64,000 nt of DNA from Sphingopyxis bauzanensis (GTDB lineage Bacteria; Pseudomonadota; Alphaproteobacteria; Sphingomonadales; Sphingomonadaceae), in NCBI RefSeq assembly GCF_002205675.1, contig NZ_NISK01000001.1, forward strand, positions 1,219,303-1,283,302, written 5' to 3'. The position numbers were made by a program, and so were the translations under genes. Position 1 is the first letter of the stretch. Each line of letters opens with the position of its first letter. The notes under the pieces were generated by a model that saw only the letters and a list, made by a program, of their open reading frames with translations, made no database searches and was not told the DNA's origin. Shown in pieces: positions 1 to 64,000 of this stretch.

Positions 1-1985
1 GCGGCAAGAAGCTCGCCGCGATCTTCAAGATGGAGAGCCACAACCACCCATCGTACATCGAACCCTATCAGGGCGCGGCGACCGGGGTCGGCGGCATCCT
101 GCGCGACGTTTTCACCATGGGGGCGCGCCCGGTCGCGAACCTCAATGCGCTGCGCTTCGGCCGCCCCGACCACCCGAAAATGAAGCATCTCATCTCGGGC
201 GTCGTCCACGGCATCGGCGGTTACGGCAATTGCGTCGGCGTCCCCACGGTCGGCGGCGAGGTCAATTTCCACAAGGCGTACGACGGCAATATCCTGGTCA
301 ACGCGATGACCGTCGGCGTCGCGGAGCAGGACAAGATCTTTTATTCGGCGGCGAGCGGCGTTGGCAATCCGATCGTCTATGTCGGCTCCAAGACCGGCCG
401 CGACGGCATCCACGGCGCGACGATGGCGTCGGCCGACTTCGGCGAGGACGCCGAGGAAAAGCGCCCGACAGTGCAGGTCGGCGATCCCTTCACCGAAAAA
501 TTGCTGATAGAGGCGTGTCTTGAACTGATGGCATCCGACGCGATCGTCGCGATCCAGGACATGGGCGCCGCGGGCCTCACTTCGTCGTCGGTCGAAATGG
601 CGTCGAAGGGCGGCGTCGGCCTCCACCTCAGGATGGATGACGTGCCGCAGCGCGAAACGGGCATGACAGCATATGAGATGATGCTGTCCGAATCGCAGGA
701 ACGCATGCTGATGGTGTTGAAGCCCGGCCGCGAAGATTTCGCCGCCGCGATCTTCCACAAATGGGAACTCGACTTTGCGGTCATCGGCACCGTCACCGAC
801 ACCGGCCGCATGGTGCTCGAACATCATGGCGAGATTGTCTGCGATATCCCTCTCGCGCCGCTCGCCGACGACGCGCCGCTCTACGACCGCCCGCATGTGC
901 CGACCCCCAAGCAGGCGCCACTGACGAACGTCCCCGAGACAAAGGACGTCGCCGCCGACCTTAAGACCTTGATGGGCACCCCCGATATCGCCAGCCGCCG
1001 CTGGATCTGGGAGCAATATGACAGCCAGGTCGGCGCTGACACGGTGCAGACCGGCGGCGACGCCGCACTCGTTCGCATCCACGGCACCAACCGCGCGCTC
1101 GCGATGTCGACCGACTGCACCCCGCGCTATTGCTACGCCGACCCCGTCGAGGGCGGCAAGCAGGCGGTAGCCGAAACTTGGCGCAACATCACCGCGGTCG
1201 GCGCGACGCCGCTCGCGATCACCAACTGCCTCAACTTCGCCAACCCGCAGCGCCCCGAAATCATGGGCCAGATCGTCGGCTGCCTCGACGGCATGGCACA
1301 GGCGTGCCGGGCGCTCGACTATCCGATCGTCTCGGGCAACGTCAGCCTGTACAACGAGTCCAAGGCAACCGGCGGCGGCAGCGCGATCCTGCCGACCCCT
1401 GCGATCGGCGGCGTCGGCGTGATCGAGGACCTGAACAAGGCCGTCGGCATCGGCTTCAAGCGCACCGGCGACATCGTCCTCGCGGTCGGCGAACGCGCCG
1501 GGCATCTCGGCCAATCAATCTGGCTGCGCGAAATCCACGGCCGCGAGGAAGGCCCGCCGCCCGAGGTCAACCTGCGCTGCGAAAAGCGCACCGGCGATTT
1601 CATCCGCCATGCGATCAACGCGGGCTGGATCACCGCCTGCCACGACGTGTCCGACGGCGGCATCGCGGTAACCCTCGCCGAGATGGCGCTCAAATCGGAC
1701 ATCGGTGTGCTGGTCAGCGAAGAACAGCCGTTCGGGGTCGCCGAAAGCTTCTTCGGCGAGGATCAGGGGCTTTATCTGGTGACCGTCTGCGACACCTGCC
1801 TCGCCGACTTCCTCGACGCTGCGGGCCGGGCCGACGTGGCTGTCGATCCGATCGGACGCACGATCAAGGACCGGATCGTCTTCGAGCTGCCCGATAGCGA
1901 CCATGAGGTGACCCTCGCGGAACTGCGAGAGGCGCATGAGGGATTCTTCCCGACGCTCATGGGGGCCGACGCGGCGCTGGCCTAA
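1..1985 (+). CDS. purL: Phosphoribosylformylglycinamidine synthase subunit PurL (5' end missing)
   Basis: Large ATP-dependent subunit of FGAM synthase, the fourth step of de novo purine synthesis, acting in the cytosol with PurQ and PurS. The reading frame is already open at base 3, and about 660 residues remain of a family that is usually about 730-750 long, so roughly 75 N-terminal residues lie outside the window. Visible family signatures are MESHNHPS near the start, an HGATMAS stretch, GGDAALVRI at the start of the second half, GNVSLYNES, and [10 protein letters not shown] close to the C-terminus. The two homologous AIRS-type halves are both recognisable. The first ATG, at base 30, is internal and not the start. 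Confidence 0.97.
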
Positions 1986-2029
1986 TTCGTCATTGCGATG
2001 CGTAATTTGGCACTGGAGGTGACAATCCG

Positions 2030-2767
2030 ATGAGCATCCATATCGGCATCGGCGGCTGGACCTTCGAACCATGGCGCGGGACTTTCTATCCGCCCAAGCA
2101 TCTGCAAAAGCGCGAGCTCGAATATGCAGGCCAGCATCTGACCGGCATCGAGATCAACGGCACCTATTATGGCAGCCAGAAGCCCGAGAGCTTCGCGAAT
2201 TGGGCGGCGTCGGTCCCCGACGGTTTCAAGTTCAGCGTCAAGGCGTCACGCTTCACGACCAACCGCAAGCTGCTGGCCGACGGCGCCGGGTCGATCGAGA
2301 AGTTCCTGACGCAAGGACTCACCCGCCTGGGCGACCGGCTCGGCCCGATCCACTGGCAGTTCATGGCGACAAAGAAGTTCGACCGCGACGATTTCGCAAG
2401 ATTTCTCGATTTGCTTCCCGACACGCAGGACGGCCTGAAGCTGCGCCACGCGATCGAGGTGCGGCACGAAAGCTTCCGCGATCAGGCATTTATCGAAATG
2501 CTGCGCGAGCGCAACATGGCGATCGTTTACGCCGATAGCGACGAATTTCCCTGCATCGACGAACAGACCGCCGACTTCACTTATGCGCGGCTCCAGCGGT
2601 CGCAGGAGGACGTCGAAACGGGCTATGACGACAAGACGCTCGACCATTGGGGCGATCAAGCCCGCGATTGGGCGAAAGGCGACCGCGACGTCTTCATCTT
2701 CTTCATATCGGGCGCGAAGGTTCGCAACCCGGCTGCGGCGCAGGCGCTGATCGCGAAGCTAAGATAG
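2030..2767 (+). CDS. DUF72 (YecE-like) TIM-barrel protein
   Basis: A 245-residue DUF72 protein. The family has a TIM-barrel fold and no established activity. The N-terminus IGIGGWTFEPWRG and the segment EINGTYYGSQKPESFANW are typical, as is the C-terminal VFIFFISGAKVRNP, which replaces the more common FNNHY-type motif. GGAGG at 2015-2019 sits 10 bases before the ATG and supports the start. It lies 44 bases after purL on the same strand, so read-through is possible, but no functional link is evident. Confidence 0.88.
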   Translation: MSIHIGIGGWTFEPWRGTFYPPKHLQKRELEYAGQHLTGIEINGTYYGSQKPESFANWAASVPDGFKFSVKASRFTTNRKLLADGAGSIEKFLTQGLTRLGDRLGPIHWQFMATKKFDRDDFARFLDLLPDTQDGLKLRHAIEVRHESFRDQAFIEMLRERNMAIVYADSDEFPCIDEQTADFTYARLQRSQEDVETGYDDKTLDHWGDQARDWAKGDRDVFIFFISGAKVRNPAAAQALIAKLR

Positions 2768-2798
2768 ATCCTCCCTGTCGCGCAGTATGGGGAGGATT
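2768..2798. repeat. Half-copy of the CCTCCCTGTCGCGC / GGGGAGG palindromic repeat
   Basis: A short inverted repeat directly after the DUF72 stop codon (CCTCCC ... GGGGAGG). It matches the outer parts of the longer copies at 11625-11760, 24824-24925 and 58133-58262. It lies between the convergent DUF72 and COQ4 genes and could act as a stem-loop for either transcript. Confidence 0.6.
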
Positions 2799-2802
2799 TC
2801 GT

Positions 2803-3585
2803 TCAGGCCGCCACCGCCTGCTGCGACGCCAGGAAGTTATACGGATCGATCCCGCGGCTGCGGTAGGCGCGGTGCGCTTCGTGATACAGCGTCGGTTCGC
2901 CAATCCCCAGCCGCGCGCGCGCGGTATCTAGCGGCTCGGCGAGCAGCGCGCGGATGTCCTGTTCGATGATCGCCTTCGCCGCCTTGCCATGGCGCTGACC
3001 CTGACGGATCGCGCCGAACACCGGGGCATCGGCTTTCACGCCGCGCTTCACTTCATAACCGCCGGCATAGGCGATAAAGAAATTGCCGTAATTGCCGGTC
3101 TGGCCATAAGTGAAGCCCAGCACGCATTGTTCACCAAGCGCGTCGCGGCCATAGCCGGTTAGGATATGAAACAGGTCGTGCGTGTCGCGCAGGCGATTGG
3201 CATACCATTGGACCTGATCGTCGAATTTGGGGCGGCCCATTTTTTCGGCTTCGGCGACAAGTCCCGCGGCCGACAGGCCCTCGCGGCGCATGAAGGTGAC
3301 ATAGGCGTGTCCCACGGTTCCTTCGGGCAGCGCATCGATCCAGCTATGATCGTCGAGCAGGTCGGGCAGATAGGGTTCGCTTGCCATCAACTGGCGGCCC
3401 TTGTCGCTTTCGACGAAGGCGCGAGCATCATCCATGAACCCCTTGCGCGGCAGGCTTTCAAAGATGTGGAACACCTGTTCGGTGTCTTCCTTGTCCTTGA
3501 TGAGCTTGCGAAAATGCGACAGCGCCTTGAATGGGCGAAAAGTCGGCATTTTGCGGTCGGGGTGGGAGAAAAGGTTCGGGGTCAT
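2803..3585 (-). CDS. COQ4-family ubiquinone biosynthesis protein
   Basis: A 260-residue homologue of COQ4, which supports ubiquinone biosynthesis in mitochondria and in some alphaproteobacteria. COQ4 has been linked to C1 decarboxylation/hydroxylation of the quinone head group; that role is known from the family and not visible here. The metal-binding signature is clear in HDLFHILTGYGRDALGE (HDxxH followed by a distal Glu). I chose the ATG at 3585 (MTPNLFSHPD); the frame stays open further upstream but would run into the palindromic promoter region. It is divergent from the DUF418 gene across a 129-base gap that carries an operator-like palindrome. Confidence 0.85.
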   Translation of the reverse strand: MTPNLFSHPDRKMPTFRPFKALSHFRKLIKDKEDTEQVFHIFESLPRKGFMDDARAFVESDKGRQLMASEPYLPDLLDDHSWIDALPEGTVGHAYVTFMRREGLSAAGLVAEAEKMGRPKFDDQVQWYANRLRDTHDLFHILTGYGRDALGEQCVLGFTYGQTGNYGNFFIAYAGGYEVKRGVKADAPVFGAIRQGQRHGKAAKAIIEQDIRALLAEPLDTARARLGIGEPTLYHEAHRAYRSRGIDPYNFLASQQAVAA

Positions 3586-3624
3586 GGCTGCTCTCGTGCG
3601 AATCTGGAGATAATCGTGAGATAG

Positions 3625-3650
3625 CACTACTGACATAGATGTCAATAGTG
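3625..3650. promoter_or_regulatory. 26-bp operator-like palindrome over the COQ4 promoter
   Basis: The sequence CACTACTGACAT-AG-ATGTCAATAGTG is an inverted repeat with one mismatched pair and a 2-base centre. On the minus strand the right arm contains a perfect TTGACA (-35) at 3640-3645, followed 16 bases later by TATCTC (-10) at 3618-3623, about 33 bases before the COQ4 ATG. A dimeric repressor bound here would block this promoter. The symmetry resembles TetR-type operators, but no regulator gene lies next to it, so the binding protein is unknown. Confidence 0.6.
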
Positions 3651-3660
3651 TGTTAATCGC

Positions 3661-3690
3661 TGGACCAACGCGATGCTCAACTGTTATAAT
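3661..3690 (+). promoter_or_regulatory. Possible sigma70-type promoter for the DUF418 gene
   Basis: TATAAT at 3685-3690 is a consensus -10 element. A weak -35 (TGGACC) begins at 3661 with an 18-base spacer. Transcription would begin near 3697, leaving a leader of about 18 bases before the ATG at 3715. This rests on sequence similarity only. Confidence 0.4.
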
Positions 3691-3714
3691 GTCATAATAC
3701 AGTGGGGGCGACAC

Positions 3715-4968
3715 ATGACCGACGACAACGGCAACAGAACCGAACGGCTGATCACCCTCGACGCCATGCGCGGCTTTGCCGTGATGGGAATCTTGGCGAT
3801 GAACATCATTGCATTTGCAATGCCAGAGATGGCTTATGTGTCGCCGCGCGCCTATGGCGGCGAAACGGCGTCCGACATCGCGGCCTGGGCGTTCGGTTTC
3901 ATCCTGTTCGACGGCAAGATGCGCGGGCTCTTCTCAATCCTGTTTGGGGCCAGCATGCTTTTGATCATCGACCGCGCCGAAGCCGCGGGACAAGAGCCGC
4001 GATCGATCCATTATCGCCGCATGGCGTGGCTCGCCATATTCGGCCTGTGCCATTATTATTTCATCTGGTGGGGTGACATCCTGTTTCTCTACGCCACGGT
4101 TGGCTGCGTTGCCTTTCGCTTCCGCAAGTGGGAGGCGCGGCGACTGATCAAATGGGCGCTCGGCCTGTTCACGCTCGGCGTCGTTTTGACGTCGCTGTTC
4201 TTCGGTGCCCAGCTGGCGGTCGCCAGCGCCGCCGACGATCCGGCATCTCCGATGGCCGAGGCAGGTCAGAGCGTGCGCGAAGAATATGCCAAGATCGATG
4301 GCGAGGTTACCGCCGAATTGGCGCTGTTTCGCGGCCCCTATCTGCCAATCCTCGATGAGCGGCTGGACAATGCCGTCAATCCGCTGGTCATGGTGGTGAT
4401 GTCGTTTCTGGAAACGCTGCCGCTGATGCTGCTCGGCATGGCGCTGTTCCGCAATGGCTTCCTGACCGGAACCTGGAGCACCCATGACTATCGGCGGATC
4501 GCGCTGCGCTGGCTGCCGCCGGGGATGGCGTTGACCGCCGTGGTCGGCTGGCTCCAATGGCGCGCCGATTTCGACTATATCGTCGCGGTCAACGCCTTCC
4601 TGGCCTGGGCGGCACCGGGCCGACTGATGATGACGATCGCTTATGCCGCCTTGCTGGTGCTGGCGATCCGCCGCGCCGTGGGCAGCGCGCTGATCGCGCG
4701 CGTCGCGGCGGCAGGACGGGCGGCCTTTTCCAACTATCTGGGGACCAGCATCGTGATGACGACGGTCTTTTACGGCTATGGGCTGGGGCTGTTCGGCGAT
4801 GTCGGTCGCTGGACGCTCTACCTGATGTGCCTGGCCATGTGGGCATTCATGCTGCTGTGGTCAAAGCTCTGGCTCGACCGCTTTCGCTACGGACCGCTCG
4901 AATGGTTGTGGCGCAGCCTCGCGCGCGGCGCGGTTCAGCCGATGCTGAAAGCGCCGTCCGCTCAGTAA
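3715..4968 (+). CDS. DUF418 (YeiB-like) multipass membrane protein
   Basis: A 417-residue inner-membrane protein with the N-terminal signature ERLITLDAMRGFAVMGILAMNI and the C-terminal DUF418 domain (LGTSIVMTTVFYGYGLGLFG ... FRYGPLEWLWRSL). I count about nine or ten hydrophobic segments. The family resembles acyltransferase-3/NolL-type membrane proteins; no precise substrate is known. The start at 3715 is preceded by GGGGGCG. The 3' end overlaps the convergent Hpt gene by 7 bases. Confidence 0.85.
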   Translation: MTDDNGNRTERLITLDAMRGFAVMGILAMNIIAFAMPEMAYVSPRAYGGETASDIAAWAFGFILFDGKMRGLFSILFGASMLLIIDRAEAAGQEPRSIHYRRMAWLAIFGLCHYYFIWWGDILFLYATVGCVAFRFRKWEARRLIKWALGLFTLGVVLTSLFFGAQLAVASAADDPASPMAEAGQSVREEYAKIDGEVTAELALFRGPYLPILDERLDNAVNPLVMVVMSFLETLPLMLLGMALFRNGFLTGTWSTHDYRRIALRWLPPGMALTAVVGWLQWRADFDYIVAVNAFLAWAAPGRLMMTIAYAALLVLAIRRAVGSALIARVAAAGRAAFSNYLGTSIVMTTVFYGYGLGLFGDVGRWTLYLMCLAMWAFMLLWSKLWLDRFRYGPLEWLWRSLARGAVQPMLKAPSAQ

Positions 4969-5366
4969 CCGACCGCGCGGCCGAACCCGGCCGGGCGGCG
5001 CTGGACCAGCGGATTGGCTTCGCGCTCGAGCGCACCCAGCGTTTCCTCGAACAACTGCCGCAGTTCGACGACGCGCGGCAGATATTCTTCGGGGCTGATC
5101 TGGCTTTCGACGCAGTGGCGCGCGAACATTTCGATGTCTTCGGCGACCGCACCGAGTTTTTCACCGCCGAACTGGCGCGCTTCGCTTTTCAGCGTGTGCG
5201 CGGGCATGACGAGGCCGCGCGCATCGCGGGCGCGCATCGCCTCTTCGATCGCCGCCACTGACTTGGTGCCGTCTTCGCGAAAATAGCCCAAGATCCGCAC
5301 AAACGCGGCGCCCAGCTGGGTGCGCGTGGCACGGAATTCATCCCAGTCGACCAAGATTTCGTCCAA
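4962..5366 (-). CDS. Hpt-domain phosphotransfer protein
   Basis: A 134-residue histidine phosphotransfer protein. HTLKSEARQFGGEKLG in the first half matches the Hpt consensus HxLKG-x-S-x3-G, and the His is the expected phospho-acceptor in a multistep phosphorelay. No kinase or receiver gene is adjacent, so its partners are elsewhere. The start is a TTG at 5366 preceded by AAGGGA about 8 bases upstream; no ATG occurs before the domain. The lysine after HTL is kept, but the canonical Gly is Ser. Confidence 0.8.
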   Translation of the reverse strand: MDEILVDWDEFRATRTQLGAAFVRILGYFREDGTKSVAAIEEAMRARDARGLVMPAHTLKSEARQFGGEKLGAVAEDIEMFARHCVESQISPEEYLPRVVELRQLFEETLGALEREANPLVQRRPAGFGRAVGY

Positions 5367-5481
5367 TTTAGTGTCCCTTGGTGTGCAAAGTCGGTCGTGG
5401 TCCCGCCCGACACTTGCCCAAATTGAGTAAAAAAGACGTTACGACGTCGGGCGCTACTCAGCAAAGCCGCCCCAATTTGGG

Positions 5482-5709
5482 TCAGCGGCGGCGCACGCGC
5501 CAACGCTCCGCGTCATCCGTCGCCGTTTCCGGCTCGACCTGCCAATCATGCTCATCCGCGAGCGCCGCCACTTCGCGCCCTGCCTGCGGATCGTCGGCAA
5601 TCAGTAGCACATCGGCGGCATCGCGCATCGCGCGCGCCAGCCGCAGCGCGGGCCAGGGGCAGCGCATTCCGCGTGCGTCGACGACCAGCGTCGACCCCTC
5701 ATTCGTCAT
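5482..5709 (-). CDS. TusA-like sulfur-carrier family protein
   Basis: A 75-residue TusA/SirA-fold protein. The core VVDARGMRCPWPALRLARAM contains the CPxP motif (Cys17) that carries persulfide sulfur in TusA relatives, and the rest fits the small two-layer alpha/beta sandwich. Family members deliver sulfur for tRNA thiolation or other sulfur trafficking; which applies here is not visible. The ATG lies inside the end of der (11-base overlap), pointing to translational coupling. Confidence 0.8.
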   Translation of the reverse strand: MTNEGSTLVVDARGMRCPWPALRLARAMRDAADVLLIADDPQAGREVAALADEHDWQVEPETATDDAERWRVRRR

Positions 5710-7075
5710 AGGGATTGCGCGAATTGCGGAAGTTGAGCCGCACCGGCACGCCCTGAAACCCGAGTTCCTTGCGCATGCCGTTGACCAGATAGCGTTCGTA
5801 GCTGCCCGGCAGGCTGTCGGTGCGCGTCCCGAACACAACGAAGGTCGGCGGCCGCGTACGCGCCTGCGTGATGTAGCGCAGCTTGATGCGCTTGCCGCCG
5901 GGGGCGGGGGGCGGATTGGCATCGACCGCACGTTCGAACCAGCGATTGAGCGCCGAGGTCGAGACGCGGTTGGTCCAGATCGCGCGCTGCTCGAACGCAA
6001 CGCGGACCAGCGTGTCGATCCCCTTGCCCGTCGCACCCGAAATGGTCAGCACCGGCACGCCCTTGACCTGACTTAGCCCGTCCTCGAGCGCGGCGCGGAC
6101 GCCGTTGAACAGCGACGACGGCTCTTCGGCGACATCCCATTTGTTGAGCGCGACGACCAGCGCGCGGCCTTCCTGCAAAACCCGGTCGGCGATGTGCAGA
6201 TCCTGCGATTCCAGCCCCTTGGTCGCATCGAGCAACAGCACGACGACCTCGGCGAAATCGACCGCGTGCAGCGCGTCGGCGACCGACATTTTCTCCAGCT
6301 TGTCCTGCACCTTGGCGCGTTTGCGCATCCCGGCGGTGTCGAACAGCTGGATTTCGTGCACCTCGCCGTCGTCTTCCCATTGCCAGTCGACGCGGATCGA
6401 ATCGCGGGTGATCCCGGCCTCGGGTCCGGTGATCAACCGGTCTTCGCCGATCATGCGGTTGATTAGCGTCGATTTTCCCGCGTTCGGGCGGCCGACAATT
6501 GCCAGCTTCATTGGGCCAAGTGGAGCGTCCTCGTCATCCGAAGCCGCAGCGACTTCTTTTTCAATCTCGTCGAACGGCTCGACGATCGGGCGCAGCAGGT
6601 CGAAAAGGTCGACCATGCCGTCGCCATGCTCGGCGCTGAGCGCGACCGGATTGTCGAAGCCGAGCGAATAGGATTCCATCAGGCCGTTTTCGCCCTGTTT
6701 GCCCTCGGCCTTGTTGACCACCAGGATGATCGGCGTGTCTTCACTGCGCAGCCAGCGCGCGATTTCCTCGTCGAGCGGGACGACCCCAGCGCGGCCGTCG
6801 ATCATGAACAGCGCGGCATCGGCCTCGCGCACCGCCTTTTCGGTCTGGACGCGCATCCGACCGGGCAAAGTCGCGGCGTCCTGATCTTCGAAACCCGCGG
6901 TATCGACGATGCGAAATTCTAGCCCGAGCAGATTGGCGTCGCCTTCGCGGCGGTCGCGCGTCACCCCGGGCTGGTCGTCAACCAGCGCCAGCCGCTTGCC
7001 GACCAGCCGGTTGAACAGCGTCGATTTGCCCACATTCGGGCGGCCAACAATGGCTATCGTCGCGAATCGCGACAT
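5699..7075 (-). CDS. der: Ribosome biogenesis GTPase Der
   Basis: A 458-residue tandem-GTPase protein (EngA/Der) needed for 50S subunit maturation. G1 motifs occur twice: GRPNVGKS at residues 11-18 and GRPNAGKS near 190. NKAEG and NKWD serve as G4 motifs and DTAGF and DTAGM as G3. The C-terminal KH-like domain includes RYITQARTRPPTFVVFG. It is the third gene of a minus-strand run: YfgM-like, bamB, der, tusA-like. bamB ends 48 bases upstream. Confidence 0.97.
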   Translation of the reverse strand: MSRFATIAIVGRPNVGKSTLFNRLVGKRLALVDDQPGVTRDRREGDANLLGLEFRIVDTAGFEDQDAATLPGRMRVQTEKAVREADAALFMIDGRAGVVPLDEEIARWLRSEDTPIILVVNKAEGKQGENGLMESYSLGFDNPVALSAEHGDGMVDLFDLLRPIVEPFDEIEKEVAAASDDEDAPLGPMKLAIVGRPNAGKSTLINRMIGEDRLITGPEAGITRDSIRVDWQWEDDGEVHEIQLFDTAGMRKRAKVQDKLEKMSVADALHAVDFAEVVVLLLDATKGLESQDLHIADRVLQEGRALVVALNKWDVAEEPSSLFNGVRAALEDGLSQVKGVPVLTISGATGKGIDTLVRVAFEQRAIWTNRVSTSALNRWFERAVDANPPPAPGGKRIKLRYITQARTRPPTFVVFGTRTDSLPGSYERYLVNGMRKELGFQGVPVRLNFRNSRNPYDE

Positions 7076-7123
7076 GTCACTTAATCCCTGTATCTGTCCG
7101 GGCCGCCCCGGCCCGGACGCTTG

Positions 7124-8458
7124 TCAGCGCCAGGCCGTGATCTGCCCGTCGTCTGCCAAAATATACAATATATTGTTCGCCACCACCGGCGTCTGCGACA
7201 ACGGCGATTTGAATTCGGTCGAGCCAAGCAGCGACCCATCGGTCGGCGAATATTCCGCCATGATCCCCTCGCTGTTGACCGCGATCAGGCGGCCACCCGC
7301 CAGGATCGGACCGCTCCAGCGGATCGGATCCTTTTTCTTCTTTTCGGTTTCGATACGAAAACGCGAAAGCTGCTGAAGCCAACGCACCTTGCCCGACGTG
7401 CGCGCTACGCACAGCAATTTGCCGTCGTCGGTCATCGCATAGACCCACTCACCAACCACATAAGGCGTCGAGATACCGGCGATCGAGATTTCCCACGTGC
7501 GCTGCCCCGTGAGCAGTTCATAGCTCGCCATGCGGCCGCCCTGGCCGAGCGCGAAAACGCGGCCATTGTCGACGACCGGATCGGCGTCGACATCGGTGAG
7601 CGTCGACACCGACAGTGCCATCGACGTGCGCGCCAGCGCGTCTTCCCACAGGTCGCGGCCGTTTTCATACCGATAAGCCTGAACCTCGCCCGACGAGAAG
7701 CCGGCAACGATCGTCCCCTGCCCCGCCGCGGGCGATGCCGCGCCGAACACGCTGCCAGCTTCGAGTGACGCGGTCGCTTGCCACAACACCCCGCCGTTGG
7801 CGGCGTTAAGCGCGATGATCTGGTTGTCCTGAGTGATCACGTAAACACCGCCAAACGCGATCGTCGGGGCGCCGCGCAGCGGCCCGGCAGGCTTGACCTT
7901 CCAGATTACCGATCCGTCGGCGACATTGAGCGCAGCGACGTCGCCCGCACCGCTGGTCGCATAGACGACATTGCCGTCGACCCCGGCGCCGCCGCCGAAC
8001 AGCGAATCCTTGAAATCCTTGCCGGTGCTGCCGATTGCAGTGCGCCACAGCGGCGCGCCGGTGTCGGCTGCGAGCGCGGTGACGACGGCATCGGTGCCGA
8101 CGGCGAACAGGCGGTTGTCGGCGATCACCGGCGACGCAGCGAGCCGCTGCTTGTTGGTGCTGCCGGCGATATTCGCCTGCCAAAGCTGGCTGCGCGTCGC
8201 GCCCAGCGCCGGGTGGCCCATCGATTTTGCGGCGTTGCCGCCCGACTGCGCCCACGCCGCGTTTACCGCGGGTTCGGGCAGCACGACCGCGATAGCCGCG
8301 GTGGCCGGATCGACCTTGATGCTGGCATCGTTCGACAGGATCGACACGCGATCGCCGATCGTCGGCGTCTTCGGGCCGCCGTCGCCTTTGAACACACCGC
8401 AACCCGCGAGCGGCAGCGCGAGCAACGCCGCATAGATTCCGTAACGCGTCTTCCGCAT
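7124..8458 (-). CDS. bamB: Outer-membrane assembly lipoprotein BamB-like (PQQ-repeat beta-propeller)
   Basis: A 444-residue lipoprotein with a lipobox at LLALPLAGC near residue 20, followed by repeated blades of the type LxVxxADG..LWxxxI and GxVxALxxxxGxxxW. This matches BamB, the beta-propeller accessory subunit of the BAM complex that folds outer-membrane beta-barrel proteins. I use the ATG at 8458, one base after the stop of the YfgM-like gene; the open frame upstream is only overlap with that gene. The YfgM-BamB-Der order is shared with many Proteobacteria and strengthens the call. Confidence 0.9.
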   Translation of the reverse strand: MRKTRYGIYAALLALPLAGCGVFKGDGGPKTPTIGDRVSILSNDASIKVDPATAAIAVVLPEPAVNAAWAQSGGNAAKSMGHPALGATRSQLWQANIAGSTNKQRLAASPVIADNRLFAVGTDAVVTALAADTGAPLWRTAIGSTGKDFKDSLFGGGAGVDGNVVYATSGAGDVAALNVADGSVIWKVKPAGPLRGAPTIAFGGVYVITQDNQIIALNAANGGVLWQATASLEAGSVFGAASPAAGQGTIVAGFSSGEVQAYRYENGRDLWEDALARTSMALSVSTLTDVDADPVVDNGRVFALGQGGRMASYELLTGQRTWEISIAGISTPYVVGEWVYAMTDDGKLLCVARTSGKVRWLQQLSRFRIETEKKKKDPIRWSGPILAGGRLIAVNSEGIMAEYSPTDGSLLGSTEFKSPLSQTPVVANNILYILADDGQITAWR

Positions 8459-8459
8459 A

Positions 8460-9233
8460 TTAATTGGCTTCCTCAACTGGGGCGGCTGCCGCTGCTTGCG
8501 GCGCGGCATTGCCTTTTTGGTCCTTCGCAGCGCTTTCGGCCGCGCGATCGGTGACGGCATCGACGCCGAGCATGCCCGCCATCTGCACCGAGCGCGATTG
8601 CAACGATTTGGCGACACCGGGCAGCTTGGCGATGCGGCCGTAAAGCGAGCCGGCCTGGTCATATTGGCCAAGCTGATAATGGGCGGTGGCCGACAATTCA
8701 GCGGCGCTGGCGAACCAGCTCGACACCGGATCCTTGGCATCGACCAGCGGCGTCATGCGCGCAATCACCGCTTCGGGTTTCAGGCTGTCATATTCAAACG
8801 CGGTCTGGCGGATCAGCGCCAGATCGCGCAGAGCCTGATCGAGCTTGGTGTCAGCAGCGACCTTCGCCATCAGCGCGGCAGCGGCCTTCAGGTCGCCGCC
8901 TTGCGCCTTGATGTTCGCCTGCTGCATGACGGCGACGGCGCGATAAGCGGGATCGCCCCCGGCCGCGATTTTTTCGAGTTCGGTGGCAGCGGCGCGGGGC
9001 TGGTTCGTCGATAGTTTCTCGAACGAGGCGATCAGCTCCTCGGCCTGTTCACCGCGCGCGACGTCCTGACGATGGATCCAGTACAGATAGCCGCCGAACG
9101 CCAGCAAGGCAGCCAGCACGCCGCCGATGATCCAGCGGCCATAGCGCTGCATGACGGTGTCGAGACGATCCTTGCGGACGGCTTCGTCAACTTCCTGCAA
9201 CAGCGCGGCATCGTTGGTCGGGCTCAGGGCCAA
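8460..9233 (-). CDS. YfgM-like membrane-anchored TPR protein
   Basis: A 257-residue protein with a single N-terminal transmembrane segment (about residues 32-51, GRWIIGGVLAALLAFGGYLYW) and a periplasmic TPR-like region matching the tetratricopeptide-like/YfgM family. In E. coli YfgM is linked to SecYEG and periplasmic chaperones. The start is TTG at 9233 (ALSPTNDAALLQEVDEAVRKD) supported by GGAGG at 9239-9243, five bases upstream. The C-terminus is Ala-rich. It is the first gene of the run that includes bamB and der. Confidence 0.82.
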   Translation of the reverse strand: MALSPTNDAALLQEVDEAVRKDRLDTVMQRYGRWIIGGVLAALLAFGGYLYWIHRQDVARGEQAEELIASFEKLSTNQPRAAATELEKIAAGGDPAYRAVAVMQQANIKAQGGDLKAAAALMAKVAADTKLDQALRDLALIRQTAFEYDSLKPEAVIARMTPLVDAKDPVSSWFASAAELSATAHYQLGQYDQAGSLYGRIAKLPGVAKSLQSRSVQMAGMLGVDAVTDRAAESAAKDQKGNAAPQAAAAAPVEEAN

Positions 9234-9351
9234 TCAAACCTCCATTTATCGTTCAGGGCTTTGGGCATAGATCCCACCGCGGCTTCCTTAGCGACGGCGC
9301 GGAAAAAGGCCAAGCGATTCACTTGGTCTCGATCCTTGCCATACGCTCACG

Positions 9352-10215
9352 TCAGCCAGCGTAGATCTGATCCTCGGTCGGGAATGAACGAGACCTGACC
9401 TGATCGGCATATTCCCGAACCGCGCCGTCGACGACGCCGGCCATGTCTTGGTAGCGTTTCACGAATTTGGGGACGCGTTCGAACATGCCCAGCATGTCCT
9501 CCGTCACCAGCACCTGGCCGTCGCATTGCGCCGATGCGCCGATGCCGATGGTCGGGCAGGCAACCTTGTTGGTGACTTCGATCGCGATCGATTCGAGCAC
9601 GCCCTCGATCACCAGCGAAAACGCACCCGCCTGCGCGACCGCCACCGAATCCTCGACGATCGACCGTGCCTCTTCCTCGCTCTTGCCCCGCACGCCATAG
9701 CCGCCAAGGATGTTCACCGCCTGCGGCGTCAGCCCGACGTGGCCCATCACCGGGATGCCGCGCTGGGTCAGAAATTCGATCGTCGGCGCGAGCGCGCGAC
9801 CGCCCTCCAGCTTCACCGCCGCGGCGCCCGTTTCCTTGAGCAAATGCGCGGCGTTGGTGAACGCCTGTTCGGGGCTCGCTTCATAGCTGCCGAATGGCAT
9901 ATCGACGATGACCGCGGCATGATAGCTGCCGCGCACCACCGCGGCGCCGTGCAGCGCCATCATCTCCATCGTGACACCGACCGTGTGCGGCAGGCCGTAA
10001 ATCACCTGCCCCAGCGAATCGCCGACGAGGAGCATGTCGCAATGCGGGTCGAGCAGCTGCGCCATGCGGACAGTGTAGGCGGTCAGCATCACGATTGGCT
10101 CGCCGCCCTTGCGCTGGCGGATGCGCGGCACCGTCAGGCGCTTCATCGGCTGCGGCGTCGGGTTCGCGCGGCTGGTCGAGGTGTCGAAGGTGAGCGTTTT
10201 GGGCAGGGTGGACAT
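9352..10215 (-). CDS. panB: 3-methyl-2-oxobutanoate hydroxymethyltransferase
   Basis: Ketopantoate hydroxymethyltransferase, the first committed step of pantothenate/CoA synthesis, using 5,10-methylene-THF. The 287-residue protein has the PanB signatures LTAYTVRMAQLLDPHCDMLLVGDSLG, MPFGSYEASPEQ, VKLEGG, MGHVGLTPQ and IGIGAS. The N-terminal tail of about 20 residues is Ser/Thr/Pro-rich and probably disordered. No panC or panD gene is adjacent, so panB stands alone. Confidence 0.96.
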   Translation of the reverse strand: MSTLPKTLTFDTSTSRANPTPQPMKRLTVPRIRQRKGGEPIVMLTAYTVRMAQLLDPHCDMLLVGDSLGQVIYGLPHTVGVTMEMMALHGAAVVRGSYHAAVIVDMPFGSYEASPEQAFTNAAHLLKETGAAAVKLEGGRALAPTIEFLTQRGIPVMGHVGLTPQAVNILGGYGVRGKSEEEARSIVEDSVAVAQAGAFSLVIEGVLESIAIEVTNKVACPTIGIGASAQCDGQVLVTEDMLGMFERVPKFVKRYQDMAGVVDGAVREYADQVRSRSFPTEDQIYAG

Positions 10216-10300
10216 AGGGCGCGGGCTTAGCGGCTAAAGCGGCGGCGCGAAAGCGGCAAAGCCTGTTCATGTTATTCGTGATTGACTCTATGTTAAAAAT

Positions 10301-10320
10301 ATTCGACATTAGGTTCGAAT
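10301..10320. promoter_or_regulatory. Inverted repeat ATTCGA-N8-TCGAAT upstream of the membrane protein/XRE operon
   Basis: Perfect 6-base arms separated by 8 bases in an unusually AT-rich 125-base gap. It starts 40 bases before the first ATG, and TTGACT at 10282-10287 could serve as a -35 element just upstream. Size and symmetry fit autoregulation by the small XRE repressor encoded third in the operon. This is inference. Confidence 0.4.
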
Positions 10321-10340
10321 CATATGACATGGAGTTCGAC

Positions 10341-10760
10341 ATGACGTTCCGCGAGAAAATTCACTGGGTGGCTTTTGTCACCATGCTCCTCGCCTTTGGC
10401 TGGTACTTCCTCGCCTTTCCGTGGAGCATTGCTGCTTCGCCTTCGGCGCTGTGGACCGCGGGCGGGATGCTGATCCCGCTGACGCTGGGGATCATCGTCG
10501 CCATGACGGTAGCGACCGTCATCTTGGCGATCCGCAACCGCAAGGAAGTGCATCTTGCCGAGGATGAGCGCGACCGGGCGATCCACTGGCGCGGCACCCA
10601 TCTCGCCTATTATCCGATGGTGGTCGGCACCTGGGCATGCATCGGGCTGATCTTCACCGGCGCGGCGCCCGCGATCCTGCTCAACCTGCTGCTCGCGATG
10701 GTCGTGGGGTCCGAACTGCTGCGGATCGGCTCGCAGATCTGGCTCTATCGGCGCCATTGA
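10341..10760 (+). CDS. Small four-helix membrane protein, paralogue 1
   Basis: A 139-residue integral membrane protein with about four hydrophobic helices. Between helices 2 and 3 lies the polar motif HLAEDERDRAIHWRGT, which recurs in the next gene as ARIDERDRGIAARGT, so the two are paralogues. The layout recalls DUF2178-type proteins that travel with small XRE regulators. The start MTFREKIHW at 10341 is backed by GGAG at 10331-10334 and by the matching N-terminus of the second paralogue. Function unknown. Confidence 0.75.
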   Translation: MTFREKIHWVAFVTMLLAFGWYFLAFPWSIAASPSALWTAGGMLIPLTLGIIVAMTVATVILAIRNRKEVHLAEDERDRAIHWRGTHLAYYPMVVGTWACIGLIFTGAAPAILLNLLLAMVVGSELLRIGSQIWLYRRH

Positions 10761-10797
10761 TGCGCCGGTCGGACCATTCAACCGACAGGAATTGATG

Positions 10798-11223
10798 ATG
10801 ACCTACAAGGAAAAAGCGAGTTGGCTGATGCTGGTGGCGATGGTGCTGGCATATAGCCTCTATTTCGGGCTGATCATCGCGGGGCATCCCGCCGGTACGT
10901 CACTGTTCGCCATGCTATGGCTGTTCGGCACCATCGCTGCAACGCAGGCGGTGGTCGTGATCATCGGCTGCATCTGGCTGGCGATCGAGGCGCGCAAGCT
11001 GCCACGTGCGCGGATCGACGAGCGCGACCGGGGGATCGCGGCGCGCGGCACCGCCATATCCTATCATGTCCTGCTGACCGCGATGATCGTCGTCGGGGTC
11101 GTGATGCCGTTCACCGAACCCGCGATCAAGATCGTCAACACCGCGCTGTTCGGCATCGTGTTGGCCGAACTCGTTGGGCTGATCGTCGTCGTAACCAGCT
11201 ATCGCCGAGGCTGGCATGGCTAA
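10798..11223 (+). CDS. Small four-helix membrane protein, paralogue 2
   Basis: A 141-residue paralogue of the preceding protein, with four hydrophobic helices and the ERDRGIAARGT motif between helices 2 and 3. I chose the ATG at 10798 (MTYKEKASW) because it aligns with the first paralogue and has AGGA 8 bases upstream; the preceding TTG and ATG codons at 10792 and 10795 are alternatives. It overlaps the regulator gene by 8 bases. The pair may form a heteromeric membrane complex, but there is no direct evidence. Confidence 0.75.
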   Translation: MTYKEKASWLMLVAMVLAYSLYFGLIIAGHPAGTSLFAMLWLFGTIAATQAVVVIIGCIWLAIEARKLPRARIDERDRGIAARGTAISYHVLLTAMIVVGVVMPFTEPAIKIVNTALFGIVLAELVGLIVVVTSYRRGWHG

Positions 11224-11437
11224 ACTGCCCTTCACCAACGATATTCGCACCCTGCGCTTTCTGGCGGGCGAAATGACGCAGGGCGACCTTGGCGACCGCG
11301 TCGGCGTGACGCGGCAAACGATCGCCGCGATCGAACAAGGCAAATATTCGCCGTCGCTCGAGGTCGCTTTCCGTATCGCGCTCGTGTTCGGCAAGCCGCT
11401 GGAAGCGGTGTTCCAATGGGAGACCGGCAGCGATTGA
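11216..11437 (+). CDS. Small XRE-family helix-turn-helix regulator (YozG-like)
   Basis: A 73-residue protein that is almost entirely a Cro/C1-type HTH: MTQGDLGDRVGVTRQTIAAIEQGKYSPSLEVAFRIALVFGKPLEAVFQWE. The SRQTI-type recognition helix, the E-x-G-K-Y-x-P-S-L turn and the C-terminal E-x-x-F-x-W are typical of single-domain regulators encoded next to small membrane proteins. It overlaps paralogue 2 by 8 bases, so the three genes form one operon and the regulator probably autoregulates it. Confidence 0.9.
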   Translation: MAKLPFTNDIRTLRFLAGEMTQGDLGDRVGVTRQTIAAIEQGKYSPSLEVAFRIALVFGKPLEAVFQWETGSD

Positions 11438-11759
11438 AGTCAGCGCGGCCGCGTGGCCCGGCCCACGCCTCTCCCCATGGGCGTCAGGCCGGGTTTTTGC
11501 GCTGTCTTGGGATCGAAAGCGAGCGCTCGCTAGCTAGCTTCGTCATCCCGGACTTGATCCGGGATCCATGACGACAGCGCGGCTATGGAGCCCGGATCAA
11601 GTCCGAGATGACGATGAGGCGAAAACCCTCCCTGTCGCGCAACGATGGGGAGGGGGACCGTCCGCGAAGCGGATGGTGGAGGGGCAGCGACGCTAGTGCC
11701 ATCGCCCCTCCGTCAACTCGTCGCGCGGCCACCTCCCCATGGTTTCGCCACAGGGAGGA
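11438..11759. other. Gene-free stretch filled by two palindromic repeats
   Basis: These 322 bases between the XRE gene and the GDPD gene contain no plausible coding sequence. About two thirds is occupied by two unrelated palindromic repeats listed separately. The first 100 bases have a short GC-rich inverted repeat (GGCCCGGCCC-type) after the XRE stop that might terminate transcription. Confidence 0.6.
11541..11613. repeat. Palindromic repeat family A (CGGACTTGATCCGGG)
   Basis: Starts CGTCATCCCGG and ends GATGACG, with inverted arms CGGACTTGATCCGGG and CCCGGATCAAGTCCG around a centre of about 25 bases. Other copies are at 24007-24078, 40543-40633 and 56530-56602, with a half copy at 30972-30997. 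All lie between genes. Confidence 0.9.
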
Positions 11760-11760
11760 T
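11625..11760. repeat. Palindromic repeat family D (CCTCCCTGTCGCGC ... CACAGGGAGG)
   Basis: A 136-base imperfect inverted repeat beginning CCCTCCCTGTCGCGC and ending TTCGCCACAGGGAGG, with internal paired GGGGAGGGGGA and CCACCTCCCC segments. Related copies are at 24824-24925 and 58133-58262. It ends at the GDPD stop codon and may fold into the 3' end of that transcript. Confidence 0.85.
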
Positions 11761-12845
11761 CAACGTCCACTTCGGTCGATCTTTCCCGCTAATGTCACCA
11801 CCGCCTCGCGCGGATTGTCGCTGAACAGTCCGTCGATGCCAGTAGCCAGATAAGCGGCGATCTCGGCGCCCAGGTCGCCATGCCCCGCCGGGTTGACCCC
11901 GCCTTTGTTACCCAGCGGCAGGAAATAATTCTCGCGGCGGAACGTCCATGGATGCACTTTCAGCCCCTCAGCATGTGCGTCGCGCACCAGGCTGGTCGGT
12001 TCGGCCAGGGAGCCGAGCGCGCCGCGCGGGATGACCATCGCCTTGTTCGGGCCGATACCGTCCGCATAGGATGCGACGGTTTTGAGGCCTGCGGGTGACG
12101 CCATGGCGGCATAGCTGGTTTCAGGCCTGTCGGGCGGACCGCCCTCGCCGTCCATCAACTGAATCAGCGGCAGGTCGCTCTTGGCGCGCAGGTCCATCAG
12201 GTTCCGCACCTCAAAGCTCTGGATATAGACCGGCGCCTTGCGGCCGCGATAGCCGAAGCGGTCGAGCAGCGTGAGCAGCGGCGCCTCATGCGACAGCCCG
12301 ATCGACGTAAAATAGCTGGGGTGCTTGGTCTCAGGATAGATGCCGACCGGCTTATCGCGGCCCGCGTTCACCTCGGCCAGCAGCGTCAGGATTTCCTCAA
12401 ACGTTGGAATATCGAACTGTCCGTCATAATCTGTCGAGCGCAGCATCGGCAGCCGTTCACGGGCGCGCAGCATCTTCAATTCGGCCAGCGTGAAATCTTC
12501 GGTGAACCAACCGGTCACCTTGCTGCCATCGATCGTCTTGGTCGCCTTAAGGTCGGCAAACTCAGCGCGATCGGCGACGTCGGTTGTCTCCGAAATCTCA
12601 TTTTCGTGCCGCGCCACCAGCACGCCGTCCTTGGTCAACACCAGGTCGGGCTCGATAAAGTCGGCGCCCTGTTCGATCGCCAGCCGGTACGCGGCGATTG
12701 TGTGTTCGGGTCGCTCGCCCGATGCACCGCGATGCGCGATGACGACAGGTGGCTGGCCATCGAGGGTCGATTGCGCGGTCACCGGATCAGCCGAGCAACC
12801 GGCCAGCAGCGTCAGGGCCAGCAAGGCCAGCATCCGCCGGATCAT
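11760..12845 (-). CDS. Glycerophosphodiester phosphodiesterase, lipoprotein
   Basis: A 361-residue GlpQ-type GDPD that hydrolyses glycerophosphodiesters to glycerol-3-phosphate and an alcohol. A lipobox ALTLLAGC (Cys near residue 16) predicts a lipid-anchored, periplasm-facing enzyme. Catalytic signatures are VIAHRGASGERPEHT, FIEPDLVLTKDG (metal-binding Glu/Asp), and the C-terminal KVHPWTFRREN ... GIDGLFSDNP. Its ATG overlaps the stop of the upstream ArsC-like gene (ATGA). Confidence 0.92.
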   Translation of the reverse strand: MIRRMLALLALTLLAGCSADPVTAQSTLDGQPPVVIAHRGASGERPEHTIAAYRLAIEQGADFIEPDLVLTKDGVLVARHENEISETTDVADRAEFADLKATKTIDGSKVTGWFTEDFTLAELKMLRARERLPMLRSTDYDGQFDIPTFEEILTLLAEVNAGRDKPVGIYPETKHPSYFTSIGLSHEAPLLTLLDRFGYRGRKAPVYIQSFEVRNLMDLRAKSDLPLIQLMDGEGGPPDRPETSYAAMASPAGLKTVASYADGIGPNKAMVIPRGALGSLAEPTSLVRDAHAEGLKVHPWTFRRENYFLPLGNKGGVNPAGHGDLGAEIAAYLATGIDGLFSDNPREAVVTLAGKIDRSGR

Positions 12846-13192
12846 GCCGCAAAACGCGCCTGCCAGTCGGCGGCCGAAAAACCGACGCTGATCGCGCCCG
12901 CAGCTTCGACGACCGGACGGCGGATCATTGCGGGTTGGTCGAGCATCAAGACTTTCGCCGATGCCGCATCGAGCCCGTCCTTTTGCGCATCGGGCAGTTT
13001 GCGAAACGTCGTTCCCGCCTTGTTGAGCAGCTTTTCCCAGCCGAGCGCATCGATCCAGCTTTGCAACCTGGCGGCATCGAGCCCATCTTTGCGGACGTCG
13101 TGAAAGCGGTAGGCGACGCCCCGCTCATCGAGCCAGCGCCGTGCCTTTTTCATCGTGTCGCAATTCGAAATGCCGTAGAGAATCATTGTCAT
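12842..13192 (-). CDS. ArsC/Spx-like protein (YffB type)
   Basis: A 116-residue thioredoxin-fold protein of the ArsC family: MILYGISNCDTMKKARRWL, with a single active-site Cys in NCDTMKKA, then FHDVRKDGL, and RRPV near the C-terminus. The YffB/Spx-like branch commonly has the NCDT(M/V)KKA motif. True arsenate reductases need other features not seen here, so the biochemical role is open. ATG at 13192 follows AGGG; ATG at 13186 is the alternative. Coupled by ATGA overlap to the GDPD gene. Confidence 0.85.
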   Translation of the reverse strand: MTMILYGISNCDTMKKARRWLDERGVAYRFHDVRKDGLDAARLQSWIDALGWEKLLNKAGTTFRKLPDAQKDGLDAASAKVLMLDQPAMIRRPVVEAAGAISVGFSAADWQARFAA

Positions 13193-13249
13193 GGCGCCCT
13201 GACTAGCAGGCGGCGATGACAAGTTCGAGGCGTGGTGATCGCGGATTTT

Positions 13250-13927
13250 TCACACGATCGGCGCCCGGTCGGCCAGCCGCGTGTTCGCGCTCGCCAGCTT
13301 GCCGCGCAGCGCGCGCGCAAAACCTTCGTGCAGCGCGCTCGCGATCGCGGGGTTGGCGGCCAGATAGGCGCGAAGTGCCGCCGCCGGGACAAACCACAGC
13401 CGCGCATTGCTGCCCAGCAGCACCGTTCCCGTCGCATGCGTGCCGTCGAGCACCGTCGCTTCGCCGATCAGCGCGCCGTCGGATAATTTGCCGACCTCGG
13501 CGCCGTCGCGCCGGATCGCCGCCTGCCCCTCGGCGAGATAGAATAAACTCGGCGCCGCCTGGTTCTCGCGGATCAATATCTCGCCGCGCTTCGCCGAAAT
13601 CCAATGCCCCTGATCGATCAGCCCGCGCGCCGCCACCTGGTTGAGCGCGCTGAAATGCTCACGCCGCAGCGCCTCTTCCTCCGCCGAAAAGCTGACCTGT
13701 CGCTCGCGCAGCCACAACCGCGCCAGGATGCCGAGGTTGACGATGAGGATCGCCAGCACCAGCATGCCGTATCCGACGTCGGGTTCGCGGAATAAAACCA
13801 GCGGCACCGCCACCAGCGCCGCCGCGGCGAGCCCGATCCGGACATAATCGATGCGCACGACAAAGCTGGTCGCCAGCAGCAACAGCAATGCCCCATATAC
13901 AAACCATGCGGACTCGAAATTCGCCAT
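13250..13927 (-). CDS. Popeye-like membrane protein with cyclic-nucleotide-binding domain
   Basis: A 225-residue protein. Three closely spaced hydrophobic helices (roughly residues 8-22, 30-46 and 52-70) are followed by a short Arg/Glu-rich linker and a cNMP-binding beta-roll: KRGEILIRENQAAPSLFYLAEGQAAI, then GALIGEATVLDGTHATGTVLL in the phosphate-binding-cassette position. The cassette lacks the usual RTA of strong cAMP binders, reading THATGTV, so ligand identity is open. There is no HTH or catalytic domain. The arrangement (three helices plus cNMP-fold domain) parallels eukaryotic Popeye-domain proteins. The gap to the ArsC-like gene is 57 bases. Confidence 0.8.
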   Translation of the reverse strand: MANFESAWFVYGALLLLLATSFVVRIDYVRIGLAAAALVAVPLVLFREPDVGYGMLVLAILIVNLGILARLWLRERQVSFSAEEEALRREHFSALNQVAARGLIDQGHWISAKRGEILIRENQAAPSLFYLAEGQAAIRRDGAEVGKLSDGALIGEATVLDGTHATGTVLLGSNARLWFVPAAALRAYLAANPAIASALHEGFARALRGKLASANTRLADRAPIV

Positions 13928-14181
13928 AGCCAGTCGCTTTGCGTGGAGACCCGGTATCGGGTCGATGCATGTATAACGTCGCCGATAGCCCGATGCCTTG
14001 GTAACGCGAATTCCATTCCAAAGCAGTGAAACAAACTATCAGTTTTTGGTCCTCAAGAAAAGCATAGGTGCGCAAATGTCACGATAATGCTAATTTTATC
14101 GTTCGTGAAATGGCGTGCATTGCGTCCGAGCAACATTCGCGCCATGGCGGCGCCCGGTTCAAACAGTGAAGACACAGGCAG

Positions 14182-15555
14182 ATGAGCAAGAATTGGCAAC
14201 CGCATAGCTGGCGCTCGCACGAGGCCCGCCAACTCCCCACCTATCGCGACGCCGCTGCGCTCGCGGCGGCGGAGCGCGAGCTCAGCAATTATCCGCCGCT
14301 GGTCTTTGCCGGCGAGGCGCGCGACCTGACCGCCGACCTCGGCCGCGTCGCCGAGGGCAAGGCGTTTCTGCTGCAGGGCGGCGACTGCGCCGAAAGCTTT
14401 GCCGAGTTTCATCCGAACAACATCCGCGACACCTTCCGCGTGCTGCTCCAGATGGCGGTCGTGCTGACCTTTGCGTCGAAAATGCCGGTGGTGAAGCTCG
14501 GCCGCATGGCGGGCCAGTTCGCCAAGCCGCGATCGGCCGACATGGAAGACATCGATGGCATCTCGCTGCCGAGCTATCGCGGCGACATCATCAACGACAT
14601 CGCGTTCGAGGAAACGGGCCGCGAGCCCGACCCGCAGCGCATGGTCAAGGCGTATAACCAGTCGGCGGCGACGCTAAACCTGCTGCGCGCCTTCGCCAAC
14701 GGCGGCTATGCGAATTTGCATCAGGTCAACGCGTGGACGCATGACTTCATGGACCGCAGCCCCTGGGCGAAGAAGTATCAGGAAACTGCGGCGCGGATTT
14801 CCGAAGCGCTGGCCTTCATGGAAGCGTGCGGCGTGACGCCAGAGACGGTGCCGCAGATCAAAGGCACCAGCTTCTACACCAGCCACGAAGCGCTCCTGCT
14901 CCCCTATGAGCAGGCGCTGACGCGGCAGGACAGCCTGACCGGCGGCTGGTACGACACGTCGGGCCACTTCCTGTGGGTCGGCGACCGCACCCGTTTCGAA
15001 GGGTCGGCACATATCGAATATCTGCGCGGCATCGGCAATCCGGTCGGCATGAAGTGCGGACCGAGCCTGGAGTCCGACGTGCTGCTGCGCCTGCTCGACA
15101 CGCTGAACCCGAACCATGTGTCGGGTCGGATGACGCTGATTACCCGCTATGGCCATGACAAGATCGAGGCGCATCTGCCCAAGCTGGTGCGCGCCGTAAA
15201 GGAATCGGGCCACCCTGTCGTGTGGTCGTGCGACCCCATGCACGGCAATGTCATCAAGACGCCCAACGGCTACAAGACGCGCCCGTTCGAGCGCATCCTC
15301 GCCGAAGTGCGCGGCTTCTTTGCCGTCCACCGCGCCGAGGGAACGCATGGCGGCGGCATCCATATCGAGATGACCGGCCAGAATGTCACCGAATGCACCG
15401 GCGGCGCGATGGACGTGACCCAGATGGACCTGGCCGATCGCTATCACACGCACTGCGATCCGCGGTTGAATGCGGGGCAGTCGCTGGAACTGGCGTTCCT
15501 GCTGGCCGAGATGCTCAATCAGGAAATGTCGGAGCGAGCGAAGCAGGCGGCGTAA
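14182..15555 (+). CDS. aroG: Class II 3-deoxy-7-phosphoheptulonate synthase
   Basis: DAHP synthase, the entry step of the shikimate pathway, condensing PEP with erythrose-4-phosphate. The 457-residue length, the N-terminal [17 protein letters not shown], and the motifs [48 protein letters not shown] and [15 protein letters not shown] are those of the plant-like class II (AroA-II) enzyme, not E. coli AroG. Metal ligands Cys (GGDCAES), His (DPMHGN), Glu (IHIEMTG) and Asp (HCDPRLN) are present. No dedicated attenuator is visible upstream. Confidence 0.96.
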
Positions 15556-15568
15556 GAGCGATCGATTA

Positions 15569-15587
15569 AATAGGGACAGTCCCTATT
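15569..15587 (+). terminator. Possible stem-loop after the DAHP synthase gene
   Basis: AATAGGGAC-A-GTCCCTATT is a perfect inverted repeat 13 bases after the stop codon. With a 3-base loop it gives an 8-bp stem. It lacks a clear run of T, so intrinsic termination is only a possibility; it could also be an independent palindromic site. Confidence 0.35.
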
Positions 15588-15594
15588 CAATCAC

Positions 15595-15670
15595 CGTCAT
15601 TGCGAGCGAAGCGAAGAAATCCAGGGTGGCGTAAACCGCTCTGGATTGCTTCGCTTCGCCCGCAATGACG
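15595..15670. repeat. Palindromic repeat family C (CGTCATTGCGAGCGAAGCGAAG)
   Basis: Begins CGTCATTGCGAGCGAAGCGAAG, ends CGCAATGACG, with paired TCCAG / CTGGA around the centre. Related copies are at 55081-55164 (closest) and 51159-51254. It lies between the convergent DAHP synthase and M28 peptidase genes. Confidence 0.9.
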
Positions 15671-15680
15671 ATGAGGAAGT

Positions 15681-17186
15681 TTACTTCCCCGGCCACGCCT
15701 TCACGTCAGCGAACGCCCGCCCCAGCGCCACATGCAGGTCGGCATCCTCCGCCGCGCCCCCCAGCGGGATCTTGTCGCTGAAATTGTCGTTCGGGCCGTG
15801 ATAATCGCTGCCCAGAAACGCTTCCAACAGCGGCATATCCGAAAAACTGCCGCCGACCATCAGCGACGTCACGCCCTTGGCACCCAGCGCCCAGCCGTCC
15901 TGGCGCTGAATGAAGGCGTCGGCCTCGCCATCCTCGTCGAGCTTGCGGCCCAGCTTGGTCGCGGCGGCGCGCACCACCGCATCATAGGCGGGCTTGCCGC
16001 GCCCGATCGTTGCGACCGGGGTGCCGCGCGGCGAAATCGCGATGGTGTCGACATTGAGCGCCACGGTGATGTCGCTCAGCGGCACCACGGGATAATCGGC
16101 AAAATAGCGCGCGCCGAGCAGACCCTTTTCTTCCGCGGTCGTCGCCAGGAAATAGATGTCGCGGTCGGGGCGCTGACCCGACGCCAGCCGCTTGGCTACC
16201 TCGATCAGCACCGCGATGCCGCTCGCATTGTCGACCGCGCCGTTGCAAATGCGATCGGCCTCGCCTTCCTTGCCGCAGATACCAAGGTGATCCCAATGGC
16301 CTAGGAACAGCACCGCCTTGCCGTCCGGCTTGGCGCCGGGCAGCTTGGCGACGACATTGTTGCTGATGAAGGGCCGGACCGTCGATTGGGTGGTCAGATC
16401 GGCGGTCATCGGCAGCACGATGCCGCGGTAGTCGGGCGACTTTGCCGCTTCACGCACCGCGCCGCCATCCTGTCCTGCCTTTTTGAGCAGCGCGTCGGCG
16501 GCTTCGAGCGACAGGAAGCCGCTCACCGGCGCGCCCGGCTTGGCGCTCGCCAGCCGCACGGCCGTGCTACCAGTACTTTCGCGCAGCTCCGCCCATGGCA
16601 CGGCGTCGGTCGCAATCACCAGCACGGCTGCGGCGCCCGCGTCGGCCAGCATCTGCCGCCGCTCGCGGTAACGCGGCAGCTTGTCGCCGAACGGCGCATT
16701 GTCGAACAACATGATCGCCAGCTTGCCGGTGACGTCGGCGTTGACCTTGCCCGCGCCATCGACGCCGTAACCGACAAAGACCGCGGGAAGGTCGGCCAGT
16801 GACATCGACGCGTCGCGCCCGTTCAGGATGACCCCGTCATCCTCGATAGCGAAATCGCGGCCATGCACCTTGAACTTGGCGGTGCCGCCGACGGCGCGAC
16901 TCTCGACGAAAGGGATCGGCTGCAACCACGGGGTGGCGCTGCCCGGTACGGCTTCGAGTCCGGCCTTGGCCCATTCGCCGACGATATAGGCAATGGTGCG
17001 ATCCTCGCCATCGGTGCCCGGGGCGCGTCCTTCGAACGCGTCGTCGGCGAGCGCCTTGATATGCGCAGCGAGTTGGGCTTCGGTGACTGGCGGATCGGCC
17101 TTTGCGGGCGCAGCAGACGCGGCGGCAGGAAGGCAGGCGATGAGGGCGATGGCCGCGATAGCGGTACGGAAACGAATGATCTTCAT
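15681..17186 (-). CDS. Secreted M28-family zinc metallopeptidase
   Basis: A 501-residue exported peptidase with a Sec signal peptide (MKIIRFRTAIAAIALIACLPAAASA, cleavage near residue 25). A PA-type insert domain precedes the catalytic part, and two-zinc ligands can be read as GHWDHLG (His), NGAVDNASG (Asp), TTAEEKGLLGA (Glu pair), NVDTI (Asp) and SDYHGPND (His). This fits an aminopeptidase of the M28 family acting in the periplasm or outside. The ATG at 17186 is chosen because the signal peptide starts there; the longer open frame upstream lies in a repeat. Confidence 0.92.
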   Translation of the reverse strand: MKIIRFRTAIAAIALIACLPAAASAAPAKADPPVTEAQLAAHIKALADDAFEGRAPGTDGEDRTIAYIVGEWAKAGLEAVPGSATPWLQPIPFVESRAVGGTAKFKVHGRDFAIEDDGVILNGRDASMSLADLPAVFVGYGVDGAGKVNADVTGKLAIMLFDNAPFGDKLPRYRERRQMLADAGAAAVLVIATDAVPWAELRESTGSTAVRLASAKPGAPVSGFLSLEAADALLKKAGQDGGAVREAAKSPDYRGIVLPMTADLTTQSTVRPFISNNVVAKLPGAKPDGKAVLFLGHWDHLGICGKEGEADRICNGAVDNASGIAVLIEVAKRLASGQRPDRDIYFLATTAEEKGLLGARYFADYPVVPLSDITVALNVDTIAISPRGTPVATIGRGKPAYDAVVRAAATKLGRKLDEDGEADAFIQRQDGWALGAKGVTSLMVGGSFSDMPLLEAFLGSDYHGPNDNFSDKIPLGGAAEDADLHVALGRAFADVKAWPGK

Positions 17187-17253
17187 GGGGCCGCCGCATG
17201 GCATTTCCGTTTGGCTCAGGCAAGGCGCGTTCGTCGAACGACGAATGGCAATC

Positions 17254-17369
17254 ATCCCTCCCGCAAGCGGGAGGGGCAGCGAGACTTGCAAACTTGTTCG
17301 CTAGTCGCAGCGGGGTGGGCCAATGCGATGTCGCTGCCCACCCCCAATCCCTACCGCGAGCGGGAGGGT
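17254..17369. repeat. Palindromic repeat related to family E (CCCTCCCGCAAGCGGGAGGG)
   Basis: Starts with CCCTCCCGCAAGCGGGAGGG and ends with CCCTACCGCGAGCGGGAGGG, each end itself a hairpin, with CGGGGTGGG pairing to CCCACCCCC inside. It fills most of the gap between the M28 peptidase start and the CitE-like stop. Its general plan matches the copies at 58981-59147 and inside the ligase gene at 60430-60528. Confidence 0.75.
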
Positions 17370-17374
17370 AGCTT

Positions 17375-18178
17375 TCAGCGCCGCGCCAGCAGCGCGCGCG
17401 CCGCAGCGACGTGCATATCCTCGATCATCCGCCCGTCGTGACGCTGCGCCCCGCCCGTCGCCGCCGCGACGAGCGCCTCGGCGGCAGCGATCTCGCGCGC
17501 CGAGGGGGCAAAGGCGGCATTGCACGGGTTGATCTGCGAGGGGTGGATCAGCGACTTGCCATCGAATCCGAGCCGCCGTCCCTCGGCGGCTTCGCCAGCA
17601 AAGCCAGCGACGTTGTCGATGGCGTTGTAAACCCCATCGAGCGCCCACACACCGGCCGCACGCGCCGCCAGCACGATCGCCTGGATCGCATGGCTCATTG
17701 CGCTCCGATCCATGCCGTCCGGGAGCTTCAATTCATGCGCCAGATCATTGAGCCCCGCGATCAAACCCGCAACCGCGGGATCGGCGCCAATGTCACGCGC
17801 AGCATAGATCGCCGCCGGAGTTTCGATCATCGCCAGAACCGGCAGACCCAGCCCGCGCACCGGACCCAGATCGGTCGGCGCATCGACCTTGGGCAGCACC
17901 ACCGCATCGAGCGTCAGATCGGCGAGCGCGTCGATGTCCGCCGCCTGCTCCGCCGTCCCGGTTGCATTGACCCGCACCGCGACGCGCTTGCCCGAAAAGC
18001 CCGCCATCACCGCGGCGCGCATCGCAGCGCGCGCTTCGTCCTTGCGATCCGCGGGGACTGCGTCCTCAAGATCTATAATCAGCATATCGGCGGCGAGGCC
18101 CGACGCTTTTTCCAGCGCGCGGGCATTCGAGCCGGGGACATAAAGCAGCGAGCGCGGAGCAGATTCAGGGTGGGTCAT
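17375..18178 (-). CDS. HpcH/HpaI aldolase/citrate lyase family protein (CitE-like)
   Basis: A 267-residue CitE-like lyase. RSLLYVPGSNARALEKA, MLIIDLEDAV, VAVRVNA, VLPKV, MIETPAAIYAARDI and GFDGKSLIHPSQI are the family signatures; the metal-binding Glu lies in MIETP and the Asp near LIAGLNDLAHEL. No other citrate lyase subunits are nearby, so it more likely acts alone on a malyl-CoA, citramalyl-CoA or related thioester. ATG at 18178 gives the usual N-terminus. Confidence 0.85.
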   Translation of the reverse strand: MTHPESAPRSLLYVPGSNARALEKASGLAADMLIIDLEDAVPADRKDEARAAMRAAVMAGFSGKRVAVRVNATGTAEQAADIDALADLTLDAVVLPKVDAPTDLGPVRGLGLPVLAMIETPAAIYAARDIGADPAVAGLIAGLNDLAHELKLPDGMDRSAMSHAIQAIVLAARAAGVWALDGVYNAIDNVAGFAGEAAEGRRLGFDGKSLIHPSQINPCNAAFAPSAREIAAAEALVAAATGGAQRHDGRMIEDMHVAAARALLARR

Positions 18179-18259
18179 GCGCTTTTGTCTGGCGCAACCG
18201 GGCCATTCTCGCAATAAAGGAGTGAGGCCTCACGGCCAGGTTCGCAGAGGGGATTTTCG

Positions 18260-19201
18260 ATGGACTATTGGTTTCCGATCGCACTCGTCGTGCTCGCGGC
18301 GGTGTTCCTGCTGTGGGCGCTCACCCCGGTTCGTCAAGGTTTCAGCTACACCATCGAACGCTTCGGTCGCTACACGCACACCGCGCAGCCGGGGCTGAAC
18401 TTCATCATGCCGATCTTCGATCGCGTCGGCCGCAAGGTCAATATGATGGAACAGGTGCTCGACATTCCCGGCCAGGAAATCATCACCAAGGACAATGCGA
18501 TGGTCGCGGTCGACGGCGTGGTGTTCTTCCAGGTGCTCGACGCCGCCAAGGCCGCCTACGAAGTCAGCGACCTGTATCTGGCGATCATGAACCTGACGAC
18601 GACGAACCTGCGTACCGTGATGGGCTCGATGGACCTCGACGAAACCTTGTCGAAGCGCGACCATATCAACGCGCGGCTGCTCGTCGTGGTTGACGAGGCA
18701 ACGACGCCGTGGGGGGTCAAGATCACCCGCGTCGAGATCAAGGACATCCGCCCGCCTGCCGATATTTCGAACGCGATGGCGCGCCAGATGAAGGCGGAGC
18801 GCGAAAAGCGCGCCAACATCCTGGAAGCCGAAGGCATGCGCGCCTCCGAAATCCTGCGCGCCGAGGGTGAGAAGCAGGGCCAGATCTTGCAGGCCGAGGG
18901 CCGCCGCGAAGCCGCCTTCCGGGACGCCGAAGCCCGCGAACGCGAAGCCGAGGCCGAAGCCAAGGCAACCCAGATGGTGTCCGACGCGATCGCGGGCGGT
19001 AACGCGCAGGCGATCAATTACTTCATTGCGCAAAAATATGTCGAAGCCGTCAGTCAGTTCGCCACCAGCCCGAACAGCAAGACGATCCTGTTCCCGGTCG
19101 AGGCGACGCAGCTGATCGGGACGCTCGGCGGTATCGGCGAGCTTGCCAAGGATGCGTTCGAGCGCGGCCCGACGCCGCCGACGACGCCAGGAGTGCGCTG
19201 A
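18260..19201 (+). CDS. SPFH/stomatin-family membrane protein (QmcA-like)
   Basis: A 313-residue stomatin/prohibitin-type protein: one N-terminal membrane helix (residues 4-22), an SPFH domain ([33 protein letters not shown] ...), then a long charged helical region rich in Ala/Glu/Arg (about 190-250) that drives oligomerisation. Family members form ring-like scaffolds at the inner membrane. The next gene, an NfeD-like partner, starts one base after the stop, the classic stomatin/NfeD pairing. Confidence 0.93.
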
Positions 19202-19202
19202 G

Positions 19203-19649
19203 ATGCCCGATTGGCTGTCGAACATGGAGCCGCATTGGGCGTGGCTGACCATCGGGGTGCTGCTGTGCGCCGCCGAAATCGTCGCGCCGGGGTTCTTCCT
19301 CGTCTGGCTGGGCGTCGCGGCGATCGCGACCGGCGTCCTCGCCTTTCTGCTCCCGATCGGCGTCCCGATGCAGCTCGGCGTCTTTGCCGTGCTCGCCTTC
19401 ATCGCGCTCTACAGCGCGCGGCGCTGGCTCAAGAACAACCCGATCGTGTCGACCGACCCGCTGCTCAACCAGCGCGGCGGGCGGCTGGTCGGCGAAGTGC
19501 TGACCTTGGTGACCGCGATCGAAAACGGCCGCGGCCGGGCCAAGGTTGGCGACGGCGAATGGCCGGTCCGCGGGCCGGACGCTGCCGAAGGGACCAAGGT
19601 CCGCGTGGTCAGCGCCGAAGGCGGGATGCTGGTGGTCGAGGCGGCTTAG
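19203..19649 (+). CDS. NfeD-like membrane protein
   Basis: A 148-residue NfeD (short type) protein: three hydrophobic helices in residues 12-75 (WLTIGVLLCAAEIVAPGFFLVWLG ...), then a C-terminal OB-fold (GRLVGEVLTLVTAIENGRGRAKVGDGEWPV ... VRVVSAEGGMLVVEA). Such proteins are thought to assist stomatin-like partners. Start one base after the SPFH gene stop, so the two are co-translated. Confidence 0.92.
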   Translation: MPDWLSNMEPHWAWLTIGVLLCAAEIVAPGFFLVWLGVAAIATGVLAFLLPIGVPMQLGVFAVLAFIALYSARRWLKNNPIVSTDPLLNQRGGRLVGEVLTLVTAIENGRGRAKVGDGEWPVRGPDAAEGTKVRVVSAEGGMLVVEAA

Positions 19650-19747
19650 TTCCCGCAAGATGGCGTGACATCCTTCGGCGGCGACCGCTACTCCTGCCGA
19701 GACTCAGGGGTCCGTTCGCCAGATTTGGACCGGCTGATGACAGGGCT

Positions 19748-21625
19748 TTAACTGCGAACTGCTTCGCCTTCGTCTTTGGCAAGCTTGGCGGCGCGGCGCC
19801 GTTCGCGCAGCGTTTCCAGCACACTCGCCGCCTGCCGCCCGCCACCCGCGATAAAGCGGTGGTTCATGCCAGCGGTCAGATCACCCTCGCTGATCTGCAC
19901 ATGCAGTCGTTCGGAATCGAGGTGGCGCAGCGCCTGCTCGACATCGGCGATTTCAACGTCATCGACGTCGATCTGCTTCAGTGCCAAGAGCCCGAGCGCG
20001 ATCGAACTTTCAAAGGTTTCACGCACCGCGCCGTCGACCCCGGCGCCGTCGATCGCCATCAGCTGGCGGCGGTCGAACACTCGAGTCAGGATTTTGGCGT
20101 TCGGAAACGCCTTGACGATCGGCGCCAGCACCGCGGCGTCAAAGCTGCGGTCGTCGGTGCAGAAAATGATCAGCCGTGCATCCTCGGCATCAGCGCGGCG
20201 CAGCACATCGACCTTCAGCCCGTCGCCATAATAGACTTTGGTGTTGTAGCGCCCCGACGTCTCGATCTGGCTCGGCTTCTTGTCGATCAGCGTCACCGAA
20301 CAATCGACCGCGTTCAGCATCTGCGTCACGATCTGTCCGAACCGCCCGTAGCCGACGACAATCGCCGACCCGCGCGGCGCATGTTCGGGGTCGTCGAGTT
20401 CGGCTTCGATACTGTCGGGTGCAAACTCCAGGTTGCGCGCGAACAGCATCAGGAACGGCGTCGATATCATCGACAGCGTTACGACCGCGCTGAACAGGCT
20501 TGCCGCCTCGGGCGCGATCAGCTGCGCCTCGGTCGCTTGCGTGAACAGCAGAAAGCCGAATTCGCCGCCCTGGCTGAGCAGCAGACCAAGCCCGAGCGCG
20601 ACGCTCCACGGCTTGCCGAACAGGCGCACAATCACGGTCAGCACCGCGACCTTCACCGCGACCAGCCCGGCGGCGAGCGCGACGACGCGCAGCGGGTCTT
20701 CGCGAATGACATTGAGGTCGAGCACCATGCCGACGGCAAGGAAAAACAGCCCGAGCAGCACAAGGCGGAAGGGTTCGACATCGGCCTCGATCTCGTGCCG
20801 GTATGGCGAATCGGCCAGCATCACGCCGGCGATGAAGGCGCCGAGCGCGGTCGACAGGTGCAGGCTATGCATAAAGGCGGCGCTGGCGATGACGACAAGC
20901 AGCCCGACGACAACGAACAATTCGCGCTCGCCATAGCGGCCGATGATCCGCAGCAACGGATTGACGACAAAGCGTCCGGCGAGGACGAGGACGACGATCG
21001 CGGCGACGGTATAAAGCGCCATCTGCCACCCCGGCGGCGCGTCGGAATTGGCGGGGGCGCGCGACAGCACCGCGATGATCGTGATCATCGGCACGATCGC
21101 GAGATCCTGGAACAGCAGCACTGAAAAGGCCTTTTCACCAAAAGGCGAGTTGATTCGGCCCGAGCTTTTCAGCCCTGGCAGCACCTGTGCAGTCGACGAC
21201 AGTGCGAGCGGCAGCCCGAGCGCCAGCGCCGCCTGCCAGCTGAAGCCGAGCGTTAGGAAAATGAGGCCTGATAGGATCAGGCCGGTGATCACGACTTGCG
21301 CAAGTCCAAGCCCGAAGATCGCGCGGCGCATGTCCCACAGGCGCCGCGGATGCAGTTCCAGCCCAACGAGGAAGAGCAGGAACGCGATGCCGATTTCAGC
21401 AAATGCGAGCTTCGATTCGCCGCCGCCGACGAGCCCGAGACCGTAGGGGCCGACCAGCGAACCCGCGATCAGATAGCCCAGCACCGCGCCCAGCCCGAGA
21501 CGGCGGAACAGCAGGATGAACAGCGTTGCGACCCCCAACAGGATCGCTCCTTCGACCAGCGCGGTGTCGGTTGCCTGCTCGGCGGCCACATCGGTCGCCA
21601 CCGCGGTTAGCGCGAGCAAGTTCAC
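19748..21625 (-). CDS. Monovalent cation:proton antiporter-2 (Kef/YbaL-type) with RCK domain
   Basis: A 625-residue CPA2 transporter. About twelve or thirteen hydrophobic helices carry the CPA2 signatures GLIAGSLVGPYGLG-like (LGYLIAGSLVGPYG), FLLFLVGLELHPRRLW and LLLSQGGEFGFLLF. A TrkA-N/RCK domain follows from about residue 412 (SAIVVGYGRFGQIVTQML ... IDKKPSQIE), and a short charged tail ends the protein. It resembles KefB/KefC glutathione-gated K+ efflux systems, but no KefF/KefG ancillary gene is present. Start is GTG at 21625, overlapping the upstream stop (GTGA). Confidence 0.92.
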   Translation of the reverse strand: MNLLALTAVATDVAAEQATDTALVEGAILLGVATLFILLFRRLGLGAVLGYLIAGSLVGPYGLGLVGGGESKLAFAEIGIAFLLFLVGLELHPRRLWDMRRAIFGLGLAQVVITGLILSGLIFLTLGFSWQAALALGLPLALSSTAQVLPGLKSSGRINSPFGEKAFSVLLFQDLAIVPMITIIAVLSRAPANSDAPPGWQMALYTVAAIVVLVLAGRFVVNPLLRIIGRYGERELFVVVGLLVVIASAAFMHSLHLSTALGAFIAGVMLADSPYRHEIEADVEPFRLVLLGLFFLAVGMVLDLNVIREDPLRVVALAAGLVAVKVAVLTVIVRLFGKPWSVALGLGLLLSQGGEFGFLLFTQATEAQLIAPEAASLFSAVVTLSMISTPFLMLFARNLEFAPDSIEAELDDPEHAPRGSAIVVGYGRFGQIVTQMLNAVDCSVTLIDKKPSQIETSGRYNTKVYYGDGLKVDVLRRADAEDARLIIFCTDDRSFDAAVLAPIVKAFPNAKILTRVFDRRQLMAIDGAGVDGAVRETFESSIALGLLALKQIDVDDVEIADVEQALRHLDSERLHVQISEGDLTAGMNHRFIAGGGRQAASVLETLRERRRAAKLAKDEGEAVRS

Positions 21626-22050
21626 ACGCGTGCGCCCTGTTTTTCGAGCGCAAGAATCGCGGCGTCGAACGGCAACAGGATCGCCCCCTGCCGCGCAGGA
21701 TACTCGCGCGCGGGGGCCAGCAGTTGAAAGCCCGGCCAGTCGGGCACGGCGCCAGTTCCGCCGAACCAGCCCGCAATCGAGTCGCGCGCACCGCGAATCT
21801 CGTCGCGGTTGCGTCCCTTAACGTGGCGCGCGAGTAGCGTCGCGGCCGCCTGTCCCAGCGCGCACGCCTCGACATGCATGCCGATGCCGGTGACCCGCCC
21901 CAGATCGTCGGCGTCAAGATCAAGGAGGATGCGGCTGCCGCACAGCGGCGCGCGCGCCGTGGCGTGATATCGCGCGTCGGGGTTGGGCAGATGTTCGGAC
22001 GTCGCCACCGCCAGCGCCAAAATGTCGCGGTTGTACAGCGGCCCGCTCAT
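21622..22050 (-). CDS. NifU-N/IscU-like iron-sulfur scaffold family protein
   Basis: A 142-residue protein resembling the N-terminal IscU/NifU scaffold domain: MSGPLYNRDILALAV..., then RAPLCGSRILLDL and IGMHVEACALGQAAATLLA. Two of the usual three cluster-binding cysteines are visible (in PLCGS and EACALGQ). I do not find the third in the C-terminal part, which reads DWPGFQLLAPAREYPARQGAILLPFDA. It may have a modified function. ATG at 22050 overlaps the cvpA stop by 4 bases and its own stop overlaps the antiporter start by 4. Confidence 0.8.
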   Translation of the reverse strand: MSGPLYNRDILALAVATSEHLPNPDARYHATARAPLCGSRILLDLDADDLGRVTGIGMHVEACALGQAAATLLARHVKGRNRDEIRGARDSIAGWFGGTGAVPDWPGFQLLAPAREYPARQGAILLPFDAAILALEKQGARV

Positions 22051-22583
22051 GGCGTCGGTGCTTCGGCTTCGGCCGCGCGCGCTTCCGCGCGGCGCTCGGC
22101 GATCACCTTGCTCAGCGCCTGGCTTGTCGCGTTGAGCGCGGGATAGGTGCGGCTGTCTGTCATCCATGTCGGACGCTGCGCGTTGCCATAACCGATGTCG
22201 TACAGCAGCGCCACGAGCAGGAAGCCGATCGCCGCGATCATCAGCCCCTTTACCGCGCCGAACCCGGCCCCCAGCCCGCGGTCGAAGCCGCCAACGAGCG
22301 ACGCGCGGCTGCGCTGCCCCATCGCGCGCGATCCCCATTTGGCAAAGGCGAAGACGCCCCCGAACAGCAACACAAACGCCAGCATTGCGGCGCCGCCGCC
22401 GCTGCCGACCCAGCCACTCAACAGGTCGGTGACGAACGGATGAAAGAAGCGCACCGCCGCAATCGCCAGGATCCAGGCGAGCAATGTCGTCACTTCCTGC
22501 ACCAGGCCGCGCCAAAAACCGAGCACCGCGCTGCCGCCGACGAGCGTCAGCACGAGGATATCCAGAGCTGTCAGACTTCCCAT
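22047..22583 (-). CDS. CvpA family membrane protein
   Basis: A 178-residue CvpA-family protein with four membrane helices: MGSLTALDILVLTLVGGSAVLGFWRGLVQEV at the N-terminus and FDRGLGAGFGAVKGLMIAAIGFLLVALLYD in the middle are family hallmarks. The C-terminal tail is Ala/Glu-rich. CvpA proteins have been linked to colicin V production and envelope stress. First gene of the cvpA/NifU-like/antiporter overlap chain, with radA 10 bases upstream on the same strand. Confidence 0.9.
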   Translation of the reverse strand: MGSLTALDILVLTLVGGSAVLGFWRGLVQEVTTLLAWILAIAAVRFFHPFVTDLLSGWVGSGGGAAMLAFVLLFGGVFAFAKWGSRAMGQRSRASLVGGFDRGLGAGFGAVKGLMIAAIGFLLVALLYDIGYGNAQRPTWMTDSRTYPALNATSQALSKVIAERRAEARAAEAEAPTP

Positions 22584-22593
22584 TCAGGGGTGG

Positions 22594-23955
22594 CTAGTCG
22601 CGACCGAGCATCAGGTCAACGAGTTCGCCGAGCCGTTCGAAACCGGTCACCGAAATTCCCCCCACCGGCTTCATTCCCTTCGGACCCCAACCGCTCGAAA
22701 AACCCAGCTTTGCCGCCTCGCGCAGCCGCAATCCGTCGTGCGAAACCTGCCGCACCTCGCCCGACAGCGACAATTCGCCGAAGACGATCGCGTCGGCGGG
22801 CACCGGCCGCTCGCTGAACGCCGAAATTAGCGCCGCCGCGACCGCCATGTCGGCGGCGGGGTCAGTCAGTCGGTAACCGCCGGCAATGTTCAGATAGACT
22901 TCGGCGGCGCCCATCTGGAGCCCGCAGCGCGCTTCCAAGACCGCCAGCACCATCGCGAGTCGCCCGCTGTCCCACCCGACCACCGCGCGTCGCGGCGTCG
23001 CCCCGCTCGCGAGCCGCACGGTCAGCGCCTGTACCTCGACCAGCACCGGCCGGGTGCCTTCCAATGCGGGGAACACGACCGATCCCGGTACGTCGCGGCT
23101 GCGATCGGTCAGGAACAGGCTCGACGGGTTGCTGACCTCGCCCAACCCCTCCTCACCCATCGCGAACACGCCGATCTCGTCGGTGCCGCCAAAGCGGTTC
23201 TTCACCGCGCGCAGGATGCGATATTGATGGCTGCGCTCGCCCTCGAACGCCAGCACCGTATCGACCATATGTTCAAGCACGCGCGGCCCCGCGATCGTCC
23301 CGTCCTTGGTGACATGCCCGACCAGCACGATCGCGGCGTCGCTGTCCTTGGCATAGCGGATCAATTCCTGCGCCGACGCGCGGACCTGGCTCACCGTGCC
23401 GGGCGCGCTGTCGATCAGGTCGCTGTGCATCGTCTGGATCGAATCGATGACGACGAAATCGGCGGTCTGTCGGTCGAGGGTCGCGAGAATGTCGCGCACC
23501 GACGTCGCGCTGGCGAGGGCGACCGGCGCGTTGCCGAGCCCCAGCCGCTGCGCGCGTAGCCGCACCTGCGCCGTCGCTTCCTCACCGCTGATATAGACGA
23601 CCGACTTGCCCGCCTGCGCCAGCCGCCCCGCCGCCTGCAGCAGCAGGGTCGACTTGCCGATCCCCGGATCGCCGCCGATCAACGTCGCCGACCCCGCGAC
23701 GAACCCGCCACCCAGCGCGCGATCGAATTCGGCAATCCCGCACAGCATCCGCTCGGGCATCTTGCTGTCGGCATTCAGCGTTTCGAGCGCGATCGTGCGC
23801 CCGCCCTTGCTGAGGTCGTGTTTGGCCGAAAAGACCGTCTCGCCTGCTTCCTCGACCAAGGTGTTCCACTCGCCGCAATCGGCGCACTGCCCTTGCCAGC
23901 GATAGGTGGCGGAGCCGCAATTCTGGCAAATATATTGGCGTTTTGCTTTGGCCAT
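22594..23955 (-). CDS. radA: DNA repair protein RadA
   Basis: A 453-residue RecA-like helicase that promotes branch migration in recombination. The N-terminal C4 zinc finger is at Cys10, Cys13, Cys24 and Cys27. Walker A (GGDPGIGKST) is at residues 94-103, the diagnostic KNRFG motif follows (AVKNRFGGTDE), and the last third is the Lon-like domain (LSLSGEVRQVSH). ATG at 23955 gives the conserved MAKAKRQYICQNCG start; an in-frame ATG at 23967 is an alternative. Confidence 0.97.
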   Translation of the reverse strand: MAKAKRQYICQNCGSATYRWQGQCADCGEWNTLVEEAGETVFSAKHDLSKGGRTIALETLNADSKMPERMLCGIAEFDRALGGGFVAGSATLIGGDPGIGKSTLLLQAAGRLAQAGKSVVYISGEEATAQVRLRAQRLGLGNAPVALASATSVRDILATLDRQTADFVVIDSIQTMHSDLIDSAPGTVSQVRASAQELIRYAKDSDAAIVLVGHVTKDGTIAGPRVLEHMVDTVLAFEGERSHQYRILRAVKNRFGGTDEIGVFAMGEEGLGEVSNPSSLFLTDRSRDVPGSVVFPALEGTRPVLVEVQALTVRLASGATPRRAVVGWDSGRLAMVLAVLEARCGLQMGAAEVYLNIAGGYRLTDPAADMAVAAALISAFSERPVPADAIVFGELSLSGEVRQVSHDGLRLREAAKLGFSSGWGPKGMKPVGGISVTGFERLGELVDLMLGRD

Positions 23956-24006
23956 GCGTTCGCGCATAATCGGAACAAAGAACGAACGCCAGTCCTTTCA
24001 CACGTT

Positions 24007-24078
24007 CGTCACCCCGGACTTGATGCGGGATCCATGCGGCACCCTTGTTATGGATGCCGGATCAAGTCCGGCATGACG
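24007..24078. repeat. Palindromic repeat family A copy
   Basis: CGTCACCCCGGACTTGATGCGGG at the left and CCGGATCAAGTCCGGCATGACG at the right, the same plan as 11541-11613. It lies in the gap between the divergently transcribed radA and transaldolase genes, so it is within their promoter region. Confidence 0.9.
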
Positions 24079-24166
24079 ATAGTTGGACAGGACGGTTCAG
24101 TTTTCCCTGCCGTTGCTCTAGGGCGATCACCAATTCGAATCGCTCTTCCGACAGAAAGCCCGCGCC

Positions 24167-24817
24167 ATGAAATTCTTCGCCGACACCGCCGAAATCGCCG
24201 ACATCCAGGAACTCGCCGCAACCGGCCTGCTCGACGGCGTCACCACCAACCCGTCGCTGATCGCCAAGTCAGGCCGCGACTTCAAGGAAGTGACCCGCGA
24301 AATCTGCGCGCTGACGACCGGCCCGGTGTCCGCCGAAGTCGTCGCGCTCGACCATGAAACGATGATGAAAGAGGCCGAAATCCTCCGCAAGATAGCCGAT
24401 AACGTCTGCATCAAGGTGCCGCTGACGATCGACGGATTGAAAACCTGCAAGGCGCTGACCAGCGACGGCACGATGGTCAATGTTACACTCTGCTTCTCGG
24501 CAGCGCAGGCGCTGCTCGCGGCCAAGGCGGGCGCGACCTTCGTCTCGCCCTTCGTCGGCCGCCACGACGACAATGGTTTCGACGGCATGCAGCTGATTTC
24601 CGACATCCGGCTGATCTATGACAATTATGGCTATGAGACCGAGATCCTCGTCGCCAGTGTGCGCCACGGCATCCATGTCCTCGAAGCCGCCAAGATCGGT
24701 GCCGACGTGATGACCGCGCCGCCGTCGGTGATCAAGGGGCTGTTCAAGCACATCCTGACCGAAAAGGGCATCGAAGGCTTCCTCGCCGACTGGGCGAAGA
24801 CCGGGCAATCGATTTAA
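24167..24817 (+). CDS. Transaldolase / fructose-6-phosphate aldolase family (TalC type)
   Basis: A 216-residue short transaldolase. [26 protein letters not shown], the Schiff-base lysine in CIKVPLT (Lys83), [19 protein letters not shown] and [23 protein letters not shown] mark the TalC/Fsa subfamily, which moves dihydroxyacetone units in the pentose phosphate pathway. Whether this one is a transaldolase or a fructose-6-phosphate aldolase cannot be read from the motifs. Stand-alone gene. Confidence 0.92.
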
Positions 24818-24823
24818 CGACAT

Positions 24824-24925
24824 ATCCTCCCTGTCCGCTGACCGAGGGGCCATGACGCGACGTCGCCCCCCCTCCACCATCCTGCGGATGACCCCTCTCC
24901 CCATGGCTTCGCCACAGCGAGGATT
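24824..24925. repeat. Palindromic repeat family D copy
   Basis: CCTCCCTGTCCGCTGACCGAGGGG on the left and CCCCATGGCTTCGCCACAGCGAGG on the right, with a GGATG-containing centre. Same plan as 11625-11760 and 58133-58262. It follows the aldolase stop. Confidence 0.8.
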
Positions 24926-24982
24926 ACGGTTGACGTAAACGTTAACCAACCGCGATACTCGCCTCAAAGGGAGAGATTCGCG

Positions 24983-25777
24983 ATGACCGACACCACCATC
25001 CTCACCGAACGCCGCGGCCATATCCTGATCGTCACGATCAACCGGCCCGACGCGCGCAACGCGGTCAACGCCGCGGTTCATATCGGCATCGGCACCGCGC
25101 TCGAAACCGCCGAAAGCGATCCCGAAATCCGCGCCGTCGTCATCACCGGCGCGGGCGACAAAAGCTTCTGCGCGGGAGCCGACCTGGTCGCCCTGTCGCG
25201 GGGCGAGAGCCTCTATCCCGACGATCCGGCTCAGCAGGCGTGGGGGTTTGCCGGCATGGTATCGCACCCGATATCCAAACCGATCATCGCCGCGGTCAAC
25301 GGCTTTGCCTTTGGCGGTGGCTGCGAGATCGCGTTGATGAGTGACATCATCATCGCCGCCGATCATGCGCAATTCGGCCTGCCCGAAGTCAAGGTCGGGC
25401 TGTTCGCCGCGGCGGGCGGCGCGTTTCGCCTCGCGCAGCAAATTCCGCGCAAGCTGGCGATGGAATATATGCTCACCGGCGATCCGATCCCCGCCGCGCG
25501 CGCCGCCGAATTCGGGCTGGTCAATCATCTCGTACCGCTCGCCGACCTGCTTCCCACCGCGATCGCGCTGGCCGAAAAGATCGCCGCCAACGCGCCGCTG
25601 TCGGTGCAAGCGTCGAAGCGCGTCGCGCTCGGCATCCACGACGGCCGCATCGCCGCCGACGCGCCCTATTGGGAAGCCAACACGCTCGAACGCACCGCGC
25701 TGATGCGCAGCGAAGACGCGCGCGAAGGCCCGCGCGCCTTTGCCGAAAAGCGCAAGCCTGAGTGGAAGGCACGCTAA
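24983..25777 (+). CDS. Enoyl-CoA hydratase (crotonase family)
   Basis: A 264-residue crotonase-fold protein. Both catalytic-glutamate positions of enoyl-CoA hydratases are occupied: GGGCEIAL and FGLPEVKVGLFAAAGG; the oxyanion-hole segments AGDKSFCAGADL and FAFGGG are intact. It probably hydrates a 2-enoyl-CoA in fatty or branched acid breakdown. GGGAGAG lies about 8-12 bases upstream of the ATG. The thiolase-like gene starts one base after its stop, so the two form an operon. Confidence 0.9.
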   Translation: MTDTTILTERRGHILIVTINRPDARNAVNAAVHIGIGTALETAESDPEIRAVVITGAGDKSFCAGADLVALSRGESLYPDDPAQQAWGFAGMVSHPISKPIIAAVNGFAFGGGCEIALMSDIIIAADHAQFGLPEVKVGLFAAAGGAFRLAQQIPRKLAMEYMLTGDPIPAARAAEFGLVNHLVPLADLLPTAIALAEKIAANAPLSVQASKRVALGIHDGRIAADAPYWEANTLERTALMRSEDAREGPRAFAEKRKPEWKAR

Positions 25778-25778
25778 A

Positions 25779-27281
25779 ATGACGATGACCGATCCCGAGC
25801 GTATTCCCGTCATCATCGGTGTCGGACAGGTCAATGATCGTCCCAACGATCCCGATCAAGGGCTGGACTCGCTAGAGCTGATGGTCGCCGCGCTCCGGAT
25901 TGCTGCTGAGGATGCTGGCGTACCGCTGGCCGATCTCGACAGCCTCGCGATCGTCGATCAAATCAGCTTTCACCACCTTGGCAAGCTGTGCGAACCCCTC
26001 GCCGCCGCGATCGGCGCGACGCCTGCGATAAATTACCAATCCGCTGCGCCGCACGGCGACACGCCGGTGCGTCTGCTCAACGAGGCTGCGAACCGCATCG
26101 GCGCCGGCGAGGTCAAACTCGCAGCGATCGTCGGTGCTGAGGCGCTGCGCACCGCCGCGGGCCGCGCCGCCAAGGCCGCCAGCGGCGAGGATAAAAGCTA
26201 TAACGCGATCCGCAAGGTCGCGACGCGGCGCGAGCCAAATTACGCGCAGCTGCACGGGCTGGCTGCGCCGGTCGATGTCTATCCGCTCTACGAGAATGCG
26301 ACGCGCGCCGCGTGGGGTCAGAGCCTGGAAGACGCGCAATTCGAGAGTGCAGAGATCTGGTCACGCTTTTCCGAAGTCGCCGCAGCGCACGAAGGCGCAT
26401 GGATCCGCAAAGCGTCGTCGCCCGAGGACATCCTTCGAGTCGACGAACGCAATCGCCCGATCGCTTTCCCCTATTCAAAACTGATGGTCGCCAATTCGTC
26501 CGTCAATCAAGGCGCAGGCTTCATCGTCGCCAGCCTCGCCGAAGCGTGGCGGCGTGTCATCCCCGAGGACCGGCTGATCTACGTCGGCATGGGCGCGGCG
26601 GCGAAGGAGCCCGCCAGCATCCTCCACCGCGACCGCTACGACGGCAGCGTCAGTATGGAAACGTCGATCACGCGCACCCTCGCACTTAACGGCATGACGG
26701 CGCAGGATTTCGACCATGTCGAACTTTACAGCTGCTTTCCATGCGTGCCGAAAATGGCGCGGCGCATCCTCGGCTGGCCGTGGGACCGCCCCGCGACGGT
26801 GTTCGGCGGGCTGACCTTTGGCGGCGGCCCGATCGCCAACTATATGAGCCACGCCATCGTCTCGATGGTTGATCGGTTGCGCGCCGAGGGTCGCCATGGC
26901 TTTCTGTTCGCCAATGGCGGCTTTGCAACCGACAATCATTGCATTGTTCTCGGGAGGGAGCCGATCGTCGGAGCGAGCTTCCCGCAGGATTTCGACTATC
27001 AGGCCGAAGCCGAGGCAAAACGCGGCGCGGTGCCTGAGTTGACCGAGGACTATGCCGGACCGGCGACGATCGAAAGCTACACGGTGTTCTACGGCCGCGA
27101 TGGGGCGCCAAAGGCGGGTGTTGTCGTTGCGCGCACCCCGGATAGCGCGCGCACGCTCGCGCATGTTGATGTCGCGGATGCAGCGATGGTGGCTTTTCTG
27201 ACGGACGGGACGCGGGAGCCCGTTGGCACAACTGGCCAAGTCGTTGCACTCGAAGAAGGCTTCGGCTGGCGGGCGGACTGA
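25779..27281 (+). CDS. Thiolase-like protein (TLP1 type) without an obvious Cys nucleophile
   Basis: A 500-residue thiolase-fold protein annotated in relatives as acetyl-CoA acetyltransferase. It begins IPVIIGVGQVNDRP, and where thiolases have their Cys-containing N-terminal loop it reads INYQSAAPHGDTPVRLLNEAANRI, with no Cys. The HVELYSCFPCVP segment and GLTFGGGPIANYMSHAI correspond to the C-terminal catalytic loops. The last 70 or so residues (YTVFYGRDGAPKAGVVVAR ...) match the extra C-terminal domain of type-1 thiolase-like proteins. The substrate is unknown. ATG at 25779 is one base after the hydratase stop. Confidence 0.85.
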   Translation: MTMTDPERIPVIIGVGQVNDRPNDPDQGLDSLELMVAALRIAAEDAGVPLADLDSLAIVDQISFHHLGKLCEPLAAAIGATPAINYQSAAPHGDTPVRLLNEAANRIGAGEVKLAAIVGAEALRTAAGRAAKAASGEDKSYNAIRKVATRREPNYAQLHGLAAPVDVYPLYENATRAAWGQSLEDAQFESAEIWSRFSEVAAAHEGAWIRKASSPEDILRVDERNRPIAFPYSKLMVANSSVNQGAGFIVASLAEAWRRVIPEDRLIYVGMGAAAKEPASILHRDRYDGSVSMETSITRTLALNGMTAQDFDHVELYSCFPCVPKMARRILGWPWDRPATVFGGLTFGGGPIANYMSHAIVSMVDRLRAEGRHGFLFANGGFATDNHCIVLGREPIVGASFPQDFDYQAEAEAKRGAVPELTEDYAGPATIESYTVFYGRDGAPKAGVVVARTPDSARTLAHVDVADAAMVAFLTDGTREPVGTTGQVVALEEGFGWRAD

Positions 27282-27296
27282 CGCCGCCCACCCTGT

Positions 27297-27379
27297 TCCG
27301 TTCGCATCCTGCGAAGTCGAGATGCCCATCGGGCGTGTACGGCTTCACGGTGTCTCGACTTTGCGCGACACGAACGGGG
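27297..27379. repeat. Inverted repeat CCGTTCG ... CGAACGG
   Basis: Left CCGTTCGCATCCTGCGAAGTCGAGA and right TCTCGACTTTGCGCGACACGAACGG are inverted copies with a few changes, around about 33 bases. It lies between the convergent thiolase-like and aldehyde dehydrogenase genes. No second copy was noticed in the window. Confidence 0.65.
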
Positions 27380-27399
27380 TTTTGAGCAGCCGCTCGCCA

Positions 27400-28899
27400 T
27401 CAAAGTTCGAAACTCACACCCTGTGCTAGCGGCAACGCATCCGAATAATTGATCGTATTCGTCGCGCGCCGCATATATTGGCGCCAGCTGTCCGACCCGC
27501 TTTCGCGGCCGCCGCCGGTTTCCTTTTCGCCGCCGAACGCCCCGCCGATCTCAGCGCCGCTCGTCCCCAGATTGACGTTCGCGATCCCGCAATCGCTTGC
27601 CGCCAAAAACCGCTCGGCTTCGCGAACATCGGTCGTAAAAATTGCCGATGACAATCCCGCCGCGACATCGTTGTGCAGGTCGATCACCGCATCCAGATCA
27701 TAATAGCGCATCACGTAGAGGATCGGAGCAAAGGTCTCGTCGAGCACCGGCCCGACCTGTCCCGGCATTTCGACCAGCGCGGGCTTCACAAAATAGCTGT
27801 CGCCGTCGCCGACCCGCTCGCCGCCATGAACAACCCCGCCCACAGCCTTCGCTGCCCCCAGCGCCTCTTGCATCATGTCATACGCCGCGCGGTCGATCAG
27901 CGGCCCGACCAGCACCTCATCCTCGAGCGGATTGCCGACGCGCACGCTGCCGTAGGCGCCCTTCAATCGCGCAACAAAGCCGTCATAAATACTGTCATGG
28001 AGGAACAACCGCCGCGTCGTCGTACAACGCTGCCCCGCCGTCCCCATCGCGCCGAACGCCACGCCGCGCAGCGCCAGATCGAGGTCAGCCGATGGCGCGA
28101 CGATCGCGCCATTGTTGCCCCCCAGCTCAAGGATCGCGCGTGCAAATCGCCCCGCAAGCCGAGGCGCCACGCTGCGCCCCATCCGTGTCGATCCGGTCGC
28201 CGACACCAGCGCCACCCGCCGATCGTCGACCAGCGCCTCACCGATCTCGCGCCCGCCGATCAGCAATTGCGACAGCCCCTCGGGCGCATCGCCGAAACGT
28301 GCCGCCGCGCGAGCGAATACCGCCTGCACCGCCAATGCGGCGAGCGGCGTCTTTTCCGACGGTTTCCAAACCACGCTGTTGCCGCACACCAGCGCCAGCG
28401 CGGCATTCCACGCCCACACCGCGACCGGAAAATTGAACGCCGAGATCACGCCGACAACGCCCAGCGGGTGCCAGACCTCCATCATCCGATGCCCCGGCCG
28501 CTCGGTGGCGATGGTCAGGCCATAGAGCTGGCGAGACAGCCCGACCGCGAAGTCGCAGATGTCGATCATCTCTTGCACCTCGCCCGCACTCTCGGACGGG
28601 ATCTTGCCGGCTTCGATCATCACCAGCCGGGCCAGATCATCCTTAGCCGCGCGCAATTCCTCGCCCCACAGCCGCACCAGTTCGCCGCGGCGCGGCGCGG
28701 GAACATGACGCCAGCTGCGGAACGCGGCGCTCGCCCGATCGAGCCGTTCGTCGATCGCCGCAGCATCGACGGTCTGTACCATGCCGAGCTGTTCGCCCGT
28801 CAGTGGCGTCACGGCCGGCATCTTCCCTTCGGTCCAGGCCGCGCGGGAAACCCCCAGCCGGTCGAGCAGATCACCTATCACCTGGCCCAGTTGAACCAT
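27400..28899 (-). CDS. Aldehyde dehydrogenase, ALDH7/antiquitin type
   Basis: A 499-residue NAD-dependent aldehyde dehydrogenase. [10 protein letters not shown] holds the catalytic Glu, [12 protein letters not shown] the catalytic Cys, and [17 protein letters not shown] the cofactor-loop region. The C-terminal [25 protein letters not shown] is characteristic of ALDH7 enzymes (aminoadipate semialdehyde/piperideine-6-carboxylate dehydrogenase) of lysine breakdown. No other lysine-catabolism gene is adjacent. Start ATG 28899 has AAGGGGCGG upstream. It is divergent from the acetyl-CoA synthetase gene across 98 bases. Confidence 0.9.
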
Positions 28900-28997
28900 A
28901 TTCCGCCCCTTCGTCGGCGCCATCGCGCCTTGCAACTTGTGGCTCGCGGGTTATCGCAGCCAGCAACCGAGTCAAATCGAAAGCGGGAGAAGCAGAC

Positions 28998-30962
<1,965 letters not shown>

Positions 30963-30971
30963 TCTCACCAT

Positions 30972-30997
30972 CGTCATCCCGGACTTGATCGGCGATT
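30972..30997. repeat. Half copy of palindromic repeat family A
   Basis: CGTCATCCCGGACTTGATCGG matches the left arm of family A (see 11541-11613), but the right arm is missing, so this looks like a truncated remnant just downstream of acs. Confidence 0.7.
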
Positions 30998-31035
30998 ATC
31001 CTGGTTAGCTAATGATCGGCAGTCCTCTGTCTTTC

Positions 31036-31138
31036 GCCATGCTGAACTTGTTTCAGCATCCATGGCCTTGCCGTTCTCGCAACGCTGCTCCGATGGAGCG
31101 GGCGGACTGTGGATACTGAAACGAGTTCAGCATGACGG
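31036..31138. repeat. Palindromic repeat family B (CTGAACTTGTTTCAGCATCCATGG)
   Basis: Left CGCCATGCTGAACTTGTTTCAGCATCC pairs with right GGATACTGAAACGAGTTCAGCATGACG. A second copy is at 56386-56491. It occupies the gap between the convergent acs and serine-hydrolase genes. Confidence 0.88.
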
Positions 31139-31181
31139 AGGCTAGAGCAAGCGTGAACTTACACCTGCGAGATTCGTCGAA

Positions 31182-32369
31182 CTATTCCGCCAGCGCCGCG
31201 CACAGCCCGTCGGTCGCCAACGCCACGCGCGATTCCGCCGTTTCGCGATTGACGACGCTGTTCTGCACCTCGCGCGTTTCGGTATTGAACGCCAGCAGGC
31301 TCCCGACCCTCTGATCGGGGCAGAAACTCAGATAGGCGCGAAAGCCGTTCTGGTCGCCATTGTGCCCGACAAACCCCACCGCGGCGCTGCGATCGATGAA
31401 GAAGGACAGGCCGCTCTGCGTCGTCGTCGCCATGCGGCCTTGCGTAAAGTCGTCGCCCGCCGAAATCTGCGGCTGCCACATTTCCTCGAACGATGAGCGC
31501 TTCAACACCCGATCATATTCGGTCGCACGCGCCGGATCGCCGACCAGGAACGCCAGATATTTCGCCATGTCGGGCATTGGCGCGTTGAGCCCACCGTTCG
31601 ACACCGTCACTCCGGTATCGACGTCGAATGGCGCGGCGACCCGCTTGCCATCGCGGATAAAATAGCTGTGCGAGCGATGCGGCAGCAGGTGCGGCGGGGT
31701 GCGGTCGAAATAGCTCGCATGCATCGCCAGCGGCTTCAGGATGTTCTTGTCGATATAGACTTCATAATCCTCGCCCGACAGGCGCTCGATCACCTGTCCC
31801 AGATAGACGATTCGGGGGTTGGAATAGCCGAACCGGCTGCCCGGTTTAAACTCGACCGCGGTATAGGGCAGCATCGCCACCAGCTGCGACCAGCCCGCCG
31901 GCTCGAACGGCTGCCAGTCGCGCGCGCGCCACGGCCATGTCCCGCTGCGAAAGCCCGCGCTGTGGCTCATCAGCTGGCGCAGCGTGATCGCGCCCGTATC
32001 GCCATAGGGATTATGCACCGCCGCGAGTTCGGGGACATATTTGACGATCGGGTCATCGAGCGACAGCAGCCCGCGATCACGCAGCTGCATGATCGCGATC
32101 CCCGTCATCGTCTTGGTGATCGATGCCCAATGATAGATGGTCCGGGCATCGACCGGCACATGAGCGTCGGCATCCTGTTCGCCAAGATGATCGGCCGCGA
32201 CCGTCCGCCCGTCTCGCACGACATAAAAGCTGCTCCCGGCGATATTCGACCGGCGCATTTCGGCGCGATGTCGCTCGCGAAAATCGTGCAGCGCCTTGTC
32301 GAAGCGCGCCTCATCGGCAGCGGCCGGCGTGGCGGTCAAAACAAGCGCAGCAGCAATCCAGCGCGTCAT
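31182..32369 (-). CDS. Serine hydrolase, class C beta-lactamase family
   Basis: A 395-residue exported protein with a signal peptide (MTRWIAAALVLTATPAAADE, cleavage near 19). The active-site tetrad SITK is at residues 83-86 and YSN at 182-184, and HNG occupies the third-motif position near residue 337, as in esterase/DD-peptidase-like relatives rather than KTG-bearing beta-lactamases. It may be a peptidase or esterase. ATG at 32369 follows GGGAGG. It lies 46 bases downstream of the Anbu gene on the same strand, so it may be transcribed with that cluster. Confidence 0.88.
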   Translation of the reverse strand: MTRWIAAALVLTATPAAADEARFDKALHDFRERHRAEMRRSNIAGSSFYVVRDGRTVAADHLGEQDADAHVPVDARTIYHWASITKTMTGIAIMQLRDRGLLSLDDPIVKYVPELAAVHNPYGDTGAITLRQLMSHSAGFRSGTWPWRARDWQPFEPAGWSQLVAMLPYTAVEFKPGSRFGYSNPRIVYLGQVIERLSGEDYEVYIDKNILKPLAMHASYFDRTPPHLLPHRSHSYFIRDGKRVAAPFDVDTGVTVSNGGLNAPMPDMAKYLAFLVGDPARATEYDRVLKRSSFEEMWQPQISAGDDFTQGRMATTTQSGLSFFIDRSAAVGFVGHNGDQNGFRAYLSFCPDQRVGSLLAFNTETREVQNSVVNRETAESRVALATDGLCAALAE

Positions 32370-32415
32370 GGCAATCCCTCCCGGTGTGGTACCCGGGAAC
32401 GGTGGCCGAAGGCGA

Positions 32416-33147
32416 TCAGAAATGAAAGTCGGGAAGCTCGGCGAGCGCGATGCCCAGCGCCTCGGCCCAGCCATTGGCAACGCTGTCGAAATAGGGGTCG
32501 CCGCGTTCGAAGCGCCGTTCGCGCACCGTCGTATAATCGTCGCGCTCGTGGATTTTCAGGTCGATCGGCAGGTCGACCCCGGCGTTGGCGCGGATCGTCG
32601 AGTCGAACGATACGCAGAGGAGCTTGACCGCATCCTCGAACGACATCGCCGGATCATAGGATCGCACGATGATCGGGCGGCCATATTTGGTTTCGCCGAT
32701 CTGGAAAAAGGGATTGTCCTCGCCTGCCTCGATAAAATTGCCCTCGGGATAGATAAGAAACAGCCGCGGCTCGGCGCCCTTGATCTGTCCGCCAATAATC
32801 AGTGAGGCGCGAAAGGGCGATGCCGCCGCCGGTCCTTCGGCATTGTGGCGCATCACGATCTGGCGCAGCGTTTCGCCGACGATTGTCGCGATCTGGAACA
32901 TCGATGGCGCTTCGAGGATCGACGGGTGGCGGTCTTCGGGCGCCTTGGTCCGTTCGTCGAGCAAGCTGACCACCGCCTGCGTCGTCGCCAGATTGCCCGC
33001 CGACATCAACGTGATAACGCGCTCGCCCGGCACGTGCCAGCTGCGCATCTTGCGCACCTGTGCGATGTCGTCGACACCCGCATTGGTGCGGGTGTCCGAC
33101 ATGAACACCAGCCCTTTGTTCAACCGCATGCCAACGCAATAAGTCAT
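32416..33147 (-). CDS. Anbu (proteasome-like Ntn-hydrolase)
   Basis: A 243-residue homologue of Anbu, the bacterial relative of 20S proteasome beta subunits and HslV. The protein starts M-T-Y-C-V-G, so removal of Met would expose Thr as the catalytic N-terminal nucleophile, as in Anbu; the following LNKGLVFMSDTRTNAGVDDIAQVRKMR is the family signature. Anbu forms helical or ring assemblies and is nearly always encoded with an ATP-grasp protein, an alpha-E protein and a transglutaminase, exactly the genes upstream here. Gap to the transglutaminase stop is 48 bases. Confidence 0.93.
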   Translation of the reverse strand: MTYCVGMRLNKGLVFMSDTRTNAGVDDIAQVRKMRSWHVPGERVITLMSAGNLATTQAVVSLLDERTKAPEDRHPSILEAPSMFQIATIVGETLRQIVMRHNAEGPAAASPFRASLIIGGQIKGAEPRLFLIYPEGNFIEAGEDNPFFQIGETKYGRPIIVRSYDPAMSFEDAVKLLCVSFDSTIRANAGVDLPIDLKIHERDDYTTVRERRFERGDPYFDSVANGWAEALGIALAELPDFHF

Positions 33148-33195
33148 CTAATCCCGTATCCCCGCCACGGATCGTCCCGTGTCCCCGCAGCCCGC

Positions 33196-33999
33196 TTATT
33201 GCTGGACCTGCAATTGGACAACCAGATTTTCCTGCGCCGCACCATAACGCATGCCGCGAACCGGGGCGGCGTCGCGATAATCGAGACCGGTGGCGACGCG
33301 GATATAGCGCTGGTCGGGCGAATGACCGTTGCTGACGTCAAACCCGATCCAGCCGATATGATCGAAATGCGCCTCGGCCCACGCATGCGTTGCGTCCTGC
33401 TGCGTCCGGTCGTTCATCATCAGATAGCCCGACACATAGCGCGCCGGATGCCCCAGATGGCGCATCGCGGCGATGAAGATATGCGCATGATCCTGGCACA
33501 CCCCGCCGTCGCTGCCGAGCGCCTGTTCGGCGGTGGTCTCCGCATCGGTAAAGCCGATCCGGTAAGCCAGCCGGTCGATGATCAATGCCGACAGCGCGTG
33601 CGCGCGTTCGATGTCATTGGCGTAATCGCGGCCCAGCTGGGCGGTCAGCGCGCGCACTTGCCGCCCCGCGCGCGTAAGCGGCGTCGGGCGCAGAAAGATC
33701 CACTGCGGCATTGCGCCGCGGTGCGCTCCGATCACCCCGTCCCAGGTTTCGAGCTCGACCGTGCCGTGACAGCGGATCGTGAGTTCGGTCACGCCGCCAT
33801 CGATCGCGATCAGGTCGACGCCATTGCCGTGGTGATCGGTGTAGTGGAGTTGCTGCGCGCCGCCCTCTATATCGATCGCCCAGTCGACGATATGCTGCTG
33901 CCCCGGCCGGTTCTTTGGCGTCAGCTTGAGCTGCTGCAGCGCATATTTGACCGGCGCATCGTAATGATAGCGGGTGATATGTTCGACGCGGAGTTTCAT
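33196..33999 (-). CDS. Transglutaminase-like cysteine peptidase family protein
   Basis: A 267-residue protein with an N-terminal beta domain (MKLRVEHITRYHYDAPV) and a transglutaminase core. The triad reads Cys168 (GGVCQDHAH), His205 (DATHAWAEAHF) and Asp221 (GFDVSNGH). Family members in Anbu clusters are proposed to act as peptidases or amide-bond-forming/cleaving enzymes on a peptide substrate. It overlaps the alpha-E gene by 4 bases. Confidence 0.92.
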   Translation of the reverse strand: MKLRVEHITRYHYDAPVKYALQQLKLTPKNRPGQQHIVDWAIDIEGGAQQLHYTDHHGNGVDLIAIDGGVTELTIRCHGTVELETWDGVIGAHRGAMPQWIFLRPTPLTRAGRQVRALTAQLGRDYANDIERAHALSALIIDRLAYRIGFTDAETTAEQALGSDGGVCQDHAHIFIAAMRHLGHPARYVSGYLMMNDRTQQDATHAWAEAHFDHIGWIGFDVSNGHSPDQRYIRVATGLDYRDAAPVRGMRYGAAQENLVVQLQVQQ

Positions 34000-34937
34000 T
34001 CGACAAAACGATAGTCGCGCTCGACCTGCCGCGCGAGGTTGGCAATATCGCGCAGGAAGCCGGTCACATACTGGTGGAGACCGCCGTCAAAGATCGACTG
34101 GATCGGCGCATTGAGCTTTTCGTGGCTCAGCGCATGCGCCAGCCGCCAGGCGTCGGTCTCTTCGCCATAATGGCGCTGCAGTTGGGCCAGATGATTCTCC
34201 ATCCGCTCGCTGCAAAATGCCAGGCTGCGGGGCATCTGCGGATAAAGGATCAGGAACTCGGCGATCTTCAGCGCGCTGATCTCCGCCCCGTACAGCCAGC
34301 GATAGGCGCGGTGCGCCGACACCGAGCGCAGGATCGTTTCCCACTGCACATTATCGATCGAGGTGCCGATGTGCGCGACCGAAGGCAGCAGCAGATAATA
34401 TTTGACGTCGAGGATCCGCGCGGTGTTGTCGGCGCGTTCCAGATAGGTACCGAGCAGCGCGAAATGATAGCCGTCGTTGCGCAGCATCGTGCCGTTCAGC
34501 GCGCCGCGCACCTGCGCGCTCTGCTGGCGGATCGTCGTCAGCACATCGGGCAGGTCATCCTCGCGCACCTGCCGCTTGAGCAGCGCGGTCAGCGTCATCC
34601 AGCTGGTGTTGACCGCCTCCCATGTCTCGCGCGTCAACGCGGTGCGTGCGGTGCGCGCGTTGTCGCGCGCCTGGCGGATCACCGACAAGATGCTCGACGG
34701 GTTGGCGGGATCGCGGAGCAGGAAATCGATCACCCGCGCCGAGCTGTAGTCGCCATGCGCCGCCTGAAACGCCTGATTGACCCCTGCGGTCACCAGCACC
34801 GATTTCCATTCCGCCGCCGCGGTCTGCGACCGGGTCAGCGCGATGCGGAACCCCGCATCGATCAGGCGCGCATTATTCTCACTGCGCTCGAGGTAGCGCG
34901 CCATCCAGAAGAGGCTGCCTGCGGTCTTGCCCAGCAT
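33996..34937 (-). CDS. Alpha-E domain protein
   Basis: A 313-residue all-helical alpha-E protein: LGKTAGSLFWMARYLERSENNARLIDAGF at the N-terminus and the repeated GTYLERADNTARILDVKYY near residue 170 are the family signatures. These proteins are universally associated with circularly permuted ATP-grasp enzymes and are thought to be partners in peptide modification. ATG at 34937 shares its A with the ATP-grasp stop (TGATG), and the stop overlaps the transglutaminase start, so the four genes are tightly coupled. Confidence 0.92.
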   Translation of the reverse strand: MLGKTAGSLFWMARYLERSENNARLIDAGFRIALTRSQTAAAEWKSVLVTAGVNQAFQAAHGDYSSARVIDFLLRDPANPSSILSVIRQARDNARTARTALTRETWEAVNTSWMTLTALLKRQVREDDLPDVLTTIRQQSAQVRGALNGTMLRNDGYHFALLGTYLERADNTARILDVKYYLLLPSVAHIGTSIDNVQWETILRSVSAHRAYRWLYGAEISALKIAEFLILYPQMPRSLAFCSERMENHLAQLQRHYGEETDAWRLAHALSHEKLNAPIQSIFDGGLHQYVTGFLRDIANLARQVERDYRFVE

Positions 34938-36334
34938 CAGTCTTCCAGTACCCAGGTATCTTTGGTCCCGCCGCCCTGGCTCGAATTGACCACCAGCGAC
35001 CCCCGGGTCATCGCGACCCGCGTTAGCCCCCCAGGGGTGATCGTGATCCCCTGCGGCGACATCAACACGAAGGGTCGCAGATCGACGTGGCGCGGCGCCA
35101 ACCCCTTTTTGGTAAAGATCGGCACCGTCGACAGCGACAGCGTCGGCTGCGCGATATAGTTGCTCGGGTTGGCCTCCAGCTTGGCGCGGAACGCCGCCAG
35201 TTCCTTCTTGCTCGCAGCGGGGCCAACGAGCATTCCGTAGCCGCCCGATCCATGCACCTCTTTGACCACCAGTTCGGGCAGGCGATCGAGCACCTCGCGC
35301 AGATGCTCGGGTTCCGAACAGCGCCACGTCGGCACATTGGGCAGCAGCGCCTTTTCGCCCGTATAAAATTCAATAATGTCAGGCATGTAGCTGTAAAGCG
35401 CCTTGTCATCGGCGATACCGGTGCCGGGCGCGTTGGCAATCGTGATGCCGCCGGCGCGATAGACGTCCCAGATCCCCGGCACGCCCAGCATCGAATCGGG
35501 TCGGAAGTTCAGCGGGTCGAGGAAATCATCGTCGACGCGCCGATAAAGCACGTCGATCGCCTTATACCCCTGCGTCGTGCGCATCGCGACGCGGCCATCA
35601 ACGACGCGCAGGTCATGCCCCTCGACCAGTTCGGCGCCCATATGATCCGCCAGATAACTATGTTCGTAATAGGCGCTGTTGTGAATGCCCGGGGTCAGCA
35701 CCGCGACCGTCGGAGTCCCGCCGCAGGCGGGCGGCGCGCAGGCCGCCAGCGATTTCAGCAGGTTGATCGGATAATCGCTGACCTCACGCACCGGCACTTT
35801 GGCGAACAGCTCAGGAAACATCTGGAGCATCGTTTCGCGATTCTCGAGCATATACGACACCCCCGACGGGGTACGCGCATTGTCCTCGAGCACGTAAAAT
35901 TCATTGGCGCCGGTGCGGACGATGTCGGTGCCGCTGATGTGCGTATAAATGCCGCCGGGCGGATCGAGTCCCATCATCATCGGCAGGAACGCCGCGTTGC
36001 CAGCGATCAGGTCGGTCGGCACCCGGCCAGCGCGCAAAATCTCCTGCCGGTGATAGATGTCGTAGAGAAACGCGTTCAGCGCGCGCACGCGCTGTTCGAT
36101 GCCGCGCGACAGGCGGCGCCATTCGCTGGCTGAGATGATGCGCGGCACGACGTCGAAGGGGATCAGCCGCTCATCGCCATCGACCGCGCCATAGACGTTG
36201 AAGGTGATCCCCGTAGTGCGGAACAGCGCTTCGGCCTGCACCGCCTTGTGTTGGATACGCGCCACATCCTCGGCCTCGAACCACCCGCAATAGTCTCGAT
36301 AGGGCGACCGGGTTTCGCCCTCCTGGCTGTTCAT
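34937..36334 (-). CDS. Circularly permuted ATP-grasp protein
   Basis: A 465-residue circularly permuted ATP-grasp protein (formerly DUF404/DUF407). Visible blocks are GITFNVYG, FDVVPRIISASEWRRLSRGIEQRVRALN, YVLEDNARTPSGVSYMLENR, VLTPGIHNSAYYEHSYLADHMGA and VVKEVHGSGGYGML (ATP-binding loop), then HVDLRPFVL near the end. These enzymes are predicted to ligate amino acids or peptides using ATP. I take the ATG at 36334 (MNSQEGETRSPYRDY); a TTG at 36373 would add 13 residues. First gene of the cluster. Confidence 0.92.
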   Translation of the reverse strand: MNSQEGETRSPYRDYCGWFEAEDVARIQHKAVQAEALFRTTGITFNVYGAVDGDERLIPFDVVPRIISASEWRRLSRGIEQRVRALNAFLYDIYHRQEILRAGRVPTDLIAGNAAFLPMMMGLDPPGGIYTHISGTDIVRTGANEFYVLEDNARTPSGVSYMLENRETMLQMFPELFAKVPVREVSDYPINLLKSLAACAPPACGGTPTVAVLTPGIHNSAYYEHSYLADHMGAELVEGHDLRVVDGRVAMRTTQGYKAIDVLYRRVDDDFLDPLNFRPDSMLGVPGIWDVYRAGGITIANAPGTGIADDKALYSYMPDIIEFYTGEKALLPNVPTWRCSEPEHLREVLDRLPELVVKEVHGSGGYGMLVGPAASKKELAAFRAKLEANPSNYIAQPTLSLSTVPIFTKKGLAPRHVDLRPFVLMSPQGITITPGGLTRVAMTRGSLVVNSSQGGGTKDTWVLED

Positions 36335-36521
36335 TTCGTCAAAGAAGGAAATGCGCCTGCCCTTTCCACGCAACGTGCCAATTCGTACCGCGCCTGATGC
36401 GCCAGTCCGGCGCGGCGTCCCGTGTTCCAGCTGCTGCGTCGCTTGTCAGCTACGTGGCCACCAAGCTTGTAATGCCGATGCTAGCACCGCCGCACGGGAA
36501 GGCAAGGGCACAAAAAAAGCG

Positions 36522-37256
36522 TTAGAAACCAAACAACAGGCGGATCGCGACGACCCCAACCAGCACCGCGGTGAGCCGCCGGATCAGCGCCGCGGGTCCG
36601 CTCTTCACCGCAAGCTGAGTCCCGATGGCGCCGCCGATCAGCACCGCGACCAACAGCGGCCAGTGGCTCGCGACGGCACCGATCATTTCGCTGCCCTTGC
36701 CTTTTAACAACTGACCAGTCAGCCCGAAGAGGCTGTTGACGAGAATGAAGAAGCTCGCAGTCGCCGCGACCGTCCGGGCTTCGGCCCAGCGGATCAGGTG
36801 GAGGATGGGCGCGAGAAAGATGCCGCCGCCGATCCCGACGACCCCCGCAAGAAAACCGAGCGCTGCAGCAATCGGTAGCAACAGCCTGGGCGACAACTGC
36901 TCGGGCTTGGCCTTCTGCGGTTGGATCAGCAGCGCGACCGCCGAGGCAAGCAGTGAAAGGCCAAGCAGGACGACAAGCACCCCCTGCTTCACCGGCGTCA
37001 GTCCGCCGAGAAATGCCAGCGGCGCTGCAACCGCGACGAGCGGCAGCGCCTTTGCCCACGGCATCGCGCCCGACCGCGCAAAGCGGATCGTGCCGCCGCT
37101 GACAACGATGATGTTGCACGCCAGACTGATCGCCGGAACGAGCCCAACCGCGACGCCGCCGAGGAGCAGCAGCGCGGTATAGGTCGACCCGCCACCAAAG
37201 CCGACCGCAGCATAGAGCAGCGCGGTCAAGCCAAAGAGCGCGGCGAGCCCCGTCAT
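36522..37256 (-). CDS. TauE/SafE family sulfite-exporter-type membrane protein
   Basis: A 244-residue membrane protein with about eight helices and the duplicated signature of the TSUP/TauE family: GFGGGSTYTALLLLGG near the N-terminus and GVVGIGGGIFLAPIL in the second half. Members move sulfite, sulfonates or other small anions. Its neighbours give no substrate clue. It is 15 bases from the secA stop and may be transcribed after secA. Confidence 0.9.
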   Translation of the reverse strand: MTGLAALFGLTALLYAAVGFGGGSTYTALLLLGGVAVGLVPAISLACNIIVVSGGTIRFARSGAMPWAKALPLVAVAAPLAFLGGLTPVKQGVLVVLLGLSLLASAVALLIQPQKAKPEQLSPRLLLPIAAALGFLAGVVGIGGGIFLAPILHLIRWAEARTVAATASFFILVNSLFGLTGQLLKGKGSEMIGAVASHWPLLVAVLIGGAIGTQLAVKSGPAALIRRLTAVLVGVVAIRLLFGF

Positions 37257-37271
37257 CGCGTCAGAGCAGAA

Positions 37272-40007
37272 TCAAATCTGGCCGTGGCAATGCTTATACT
37301 TGCGGCCCGACCCGCACGGACACGGCGCGTTGCGGCTGATTTCGAGCGACGCATAGGGATTTTCACCCTCGGGCATGTCAGGACGCGGGATCTGCATCGG
37401 CGGCAGCGTATTCGCGATCACGCCCAGCCCGCCGCTATCGATGTCCGCGCTGTTATCTTCGCCAGTGAACGGGTCGATGTGGGTGGTCAGGAAATCGGGC
37501 AGATCGGGCAGCGGCATCGCTTCCGGCTCTTCAAAGCGCAGATCGATCCGCGCCACAGTCCGCGTCACATCCTCGCGGATGTTCGACAACATGCGTTCGA
37601 ACAGCGCAAAGGCTTCCTGCTTATATTCGTTGATCGGCTGTTTTTGCGCATAGGCGCGCAGGAACACCACCTGACGCAGCGCGTCGAGCGTTGCCAGATG
37701 CTCTTTCCATTGATGATCAAGCGTCTGCAGCAGCACCGATTTTTCGATGCCCTTCCACGTATCCGCATCGACGAGCCCGGCCTTCTCAGCTGCGGTCGCG
37801 TCGGCCATCGCCTGAATGCGTTCCTCGAACATTTCGGGATCGACCGCGTCTTCCTGCATCCAGTCATCGATCGGCGGATTAAGGTCGAGGATATTGGCGA
37901 CCCGCTCCTTCATCTGCTCGATATCCCATTGTTCGGGATAGCTCCCCGGCGGGCAGGCGTCGGCGACAATCGCGTTGACCGTTTCGGCGCGCATCGCGAC
38001 CATAACATCGTCGACCGTCTCGCTGTCGATGATGTCGCCGCGCTGTTCGTAGATCACCTTGCGCTGGTCGTTCATGACGTTGTCATATTCGACGACCTGT
38101 TTGCGGATGTCATAGTTGCGCGCTTCGACCTTTTTCTGCGCGGTCTCGATGGCCTTAGACAGCCATTTCGACCCGATCGCTTCGCCATCCTCCAGATTCT
38201 TGTTCATCATCTTGGAAAACAGCGTGTCAGGGCCAAAGATGCGCAGCAGATCGTCGTCGAGGCAGAGGTAGAATTTCGACAGGCCGGGGTCGCCCTGACG
38301 CCCCGAACGGCCACGCAGCTGGTTGTCGATGCGGCGGCTTTCATGACGTTCGGTCGCGAGCACAAACAGCCCGCCCGCGGCTTTCACTGCTTCGCGCTCG
38401 GCGGCAACTTCGGCGGTGATGCGCGCGATACCTGCATCGCGCTCGGGGCCTTCGGGGACATCCTTCAGCTCGTCGTCGATGCGGAATTCTTCGTTGCCGC
38501 CCAATTTGATGTCGGTGCCGCGACCCGCCATGTTGGTCGCGATCGTCACCGCGCCGGTACGTCCCGCCTGCGCAACAATATGCGCCTCGCTTTCGTGGAA
38601 ACGCGCGTTGAGGACGCTGTGCGCGACGCCTTCCTTTTCGAGGTAGGACGACAGCAGCTCGGATTTTTCGATCGACACGGTGCCGACCAGCACCGGCTGG
38701 CCGCGCTCGTTCGCTTCGCGGATCGTCTTGGCGATCGCGCCGAACTTGTCGGCGATATTTTTGTAGAACTCATCCTCGTCGTCGATGCGCGCGATCGGAC
38801 GGTTGGTCGGGATGTTGACGACATTCATCTTGTAGATGTCGAAGAATTCCGCGGCCTCGGTCGCCGCGGTGCCGGTCATCCCGGAAAGCTTGGGATACAT
38901 GCGGAAATAGTTCTGGAAGGTAATCGATGCGAGGGTCTGGTTCTCGGGCTCGATCTGCACGCCTTCTTTGGCCTCGACCGCCTGGTGCAGACCGTCGGAC
39001 CAGCGGCGCCCGTCCATCATGCGGCCAGTGAATTCGTCGATGATGACGACCTTGCCGTCCTTGACGATATAGTCGGTGTCGATCCGGAACATCTGGATCG
39101 CCTTCAGCGCCTGATTGACGTGGTGGACGACCTGGGTGTTCTCGATGTCATAAAGGTTGCTGCCCTGGAGCAGCCCTGCATCCTCGAGCAGCCGCTCGAC
39201 ATGCTCGGTGCCGTCTTCGGTCAGGTTGATCGATTTGGACTTTTCGTCTTTCTCATAATCATCCTCGGTCAGTTGCAGGACGACCTCATTGACGCGAATA
39301 TACAGCTCGGACTTGTCGTCGGTCGGGCCGGAGATGATCAGCGGGGTGCGCGCTTCGTCGATCAGGATCGAATCGACCTCGTCAACGATCGCGAAATTGA
39401 AGGTGCGATGGACCATCTGCTGGCGGTCGAACTTCATATTGTCGCGCAGGTAATCGAACCCCAGCTCGTTGTTCGTCGCATAGGTGATGTCGCTGCCATA
39501 GGCGTCGCGGCGCTGCATTTCGTTGAGGTTCGGCACGATAATCCCGGTGGTCAGCCCCAGGAAGCTGTAGACCTGCCCCATCCATTCGGCGTCGCGTCGG
39601 GCGAGATAGTCGTTGACGGTGACGACATGGACGCCCTTGCCTTCGAGCGCGTTGAGATAGGCCGCAAGCGTCGCGACCAAAGTCTTACCTTCACCGGTTC
39701 CCATTTCGGCAATCTCGCCGCGGTGCATGACGATGCCCCCGATCATCTGGACGTCGAAATGACGCATGCCGAGCGTGCGGACCGCGGCCTCGCGCACCGT
39801 CGCAAAAGCTTCGGGCAGGATGTCGTCGAGCGTCTCGCCGGCTTGGAGGCGGGCGCGGAACTTCGGCGTCTGCGCCTGCAGCGCCGCGTCATCATACGCC
39901 TGCATCGTGGGTTCAAAGGTGTTGATATTTTCGACGATCTTGCGGATCGAGGCGACATAACGGTCGTTGGACGAGCCGAACAGGCTCTTGGCGAGGCCAG
40001 AAAACAT
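37272..40007 (-). CDS. secA: Protein translocase ATPase SecA
   Basis: The 911-residue motor of the Sec pathway. Visible: [21 protein letters not shown] (Walker A), [39 protein letters not shown], and [25 protein letters not shown], plus the C-terminal zinc-binding tail [14 protein letters not shown]. The ATG at 40007 ([14 protein letters not shown]) is preceded by AAGGAA. Confidence 0.98.
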
Positions 40008-40116
40008 CGAATATTCCTTGGAATGTGAAATGGAGAGGCGGCGTGCGGGCCGCAAGAATATGCAAGAAAACCCCACGCAGGGCGGCGCCTGACGAACAGG
40101 ACGCTAAAGCAGCGCT

Positions 40117-40386
40117 CTACTCGAGCGCGCGGTCGCTACCGGTGAGCAGGCCGGGGAGATGCGGCGGCGCGGCTTTGCGCGGCTTGCGGCCGATGCCACC
40201 GCTAGATCGCCGGGTCGGCGCAGCGACGGCGGGACGGCGTTCGCTATCGCTGGCTTCGGCCTGCCCCGCGGTTTCGGCGAGCAGCACAAGCGCACCCATT
40301 GCCGCCGGAACGGCAGGCGCAGCAACCGCCCGGTCGGCGGTCGCCAAGCCGGTCAGCAATGCCAATAGGGTCAGCAATAACCGCAA
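40117..40386 (-). CDS. Short putative secreted protein
   Basis: An 89-residue frame with a hydrophobic N-terminus (RLLLTLLALLTGLATADRAVAAPAVPA) that looks like a signal peptide, then a Ser/Arg/Pro-rich low-complexity stretch with basic clusters. The only start is TTG at 40386, with AGGGGCG about 6 bases upstream. I recognise no family. GC-rich DNA can mimic such frames, so it may not be a gene; the combination of a ribosome-binding site and signal-like peptide is the support. Confidence 0.4.
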   Translation of the reverse strand: MRLLLTLLALLTGLATADRAVAAPAVPAAMGALVLLAETAGQAEASDSERRPAVAAPTRRSSGGIGRKPRKAAPPHLPGLLTGSDRALE

Positions 40387-40542
40387 GAATCGCCCCTGTT
40401 ATCGTTGGAGCATAAGATATTGCGCCCCGTTCCCTGAACATAGGGTGAAAGCGGGGCTGCGTCTAGGGGGAGGTTATGGCCCGGAATTGCCGGGGGCTCG
40501 CTACAATGGCGGCTTCCGGGTAGGGATCCGCCCTCATGTCTT

Positions 40543-40633
40543 CGGCACCCCGGACTCGATGCGGAATCCATGCGGCCTTGAACAGCGTTTTACCGAGAGG
40601 GCGGCTGGATCCCGGATCAAGTCCGGGATGACG
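40543..40633. repeat. Palindromic repeat family A copy
   Basis: CACCCCGGACTCGATGCGGAATCCATG on the left and GGATCCCGGATCAAGTCCGGGATGACG on the right, with a longer centre than other copies. It lies in the 281-base gap between the short secreted protein and the papain-like protein. The rest of that gap shows no further feature. Confidence 0.88.
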
Positions 40634-40667
40634 ACAGTGGGTGTCCGCGCCTAGTCGAAACCCGCGG

Positions 40668-41183
40668 TCAGCCCAAACCCGGGTTCAACCCCTTCACCTC
40701 GATCAAAAAGCTCTTCGGCTTCTTGAACAACTTGCTCTTGCGGTTGACCGTCAGCCCGACAACCTCAGCCAGCTCCATCACGAAATGCACGCAGTTGCGT
40801 TTGTTCAGGCTGTAACTCGGCTGCTCGCGGTCGCGCCATTCGGCGATCCTTGCCATTAGCCGCGCATAGGTTGCGTCATCGACCGTGACGTCGAACTGGC
40901 GGTCGCTCTTGGCGATATAGTCCGGCTTCGAAGTCTGCACCTTGCCCTTGACCGACCCTAGCAGGATCGCGGGGCTGACAGACGATGCGGTGAAGCCGTA
41001 ATTGGCGTGGACCGCCTCCCCCGTCGCGTCGATCTTGCCCTTCAGCACGATGAAAGCGTGCGGAAAACGGTCGCCGAAATCGTGGCTGTAGAAACTCACC
41101 ACAACCTCGGCGCGGGCCGGGGTGGTCAGGCCGACGCAAAAAAGCATCAACGACAGGAGGAGCAGACGCAGGCCGCGGGTCAT
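40668..41183 (-). CDS. Exported protein with a possible permuted papain-like (His...Cys) fold
   Basis: A 171-residue protein with a clear signal peptide (MTRGLRLLLLSLMLFCVGLTTPARA, cleavage near 25). In the mature part FGDRFPHAFIVLKGKI precedes SYSLNKRNCVHFVMELAEVVGL. A His-then-Asn-Cys order like this is seen in circularly permuted NlpC/P60-type and related cysteine hydrolases, so a thiol hydrolase is possible, but no specific family is recognised. The gene stands alone. Confidence 0.7.
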   Translation of the reverse strand: MTRGLRLLLLSLMLFCVGLTTPARAEVVVSFYSHDFGDRFPHAFIVLKGKIDATGEAVHANYGFTASSVSPAILLGSVKGKVQTSKPDYIAKSDRQFDVTVDDATYARLMARIAEWRDREQPSYSLNKRNCVHFVMELAEVVGLTVNRKSKLFKKPKSFLIEVKGLNPGLG

Positions 41184-41292
41184 CGCCGCACTCTTAGCCA
41201 GCGGCAAGCGACCTTGCCAAGCCGCGATTGTCGCTTGACGCGAACGTCACCTTCGCATCATGTCCAACTGACAACAATGTAAAGAGGGGCGG

Positions 41293-42096
41293 ATGGCACG
41301 AAAGACGATTTTCATCACCGGCGGCGGATCGGGCATTGGCCGCGCGGTCGCGCGCCATTTCGCCGCTCAGGGCTGGTTCGTCGGGATCGCCGACGTCAAC
41401 CGCGCCGGGATCGACGAAACCGCCGCGCTGCTGCCCGACGGCGCCTCGTCGCGCCATGTGATGGACGTGCGCGACCGCGACCAGTGGGCCGCAGCACTCG
41501 ATGCCTTTGCCAAGGACAGCGACGGCCGCCTCGACGTGCTGTTCAACAACGCCGGGATCGGTACTGGCGGCCAGTTCGCCGACATGCCGCCCGCCGAAGC
41601 TGACCGGTTGATTGCGATCAATTTCGGCGGCGTCGTCAACGGCATCTACGCCGCGTTGCCGTTACTGCGCGCGACCCCGGGATCGACGATCCTCAACACC
41701 GGGTCCGCATCGGGATTTTACGGCGTCGCCGGTCTCGCCATATATTCCGCGACAAAATTCGCGGTGCGCGGGTTGACCGAGGCGCTCGAAATCGAGTTCT
41801 CCAAACACGGCATCAAAGTGCGTTCACTGATGCCAGGCTTTATCGACACTCCGCTGCTCAATCAGGTCAGCGCCGACAGCAATGCACCGGCGCGCGAACG
41901 TCTGTCGCAAAGCGGGTTCGAGATCGTCCCGGTCGAACGCGTTGCAGAAGCGGCGTGGGCTGCGGTCCACGGCGACAAGGTTCATACAACGGTCGGCAAG
42001 ATGGCAAAGCGGTTGTCGCGGCTCGCGCGCTGGTTCCCGGGACTGATCATGCGCCAGTCGAAGAAGATCGACGGGCTGGGAACGGCGGGTCAATAG
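41293..42096 (+). CDS. Short-chain dehydrogenase/reductase
   Basis: A 267-residue classical SDR: cofactor loop TGGGSGIGRAVA at residues 8-19, FNNAGIG, the active-site Ser in NTGSASG, then YSATKFAVRGL with the YxxxK pair. The C-terminus is basic with a hydrophobic stretch (LARWFPGLIMRQSKK). Substrate unknown. AGAGGGGCGG just upstream supports the ATG at 41293. Confidence 0.93.
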   Translation: MARKTIFITGGGSGIGRAVARHFAAQGWFVGIADVNRAGIDETAALLPDGASSRHVMDVRDRDQWAAALDAFAKDSDGRLDVLFNNAGIGTGGQFADMPPAEADRLIAINFGGVVNGIYAALPLLRATPGSTILNTGSASGFYGVAGLAIYSATKFAVRGLTEALEIEFSKHGIKVRSLMPGFIDTPLLNQVSADSNAPARERLSQSGFEIVPVERVAEAAWAAVHGDKVHTTVGKMAKRLSRLARWFPGLIMRQSKKIDGLGTAGQ

Positions 42097-42138
42097 CCCG
42101 ACGCAGGGCTAGAAGTCCGTTCGTGGCAACCGAACGAA

Positions 42139-42852
42139 CTAACGTTTGACCGCCCCGCATTGCACCGACCCATTGCCGATATTACGCACCGTACACACCG
42201 GCTTGCCCAGCACGACGGTCTTGCCAACCCCGCGCGCCGTTACCCTGGCGGTTTTCACCGCGCGCAGGACATGGTCGCCCGCGCCTTCGCCATCGAACGT
42301 CAACATGTCGACCGCCAGCGCCCCGGCAACGAACATCCCGGCGCCCGACAGCGTCATTTGCGCTTGTTTCGCAGTACCACCCAGCGTCATCGTGCCATTA
42401 CCGATCATCGTCACCGACAACCGGTCGGTTGCGATCGTTCCAACCGACAGCGTCCCGGGGCCGCGCAGCCCAACGGTAACGCGACCTCCCTTCATCCGGT
42501 CGATCCGAAGCAATCCTGCACCGCCCATCGTCGCAGATCGCAGGTTCGCGGCATTGATCCGGATCGTCACCGCGCCGCGCGGCGCCCGCCGTTCCGCATC
42601 GCCCGCAAACTGGCGCTGGCCGATGACTAGCCGCCCGTCGCGCGCATCGATGGTCAGCCGATCGAGCGCGTCCTGCGACCCCGTCGCCACCGCGCCGACG
42701 GGCGCGCGGGTCGTTACCTCCACGATATAATCGGCGTTGACCTCGATTGCCTCGAAGCTCGTCAGCCCAAAGCGTTTTTCGGCCGCCGCAGCGGGAGCAA
42801 TAACGAGTAGAACGATGGTCGCCAGTGCGGCGGTTCGGAGGGCAAGCGTCAT
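42139..42852 (-). CDS. Exported DUF2807 (GIN-domain) protein
   Basis: A 237-residue protein with a signal peptide (ALRTAALATIVLLVIAPAAAA) followed by a DUF2807 right-handed beta-solenoid: FGLTSFEAIEVNADYIVEVTT then repeated LRGPGTLSVGTIATDRLSVTMIGNGTMTLGG-type strands. Two Cys in the last 20 residues (VCTVRN, VQCGA) may form a disulfide. It follows the other DUF2807 gene by 43 bases and is probably co-transcribed. Function unknown. Confidence 0.85.
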   Translation of the reverse strand: MTLALRTAALATIVLLVIAPAAAAEKRFGLTSFEAIEVNADYIVEVTTRAPVGAVATGSQDALDRLTIDARDGRLVIGQRQFAGDAERRAPRGAVTIRINAANLRSATMGGAGLLRIDRMKGGRVTVGLRGPGTLSVGTIATDRLSVTMIGNGTMTLGGTAKQAQMTLSGAGMFVAGALAVDMLTFDGEGAGDHVLRAVKTARVTARGVGKTVVLGKPVCTVRNIGNGSVQCGAVKR

Positions 42853-42895
42853 CGTGCCGCCTTACCCGGTCCGGGCAGGCAGCACCAGCGCCGCC

Positions 42896-43663
42896 TTACT
42901 TGCAGCTGACTGATCCTGAACCGAGCTGGCGCGACGAACATTTGGCGCCGCCACCCAGCGTGACATCGCCCGACCCCAGGATGTTGACGTCAGCGGTGCC
43001 GGTCGCCTGCGCTTCGACATTGCCCGATCCGGTTATCGACACCTCGAGCGTCTGCGCGACGAGCCCGTCGGCGTCGATGTCGCCCGATCCGGTCACGCTA
43101 TACTCGCCCGCATCCACCGTGCCGCCGCCGATTTCGATGTCGCCGGATCCCGATACGCTAATGTCGGCGCGCTTGCCGGTCAGCTTCGCGATCTTGAGGT
43201 CGCCCGATCCCGTAACCACTGCCTCGACCGCATCGCCATCGACGCTGTCAGCGTCGATCGATCCCGACCCGGTCAGCCGTATCCCGTTGAGGCGCGGCAT
43301 GGTGATGGTAATTTCGACATCACCGTCGTCGCGGCTCGAAAAGCTGAAACCTTCCCGCTTTCGTCCGATCGACAGCGTCGGACCGTCGACGTCTATCTCC
43401 AGCCGGTCGAGCAACGCCTGCGGCCCCTTGGCACTGATCGAAAAGGCTTCGCCTTGGCGGATGGCGACATCGTCCGGGCCGGCGACCTTGACCTCAGTGA
43501 ACCCGGTCAGCGCATAGCTTTTCCTCGCGACCGGACCCGCGTCGGCGGATCCTGTCGTCCCACTCTTGCGCTGCTGGTCGCCGTCCGCGCGGTCGGCACC
43601 GCTGCATGCGGTGACCGTCATCGCCAAAGCCAGCGGCAGCACCGCCATCGTCCAGTTACGCAT
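42896..43663 (-). CDS. DUF2807 (GIN-domain) lipoprotein
   Basis: A 255-residue lipoprotein: lipobox around ALAMTVTAC, a short disordered spacer, then the DUF2807 solenoid with regular VTGSGDL / VSGSGDI / VTGSGDI / ITGSGNV turns every 18-20 residues. A terminal Cys pair (GAKCSSRQLGSGSVSC) mirrors that of its neighbour, suggesting a shared ancestor. AAGGAGA lies 7 bases before the ATG at 43663, and a promoter is proposed just upstream. Confidence 0.87.
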   Translation of the reverse strand: MRNWTMAVLPLALAMTVTACSGADRADGDQQRKSGTTGSADAGPVARKSYALTGFTEVKVAGPDDVAIRQGEAFSISAKGPQALLDRLEIDVDGPTLSIGRKREGFSFSSRDDGDVEITITMPRLNGIRLTGSGSIDADSVDGDAVEAVVTGSGDLKIAKLTGKRADISVSGSGDIEIGGGTVDAGEYSVTGSGDIDADGLVAQTLEVSITGSGNVEAQATGTADVNILGSGDVTLGGGAKCSSRQLGSGSVSCK

Positions 43664-43690
43664 CGCCAATCTCCTTTGTGTGTTACCTAT

Positions 43691-43718
43691 ATAATACACA
43701 AAAGAAGTATTTTGTCCA
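43691..43718 (-). promoter_or_regulatory. Possible promoter for the DUF2807 pair, with flanking inverted repeat
   Basis: On the minus strand TGGACA (43713-43718) and TATTAT (43691-43696) are separated by 16 bases, close to sigma70 consensus. TTTGTGT (43675-43681) and ACACAAA (43696-43702) form an inverted repeat over the -10 region, a plausible operator. This would let the DUF2807 genes be expressed separately from the SigF locus. Confidence 0.45.
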
Positions 43719-43724
43719 GCGCTC

Positions 43725-44375
43725 CTACCAGCGCAGCAACGGCGCCAGCAGCACGCGGCCGGCGACACCCGACAGCGCGACCGCCAGTCCGTGCCAGAGC
43801 CCGATATGAATCATGTCGTTCGACGCGCAGTGTAGCGCGATGATCGTTGCGCCCGCAGCGCCCGCCGCGATACCGATCACCCAGCCCGCGCGCGTCGGCG
43901 ACGTCGGCGCACCGACCTTGAGCCAGGCGAATAGCGCCGCTCCCACCCCCAGCCCCGCGAACACACCCTGTGCGAGGCAGTGCAGACCATTGTCGGGGCG
44001 CGCCGCATCCATCGCAGCGTGACCGTCGCTCAACGCCATCACCACGGCGGAAAAAGGCAGCGCGAGCGCTGCCAGCCCGGCCCAGCGCCACCCGCCATAA
44101 TCGCGGCCGACGCCGGGTAATCCCATCCGCAACGCGCTCCACGCCGCGGCAAAACCCAATGCGACGATCAGCCAGAAGGCAAGCAGCGGCAGCGGCGGCA
44201 TCATCGCGCCATCCGCCAGGTCGTGCCGCGGCCCGGCGAGCCACAACAATGCCGCGGCGCCAACGAGCCAGCCACCCGCCACCCACAGCGATCCGCGCAC
44301 GAGGCGACGCGGTTGCACGGGTTCAAGCTCCCCCGCCAGATCCTCGATCAGATTGTCGATCGATCCATTCGTCAT
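43725..44375 (-). CDS. nrsF: NrsF-type (DUF1109) anti-sigma factor
   Basis: A 216-residue protein with six membrane helices, matching the DUF1109/NrsF family that holds the ECF factor SigF inactive at the inner membrane in Caulobacter. It starts MTNGSIDNLIEDLAGELEPVQ, the cytosolic part, then the helices. Cys in helix-loop segments (NGLHCLAQGVF, ALHCASNDMIH) sit where the two conserved Cys of NrsF are thought to sense metals. ATG at 44375 is one base past the sigF stop, giving a coupled pair. Confidence 0.87.
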   Translation of the reverse strand: MTNGSIDNLIEDLAGELEPVQPRRLVRGSLWVAGGWLVGAAALLWLAGPRHDLADGAMMPPLPLLAFWLIVALGFAAAWSALRMGLPGVGRDYGGWRWAGLAALALPFSAVVMALSDGHAAMDAARPDNGLHCLAQGVFAGLGVGAALFAWLKVGAPTSPTRAGWVIGIAAGAAGATIIALHCASNDMIHIGLWHGLAVALSGVAGRVLLAPLLRW

Positions 44376-44376
44376 T

Positions 44377-44898
44377 TCATTCGCTTTCAATCAACTGCGC
44401 CAGCTTCTTAAGCCCGCGATGGATATTCACCTTCACCAGCGACTCGCTCTGTCCGCAAATCTGAGAGGCTTCGGCGATCGAGGCGCCCTCGATCTTGACC
44501 AACATGATCGCCTGCGCCTGTCCCGCCGGAAGCAGGGTGAGCATGCGGTCGAGGCTGAGGCGCGCGTGGACGACCTCATCCTCAGCCCCGACCGCCGCGT
44601 CGCTCTCGCCCAGTTCGATCTCGTCGCGCTGGCGGCGCAACAGGTCGATCCAGCGATAGCGCGCGATCGCCGCCAGCCAAGGCAGGAACGGCCGGCTGTT
44701 GTCACAGGTCGCAAGCTTGCGGTGCACCGACACTAGCGTCTCCTGCACCAGATCGTCGATCTGATGCGGTGCGATGCGGCGCGCAAAATAGCGCGCCAGC
44801 CATTTACCGCAATCGCCGAGCAAGGCGCGATAGGCCGCGCGGTCGCCGCGCTGCGACGCCGCCATCAACCGCGCCAGCGAGGGTTCGTCGATGCTCAT
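44377..44898 (-). CDS. sigF: SigF-like ECF sigma factor
   Basis: A 173-residue ECF sigma factor: region 2 (QIDDLVQETLVSVHRKL ... PWLAAIARYRWIDLLRR) and region 4 (LTLLPAGQAQAIMLVKIEGASIAEASQICGQSESLVKVNIHRGLKKL). It lacks any extra domain. Neighbouring nrsF identifies the ECF type. It probably drives the bufA promoter at 47264-47289 and so its own operon. ATG at 44898 overlaps the DoxX stop. Confidence 0.92.
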   Translation of the reverse strand: MSIDEPSLARLMAASQRGDRAAYRALLGDCGKWLARYFARRIAPHQIDDLVQETLVSVHRKLATCDNSRPFLPWLAAIARYRWIDLLRRQRDEIELGESDAAVGAEDEVVHARLSLDRMLTLLPAGQAQAIMLVKIEGASIAEASQICGQSESLVKVNIHRGLKKLAQLIESE

Positions 44899-45353
44899 CT
44901 GCGCCGCAGCGTAGCAGCAACGGCATCGAGCGCGAACAGTCCGCCGCCGCGCACGATCAACATCGCCGCCATCGCCGCCCACAACAAATGCACCGGCCAC
45001 CATGCATCGGGGAATACGAAAATCTGAATCACCAGCGTCATTACCAGCAGCCCGCCAGCCGACAATCGCGTCGCGAGGCCGAACAGCAACAACAGCGGAA
45101 AGACATGCTCGGCGTAGGTCGTCAGTGGTACCGCAATTGCCGGGTCCAGTGGCAAGCCCGAAAATTCCGACGCGAACAGATCATATTGAATCGGGTCAAT
45201 CTGCAAGAAACTGCCTTCGACGACCTTCGTGCGCCCCGAGCGCCAGAATATCCCGGCAAGCGCAACGCGCAGGAGGAGCAACGCGATCGATTCACCGACG
45301 CGGCCCGACACCAGCGCGACACCGCGATCGTAAAAGGCAAAAACGCCGTTCAT
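44895..45353 (-). CDS. DoxX-family membrane protein
   Basis: A 152-residue, four-helix DoxX protein (LLLRVALAGIFWRSGRTKVVEGSF, YAEHVFPLLLLFGLATRLSAGGLLVMTLVIQIFVFP). DoxX genes commonly sit in bufferin-type loci; a role in quinone or redox supply at the membrane has been suggested, but is unproven. The gene starts 3 bases after bufC and overlaps sigF by 4. Confidence 0.88.
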   Translation of the reverse strand: MNGVFAFYDRGVALVSGRVGESIALLLLRVALAGIFWRSGRTKVVEGSFLQIDPIQYDLFASEFSGLPLDPAIAVPLTTYAEHVFPLLLLFGLATRLSAGGLLVMTLVIQIFVFPDAWWPVHLLWAAMAAMLIVRGGGLFALDAVAATLRRR

Positions 45354-45356
45354 TTA

Positions 45357-46052
45357 TCAAACCCTTTCGAAAGCCCCGGCGGCGATCAGCGCCGCGATGG
45401 CCGCTCCGCCTTCGGGATGTTCTTCGGCAAGTTGTGCGATAAGGTTACCCAGCGGCGTCATTTCGTCCGCCATCTCTATCGCCGCGGCATCGGCAGGCCC
45501 GACCGCGTGCAGCTGCACCATGGCCTCGGGTCGCACCACCATCAATGCGCCGACGTCGGTCGCAAATGCAGGATCGACCAGCAGCGCAGCGGCATGGGCC
45601 AGCGTCACGACGCGGGTCGCCGGATGGCGCCGGACGCGAAACGCCAGCAGCGCCGCTTCGTCCAACTGCGCCAGGTCGGTCAGCGTCAGAGCCACCGTGT
45701 CGGGCGCGTGATAGCTTTCGAGCCACGCCCATTCGACGCGTGCGAGGTCAGCGGCGCTCGGATCGACGAGCCAGTCGGAAAAACTCTCCCCGATCAGCGC
45801 TAGTGACCGGCCCTGCGCGCCGCCGCCGTCGATGAAGGCGCGCGACAGTCGATTGAACTCGCCTTCGCCCAGATAGTCGCGGGTACGGGGAAAAGTGTCT
45901 TCGAGCGCGACAAGCCGCGCGTGCGAGATGGTGTTGGCATGGACGCGCAGGCCGCGCAGCACCGCAGCGCGGCCGCCCGCGAACAATCCGGTTGGCAGGT
46001 GATCGGGACCGCGAAGCAGCGTCGCGGCGATCGCCGCCTGCCCGTCAAGCAT
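45357..46052 (-). CDS. bufC: DUF2063 (BufC-like) partner of the MNIO enzyme
   Basis: A 231-residue DUF2063 protein: GRAAVLRGLRVHANTISHARLVALEDTFPRTRDYLGE at the N-terminus is the family core, and the C-terminal half (WAWLESYHAPD ... LLAFRVRRHPATRVV) resembles MbnC-like partners that bind the precursor peptide leader for the MNIO enzyme. ATG at 46052 overlaps bufB by 8 bases, so the two proteins are made together. Confidence 0.88.
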   Translation of the reverse strand: MLDGQAAIAATLLRGPDHLPTGLFAGGRAAVLRGLRVHANTISHARLVALEDTFPRTRDYLGEGEFNRLSRAFIDGGGAQGRSLALIGESFSDWLVDPSAADLARVEWAWLESYHAPDTVALTLTDLAQLDEAALLAFRVRRHPATRVVTLAHAAALLVDPAFATDVGALMVVRPEAMVQLHAVGPADAAAIEMADEMTPLGNLIAQLAEEHPEGGAAIAALIAAGAFERV

Positions 46053-46911
46053 CGACTGGCTCGCGCGCCAGTAGCGCGTCGGCCTTGGCTACCTCGGCCA
46101 TCAGCACCGCAAAATCGGGAACATCGCTGTCCCATTCGATCAGCACCGGTTTCGGCCCGGCGTGGCGCCGAAAGGTCGCGAGCAAATCCCAGCAACTGTT
46201 GCGCACCGCTGACCCATGGTCGTCGATTGCGATCGTGCCGCCCATATCGTCGGCCTTGCGGCTGTGCCCCGCGACATGTACCTCGCCGACCAGCGCCGGA
46301 TCGAACCTGTCTAGCCATGGCGCCGGATCAAGCCCAAGGTTGAAGGCCGACACCTCGACATTGTTGATGTCGAGCAGCAGGCCGCAACCGGCGCGGCGGC
46401 ACAGTTGGTGGAGGAAATCGACCTCTTCCCAATCGTCGCCAGCGTAAGCGAGATAGCGCGAGGGATTTTCGATCAGCATCGACCGCCCCAAGCGGTCCTG
46501 CACGCGCCCGACTTCACGCACGAAATGGTCCAGCGCAGCATCGCTGTAAGGAATGGGAAGCAGGTCGGGAAATTTGTCGTCCGGCCCGTTGCTCCAGCTG
46601 AGGTGATCCGACACCATCGCCGGTTCATAACGGTCGCACAACGTCGCCAGCGATTCCAAGTCGCCAGTATCCGCACCGGCCGCCGAACCCAGCGACAATC
46701 CGACCGAATGAAAGCTCAGCGGCACATGTTCCGCAATCGCGGTCAGCCAGCGATGCGGAGGCCCGCCTGCGCCGAAGTAATTTTGGGGATGAACTTCGGC
46801 CCAGGCGGGCGGGGCACCCCGCTCCGCCGCCGCCAGCACGTCGGCATAATGTTCGGGCTTGAGCCCGAAACCGGCGCGCTGCGGCAATTCACGGAGCGGG
46901 CGGGGGGGCAC
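46045..46911 (-). CDS. bufB: DUF692 multinuclear non-heme iron oxidative enzyme (BufB-like)
   Basis: A 288-residue MNIO/MbnB-like TIM-barrel enzyme predicted to modify cysteines of the BufA precursor. Candidate iron ligands are seen in PLSFHSVGLSLG (His), AMVSDHLSW (Asp/His), MLIENPSRYL (Glu), LLLDINNVEVSA (Asp/Asn), VGEVHVAGHS (two His) and VLIEWDSDVPD (Glu/Asp). The start is a GTG at 46911, 5 bases after bufA; no ATG precedes the conserved GFGLKPEHY. In characterised bufferin systems the product carries thiooxazole groups that bind copper; that chemistry here is inferred. Confidence 0.92.
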   Translation of the reverse strand: MPPRPLRELPQRAGFGLKPEHYADVLAAAERGAPPAWAEVHPQNYFGAGGPPHRWLTAIAEHVPLSFHSVGLSLGSAAGADTGDLESLATLCDRYEPAMVSDHLSWSNGPDDKFPDLLPIPYSDAALDHFVREVGRVQDRLGRSMLIENPSRYLAYAGDDWEEVDFLHQLCRRAGCGLLLDINNVEVSAFNLGLDPAPWLDRFDPALVGEVHVAGHSRKADDMGGTIAIDDHGSAVRNSCWDLLATFRRHAGPKPVLIEWDSDVPDFAVLMAEVAKADALLAREPVDA

Positions 46912-46916
46912 TTGGC

Positions 46917-47210
46917 TCAGCTCTTTTTGGCGACCGGCTTGGTGTTGCCCTTATGCGCGGCCAGCGTGCCGCCCATCTTTTCGCAGCTGCCCTTGGTCAC
47001 ATATTTCCAGGCGTTGCCCTGGTAATCGACGGTCGAGGTACCGGCGCAGCTGGTGCCCGGACCGGCGGCGCAATCATTCTTGCCCTTCAGCGATACGCCA
47101 TAGCAGCGCTCCTTGGCACCGTCGGCGGCAACGGCGGGTACGGCGACCGCTCCGGCGGCCATGGCGAGAACCGCCGAGGCGGCGAGCGACAGTTTCAGGC
47201 TGTTTGACAT
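46917..47210 (-). CDS. bufA: DUF2282 (BufA1-like) bufferin precursor peptide
   Basis: A 97-residue DUF2282 protein with a Sec-type signal peptide (cleavage near residues 28-29, [10 protein letters not shown]) and a core with four Cys at 36, 47, 55 and 76. The segment [20 protein letters not shown], then [19 protein letters not shown] and GSCEKMGG, is the bufferin core, where two central Cys are the expected sites modified by BufB/BufC. The C-terminus is Lys-rich. ATG 47210 follows GGGAG. A consensus-like SigF promoter lies 54-79 bases upstream. Confidence 0.92.
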
Positions 47211-47263
47211 ATTGGATACTCCCTTTGAAAACGGACGATGCGGAGGATGGCATCGACAGGAGT

Positions 47264-47289
47264 TTCGGCGGCGCGCACCCAAAGGTTAC
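47264..47289 (-). promoter_or_regulatory. SigF-type ECF promoter for the bufferin operon
   Basis: On the minus strand GTAACC (47284-47289) is followed after exactly 16 bases by CGAA (47264-47267). As I recall it, this is the GTAACC-N16-CGAA motif described for Caulobacter SigF. It lies 54 bases before the bufA ATG, giving a 5' leader of roughly 45 bases. The only annotated sigma factor gene in the same operon is sigF, so positive feedback is likely. Confidence 0.72.
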
Positions 47290-47373
47290 GCTTCACCTGG
47301 TTTATCGCGCCATTTTGTCGCCACCTTCGGCGCGCAGGAGCGGCTTTTGCGATTTCGACCGGAAAGCCAGACC

Positions 47374-47850
47374 ATGAGCGTAGCGTTTCGCCGCGAGGGC
47401 GACGACGAGCATAAGGAACCCGAGTTCGAGCTGCCCATCGCGGTCGGCCCGAATCTGGTGACGCCGCGCGGGCTGCGACGGCTCGTCGAAGCGGTTGCGC
47501 AAATCGAAGCCGAGATCGCGGCGACCGGCGACAAAGAGGCACGCAAGAAATTGCAGCGCCGGCTGCGCTACTTCCACACCCGCCAATCGACCGCCCAGGT
47601 GCAGGCGCCCCCTGCCGATGGCAGCGTCGGTATCGGCAGCCGCGTGACCTATCGCCTGAACAAGGCCGAAAAAACGATCACCATCGTCGGCGGTGACGAG
47701 GCTGACCCGGCGCTCGGCTGCGTCGCCTTTTCAGCGCCGCTCGCTCGCGCACTCATGGGCGCCGAGGCGGGAGAGAGCGTCGAATATCAGGGCCGCGACG
47801 ATGCGATCGCGATCCTCGCGGTCGAAACCGACCCGGAGACGCAGGCATGA
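47374..47850 (+). CDS. GreA/GreB-family transcript cleavage factor (C-terminal domain type)
   Basis: A 158-residue protein. The second half (IGSRVTYRLNKAEKTITIVGGDEADPALGCVAFSAPLARALMGAEAGESVEY) is the GreA/B C-terminal FKBP-like domain that docks in the RNA polymerase secondary channel. The first half is a short charged coiled region (LRRLVEAVAQIEAEIAA ... ARKKLQRRLRYFHTR) with little resemblance to the acidic tip of GreA, so it may regulate rather than cleave. GGAAAG 7 bases upstream. Divergent from bufA; ATGA overlap to the next gene. Confidence 0.87.
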   Translation: MSVAFRREGDDEHKEPEFELPIAVGPNLVTPRGLRRLVEAVAQIEAEIAATGDKEARKKLQRRLRYFHTRQSTAQVQAPPADGSVGIGSRVTYRLNKAEKTITIVGGDEADPALGCVAFSAPLARALMGAEAGESVEYQGRDDAIAILAVETDPETQA

Positions 47851-48026
47851 AAGACAAGTTCGAACGCCACAAACAGCCGTGGACGCCGGCCGAGATCGAC
47901 AAACTGCATACGCTCGCCAAAAAAGGCATGCCGCTGAAGTCGATCGCCAAAGCGCTGACCCGCAGCGAGGAATCCGTGAAGGCGCGCGCCAAGGCCGACA
48001 GCCTGCCAATCGCGAAGCTGCACTGA
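47847..48026 (+). CDS. 59-residue Myb/SANT-like protein
   Basis: Read directly from the sequence: a 59-residue frame with ATG overlapping the preceding stop (ATGA) and ending 6 bases before the next ATG. It reads QPWTPAEIDKLHTLAKKGM, then KSIAKALTRSEESVKARA, close to the Myb/SANT pattern of W-T-x2-E-I with a following helix carrying SxxSVKxRA. It is basic (many Lys) and probably DNA-binding. Too short for routine gene calling. Confidence 0.78.
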   Translation: MKDKFERHKQPWTPAEIDKLHTLAKKGMPLKSIAKALTRSEESVKARAKADSLPIAKLH

Positions 48027-48032
48027 GGCACC

Positions 48033-49211
48033 ATGTCCACTACCGAATTTGATGCCATCGTGCTGGGTGCCGGCGCGGCCGGATTGATGTGCGCCGCGAT
48101 TGCGGGTCAACGCGGGCGGCGCGTGCTGTTGCTCGACCACGCCGATCAGGTGGGGAAGAAGATCCTGATCTCGGGCGGCGGGCGGTGCAATTTCACCAAT
48201 GTGAATACCGCGCCCGACCGCTTTATCTCTGCGAACCCGCATTTCGCCAAATCGGCGCTCGCCCGCTACACCCCCGCCGATTTCGTCGCGCTCGTTGATC
48301 GCTATGGCATCGCATATCACGAAAAGACGCTGGGCCAGCTGTTCTGCGACGGGTCGGCGAAACAGATCGTCGCGATGCTGTTGGAGGAGGCAGCCAATGG
48401 CGGGGTCGACGTCCGCACCGGCCAGCCGGTGCGTGATGTCACGCACGCCGACGCCAAGTTCACCGTCCGCTTCGGCGACGCCAGCTTTTCCGCGCCCGCT
48501 CTCGTCATCGCCACCGGCGGCCCGTCGATTCCGCAGATGGGCGCGACCGGCTTCGCCTATGACCTCGCGCGCCAGTTCGGACTCAAGGTCGTCGAGCCGC
48601 GCCCCGCGCTCGTCCCGCTCACGCTTGGCGGCGACGATGTGCTGTTCCGCGAATTGTCGGGCATTGCAGCGCCGGTCGAGGCGCGCGCGGGCAAGGCGGC
48701 GTTTCGCGAAGCGGCGCTCTTCACGCATCGTGGCCTCTCGGGTCCGGCGATTCTCCAAGCGAGCAGCTATTGGCGTCACGGAGAGCCCGTCACGATCGAT
48801 TTCCTGCCCGACACGCCAAAAGACTGGCTGCTCGAAGCCAAGCGCAGCCGTCCACGCGCCACCCTGCGCGCCGCGCTGGGCGCGATGCTCCCCGATCGCC
48901 TCGCCGAAACGCTCGCCGAACGCCTTGCCCTCACGGGCGAACTCGCCGCGCAAACCGACCGCAAACTTGCTGATGCCGAATCGCGTCTCACGCGCTGGGA
49001 TTTCCGCCCCAATGGCACCGAAGGCTTCGCAAAAGCGGAGGTCACCGTGGGCGGAATTTCGACCGCCAGCCTGTCGTCGCAAACAATGGTGGCCAAAACC
49101 GTTCCAAACCTCTATGCGGTCGGCGAGGCCGTAGATGTCACAGGGTGGTTAGGCGGCTATAATTTTCAATGGGCCTGGGCAAGCGGACACGCTGCCGGAC
49201 AGGTGATTTAA
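48033..49211 (+). CDS. NAD(P)/FAD-dependent oxidoreductase, HI0933/BaiN type
   Basis: A 392-residue flavoprotein: N-terminal GAGAAGLMCAAIAG dinucleotide motif, KKILISGGGRCNFTN, IATGGPSIPQMGATG, and the C-terminal GEAVDVTGWLGGYNFQWAWASGHAAG, all typical of the HI0933 family. Biochemical function is uncertain in most members; BaiN acts in bile-acid 7-dehydroxylation, which is unlikely here. It is the third gene after the Gre-like factor. Confidence 0.92.
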   Translation: MSTTEFDAIVLGAGAAGLMCAAIAGQRGRRVLLLDHADQVGKKILISGGGRCNFTNVNTAPDRFISANPHFAKSALARYTPADFVALVDRYGIAYHEKTLGQLFCDGSAKQIVAMLLEEAANGGVDVRTGQPVRDVTHADAKFTVRFGDASFSAPALVIATGGPSIPQMGATGFAYDLARQFGLKVVEPRPALVPLTLGGDDVLFRELSGIAAPVEARAGKAAFREAALFTHRGLSGPAILQASSYWRHGEPVTIDFLPDTPKDWLLEAKRSRPRATLRAALGAMLPDRLAETLAERLALTGELAAQTDRKLADAESRLTRWDFRPNGTEGFAKAEVTVGGISTASLSSQTMVAKTVPNLYAVGEAVDVTGWLGGYNFQWAWASGHAAGQVI

Positions 49212-49237
49212 GCCCATTGAGCCCCTTCTATCGGCCC

Positions 49238-49254
49238 GTCACCGCACCGGTGAC
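49238..49254 (+). promoter_or_regulatory. GTCACCG-CAC-CGGTGAC hairpin upstream of the helicase
   Basis: Perfect 7-base arms with a 3-base loop, 23 bases upstream of the DEAD-box gene start and 27 bases after the flavoprotein stop. No T tract follows, so it is more likely a leader hairpin or operator than an intrinsic terminator. Confidence 0.35.
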
Positions 49255-49276
49255 CGCCTATGTTATTGAGATAATA

Positions 49277-51145
49277 ATGACTTTCGAAAATCTTTCCCCC
49301 GTCCTTTCGGACGCCCTGACCGCGCGCGGCTATGAAACGCTCACCCCCGTTCAATCGCAAGTCAGCGAAGATCAGGCCAAGGGCCGTGACCTGCTCGTTT
49401 CCGCCCAGACCGGGTCGGGCAAGACCGTCGCCTTCGGCCTCGCGATGGGTGACGAACTGCTCGAAGATGGCCGTATGCCCTACGCGACCTCGCCGCTCGC
49501 GCTAATCATCGCTCCGACCCGCGAACTCGCGCTGCAGGTCAGCCGTGAGCTCAGCTGGCTCTATGCCAAGGCCGGCGCGCGCATTGCAACCTGCGTCGGC
49601 GGCATGGACGCCAGCAAGGAACGCCGCGCGCTCGGTCAGGGCGTGCAGATCGTCGTCGGCACCCCCGGGCGCCTGCGCGATCACCTCGAACGTGGCGCGC
49701 TCGACCTCTCGGCGCTGCGCGTCGCGGTACTCGACGAAGCCGACGAAATGCTCGACATGGGCTTTCGCGACGATCTTGAGGAAATACTCGACGGCACCCC
49801 CGCCACCCGCCGCACGCTCTTGTTCTCGGCGACGATCCCCAGTCCGATCGTACAACTCGCCAAGCGCTACCAGACGAACGCGCTGCGCATTTCGACCGTT
49901 GGCCAGGACCGCGGCCATGGCGATATTGCCTATCAAGCCGTCACCGTCGCCCCCGCCGATATCGAAGGCGCGGTCGTCAACCTGCTCCGTTTGCATGACG
50001 CCGAAACGGCGATGCTGTTCTGCGCGACGCGCGACAATGTCCGCCGCCTACACGCGAGCCTGGTCGAGCGCGGGTTCGCCGCGGTCGCGCTGTCGGGCGA
50101 GCATAGCCAGAACGAGCGCAACGCCGCGCTGCAGGCGCTCCGCGATCGCCGCGCCAAAGTCTGCGTCGCGACCGACGTCGCCGCGCGCGGCATCGATCTG
50201 CCGACGCTCAGCCTGGTCGTCCACGTTGAAATCCCCCGCGATGCTGAAGCATTACAGCATCGTTCGGGCCGCACCGGTCGCGCGGGCAAAAAGGGTACCG
50301 CGGTCATCATCGTCCCCTATCCGCGCCGCCGCCGCGTCGACGGCATGCTGCGCGGCGCGCGGATCGAGGCCGAATGGATGGACGCTCCGACGGCCGCTGA
50401 CGTGCGCAAGCGCGATCAGGAACGGTTGATGGAGAAATTGCTGACCCCCGTCGAGCATGAGCCCGAAGATATCGAATTGGCGCAGCGCCTGATGGCCGAA
50501 CGCACCCCCGAGGACATCGCCGCTTCGCTCGTCCAGGCGCACCGCGCGCTGATGCCGCCGCCAGAGGATCTGATCGACAACGGCCCGCGCGGCCGCGACA
50601 CCGCTGGTCGGCCCGAACGCGGCGAACGCTTCGAGCGTCCGGAACGCGGCGCCGGTGGTGATCAGCGCGAAGGGTTCGAGGACAGCGTCTGGTTCCGCCT
50701 CAACATCGGCCGTCACCAGAATGCCGATCCGCGCTGGATCCTGCCCCTGCTCTGCCGCCGCGGCCATGTCAGCAAGAACGAGATCGGCGCGATCCGCATT
50801 GGTCCCAAGGAAACGATGTTCAACATCCCGCGCGCCATTGCCGATCGTTTTGCCGAGGCGGTGATCCGCAGCGCCAACGAAGATGGCGAAGACGACAGCG
50901 GCGTCGCGATCACCCCCGCACCCGACGGCCCGACCTATCCGCCGCGCCGCGATAAAGGCGGCCATGGGGGCGGCCATAGCGGCCCGCGCGACGGCGCCCC
51001 GCGCAGCACGCTGGGCCGCGCGCCCAGCGGCGATCGCAGCTATGGCGAACGTCCGCGTGGTCCCGGTGGCCCCGGCGGCAAGCCCACCGATCGTTACAAG
51101 CCCAAACCCTTCGGCCAGCGCAGCCCGCGCCGTCCTTCGAAGTAA
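49277..51145 (+). CDS. DEAD-box ATP-dependent RNA helicase with C-terminal DbpA-like domain
   Basis: A 622-residue DEAD-box helicase. The Q motif (TPVQSQV), SAQTGSGKT, PTRELALQ, GTPGRLRD, LDEADEMLD, FSATIP, and HRSGRTGRAGKKG are all present. After the two RecA-like domains, a linker precedes a DbpA-type RNA-binding domain (VWFRLNIGRHQNADPRWILPLLCRRG ... NIPRAIADRF) and a Gly/Arg/Pro-rich tail (residues about 545-622). The combination suggests ribosome-assembly or cold-shock RNA work. Start chosen at 49277, where the conserved MTFENLSP begins. Confidence 0.95.
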   Translation: MTFENLSPVLSDALTARGYETLTPVQSQVSEDQAKGRDLLVSAQTGSGKTVAFGLAMGDELLEDGRMPYATSPLALIIAPTRELALQVSRELSWLYAKAGARIATCVGGMDASKERRALGQGVQIVVGTPGRLRDHLERGALDLSALRVAVLDEADEMLDMGFRDDLEEILDGTPATRRTLLFSATIPSPIVQLAKRYQTNALRISTVGQDRGHGDIAYQAVTVAPADIEGAVVNLLRLHDAETAMLFCATRDNVRRLHASLVERGFAAVALSGEHSQNERNAALQALRDRRAKVCVATDVAARGIDLPTLSLVVHVEIPRDAEALQHRSGRTGRAGKKGTAVIIVPYPRRRRVDGMLRGARIEAEWMDAPTAADVRKRDQERLMEKLLTPVEHEPEDIELAQRLMAERTPEDIAASLVQAHRALMPPPEDLIDNGPRGRDTAGRPERGERFERPERGAGGDQREGFEDSVWFRLNIGRHQNADPRWILPLLCRRGHVSKNEIGAIRIGPKETMFNIPRAIADRFAEAVIRSANEDGEDDSGVAITPAPDGPTYPPRRDKGGHGGGHSGPRDGAPRSTLGRAPSGDRSYGERPRGPGGPGGKPTDRYKPKPFGQRSPRRPSK

Positions 51146-51158
51146 ACTCGGCCTCTTT

Positions 51159-51254
51159 CGTCATTACGCCCCCGGCGAAAGCCGGCGAAAGCAATCCAGA
51201 ACCGTCTTGCACCATTCTGGATTGCCGCGTCGTCGTCGGCTCCTCGCAATGACG
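51159..51254. repeat. Diverged copy of palindromic repeat family C
   Basis: CGTCATTACGCCCCCGGCGAAAGCCGGCGAAAGCAATCCAGA on the left and TCTGGATTGCCGCGTCGTCGTCGGCTCCTCGCAATGACG on the right. The outer ends and the CAATCCAG/CTGGATTG pair match 55081-55164, while the interior differs. It separates the helicase and quinone-reductase genes. Confidence 0.82.
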
Positions 51255-51328
51255 CGCGAAGTGATCGCACCACCCTTGCGTCCTGCCGCTCGGCCCACCA
51301 GATGGATCGGACAGCAGGAGAGCGGCGC

Positions 51329-52312
51329 ATGCAAGCCATCGAAGCCTTTATCGAAAGTCAGGGCGGACCTGAAGTCATCGACTGGCGCGAGGTAGCGCTT
51401 GGCGAACCCGGCCCCGGCGAGGTGCTGCTGCGCCAAACCGCGGTCGGACTCAACTATCTCGATACCTATCACCGCGACGGCACCTATCCCGTCCCACTGC
51501 CCAGCGGCCTTGGCGTCGAATCCGCCGGTGAAGTGATCGCCGTCGGCGAAGGCGTCCACGGCTTCCAGCCCGGCGATCGCGCCGCGACCTTCGGCCCCGA
51601 GCGCACCGCCTATGCCAACGCGAGGCTGGTTAGCGCAGCGTCGCTGTTCAAGCTGCCCCCCGCTATCGACGACGAAACCGCCGCGGCCGCGCTCCTGAAA
51701 GCGTGCACAGTGGAAATGCTCGTCGAACGCTGCGCGAAGGTCGAGGCAGGCTGGCCGGTGCTGGTCCACGCCGCCGCGGGCGGGGTCGGACTGATCCTCG
51801 TCCAGTGGCTGAAGGCGATCGGCGCGACCGTCATCGGTACTGTCAGCACCGAGGCAAAAGCGCACGCCGCGCGCGAGGCCGGCGCCGATCACGTTCTGAT
51901 GTACAAAAGCGACGACGTCGCCGCGCATGTCCGCGAAATCACCGACGGCCAAGGCGTGCCCGTGACCTTCGACGGCATCGGCATGGCGACATGGGACGTA
52001 TCGCTTAAGGCGACCGCGCGGCGCGGCTTGATTGTCAGCTATGGCAATGCCGGTGGGCCGGTGACCGGGGTGAACCTGGGCGTGCTCGCGCAGCATGGCT
52101 CGCAATTCGTCACCCGCCCTACCCTGTTCGACTATTATCTCCATGCAGGCGAACGCGCCGCGGGCGCGGCGCGCGTGTTCGAGATGATCGAGAGCGGCGC
52201 GGTGAAGATTACCGTCGGGCAGCGTTACGGGTTACAGGATGCGGCAAGGGCGCACGCTGATTTGCAAGCGGGGCGCACGACAGGCTCGACGCTGCTGATT
52301 CCAGAGCATTGA
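51329..52312 (+). CDS. NADPH:quinone oxidoreductase (QorA-like)
   Basis: A 327-residue zinc-free medium-chain reductase: MQAIEAFIESQGGPEVIDW, VGLNYLDTYHRDGTYP, GLGVESAGEVIAVGEGV, and VHAAAGGVGLILVQWLKAIGATVIGT with the nucleotide-binding AxxGGVG. No zinc-ligand Cys/His pattern, as in quinone oxidoreductases. AGGAG 8 bases before the ATG at 51329. Confidence 0.93.
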   Translation: MQAIEAFIESQGGPEVIDWREVALGEPGPGEVLLRQTAVGLNYLDTYHRDGTYPVPLPSGLGVESAGEVIAVGEGVHGFQPGDRAATFGPERTAYANARLVSAASLFKLPPAIDDETAAAALLKACTVEMLVERCAKVEAGWPVLVHAAAGGVGLILVQWLKAIGATVIGTVSTEAKAHAAREAGADHVLMYKSDDVAAHVREITDGQGVPVTFDGIGMATWDVSLKATARRGLIVSYGNAGGPVTGVNLGVLAQHGSQFVTRPTLFDYYLHAGERAAGAARVFEMIESGAVKITVGQRYGLQDAARAHADLQAGRTTGSTLLIPEH

Positions 52313-52316
52313 TAAC

Positions 52317-52404
52317 GTCACTCCTGCGAAGGCGGGGGCCGTTGTCGGCCTTACCCTTCGTCGCTGAGTAAACTTCCAGCGGTCCCCGCCTTCGCGGGGA
52401 CGAC
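52317..52404. repeat. Inverted repeat CGTCACTCCTGCGAAGGCGGGGG
   Basis: The left CCTGCGAAGGCGGGGGCC pairs with the right GGTCCCCGCCTTCGCGGGGACGACG. Its left end, CGTCA, matches families A-C. It lies between the convergent qor and fghA genes and may form a strong stem-loop at both 3' ends. Confidence 0.75.
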
Positions 52405-52406
52405 GA

Positions 52407-53255
52407 TCACGCCTTCAGCCGCTCCGCATGCCACCCAACATGCTCGGCCAGAAAGGTCGAGATGAAATAATAGCTATGATCATACCCCGGCTGCAGCCGG
52501 ATCTCGGCCTTCTGCCCCGCCCGCTCGCACGCCTCGACCAGCAAATGCGTCTTGAGCTGATCGGTCAGGAAATTATCGGCGTCGCCCTGATCGACGAGCA
52601 AATCGGCTACGCGCGCGCCGTTCGCGATCAACGCGCAGGCGTCATAAACGCCCCATGCCGCGCGATCCTCGCCGAGATAGTTCGATAACGCCTTCTCACC
52701 CCAAGGGCATTGCAGCGGCGCGACGATCGGCGAGAAGGCCGATACCGAGCGAAACCGGTCGGGCGTTCGCAGCGCCACCGTCAGCGCGCCGTGCCCGCCC
52801 ATCGAATGGCCGGTAATCCCCTGTCGCGTCATGTCGGCGGCAGCGAATTCGCGCAGGATCAGCGAGGGCAGTTCGTCCTCGATATAGGACCGCATCCGGT
52901 AGTTCTTCGCCCAGGGTTCTTCGGTCGCATCGACATAAAAGCCCGCGCCCAGCCCGAAATCCCAGGCTCCCTCGGGATCATCGGGAACACCCTCACCGCG
53001 CGGAGACGTATCGGCCGCGATAAAGATCACGCCATGTTCGGTGCAGGCGGCGCGATATTCGCCCTTTTCCATCACATTGGCGTGGGTGCAGGTAAGCCCC
53101 GACAGATACCAGAGCACCGGCAACTTCGCGCCTTCCGCATGGGCGGGCACGAAGACCGCAAAGGTCATGTCAGTGCCGGTGGTAGCGCTGGCGTGTTTGT
53201 ACACGCCTTGCGTACCGCCATGGCTGCGAACGGTGGAGAGGGTTTCGATGGTCAT
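52407..53255 (-). CDS. fghA: S-formylglutathione hydrolase
   Basis: A 282-residue esterase-D family enzyme that hydrolyses S-formylglutathione to formate and glutathione, the second step of glutathione-dependent formaldehyde oxidation. PVLWYLSGLTCTHANVMEKG, the nucleophile elbow GHSMGGHGAL, and GDADNFLTDQLKTHLLVEACERAG with LQPGYDHSYYFI (Asp and His of the triad) are present. Its ATG overlaps the prolyl-tRNA editing gene stop (ATGA). adhC, encoding the first step, is 2 kb upstream on the same strand. Confidence 0.96.
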   Translation of the reverse strand: MTIETLSTVRSHGGTQGVYKHASATTGTDMTFAVFVPAHAEGAKLPVLWYLSGLTCTHANVMEKGEYRAACTEHGVIFIAADTSPRGEGVPDDPEGAWDFGLGAGFYVDATEEPWAKNYRMRSYIEDELPSLILREFAAADMTRQGITGHSMGGHGALTVALRTPDRFRSVSAFSPIVAPLQCPWGEKALSNYLGEDRAAWGVYDACALIANGARVADLLVDQGDADNFLTDQLKTHLLVEACERAGQKAEIRLQPGYDHSYYFISTFLAEHVGWHAERLKA

Positions 53256-53755
53256 GGATTGTCCTGCACTGGAATGGGGGCGACCACAGGATCATGCCCC
53301 CAATGGCGCAGCAGGTCCAGTATCGCGCCGCCCGCTAGCGCAAGCGTCGCAGTGTTGCGGAGCGGGTGGACGTTGACCAGATCGGCGTCGGCTAGCGGCG
53401 CGTCGAGCACCACCGTAATGCTTCCCGGCACCGCATTGATCGCAGCGAGCGGGGTCACGGAACCCGGCGTGATGCCGAGCAGGCGCGCCATATCCTCCGC
53501 CTTGCCGAAACTGACATGTTTGCATCCGATCGCGGCGGGCAATCGCTTCAGGTCGACCCGCGCGTCGGACGGTACGCTGATCAGCCAGAACGCCCCGCCC
53601 TTGTCCTTCAGAAACAAATTCTTGGTATGGGCACCCGGCATCGCGGCGTGCACCGCGTCGCTCTCCGCCACGGTGAACACCGCGTCATGGTCATGTTCGG
53701 CGAAGAGGATGCCGAGCGCACACATGTCCGCTCGCAATCCCGCTTCGCCGCGCAT
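53252..53755 (-). CDS. YbaK/ProX-type prolyl-tRNA editing protein
   Basis: A 167-residue free-standing aa-tRNA editing domain of the ProX/PrdX class, which clears Ala (or a related amino acid) mischarged on tRNA-Pro. GAHTKNLFLKDKGGAFWLI, AAIGCKHVSFGKAEDMARLLGITPGSVTPLAAIN and NVHPLRNTATLALAGGAILDLLR are family motifs. ATG at 53755 is taken; a TTG at 53758 is adjacent. Overlaps fghA by 4 bases, so translationally linked, though no functional link to formaldehyde is known. Confidence 0.87.
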   Translation of the reverse strand: MRGEAGLRADMCALGILFAEHDHDAVFTVAESDAVHAAMPGAHTKNLFLKDKGGAFWLISVPSDARVDLKRLPAAIGCKHVSFGKAEDMARLLGITPGSVTPLAAINAVPGSITVVLDAPLADADLVNVHPLRNTATLALAGGAILDLLRHWGHDPVVAPIPVQDNP

Positions 53756-53771
53756 CAATCTTATCGTCCGC

Positions 53772-54149
53772 TTACAGGCGCTTCAGCGCGCACAGCTTGT
53801 TGCCGTCGGGATCGCGCAGATAGGCGAGATAAAGCTGGCCAAAGCCACCTTCGCGAATGCCCGGCGGGTCTTCGATGCTGGTGCCGCCCGCGGCGACGCC
53901 GGCATCGTGCCAGGCCTTGGCCTGCGCTTCGTCGGCCATCGCAAACCCGATGGTGCAGCCATTGCCCGCGGTCGCCGGTTCGCCGTTGATCGGCGGCGTC
54001 ACCAGGAACAGGCCGTCATTGTGCATATAGATCAGGCGGCCCTTGTCGTCCTGAATCCCCGGCTTGCCGCCGATCGCCTGGAAGGTCGCATCATAAAATG
54101 CCTTCGCCTTCGCCACGTCGTTCGTGCCGACCATATTGTGACTGTACAT
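53772..54149 (-). CDS. VOC-superfamily (glyoxalase-like) protein
   Basis: A 125-residue vicinal-oxygen-chelate fold protein: MYSHNMVGTNDVAKAKAFYDATFQAIG and the C-terminal GQLYLAYLRDPDGNKLCAL are typical. The metal-ligand pattern (His near residue 4; no clear C-terminal Glu) leaves activity uncertain. AGGAGA upstream of the ATG supports the start. It lies 16 bases before the prolyl-tRNA editing gene on the same strand. Confidence 0.88.
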   Translation of the reverse strand: MYSHNMVGTNDVAKAKAFYDATFQAIGGKPGIQDDKGRLIYMHNDGLFLVTPPINGEPATAGNGCTIGFAMADEAQAKAWHDAGVAAGGTSIEDPPGIREGGFGQLYLAYLRDPDGNKLCALKRL

Positions 54150-54200
54150 CGCTCTCTCCTATTTTCGTTGCGAATCGATACCGATCTTGTGCCAGCCTTC

Positions 54201-55061
54201 TCAGCGGAAGACTACCGTCTTGCGTCCGTCGATCAGCACCCGCTGTTCGGCGACCCAACGCACCGCTTTCGCCAGCACCTGCGCCTCGACATCGCGGCCG
54301 ATACGGATCAGATCCTCGACAGAATCGCGATGATCGACGCGCTCGACCGCCTGTTCGATGATCGGGCCTTCGTCGAGGTCACTGGTGACGAAATGCGCGG
54401 TCGCGCCGATCAGCTTGACCCCGCGCTCCTGCGCCCGGTGATAGGGTTTGGCGCCCTTGAACCCGGGCAAGAAGCTATGGTGAATATTGATGCAACGCCC
54501 CGCCAGTTTCCCCGACATGTCCTGCGACAGCACCTGCATATAGCGCGCGAGCACCAGATAGTCGGCGCCGCTGCGCGCCATCAGGTCGAGGATGCGTACT
54601 TCTTGCTCGGCGCGATTGGCATCGCTGACCGGGAAATGGTGGAACGGCACGCCATGCCATTCGCTTAGCCGCCGCTGATGCTCGTGGTTCGACACGACCG
54701 CGACGATATCGATCGCGAGATTGCCGGTCGACCAGCGGTGGAGCAGGTCATTGAGGCAATGGCTGCCCTGCGACACCGCGATAACGAAGCGCGGCTTTGC
54801 GGAGCTGTCGCTGATCCGCGCGTCCATCGCAAAGCGGTCGACGATCGGCGCGAACGCCGCCTGCACGCCCGCCAGCCCCTCAGGAAAGCGCGGCCCCGCG
54901 CCGCGAAAGGCGACGCGCATGAAGAAACGCCCCGAATCGAGGTCGGCATATTGCTGGCTGTCGAGAATGAAGCCGTCGCGCTCGGCGAGCAGGCCGGTAA
55001 CGGCGGCGACAATGCCAACCGCATCGACGCAGCTGAAGGTCAGGACATAGGGTCCGGTCAA
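54201..55061 (-). CDS. purU: Formyltetrahydrofolate deformylase
   Basis: A 286-residue PurU: N-terminal ACT domain (YVLTFSCVDAVGIVAAVTGLLAERDGFILDSQQY) followed by a formyltransferase-like core with NHEHQRRL, NIHHSFLPGFKGAKPYHRA and GATAHFVTSDLDEGPIIEQ. It releases formate from 10-formyl-THF, balancing one-carbon pools. Start is TTG at 55061 with GGGAG about 7 bases upstream; no ATG precedes the ACT domain. Confidence 0.95.
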   Translation of the reverse strand: MTGPYVLTFSCVDAVGIVAAVTGLLAERDGFILDSQQYADLDSGRFFMRVAFRGAGPRFPEGLAGVQAAFAPIVDRFAMDARISDSSAKPRFVIAVSQGSHCLNDLLHRWSTGNLAIDIVAVVSNHEHQRRLSEWHGVPFHHFPVSDANRAEQEVRILDLMARSGADYLVLARYMQVLSQDMSGKLAGRCINIHHSFLPGFKGAKPYHRAQERGVKLIGATAHFVTSDLDEGPIIEQAVERVDHRDSVEDLIRIGRDVEAQVLAKAVRWVAEQRVLIDGRKTVVFR

Positions 55062-55080
55062 TTCGATGCTCCCAAATTCA

Positions 55081-55164
55081 CGTCATTGCGAGCGAAGCGA
55101 AGCAATCCAGGGCGGTTTACGCGGCTCTGGATTGCCGCGTCGCCTTCGGCCCCTCGCAATGACG
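55081..55164. repeat. Palindromic repeat family C copy
   Basis: Starts CGTCATTGCGAGCGAAGCGAAGC and ends CCCTCGCAATGACG, with CAATCCAG / CTGGATTG inside. Very like 15595-15670. It divides adhC from purU and could uncouple their expression. Confidence 0.9.
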
Positions 55165-55191
55165 AACCTTGGCGCCAGACGAAACTGCTTT

Positions 55192-56304
<1,113 letters not shown>

Positions 56305-56385
56305 TTGCGGTCTCCTTCTCGGCGCTCCCAATCAGGCAAATGGAGCGGCAATGCAAGATGCTCGTAGCCTCGCTCTCATCCCTCA

Positions 56386-56491
56386 CGTCGCCACGCTGAA
56401 CATGTTTCAGCATCCATGCCCAGACCTCTCGTCGAGCGCCGCGCCGAAGGAAGCGACAGACCATGGATGCTGAAACGAGTTCAGGATGACG
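56386..56491. repeat. Palindromic repeat family B copy
   Basis: CGTCGCCACGCTGAACATGTTTCAGCATCCATG on the left, CCATGGATGCTGAAACGAGTTCAGGATGACG on the right. The same plan as 31036-31138. Confidence 0.88.
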
Positions 56492-56529
56492 AGAATATCA
56501 ACGTCGCACACGGCTCACCGCCCCACCAT

Positions 56530-56602
56530 CGCCACCCCGGACTTGATCCGGGGTCCATGACTTCAGCGCCGCCGTCGATCCCGGATCAAGTCCGGGATGA
56601 CG
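56530..56602. repeat. Palindromic repeat family A copy
   Basis: Left CGCCACCCCGGACTTGATCCGGGGTCCATG, right GATCCCGGATCAAGTCCGGGATGACG. It lies 38 bases after the family B copy, in the same orientation. Confidence 0.9.
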
Positions 56603-56682
56603 ATGAGGTTTGAGCAGATCAGCCTGAAGCAGCAGATTTTGTTACAAACATGAAGTGAAACCGGAGCTTGATCGCTAAAAGC

Positions 56683-58062
56683 TCAACACTCCACCACACT
56701 AACCGCCAGCCCGCCCTTCGACGTTTCCTTATACTTGTCTCGCATATCCCGCCCCGTTTGCAGCATCGTCGCAATCACCGTGTCGAGGCTCACGACATGC
56801 GTGCCGTCGCCGATCATCGCGATGCGGCTCGCGTCGATCGCCTTGATCGATCCCATCGCATTGCGTTCGATGCACGGGATTTGTACCAGCCCGCCGATCG
56901 GGTCGCACGTCAAGCCGAGATTATGCTCCATGCCGATCTCGGCGGCGTTTTCGACCTGCGCGTTTGTGCCGCCCAATGCCGCGGTCAGCCCCGCCGCCGC
57001 CATCGAGCAGGCGACTCCGACTTCGCCCTGGCAGCCGACTTCGGCGCCCGAGATGCTGGCGTTGCGTTTGTAGAGCGCGCCGACCGCGCCCGCAGCGAGC
57101 AGGAAGGTGCGCACCCCCGCATCATCGCCGCGATAGCCGCGGCGGTAGAAGCGGATCACCGCGGGGATGATCCCCGCCGCGCCGTTGGTCGGCGCGGTGA
57201 CGACCTTGCCGCCCGCAGCATTCTCCTCGTTCACTGCCATCGCCCACAGGTTGATCCAGTCCATCATCGCGAGCGGGTCGGTCAGATTTTGTTCGTGGCG
57301 GTTGCGGATGTCGTCGGCAATCTGCGGCGCCCGGCGCTTGACCTTCAGCCCGCCCGGCAGAATGCCGGTGCTGCAGCAGCCCGCCTCGATCGACGCGTCC
57401 ATGGCGCCCGCAATCGCATCGAGCCCGGCGTTTACTTCGTCGAGGCTACGATGCACCAACTCGTTTTCGAGCATCATTTCGGCGAAGCTTTTGCCCGACG
57501 CGGCGCCCATGCTCAGAAGGTCGGCGCCCGAGGTGAAGGCGAAGGGCAGCTCAACCTCATCCTCGGCGCCCCGGCTGTTGCGCCCCGCCTCATCCTCGTC
57601 GACGACGAAGCCGCCGCCGATCGAAAAATACATCCGCTTGGCGAGGATTTCGCCTTCGGCCTCGCGTGCGGTGAAGCTCATCGCGTTGCTGTGGAACGGC
57701 TGGCGCTGGCGCATCTGGAAATGCAGGTCGCGCGCGGGCTGGAAGCGGACGCGCTGACGGCCGAGCAGGTAGAGAAAACCTTCGCTGGTCGCGCGATCCC
57801 AATGCGCCTTAATCGCGGAGAGGCTGGTGCTGGCAGGAATCTCGCCTGCCAGACCCGCAACGATCGCGGTGTCGGCGGCGTGGCCCTTGCCGGTCAGCGC
57901 CAGCGATCCATAAAGATCGGCTTCGACGTGCACGGTCCGATCGAACAGGTTCTGCTCGTCGAGCCAGACGGTGAAACGGCGGGCCGCGACCATCGGACCC
58001 ACGGTGTGTGAGCTCGACGGTCCGACACCGATTTTGAAGAGTTCGAAGAGGCTGATTGTCAT
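56683..58062 (-). CDS. sdaA: L-serine ammonia-lyase (iron-sulfur type)
   Basis: A 459-residue single-chain L-serine dehydratase converting serine to pyruvate and ammonia with a [4Fe-4S] cluster. [24 protein letters not shown] is the N-terminal signature; cluster Cys candidates lie in [31 protein letters not shown] and [19 protein letters not shown]. The catalytic part is intact. No serine-regulated promoter was recognised. Confidence 0.96.
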
Positions 58063-58132
58063 GACGGCGCCTATAGAGGCGGCACCGTCATCACGATAGA
58101 TACCAGTTCAAATTTCGTTACGGCATCCGCGA

Positions 58133-58262
58133 AATCCTCCCCGTCGCGTAGCGAAGGGGAGGGGGACCAACGAAGGTGGTGGCGGGGCGACGACGTTGTG
58201 CCATTGCACCTCCGTCAGCGCTTCGCGCTGCCGCCTCCCCATCGCTGCGCGAGAGGGAGGAT
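58133..58262. repeat. Palindromic repeat family D copy
   Basis: AATCCTCCCCGTCGCGTAGCGAAGGGGAGGGGGA on the left, CCGCCTCCCCATCGCTGCGCGAGAGGGAGGAT on the right. Same plan as 11625-11760. It spans most of the 207-base gap between sdaA and sodB. Confidence 0.85.
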
Positions 58263-58269
58263 CATTCGG

Positions 58270-58884
58270 TTACGCCGGATAGGTCCAGGTCGTGTCGCGG
58301 GCGAAATTCTCTGCCGCGAAGTCCCAGTTCAACAGCTCATCGACCACCGCATCGACATAGGCCGGACGCAAATTCTTGCGGTCGATATAGTAAGCATGTT
58401 CCCACACGTCGATCACCACCAACGGCTTGATGCCAAGGGTCAGCTCGGTGCCGGCGTCGTGGGTGTCGGTGACCGACAGCGTGCCGTCGCGTGACACCAG
58501 CCAGGCCCAGCCCGATGCGAAATGATTGACCGCGGTTTCCTTGAGCTTCTTTTTCAGATCGTCGAGCGACCCGAAATCGCGAGTGATCGCGGCGAGCAGG
58601 TCGCCTTCGGGCGCGGTCTTTGCCGGGCTCAGGCTGTTCCAGTAAAAAGCGTGGTTCCACGACTGGGCGGCGTTGTTGAACAAGCCCTTGTTGCCCGCGC
58701 CCTCGGCATGGTGGACGATTTCTTCGAGCGGCTTGTCGGCGAGTTCGGTACCTTCAATTGCGGCATTGACCTTGTCGACATAGGCCTTGTGATGCTTGCC
58801 ATGATGCGTCGCGAGCGTGTCGGCCGAAATATGCGGATCGAGCGCATCCTGCTTGTAGGGCAGCGGGGGAAGAGCGATCGTCAT
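58270..58884 (-). CDS. sodB: Iron superoxide dismutase
   Basis: A 204-residue Fe/Mn SOD. Metal ligands are His27 (ATHHGKHH), His78 (AQSWNHAFYW), and the Asp and His of VIDVWEHAYYID. The AAQSWNH/FYWNSL context and Gln placement fit the iron form. Cytosolic (no signal peptide). It follows a repeat and is followed by the ligase operon 267 bases upstream. Confidence 0.97.
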   Translation of the reverse strand: MTIALPPLPYKQDALDPHISADTLATHHGKHHKAYVDKVNAAIEGTELADKPLEEIVHHAEGAGNKGLFNNAAQSWNHAFYWNSLSPAKTAPEGDLLAAITRDFGSLDDLKKKLKETAVNHFASGWAWLVSRDGTLSVTDTHDAGTELTLGIKPLVVIDVWEHAYYIDRKNLRPAYVDAVVDELLNWDFAAENFARDTTWTYPA

Positions 58885-58980
58885 GGCAGTCTCCGTTGTT
58901 TTTTCAGAGGGGATGAGGGGTTAAACTCGGTATCGGGGCGCGGGGTTGCAAGGTTTGGGCGGGGAATTTTTCCTTTCGCC

Positions 58981-59147
58981 CGCTCCCCTTCAGGGGAGGG
59001 GGCAATGAGACCTTGGTCCGGCTCTTGCCGGACCTTTAGTCAAACGAGGTGGCGGCCAACGGTATTGCGCAATGCCGATGGCCCCCACCCGCTGCAACTT
59101 GGCAGCGAGCTGCCAAGTTTCGCTGCCCTCCCATGAAGGGGGGGGAT
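58981..59147. repeat. Palindromic repeat family E (CTCCCCTTCAGGGGAGGGGG)
   Basis: Left CGCTCCCCTTCAGGGGAGGG is itself a hairpin, right GCCCTCCCATGAAGGGGGGG its partner, with GGTCCGGCTCTTGCCGGACC and AACTTGGCAGCGAGCTGCCAAGTT as internal hairpins. It lies between the sodB start and the ligase stop. A short copy of the same outer hairpin occurs inside the ligase gene. Confidence 0.82.
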
Positions 59148-59151
59148 GGAG

Positions 59152-60804
59152 CTACGTCACCATCGCTTGCAAAGTCGCAATCCGGTCAGCCTCCTCCGCC
59201 GGTTTATCGCGGCGGATGCGCGCGATGCGCGGGAAGCGCATCGCCAACCCCGACTTGTGGCGCTTCGATGCATGAATCGAATCGAAGGCGACTTCGAGCA
59301 CCAGCGACTTTTCGACCTCGCGGACCGGGCCGAAGCGACCCACCGTGTAGTCGCGGACGAACTTGTCGAGCCATTTCAACTCCTCGTCGGTGAACCCCGA
59401 ATAGGCTTTGCCCACCGGCAGCAGCTCGCCATCGTCGCTCCAGCAGCCGAAGGTATAGTCCGAATAGAAGCTTGCGCGGCGACCGTTGCCGCGCTGCGCG
59501 TACATCATCACGCAATCGGCGGTGAGCGGGTCGCGCTTCCATTTATACCATAGTCCGGCGCGCCGCCCCGCGATATACGGCGCATCGCGGCGCTTGAGCA
59601 TCACCCCCTCGATCGCCGCATCGCGCGCGCCCGCACGGCGTTCGCCGAGGTCGTCGAAATCGGCCGCCTCGATCACCTGCGACAGGTCGAAATGGCTGTC
59701 GGCAAGCCGCGGGACGAAGGCTTCCAATTGCCGCCGCCGCTCGGTCCACGGCAAGGGGCGCAGGTCGTTGCCGTCGACCGCGAGCAGATCATAGACGCGG
59801 ACGAATGCCGGATAGTCGGCGAGCATCTTCTTCGACACTGTCTTGCGTCCAAGCCGTTGCTGCAGCGCGTTAAAACTCGCAGCCTCGCCGCCCTGCGCAT
59901 CCCCGCGGACCAGCAGTTCGCCGTCGATCACCGCATCCTGATCGAAGGCTGCGACCAGCTCGGGAAAGGCCGCGCTGATCTCTTCGCCGCCGCGGCTGTA
60001 GATACGCGTCTGGCCGCCACCATGGACGATCTGGACGCGGATGCCGTCCCATTTCCATTCGGCGGCGTAGTCGGCGAGATCGACGGTCGCGTCCTCGAGT
60101 GGATGCGCGAGCATGAAGGGGCGGAAGAAGGCGACATCGGCGAGGTCGGGGCGTTCGGCCTGCCCCTCGCCCCATGCGAACAGCAGCGTATAGGGCGGCG
60201 GAATCGCGTGCCACAGCTCCTCGACGTCGTCGACGGGCACGTCGAATGCCTGCGCAAACGCCTGCTTCGCCAGCCGCGCCGACACCCCGACGCGCATCCC
60301 ACCGAGCGCGAGCTTGAGGAGTGCGTAGCGCCCGTCTGCGTCGAGGCGATCGAGGAGGGACGCCAGGATCGCGGGGGCGGTGGCGCGGGTGGCGGATGAG
60401 AGGGCTTCGACGGCCTGCGAAACCGTCAATCCCCCCTCCCCTTCAGGGGAGGGGCTGGGGGTAGGGTCGTCGGCGTCGCGCTGCCCTGCGACCCCCACCC
60501 CAACCCCTCCCCTGAAGGGGAGGGGCGTATTCGGTTCCGGCCACAGCAGCGCCGCAGTCTCCGCCGTATCACCGACAAAATGCCGGGACAGGCGGAACAA
60601 TTCCTCATCGACCCGCGTCGCCAGCAATGTCCGCACCATCGCCGATTTCACCGCTGGGAAATCGAAGCTCTCGGTCAGCGCTGCAATCACCCAACCGCGA
60701 TCGGGATCAGGGGTGTGCTTCAGATAATCGGCGATCAGCGCCAGTTTGCTGTTGCGCGAGCGAGTGTAGATCAGCCGATCGATCAGGGCGGCGAAGGCTT
60801 TCAC
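59152..60804 (-). CDS. ATP-dependent DNA ligase with in-frame repeat insert
   Basis: A 550-residue ATP-dependent DNA ligase of the type encoded with the MBL exonuclease. AEWKWDGIRVQIVH holds the adenylated Lys251 (KxDG), followed by YSRGGEEIS, DGELLVRG, EGVMLKRRDAPY and WYKWKRDPL. The N-terminal domain is interrupted at residues about 93-125 by a peptide (PLPFRGGVGVGV ... PTPSPSPEGEGG) encoded by a palindromic repeat; the flanking ligase sequence resumes normally. Start is GTG at 60804 overlapping the exonuclease stop (GTGA), with GAGGAGG just upstream. Confidence 0.93.
   Translation of the reverse strand: MKAFAALIDRLIYTRSRNSKLALIADYLKHTPDPDRGWVIAALTESFDFPAVKSAMVRTLLATRVDEELFRLSRHFVGDTAETAALLWPEPNTPLPFRGGVGVGVAGQRDADDPTPSPSPEGEGGLTVSQAVEALSSATRATAPAILASLLDRLDADGRYALLKLALGGMRVGVSARLAKQAFAQAFDVPVDDVEELWHAIPPPYTLLFAWGEGQAERPDLADVAFFRPFMLAHPLEDATVDLADYAAEWKWDGIRVQIVHGGGQTRIYSRGGEEISAAFPELVAAFDQDAVIDGELLVRGDAQGGEAASFNALQQRLGRKTVSKKMLADYPAFVRVYDLLAVDGNDLRPLPWTERRRQLEAFVPRLADSHFDLSQVIEAADFDDLGERRAGARDAAIEGVMLKRRDAPYIAGRRAGLWYKWKRDPLTADCVMMYAQRGNGRRASFYSDYTFGCWSDDGELLPVGKAYSGFTDEELKWLDKFVRDYTVGRFGPVREVEKSLVLEVAFDSIHASKRHKSGLAMRFPRIARIRRDKPAEEADRIATLQAMVT
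60430..60528. repeat. Palindromic repeat family E inside the ligase gene
   Basis: CCCCTCCCCTTCAGGGGAGG at one end and CCCCTCCCCTGAAGGGGAGG at the other, with GGGCTGGGGGTAGGG pairing roughly with CCCCACCCCAACCCC. About 99 bases, a multiple of three, without stop codons in the ligase frame, so the gene stays open. The outer hairpin matches 58981-59147. Confidence 0.88.
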
Positions 60805-61814
60805 GCCTCCTCTTCCAGATCGCGGCCGACCAGATGCAGTGCGCGCGCGTTGCGTTGGTGCAATTCGCACCAGCGCAGCAAGCCGTCCTCGCTGCCATGG
60901 GTGATCCATGTCTCTCTGGGGTTCACCGCCGAGATCGTCGATGTCAGCTCGTCCCAGTCGGCATGGTCCGAAATCACCAGCGGCAGTTCGACCATCCGCT
61001 GCCGCGCGCGCTGGCGCACGCGCATCCACCCCGAAGCCATCGCCGTGACCGGATCGGGCAATCGCCGCGACCAGCGGTCATTCAGCGCCGAGGGCGGTGC
61101 GACTATGATCTGCCCCGTCATGTCGGCTTTGTCGGTTTCGCCGACCAGCCGCAGTTCACCCAGATCGACGCCGTGCGCGGCATAGAGCGCGCACATTTTT
61201 TCCATCGCGCCGTGGATATAGATCGGTGCGTCCCATCCGGCGGCGCGGATCTCTGCCATCACCCGCTGCGCCTTGCCCAGCGCGTAGGCGCCGACCAGCA
61301 CACAGCGATCGGGCTCGGCGCGCACCGCGCCGATCAGCTTGGCGATCTCTTGGCTTGTCGGCGGATGGCGAAACACCGGCAGGCCGAACGTCGCCTCGGT
61401 GATGAAGATATCGCAAGCCACGACCTCGAACGGCGCGCAGGTTGGGTCGGGGCGCCGCTTGTAGTCGCCGGTGATGACGATCCGTTCCCCCGCATATTCC
61501 ATCAAAATCTGCGCGCTGCCCAGCACATGTCCGGCGGGATGAAAGCTGAAGCGCACTCCGCCGCGCTCGAAGCCATCGCCATAACCACACGCCTGATTAC
61601 GGCTGGCCTCGACATCGACGCCGTAGCGCAGTGCCATGATCGCCAGCGTTTCGGGGGTCGCGAACACCGCGCCATGGCCGCTGCGCGCATGGTCGGCATG
61701 GCCGTGGGTGACCGCGGCGCGTTCGACGGGGCGCGACGGATCGATCCACAGGTCGGCGGGCTTCACATAAAGCCCGTGAGGATGCGGTTCGAGCCAGGGC
61801 TTGCCCTTTGCCAT
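60801..61814 (-). CDS. Ligase-associated metallo-beta-lactamase-fold DNA exonuclease
   Basis: A 337-residue MBL/beta-CASP-like nuclease. THGHADHA (residues 36-43) holds the HxHxDH metal motif, followed by HPAGHVLGSAQI, ITGDYKRRPDP, and a C-terminal SDHADWDEL. This matches the nuclease that is encoded beside the ATP-dependent ligase in many proteobacteria. Its start shares an A with the UdgX stop (TGATG), and its stop overlaps the ligase start. Confidence 0.94.
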   Translation of the reverse strand: MAKGKPWLEPHPHGLYVKPADLWIDPSRPVERAAVTHGHADHARSGHGAVFATPETLAIMALRYGVDVEASRNQACGYGDGFERGGVRFSFHPAGHVLGSAQILMEYAGERIVITGDYKRRPDPTCAPFEVVACDIFITEATFGLPVFRHPPTSQEIAKLIGAVRAEPDRCVLVGAYALGKAQRVMAEIRAAGWDAPIYIHGAMEKMCALYAAHGVDLGELRLVGETDKADMTGQIIVAPPSALNDRWSRRLPDPVTAMASGWMRVRQRARQRMVELPLVISDHADWDELTSTISAVNPRETWITHGSEDGLLRWCELHQRNARALHLVGRDLEEEA

Positions 61815-63241
61815 CAGGCGGCGAGCTCTCGCACATGCGCCAGATCGGCGACGAACGCCGCGCGCTCTTCAGCGGCGCGTGCCCGGTCGGGCAGCCGCAG
61901 CAGAAAAGAGGGATGGATCGTCGCGACCAGCCTGGTGCCTCCGGCAAGTTCATGCACCGCGCCGCGCATCGACGTGACGCTCATGCTCTTGCCCGTCACG
62001 CCGCGCAGCGCGCTGGCGCCCAGCGTGACGATCAGTTCGGGCTGGACCAGCGCGCGCTCCTTGTCGAGCCACCAGCGGCAGATGTCGATTTCACCGGTCG
62101 TCGGATTCTGATGCAACCGCCGCTTGCCGCGCGGCTCGAACTTGAAATGCTTGACCGCGTTGGTGAGGAACAGCCGCTGCCGATCGAGCTCCGCTTCCTC
62201 CAGCGCCTCGTTCAACACCTGCCCCGCGGGGCCGACGAACGGCCGGCCTTCCAGATCCTCGCGGTCACCCGGCTGCTCACCGACCAGCATGACACGCGCC
62301 GCCGCCGGACCTTCGCCAACCACCCCCTGCGTCGCGTTGCAATGCAGTGGGCAGCGCGTGCAGCCACCAACGGCGCGGGCGAGGTCGTCCAGCGTGTCGA
62401 TGTCGTCAGTCAGGGCCAAGGCTTCGGGCATGCTGGTTCGCCATTTGTCGGTTTGCGGGTTCGCAAGCGAAACGGCGGTCGCGCGCATCCGTTCCACCCG
62501 CGCCGCGGCGCCCGCGAGCATCGGCGCGATATCCTGCGCCTCGGGCAAGTTCTTCCAGTATTTCTTCGGCATTTCGGCACGCATCGCAGCGATCTTGACC
62601 CGCGCGGGGTTGAAGATCGCGCCATAATAGGTGCGCCACTGATCCTCGACGACGTCGCTATCGGGTACCTCGTCCTTTGTCCCGCCCGCTCCATAGGTCA
62701 GCGTTTCGTCATGCCAGATCGCCCGCGCATTGGGGGTCACGATCGCCCAGTCCATGCCGTAAAAACGTCGCCGAAAGAAAGGCGCGGTCAGCCGCAGGAT
62801 GCGATGGTCGGGTTCGAACCACGCGGCAAACCGCTCGCGCCCAGCATCCTCCCCTAACCGCCGAAAGCGCACAAAGGCGTGCATCTTATGAATGTCGCGG
62901 CGGATCGCTTTATCGGTCTTGCTGAGCCAGTCGATATCGGGATCGGATCGCCGCGCCAGCAGCTGCCGGTCGCGCAGCGCGCGCCAGACGATGCGATAGA
63001 GCCGTGCGGGCACGTTGGCATCGCTATGACAGATCACCCGGTCGGCCATGGCGAGCAGTTCGCGCGGCAGCGACACCGCAGCGCCCGATGCAGACGGTGC
63101 ATCGTCGCCGAACAGCGACGCGCCTTCTTCAGCGCCACGCCAGCTCACATCCTCGGGCGCTACACCGCCCGCGAGCAGCCCCCGCGCCGCATCGCGCCAT
63201 TCGGCGAAATCGCCGGGCCGGGCGAGCACGACCTCCCTCAT
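61814..63241 (-). CDS. UdgX-type uracil-DNA glycosylase fused to an N-terminal DUF4130 domain
   Basis: A 475-residue two-domain protein. Residues 1-270 resemble DUF4130 (TDKAIRRDIHKMHAFVRFRR ... FYGMDWAIVTPNARAIWHDE). Residues 280-475 are UdgX: Cys294/Cys297 and DICRWWL for the [4Fe-4S] cluster, VGEQPGDREDLEGRPFVGPAG, NAVKHFKFEPRGKRRLHQNP with the KRRLH loop whose His377 matches the residue that forms a covalent link to uracil-excised DNA, and IHPSFLLR. Overlaps the radical SAM gene by 4 bases. Confidence 0.94.
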   Translation of the reverse strand: MREVVLARPGDFAEWRDAARGLLAGGVAPEDVSWRGAEEGASLFGDDAPSASGAAVSLPRELLAMADRVICHSDANVPARLYRIVWRALRDRQLLARRSDPDIDWLSKTDKAIRRDIHKMHAFVRFRRLGEDAGRERFAAWFEPDHRILRLTAPFFRRRFYGMDWAIVTPNARAIWHDETLTYGAGGTKDEVPDSDVVEDQWRTYYGAIFNPARVKIAAMRAEMPKKYWKNLPEAQDIAPMLAGAAARVERMRATAVSLANPQTDKWRTSMPEALALTDDIDTLDDLARAVGGCTRCPLHCNATQGVVGEGPAAARVMLVGEQPGDREDLEGRPFVGPAGQVLNEALEEAELDRQRLFLTNAVKHFKFEPRGKRRLHQNPTTGEIDICRWWLDKERALVQPELIVTLGASALRGVTGKSMSVTSMRGAVHELAGGTRLVATIHPSFLLRLPDRARAAEERAAFVADLAHVRELAA

Positions 63242-64000
63242 AGCGCCAGCGACAATTGCTCCGCGGGCGGGGCGAAGCGTGCGCGCAGGCTGGCACTGTC
63301 GGTCAGCGGCCCCGGCCGCCAGTCGGGCGTGTGGATGAACGGCAGCAGTTTCTTCACCGACGCAGTCAGCTTTGCCAGGTCGCCGATCCGCAGCTTGCCG
63401 GTCCGCCGCACCGCCACAATCCGGTCGACCGCGCGTGTTCCCAGCCCCGGCACCCGCAGCAGCAGTTCGCGCGGGGCGCGGTTGATGTCGACAGGGAAAA
63501 TGTCGCGCCGCATCAGCGCCCAGGCAAGCTTGGGATCGATGCTCAAATCGAGCATCCCGCCGCTCGCTCCCTCCATGATTTCGGCGCGCTGAAAGCCGTA
63601 GAAGCGCAGCAGCCAGTCGGCTTGGTAAAGGCGGTGTTCGCGCATCAGTGGCGGTCGTACCGGCGGCAAATCGCTGCTCGCGTCGGGGATCGGACTGTAC
63701 GCCGAATAATAGACGCGGCGAAGGTGGTAGCCCGAATAAAGATTGGTTGCGGTTGCGAGGATATCATCGTCACGCGAAGCGTCGGCGCCGATGATCATCT
63801 GCGTCGATTGCCCCGCGGGCGCAAAGCGAGGCGGTTTCGCTTTTTTGAGCAAGCGCCCTTTGGCAGCCTCGATCGCATCGTCGGCGCCAACGCGTACCGA
63901 TGCCATCGTTTTGCGAATTGTTTCGGGTTTTTTCTCGGGTGCGAAGCTCTGCAATCCAGCCTCGGTCGGCAGTTCGACATTGGTCGACAGCCGGTCGGCG
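63238..64000 (-). CDS. Putative DNA modification/repair radical SAM protein (5' end outside window)
   Basis: C-terminal 253 residues of a protein of the family usually found upstream of UdgX. The frame continues to the last base, reading DRLSTNVELPTEAGLQSFAPEKKPE, then MIIGADASRDDDILATATNLYSGYHLRRVYYSAYSPI, and a helix-hairpin-helix region FPVDINRAPRELLLRVPGLGTRAVDRIVAVRRTGKLR. The radical SAM CxxxCxxC motif is in the missing N-terminal part, so the class comes from the C-terminal match. Gene order matches known UdgX operons. Confidence 0.87.
   Translation of the reverse strand, partial: ADRLSTNVELPTEAGLQSFAPEKKPETIRKTMASVRVGADDAIEAAKGRLLKKAKPPRFAPAGQSTQMIIGADASRDDDILATATNLYSGYHLRRVYYSAYSPIPDASSDLPPVRPPLMREHRLYQADWLLRFYGFQRAEIMEGASGGMLDLSIDPKLAWALMRRDIFPVDINRAPRELLLRVPGLGTRAVDRIVAVRRTGKLRIGDLAKLTASVKKLLPFIHTPDWRPGPLTDSASLRARFAPPAEQLSLAL

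Follow-up and report, generated by a model that had tools for sequence, protein, structure and literature searches.

A SigF-type Buf1 bufferin operon of Sphingopyxis bauzanensis with a predicted second promoter inside bufC and a predicted wider regulon

The operon and its products

The window analyzed here, a 64,000-nt stretch of the Sphingopyxis bauzanensis genome (GCF_002205675.1, NZ_NISK01000001.1 positions 1,219,303-1,283,302), contains a Sphingopyxis Buf1-type bufferin operon on the minus strand (47210-43725) in the order bufA-bufB-bufC-doxX-sigF-nrsF (Table 1). Family-model matches and coordinates agree with the gene set and order of the original prediction, and the gene order confirms its placement of the sigma and anti-sigma genes at the end of the operon. 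Its description of one overlapping run holds for bufB/bufC (8 nt) and doxX/sigF (4 nt), but bufA/bufB, bufC/doxX and sigF/nrsF are separated by gaps of 5 nt, 3 nt and 1 nt, respectively, and the range that it assigned (44377-47289) ends at the sigF stop codon and so omits nrsF. A pair of DUF2807 genes 3' of nrsF was rejected as an extension of the operon because the intervening 61-bp gap has a conserved inverted repeat and its own promoter-like block, and because no such pair occupies that position in the six relatives with enough flanking sequence (L051, L057, L059, L063, L065, L071).

Table 1. Genes and promoter motifs of the bufferin operon, with positions in the window and scores in bits.
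Feature	Position	Strand	Evidence
P1, SigF/ECF16-type promoter motif GTAACC-N16-CGAA	47264..47289	-	exact match, 79 bp upstream of bufA ATG
bufA, Buf1-type precursor, 97 aa	46917..47210	-	DUF2282 (PF10048) 84.8, cut-off 22.4
bufB, MNIO (DUF692) maturase, GTG start	46045..46911	-	PF05114 305.8
bufC, DUF2063 partner protein	45357..46052	-	PF09836 44.6, cut-off 27.2
P2, intragenic SigF-type promoter motif in bufC 3' end	45423..45448	-	exact match, 95 bp upstream of doxX ATG
doxX, bufferin-cluster membrane protein	44895..45353	-	PF07681 60.1
sigF, ECF sigma factor (ECF16-like)	44377..44898	-	Sigma70_r2 and Sigma70_r4_2
nrsF, anti-sigma factor (DUF1109/NrsF)	43725..44375	-	PF06532 126.6, cut-off 26.8

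The predicted bufferin identity is supported by the family models, by cysteine conservation in BufA and by a cysteine pair in NrsF. BufB exceeds the cut-off of the NCBIfam MNIO_BufB model (325.9 bits, cut-off 310), and DoxX falls below that of the HvfX family (42.0, cut-off 80). The DUF2282 precursor has the four cysteines originally noticed (Cys 36, 47, 55 and 76), aligned and invariant in 61 of 61 BufA rows, versus six in most members of BufA2 (Bufferin 2), a class to which assignment was rejected (NCBIfam BufA2 equivalog, 36.6 bits, cut-off 60). A hydrophobic N-terminal segment (9-27, then Ala-Val-Ala-Ala), a candidate Sec signal peptide, precedes these cysteines. Bufferins are described as periplasmic (PMC12452194), contrary to the secreted BufA first envisaged, and Buf1 is reported there to chelate copper; the product of the operon is probably a copper-binding modified peptide.

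An NrsF/DUF1109 anti-sigma factor lies next to an ECF sigma factor, as judged by PF06532, and the narrower NCBIfam NrsF equivalog scores 42.1 against a cut-off of 300. A SigF match adjoins NrsF in 30 of 30 loci of the family, the locus itself included, at 51-100% identity. Simple hydropathy, with overlapping windows combined by eye, gives six hydrophobic regions in NrsF. Two of its cysteines are conserved, Cys133 (65 of 68 aligned rows) and Cys183 (67 of 68), and judging by spacing they appear equivalent to C131/C181 of the Caulobacter protein (PMC3511200).

SigF-type motifs upstream of bufA and inside bufC

The motif GTAACC-N16-CGAA proposed upstream of bufA (P1) is an exact match, and its conservation, together with the published Caulobacter motif (PMC3511200), supports the assignment of the sigma factor to SigF. 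The ECF16 target motif GTAAC-N16/17-CGAA is present at P1, at P2 and at four genes outside the operon. P1 precedes bufA in 29 of 29 sphingomonad loci of a first set that includes the window (25 GTAACC, 4 GTAACT, the spacer varying freely; in one of them, L056, the contig ends in bufC and sigF is out of view), and an exact match is absent from the other five first-set loci (L066-L070), where no sigF was seen within the locus as distinct from the whole genome (the L066 contig ends in bufC). In a second set it precedes 9 of 11 operons of the same layout, the exceptions being L109, without P1, and L082, in which neither bufA nor the motif is seen. GTAACY-N16-CGAA is not enriched genome-wide (9 occurrences in 4.26 Mb, versus 12 for a reversed control), and conservation at orthologous places was therefore used as evidence instead; by that measure the placement of P1 upstream of bufA is not due to chance. 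The three remaining exact motifs of the same genome (L005, L075, L077) do not immediately precede a plausible start and were, from their position, treated as chance matches.

A second motif, P2, which is absent from the original prediction, lies within the 3' end of bufC. Among 39 distinct operons of this layout, from nine genera, 37 carry an exact GTAACY-N16-CGAA at the corresponding codons of the bufC alignment (L056 ends after P2, and L082 shows no bufA); the two exceptions are L062, with an N17 spacer and a shifted frame, and L118, with the motif elsewhere in bufC. This comparison is confined to Sphingomonadaceae, in which larger regions were analyzed for 40 of the 65 family genomes carrying NrsF; a phylum-wide search found an NrsF match in 93 of 397 genomes.

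It is very improbable that P2 simply follows from conservation of the BufC protein, in which a required Gly-Asn-Leu...Glu stretch happens to spell the motif, and this reading is already largely refuted. Gly202 and Asn203 are indeed conserved in Sphingopyxis-type BufC (25 of 27 and 27 of 27 rows), but the residue before Asn among the 37 operons may be Gly, Ser, Arg or Cys, while its codon is always NGT, followed by AAC. GGT is a minor glycine codon (a fraction of 0.17 in bufC), yet all 25 glycines at the site use it, and of the operon's 76 conserved glycine columns none but that at P2 uses GGT throughout (the column that comes second has a GGT fraction of 0.59). The Asn, like the motif, is missing from 13 bufC genes of the divergent layout (all 13 that are comparable) and from 5 bufC genes of loci where no sigF was seen. 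Out of 2990 six-plus-four dyads in five genes of the window, P2 is the sole one identical in all 26-27 rows (L062, L064 and L066-L070 left out), a test that suits a promoter better than windowed synonymous conservation because the spacer is free. Synonymous conservation in nine-codon windows over P2 is not extreme (best rank 57 of 1109); this would be anticipated where the -35 and -10 elements alone matter, and it adds no independent support. P2 has most likely been kept as DNA within a coding sequence, fixing the BufC codons as NGT-AAC-Y.

We consider it quite unlikely that this is an ordinary bufferin operon like that of Caulobacter, with P1 as sole promoter, polycistronic read-through and a silent P2. 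The genes are tightly packed and P1 by itself would be enough for positive feedback, but a silent site would not be expected to persist as DNA across nine genera amid residue changes, copper raises sigF in Caulobacter (PMC8224329), and sigF genes that do not follow bufC are often preceded by an intergenic motif. Among Sphingopyxis genomes, which overlap the first locus set, P2 is present in 22 of 22 loci with BufC upstream of sigF, and a motif lies 67-126 bp upstream of sigF in 7 of 8 loci without a BufC match there. On the opposing side, an exact motif facing bufA is absent from 4 of 14 loci of the divergent layout, and one upstream of sigF from 5 of 14 loci without buf genes. P2 is most likely the intragenic autoregulatory promoter of sigF itself. 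The positive-feedback circuit of the original prediction is accordingly supported as a prediction, sigF lying downstream of two SigF motifs.

Predicted SigF targets outside the operon and the inducing signal

A SigF-type motif (searched from -260 to +100) also precedes msrA, a cytochrome b561/molybdo-oxidoreductase gene pair, egtB and gor. In Sphingopyxis genomes with SigF it is present in 157 of 170 gene-genome pairs, versus 5 of 38 in those without: msrA, 41 of 43 versus 0 of 11; cytochrome b561, 39 of 41 versus 2 of 7; egtB, 38 of 43 versus 1 of 8; gor, 39 of 43 versus 2 of 12. The Fisher value of 1.4e-22 overstates this association, since related genomes are not independent observations and since four of the 170 pairs belong to the window genome and served in choosing the outside sites. 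SigF presence requires 11 parsimony changes on a gor tree, and therefore the pattern does not reflect one clade. One genome (G548) has SigF and none of the four outside motifs, and three that lack SigF keep some of them (G578 and G583 two each, G582 one).

A different sigma factor, for example EcfG (GGAAC-N16-CGTT), might be the main reader of the outside motifs and perhaps of P2 as well: egtB/egtD are assigned to the EcfG general stress regulon in S. granuli TFA and the -10 box varies among EcfG promoters (PMC7083833), and G578 has GGAACC at egtB. This is unlikely, as the motifs mostly track SigF over several lineages. The comparative evidence favors control of msrA, the cytochrome b561/molybdo-oxidoreductase pair, egtB and gor by the same SigF, so that the bufferin would most likely be one branch of a SigF regulon that serves methionine repair and thiol defense.

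It is possible, though doubtful, that the operon mainly answers oxidants (hypochlorite, chromate) or another soft metal, with the bufferin serving as a thiol-chemistry defense and not as a copper buffer. In its favor, the predicted targets outside the operon comprise methionine-repair and thiol genes, HOCl triggers an ECF16 system elsewhere (PMC8315932), chromate and cadmium act on SigF in Caulobacter (PMC3511200), and a BufB match is absent from 9 of the 46 Sphingopyxis genomes that carry SigF. That these nine retain SigF is relevant to the nature of the signal, be it copper, oxidants or thiol damage. Against a signal other than copper stand the induction of the Caulobacter SigF regulon, sigF included, by copper under every condition tested, the copper sensitivity of a sigF mutant (PMC8224329) and the copper chelation reported for Buf1.

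In the proposed mechanism, BufA would be exported to the periplasm and two of its cysteines, presumably the central Cys47 and Cys55, converted by BufBC, by homology, to copper-binding thiooxazoles. By analogy with Caulobacter, NrsF may keep SigF membrane-bound until its two conserved cysteines are acted upon by a thiol-reactive metal or an oxidant; freed SigF would then start transcription of the whole operon at P1 and, separately, of doxX-sigF-nrsF only at P2, while also driving the four outside targets. On strong comparative evidence, the sigma/anti-sigma pair would have its own autoregulatory promoter and not depend solely on read-through from bufA. We hold with good confidence that this model as a whole is right: a SigF-run Buf1 operon with P1 and an intragenic P2, within a wider regulon of methionine repair and thiol defense.

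The model predicts exactly at which site a bufferin operon's sigma factor receives input of its own, and silent codon changes that spare BufC would put the feedback wiring to the test. P2 would be a plain example of protein sequence molded by a promoter, for which operons of the divergent layout are natural controls, and bufferins would take their place in a wider SigF response with MsrA, an MsrP-like pair, Gor and EgtB.

Comparison with known systems

The operon arrangement is not new in kind, as SigF control of bufferin operons in Caulobacter (PMC3511200) and the presence of sigma and NrsF genes in Buf1 clusters (PMC12452194) have been published. Caulobacter CC3254-CC3257 with sigF-nrsF (CC3253-CC3252) has the same gene set and the same motif, GTAACC-N16-CGAA, two conserved NrsF cysteines, and a sigF promoter that responds to SigF, as is predicted here, although its activity is not exclusively SigF-dependent (PMC3511200). 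In Caulobacter, however, sigF-nrsF forms a separate transcription unit adjacent to the bufferin genes, whereas here the pair closes the bufferin operon, with its proximal motif in bufC. The eight genes listed for Caulobacter SigF include the MsrP-type CC2748, and msrA, egtB and gor are not among them (PMC3511200).

The locus is of the cluster type that Antoine et al. 2025 (PMC12452194) describe as Buf1 (DUF2282), in which sigma and NrsF genes are reported. The available parts of that paper cite preliminary analyses for a strict bufABC order, and no promoter analysis was found in them; bufA is divergent from bufBC in 14 of the 40 sphingomonad loci examined here. Bufferins have also been placed in a proposed class of Cu-associated thiooxazole peptides, the captophorins (PMC12668002).

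Other ECF16 sigma/DUF1109 anti-sigma systems (BcrS/AbcS and others) resemble this one in motif (consensus (T/C)GTAAC-N17-CGAA), in autoregulation and in having Msr genes in their regulons (PMC8315932), but in the regulon predicted here a bufferin operon, gor and egtB join Msr-type repair. Relative to the parts of this literature that were available, P2 inside bufC and the motifs ahead of msrA, the cytochrome b561 pair, egtB and gor are new. The genome probably encodes a sigma promoter kept in the frame of a RiPP partner gene in nine genera, where it dictates NGT-AAC...GAA in bufC, a separable SigF/NrsF loop, and a regulon that unites methionine repair, ergothioneine synthesis and glutathione reduction with production of the copper peptide.

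Gene content of the bufferin operon

The original prediction of a bufferin operon carrying a SigF motif is confirmed by gene order, family models and conservation of the motif P1, and the bufferin/SigF interpretation is likewise supported. The window contains six genes, bufA-bufB-bufC-doxX-sigF-nrsF, head-to-tail on the minus strand, and its genome has one match each for DUF2282, MNIO and NrsF. A BufB relative is encoded at 33 loci of the genome collection, and the records of 24 of these bear the name Sphingopyxis. Larger regions, taken from 40 of 65 Sphingomonadaceae genomes with NrsF, fall into four layouts: bufABC-doxX-sigF-nrsF (11 regions, one of which, L082, has no bufA match), bufBC divergent from bufA-doxX-sigF-nrsF (14), sigF-nrsF with no buf genes in the region (14), and doxX-sigF-nrsF only (1).

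Features of the bufferin locus and of related loci (window coordinates unless a locus is named)
Feature	Position	Strand	Description
P1	47289-47264	minus	exact GTAACC-N16-CGAA; starts 79 bp before bufA ATG
bufA	47210-46917	minus	DUF2282 family model
bufB	46911-46045	minus	MNIO family model, above NCBIfam BufB cut-off
bufC	46052-45357	minus	DUF2063 family model
P2	45448-45423	minus	second exact motif copy, within bufC, 95 bp before doxX ATG
doxX	45353-44895	minus	DoxX family model
sigF	44898-44377	minus	ECF sigma family model
nrsF	44375-43725	minus	NrsF family model
nrsF/DUF2807 gap	43724-43664		inverted repeat
DUF2807 gene pair	43663-42896, 42852-42139
BufA-like stretch	L054:3044-3274		Sphingopyxis solisilvae
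SigF motifs at doxX 3' end	L101:5397-5422, L103:5567-5592		directly before sigF

BufA cysteines 36, 47, 55 and 76 occur without exception in all 61 aligned rows, seven of which have additional cysteines elsewhere. According to PMC12452194, the two central cysteines of Buf1 carry the modification and the outer pair is joined by a disulphide; by homology only, Cys47 and Cys55 would be the modified pair here. NrsF keeps Cys133 in 65 and Cys183 in 67 of 68 aligned rows. Three loci (L085, L097 and L118) have tandem Buf1 precursor genes, one copy with an N-terminal lipobox-like LAAC (VAAC in L097), which suggests one soluble and one lipid-anchored bufferin per operon. At the S. solisilvae locus, another BufA-like stretch, 64% identical, lies about 1.1 kb 5' of bufA. 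In the gap between nrsF and the DUF2807 pair, in the window and in 18 relatives, the likely ribosome-binding site is overlapped by an inverted repeat (TTTGTGTATTAT...GTAACACACAAAGGAG, with variants), as if the pair were under its own repressor-controlled promoter. The repeat bears some resemblance to a GntR/YtrA-type operator.

Promoter motifs upstream of bufA and within bufC

P1 matches both the Caulobacter SigF motif of PMC3511200 and the ECF16 consensus given in PMC8315932. It lies 5' of bufA in all 29 sphingomonad loci of a first set that includes the window (25 GTAACC, 4 GTAACT), at -75 to -80 in 28 of them and with differing spacers; sigF is on the contig in 28, the contig of L056 ending in bufC. 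An exact match is absent from five further loci (L066-L070), where no sigF was seen and L066 is cut off in bufC. Among the larger regions, taken as a second set, nine of the 11 operons of this layout have P1; it is missing in L109, and L082 shows neither bufA nor P1.

The second copy, P2, was missed in the original prediction. It occurs in bufC of 28 of the 29 first-set loci (L056 counted from a whole-locus scan) and at the aligned codons in 10 of the 11 second-set operons, a total of 37 of 39 distinct operons (duplicate contig L064 = L112 removed) in nine genera, with the first set other than L064 taken as one genus. The exceptions are L062, with GTAACC-N17-CGAA in another frame, and L118, whose bufC has the motif at a different place.

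In the 37 operons the codon preceding an Asn is GGT, AGT, CGT or TGT, encoding Gly, Ser, Arg or Cys, and the codon following this NGT is always AAC. Across 26-27 rows (without L062, L064 and L066-L070), the P2 column is the sole invariant GGT (25 GGT plus AGT and CGT) among 76 conserved glycine columns of the operon; the next highest GGT fraction is 0.59, and two other glycine columns show the common codon GGC throughout. Exactly one of 2990 six-plus-N16-plus-four dyads taken from bufB, bufC, doxX, sigF and nrsF of the window is identical in all rows, namely P2. Counting against it, synonymous conservation in nine-codon windows covering P2 does not stand out (best rank 57 of 1109). Motif and Asn are both absent from 13 comparable divergent-layout bufC genes, a natural control (the fourteenth is off its contig), and from the five bufC genes of L066-L070. 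Judged by these alignments, P2 is conserved as DNA.

Among 30 Sphingopyxis SigF loci, which overlap the first set, P2 is present in all 22 with a BufC match; in seven of the eight without one, the motif is found 67-126 bp upstream of sigF, and in the eighth, from genome G548, it precedes doxX at 548 bp upstream of sigF. Of the 14 sigF-nrsF regions without buf genes, nine have an exact motif no more than about 310 bp 5' of sigF and five have none there. Two divergent-layout loci (L101 and L103) have a further motif at the doxX 3' end, as if a sigF-proximal promoter had arisen again elsewhere.

Genes, motifs, their conservation and their joint absence are established at the level of sequence. 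Transcription would start from both P1 and P2, P1 tying the bufferin to the SigF response and the two promoters together allowing SigF to increase both its own amount and NrsF's independently of the long bufABC transcript.

The predicted wider SigF regulon

Seven exact GTAACY-N16-CGAA sites remain in the genome once P1 and P2 are set aside, and four of these begin 34-58 bp before a start codon. The four genes encode an MsrA extended at its N-terminus, a cytochrome b561 (a molybdopterin oxidoreductase gene comes next), EgtB, and glutathione reductase (gor). For the oxidoreductase, scanned over its N-terminal part, MsrP is the closest NCBIfam model, with a score below cut-off. Among the 30 best genus matches of each gene, the motif lies at -200 to +60 in 29 (msrA), 28 (cytb561), 26 (egtB) and 26 (gor), and the reversed pattern in none of the 30 for any of the four. 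A SigF match is found in 46 of 60 Sphingopyxis genomes and in none of the other 14. Two of the 46, G538 and G565, were set aside, their match being no more than a 63-64% relative or a broken piece. Among the orthologues retrieved from the remaining genomes, the motif lies at -260 to +100 in 157 of the 170 gene-genome pairs that have SigF (the window genome's own four included, the source of the chosen sites) and in 5 of the 38 that lack it; G538 and G565 have it in three of six pairs. The Fisher value of 1.4e-22 is too strong, and gene-genome pairs are not independent. The association is not that of one clade, since SigF presence changes 11 times by parsimony on a gor tree of 57 genomes (set-aside genomes scored as SigF-absent).

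Seven SigF-less pairs have, near the usual position, a near-match that differs by one base in the -35 (msrA in G578 and G582; cytb561 in G582; egtB in G578; gor in G532, G569 and G582). Counterexamples without SigF are G578 and G583, which keep two motifs each, and G582, which keeps one. G548 (loci L300, L303, L356, L391 and L265) has SigF and none of the four motifs; being sister to SigF-less G563 on the gor tree, it may have lost the regulon and later regained the sigF locus. None of the 14 SigF-less genomes has BufB at >=60% identity (three have a 43-45% match), and nine genomes with SigF have no BufB match.

Upstream of egtB in SigF-less G578 (L236), the SigF -35 GTAACC reads GGAACC, matching the EcfG -35 GGAAC, and this site may have switched sigma factor. 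S. granuli egtB/egtD have been placed under EcfG (PMC7083833), so egtB may be under dual control.

Signal and comparison with known systems

BufA would be exported and modified and would bind copper, with the NrsF cysteines as the putative sensor. Copper as the signal is favoured by Caulobacter data (PMC8224329); oxidants may act instead, in view of the regulon content and of an HOCl-responsive ECF16 system (PMC8315932).

The bufferin-SigF association is already published (PMC12452194, PMC3511200, PMC8224329). Among the matches listed from open-licence PMC literature (titles and abstract starts), there is no description of an intragenic bufC promoter, of sphingomonad bufferin regulation or of this SigF regulon. 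The operon core is already known, and P2 and the predicted wider regulon are the new part. The divergent layout (L090, L091, L093, L094, L101, L103, L104, L106, L107, L110, L111, L114, L119 and L120), in which an exact SigF motif faces bufB at 13 of 14 loci and bufA at 10, departs from the strict bufABC order that PMC12452194 cites.
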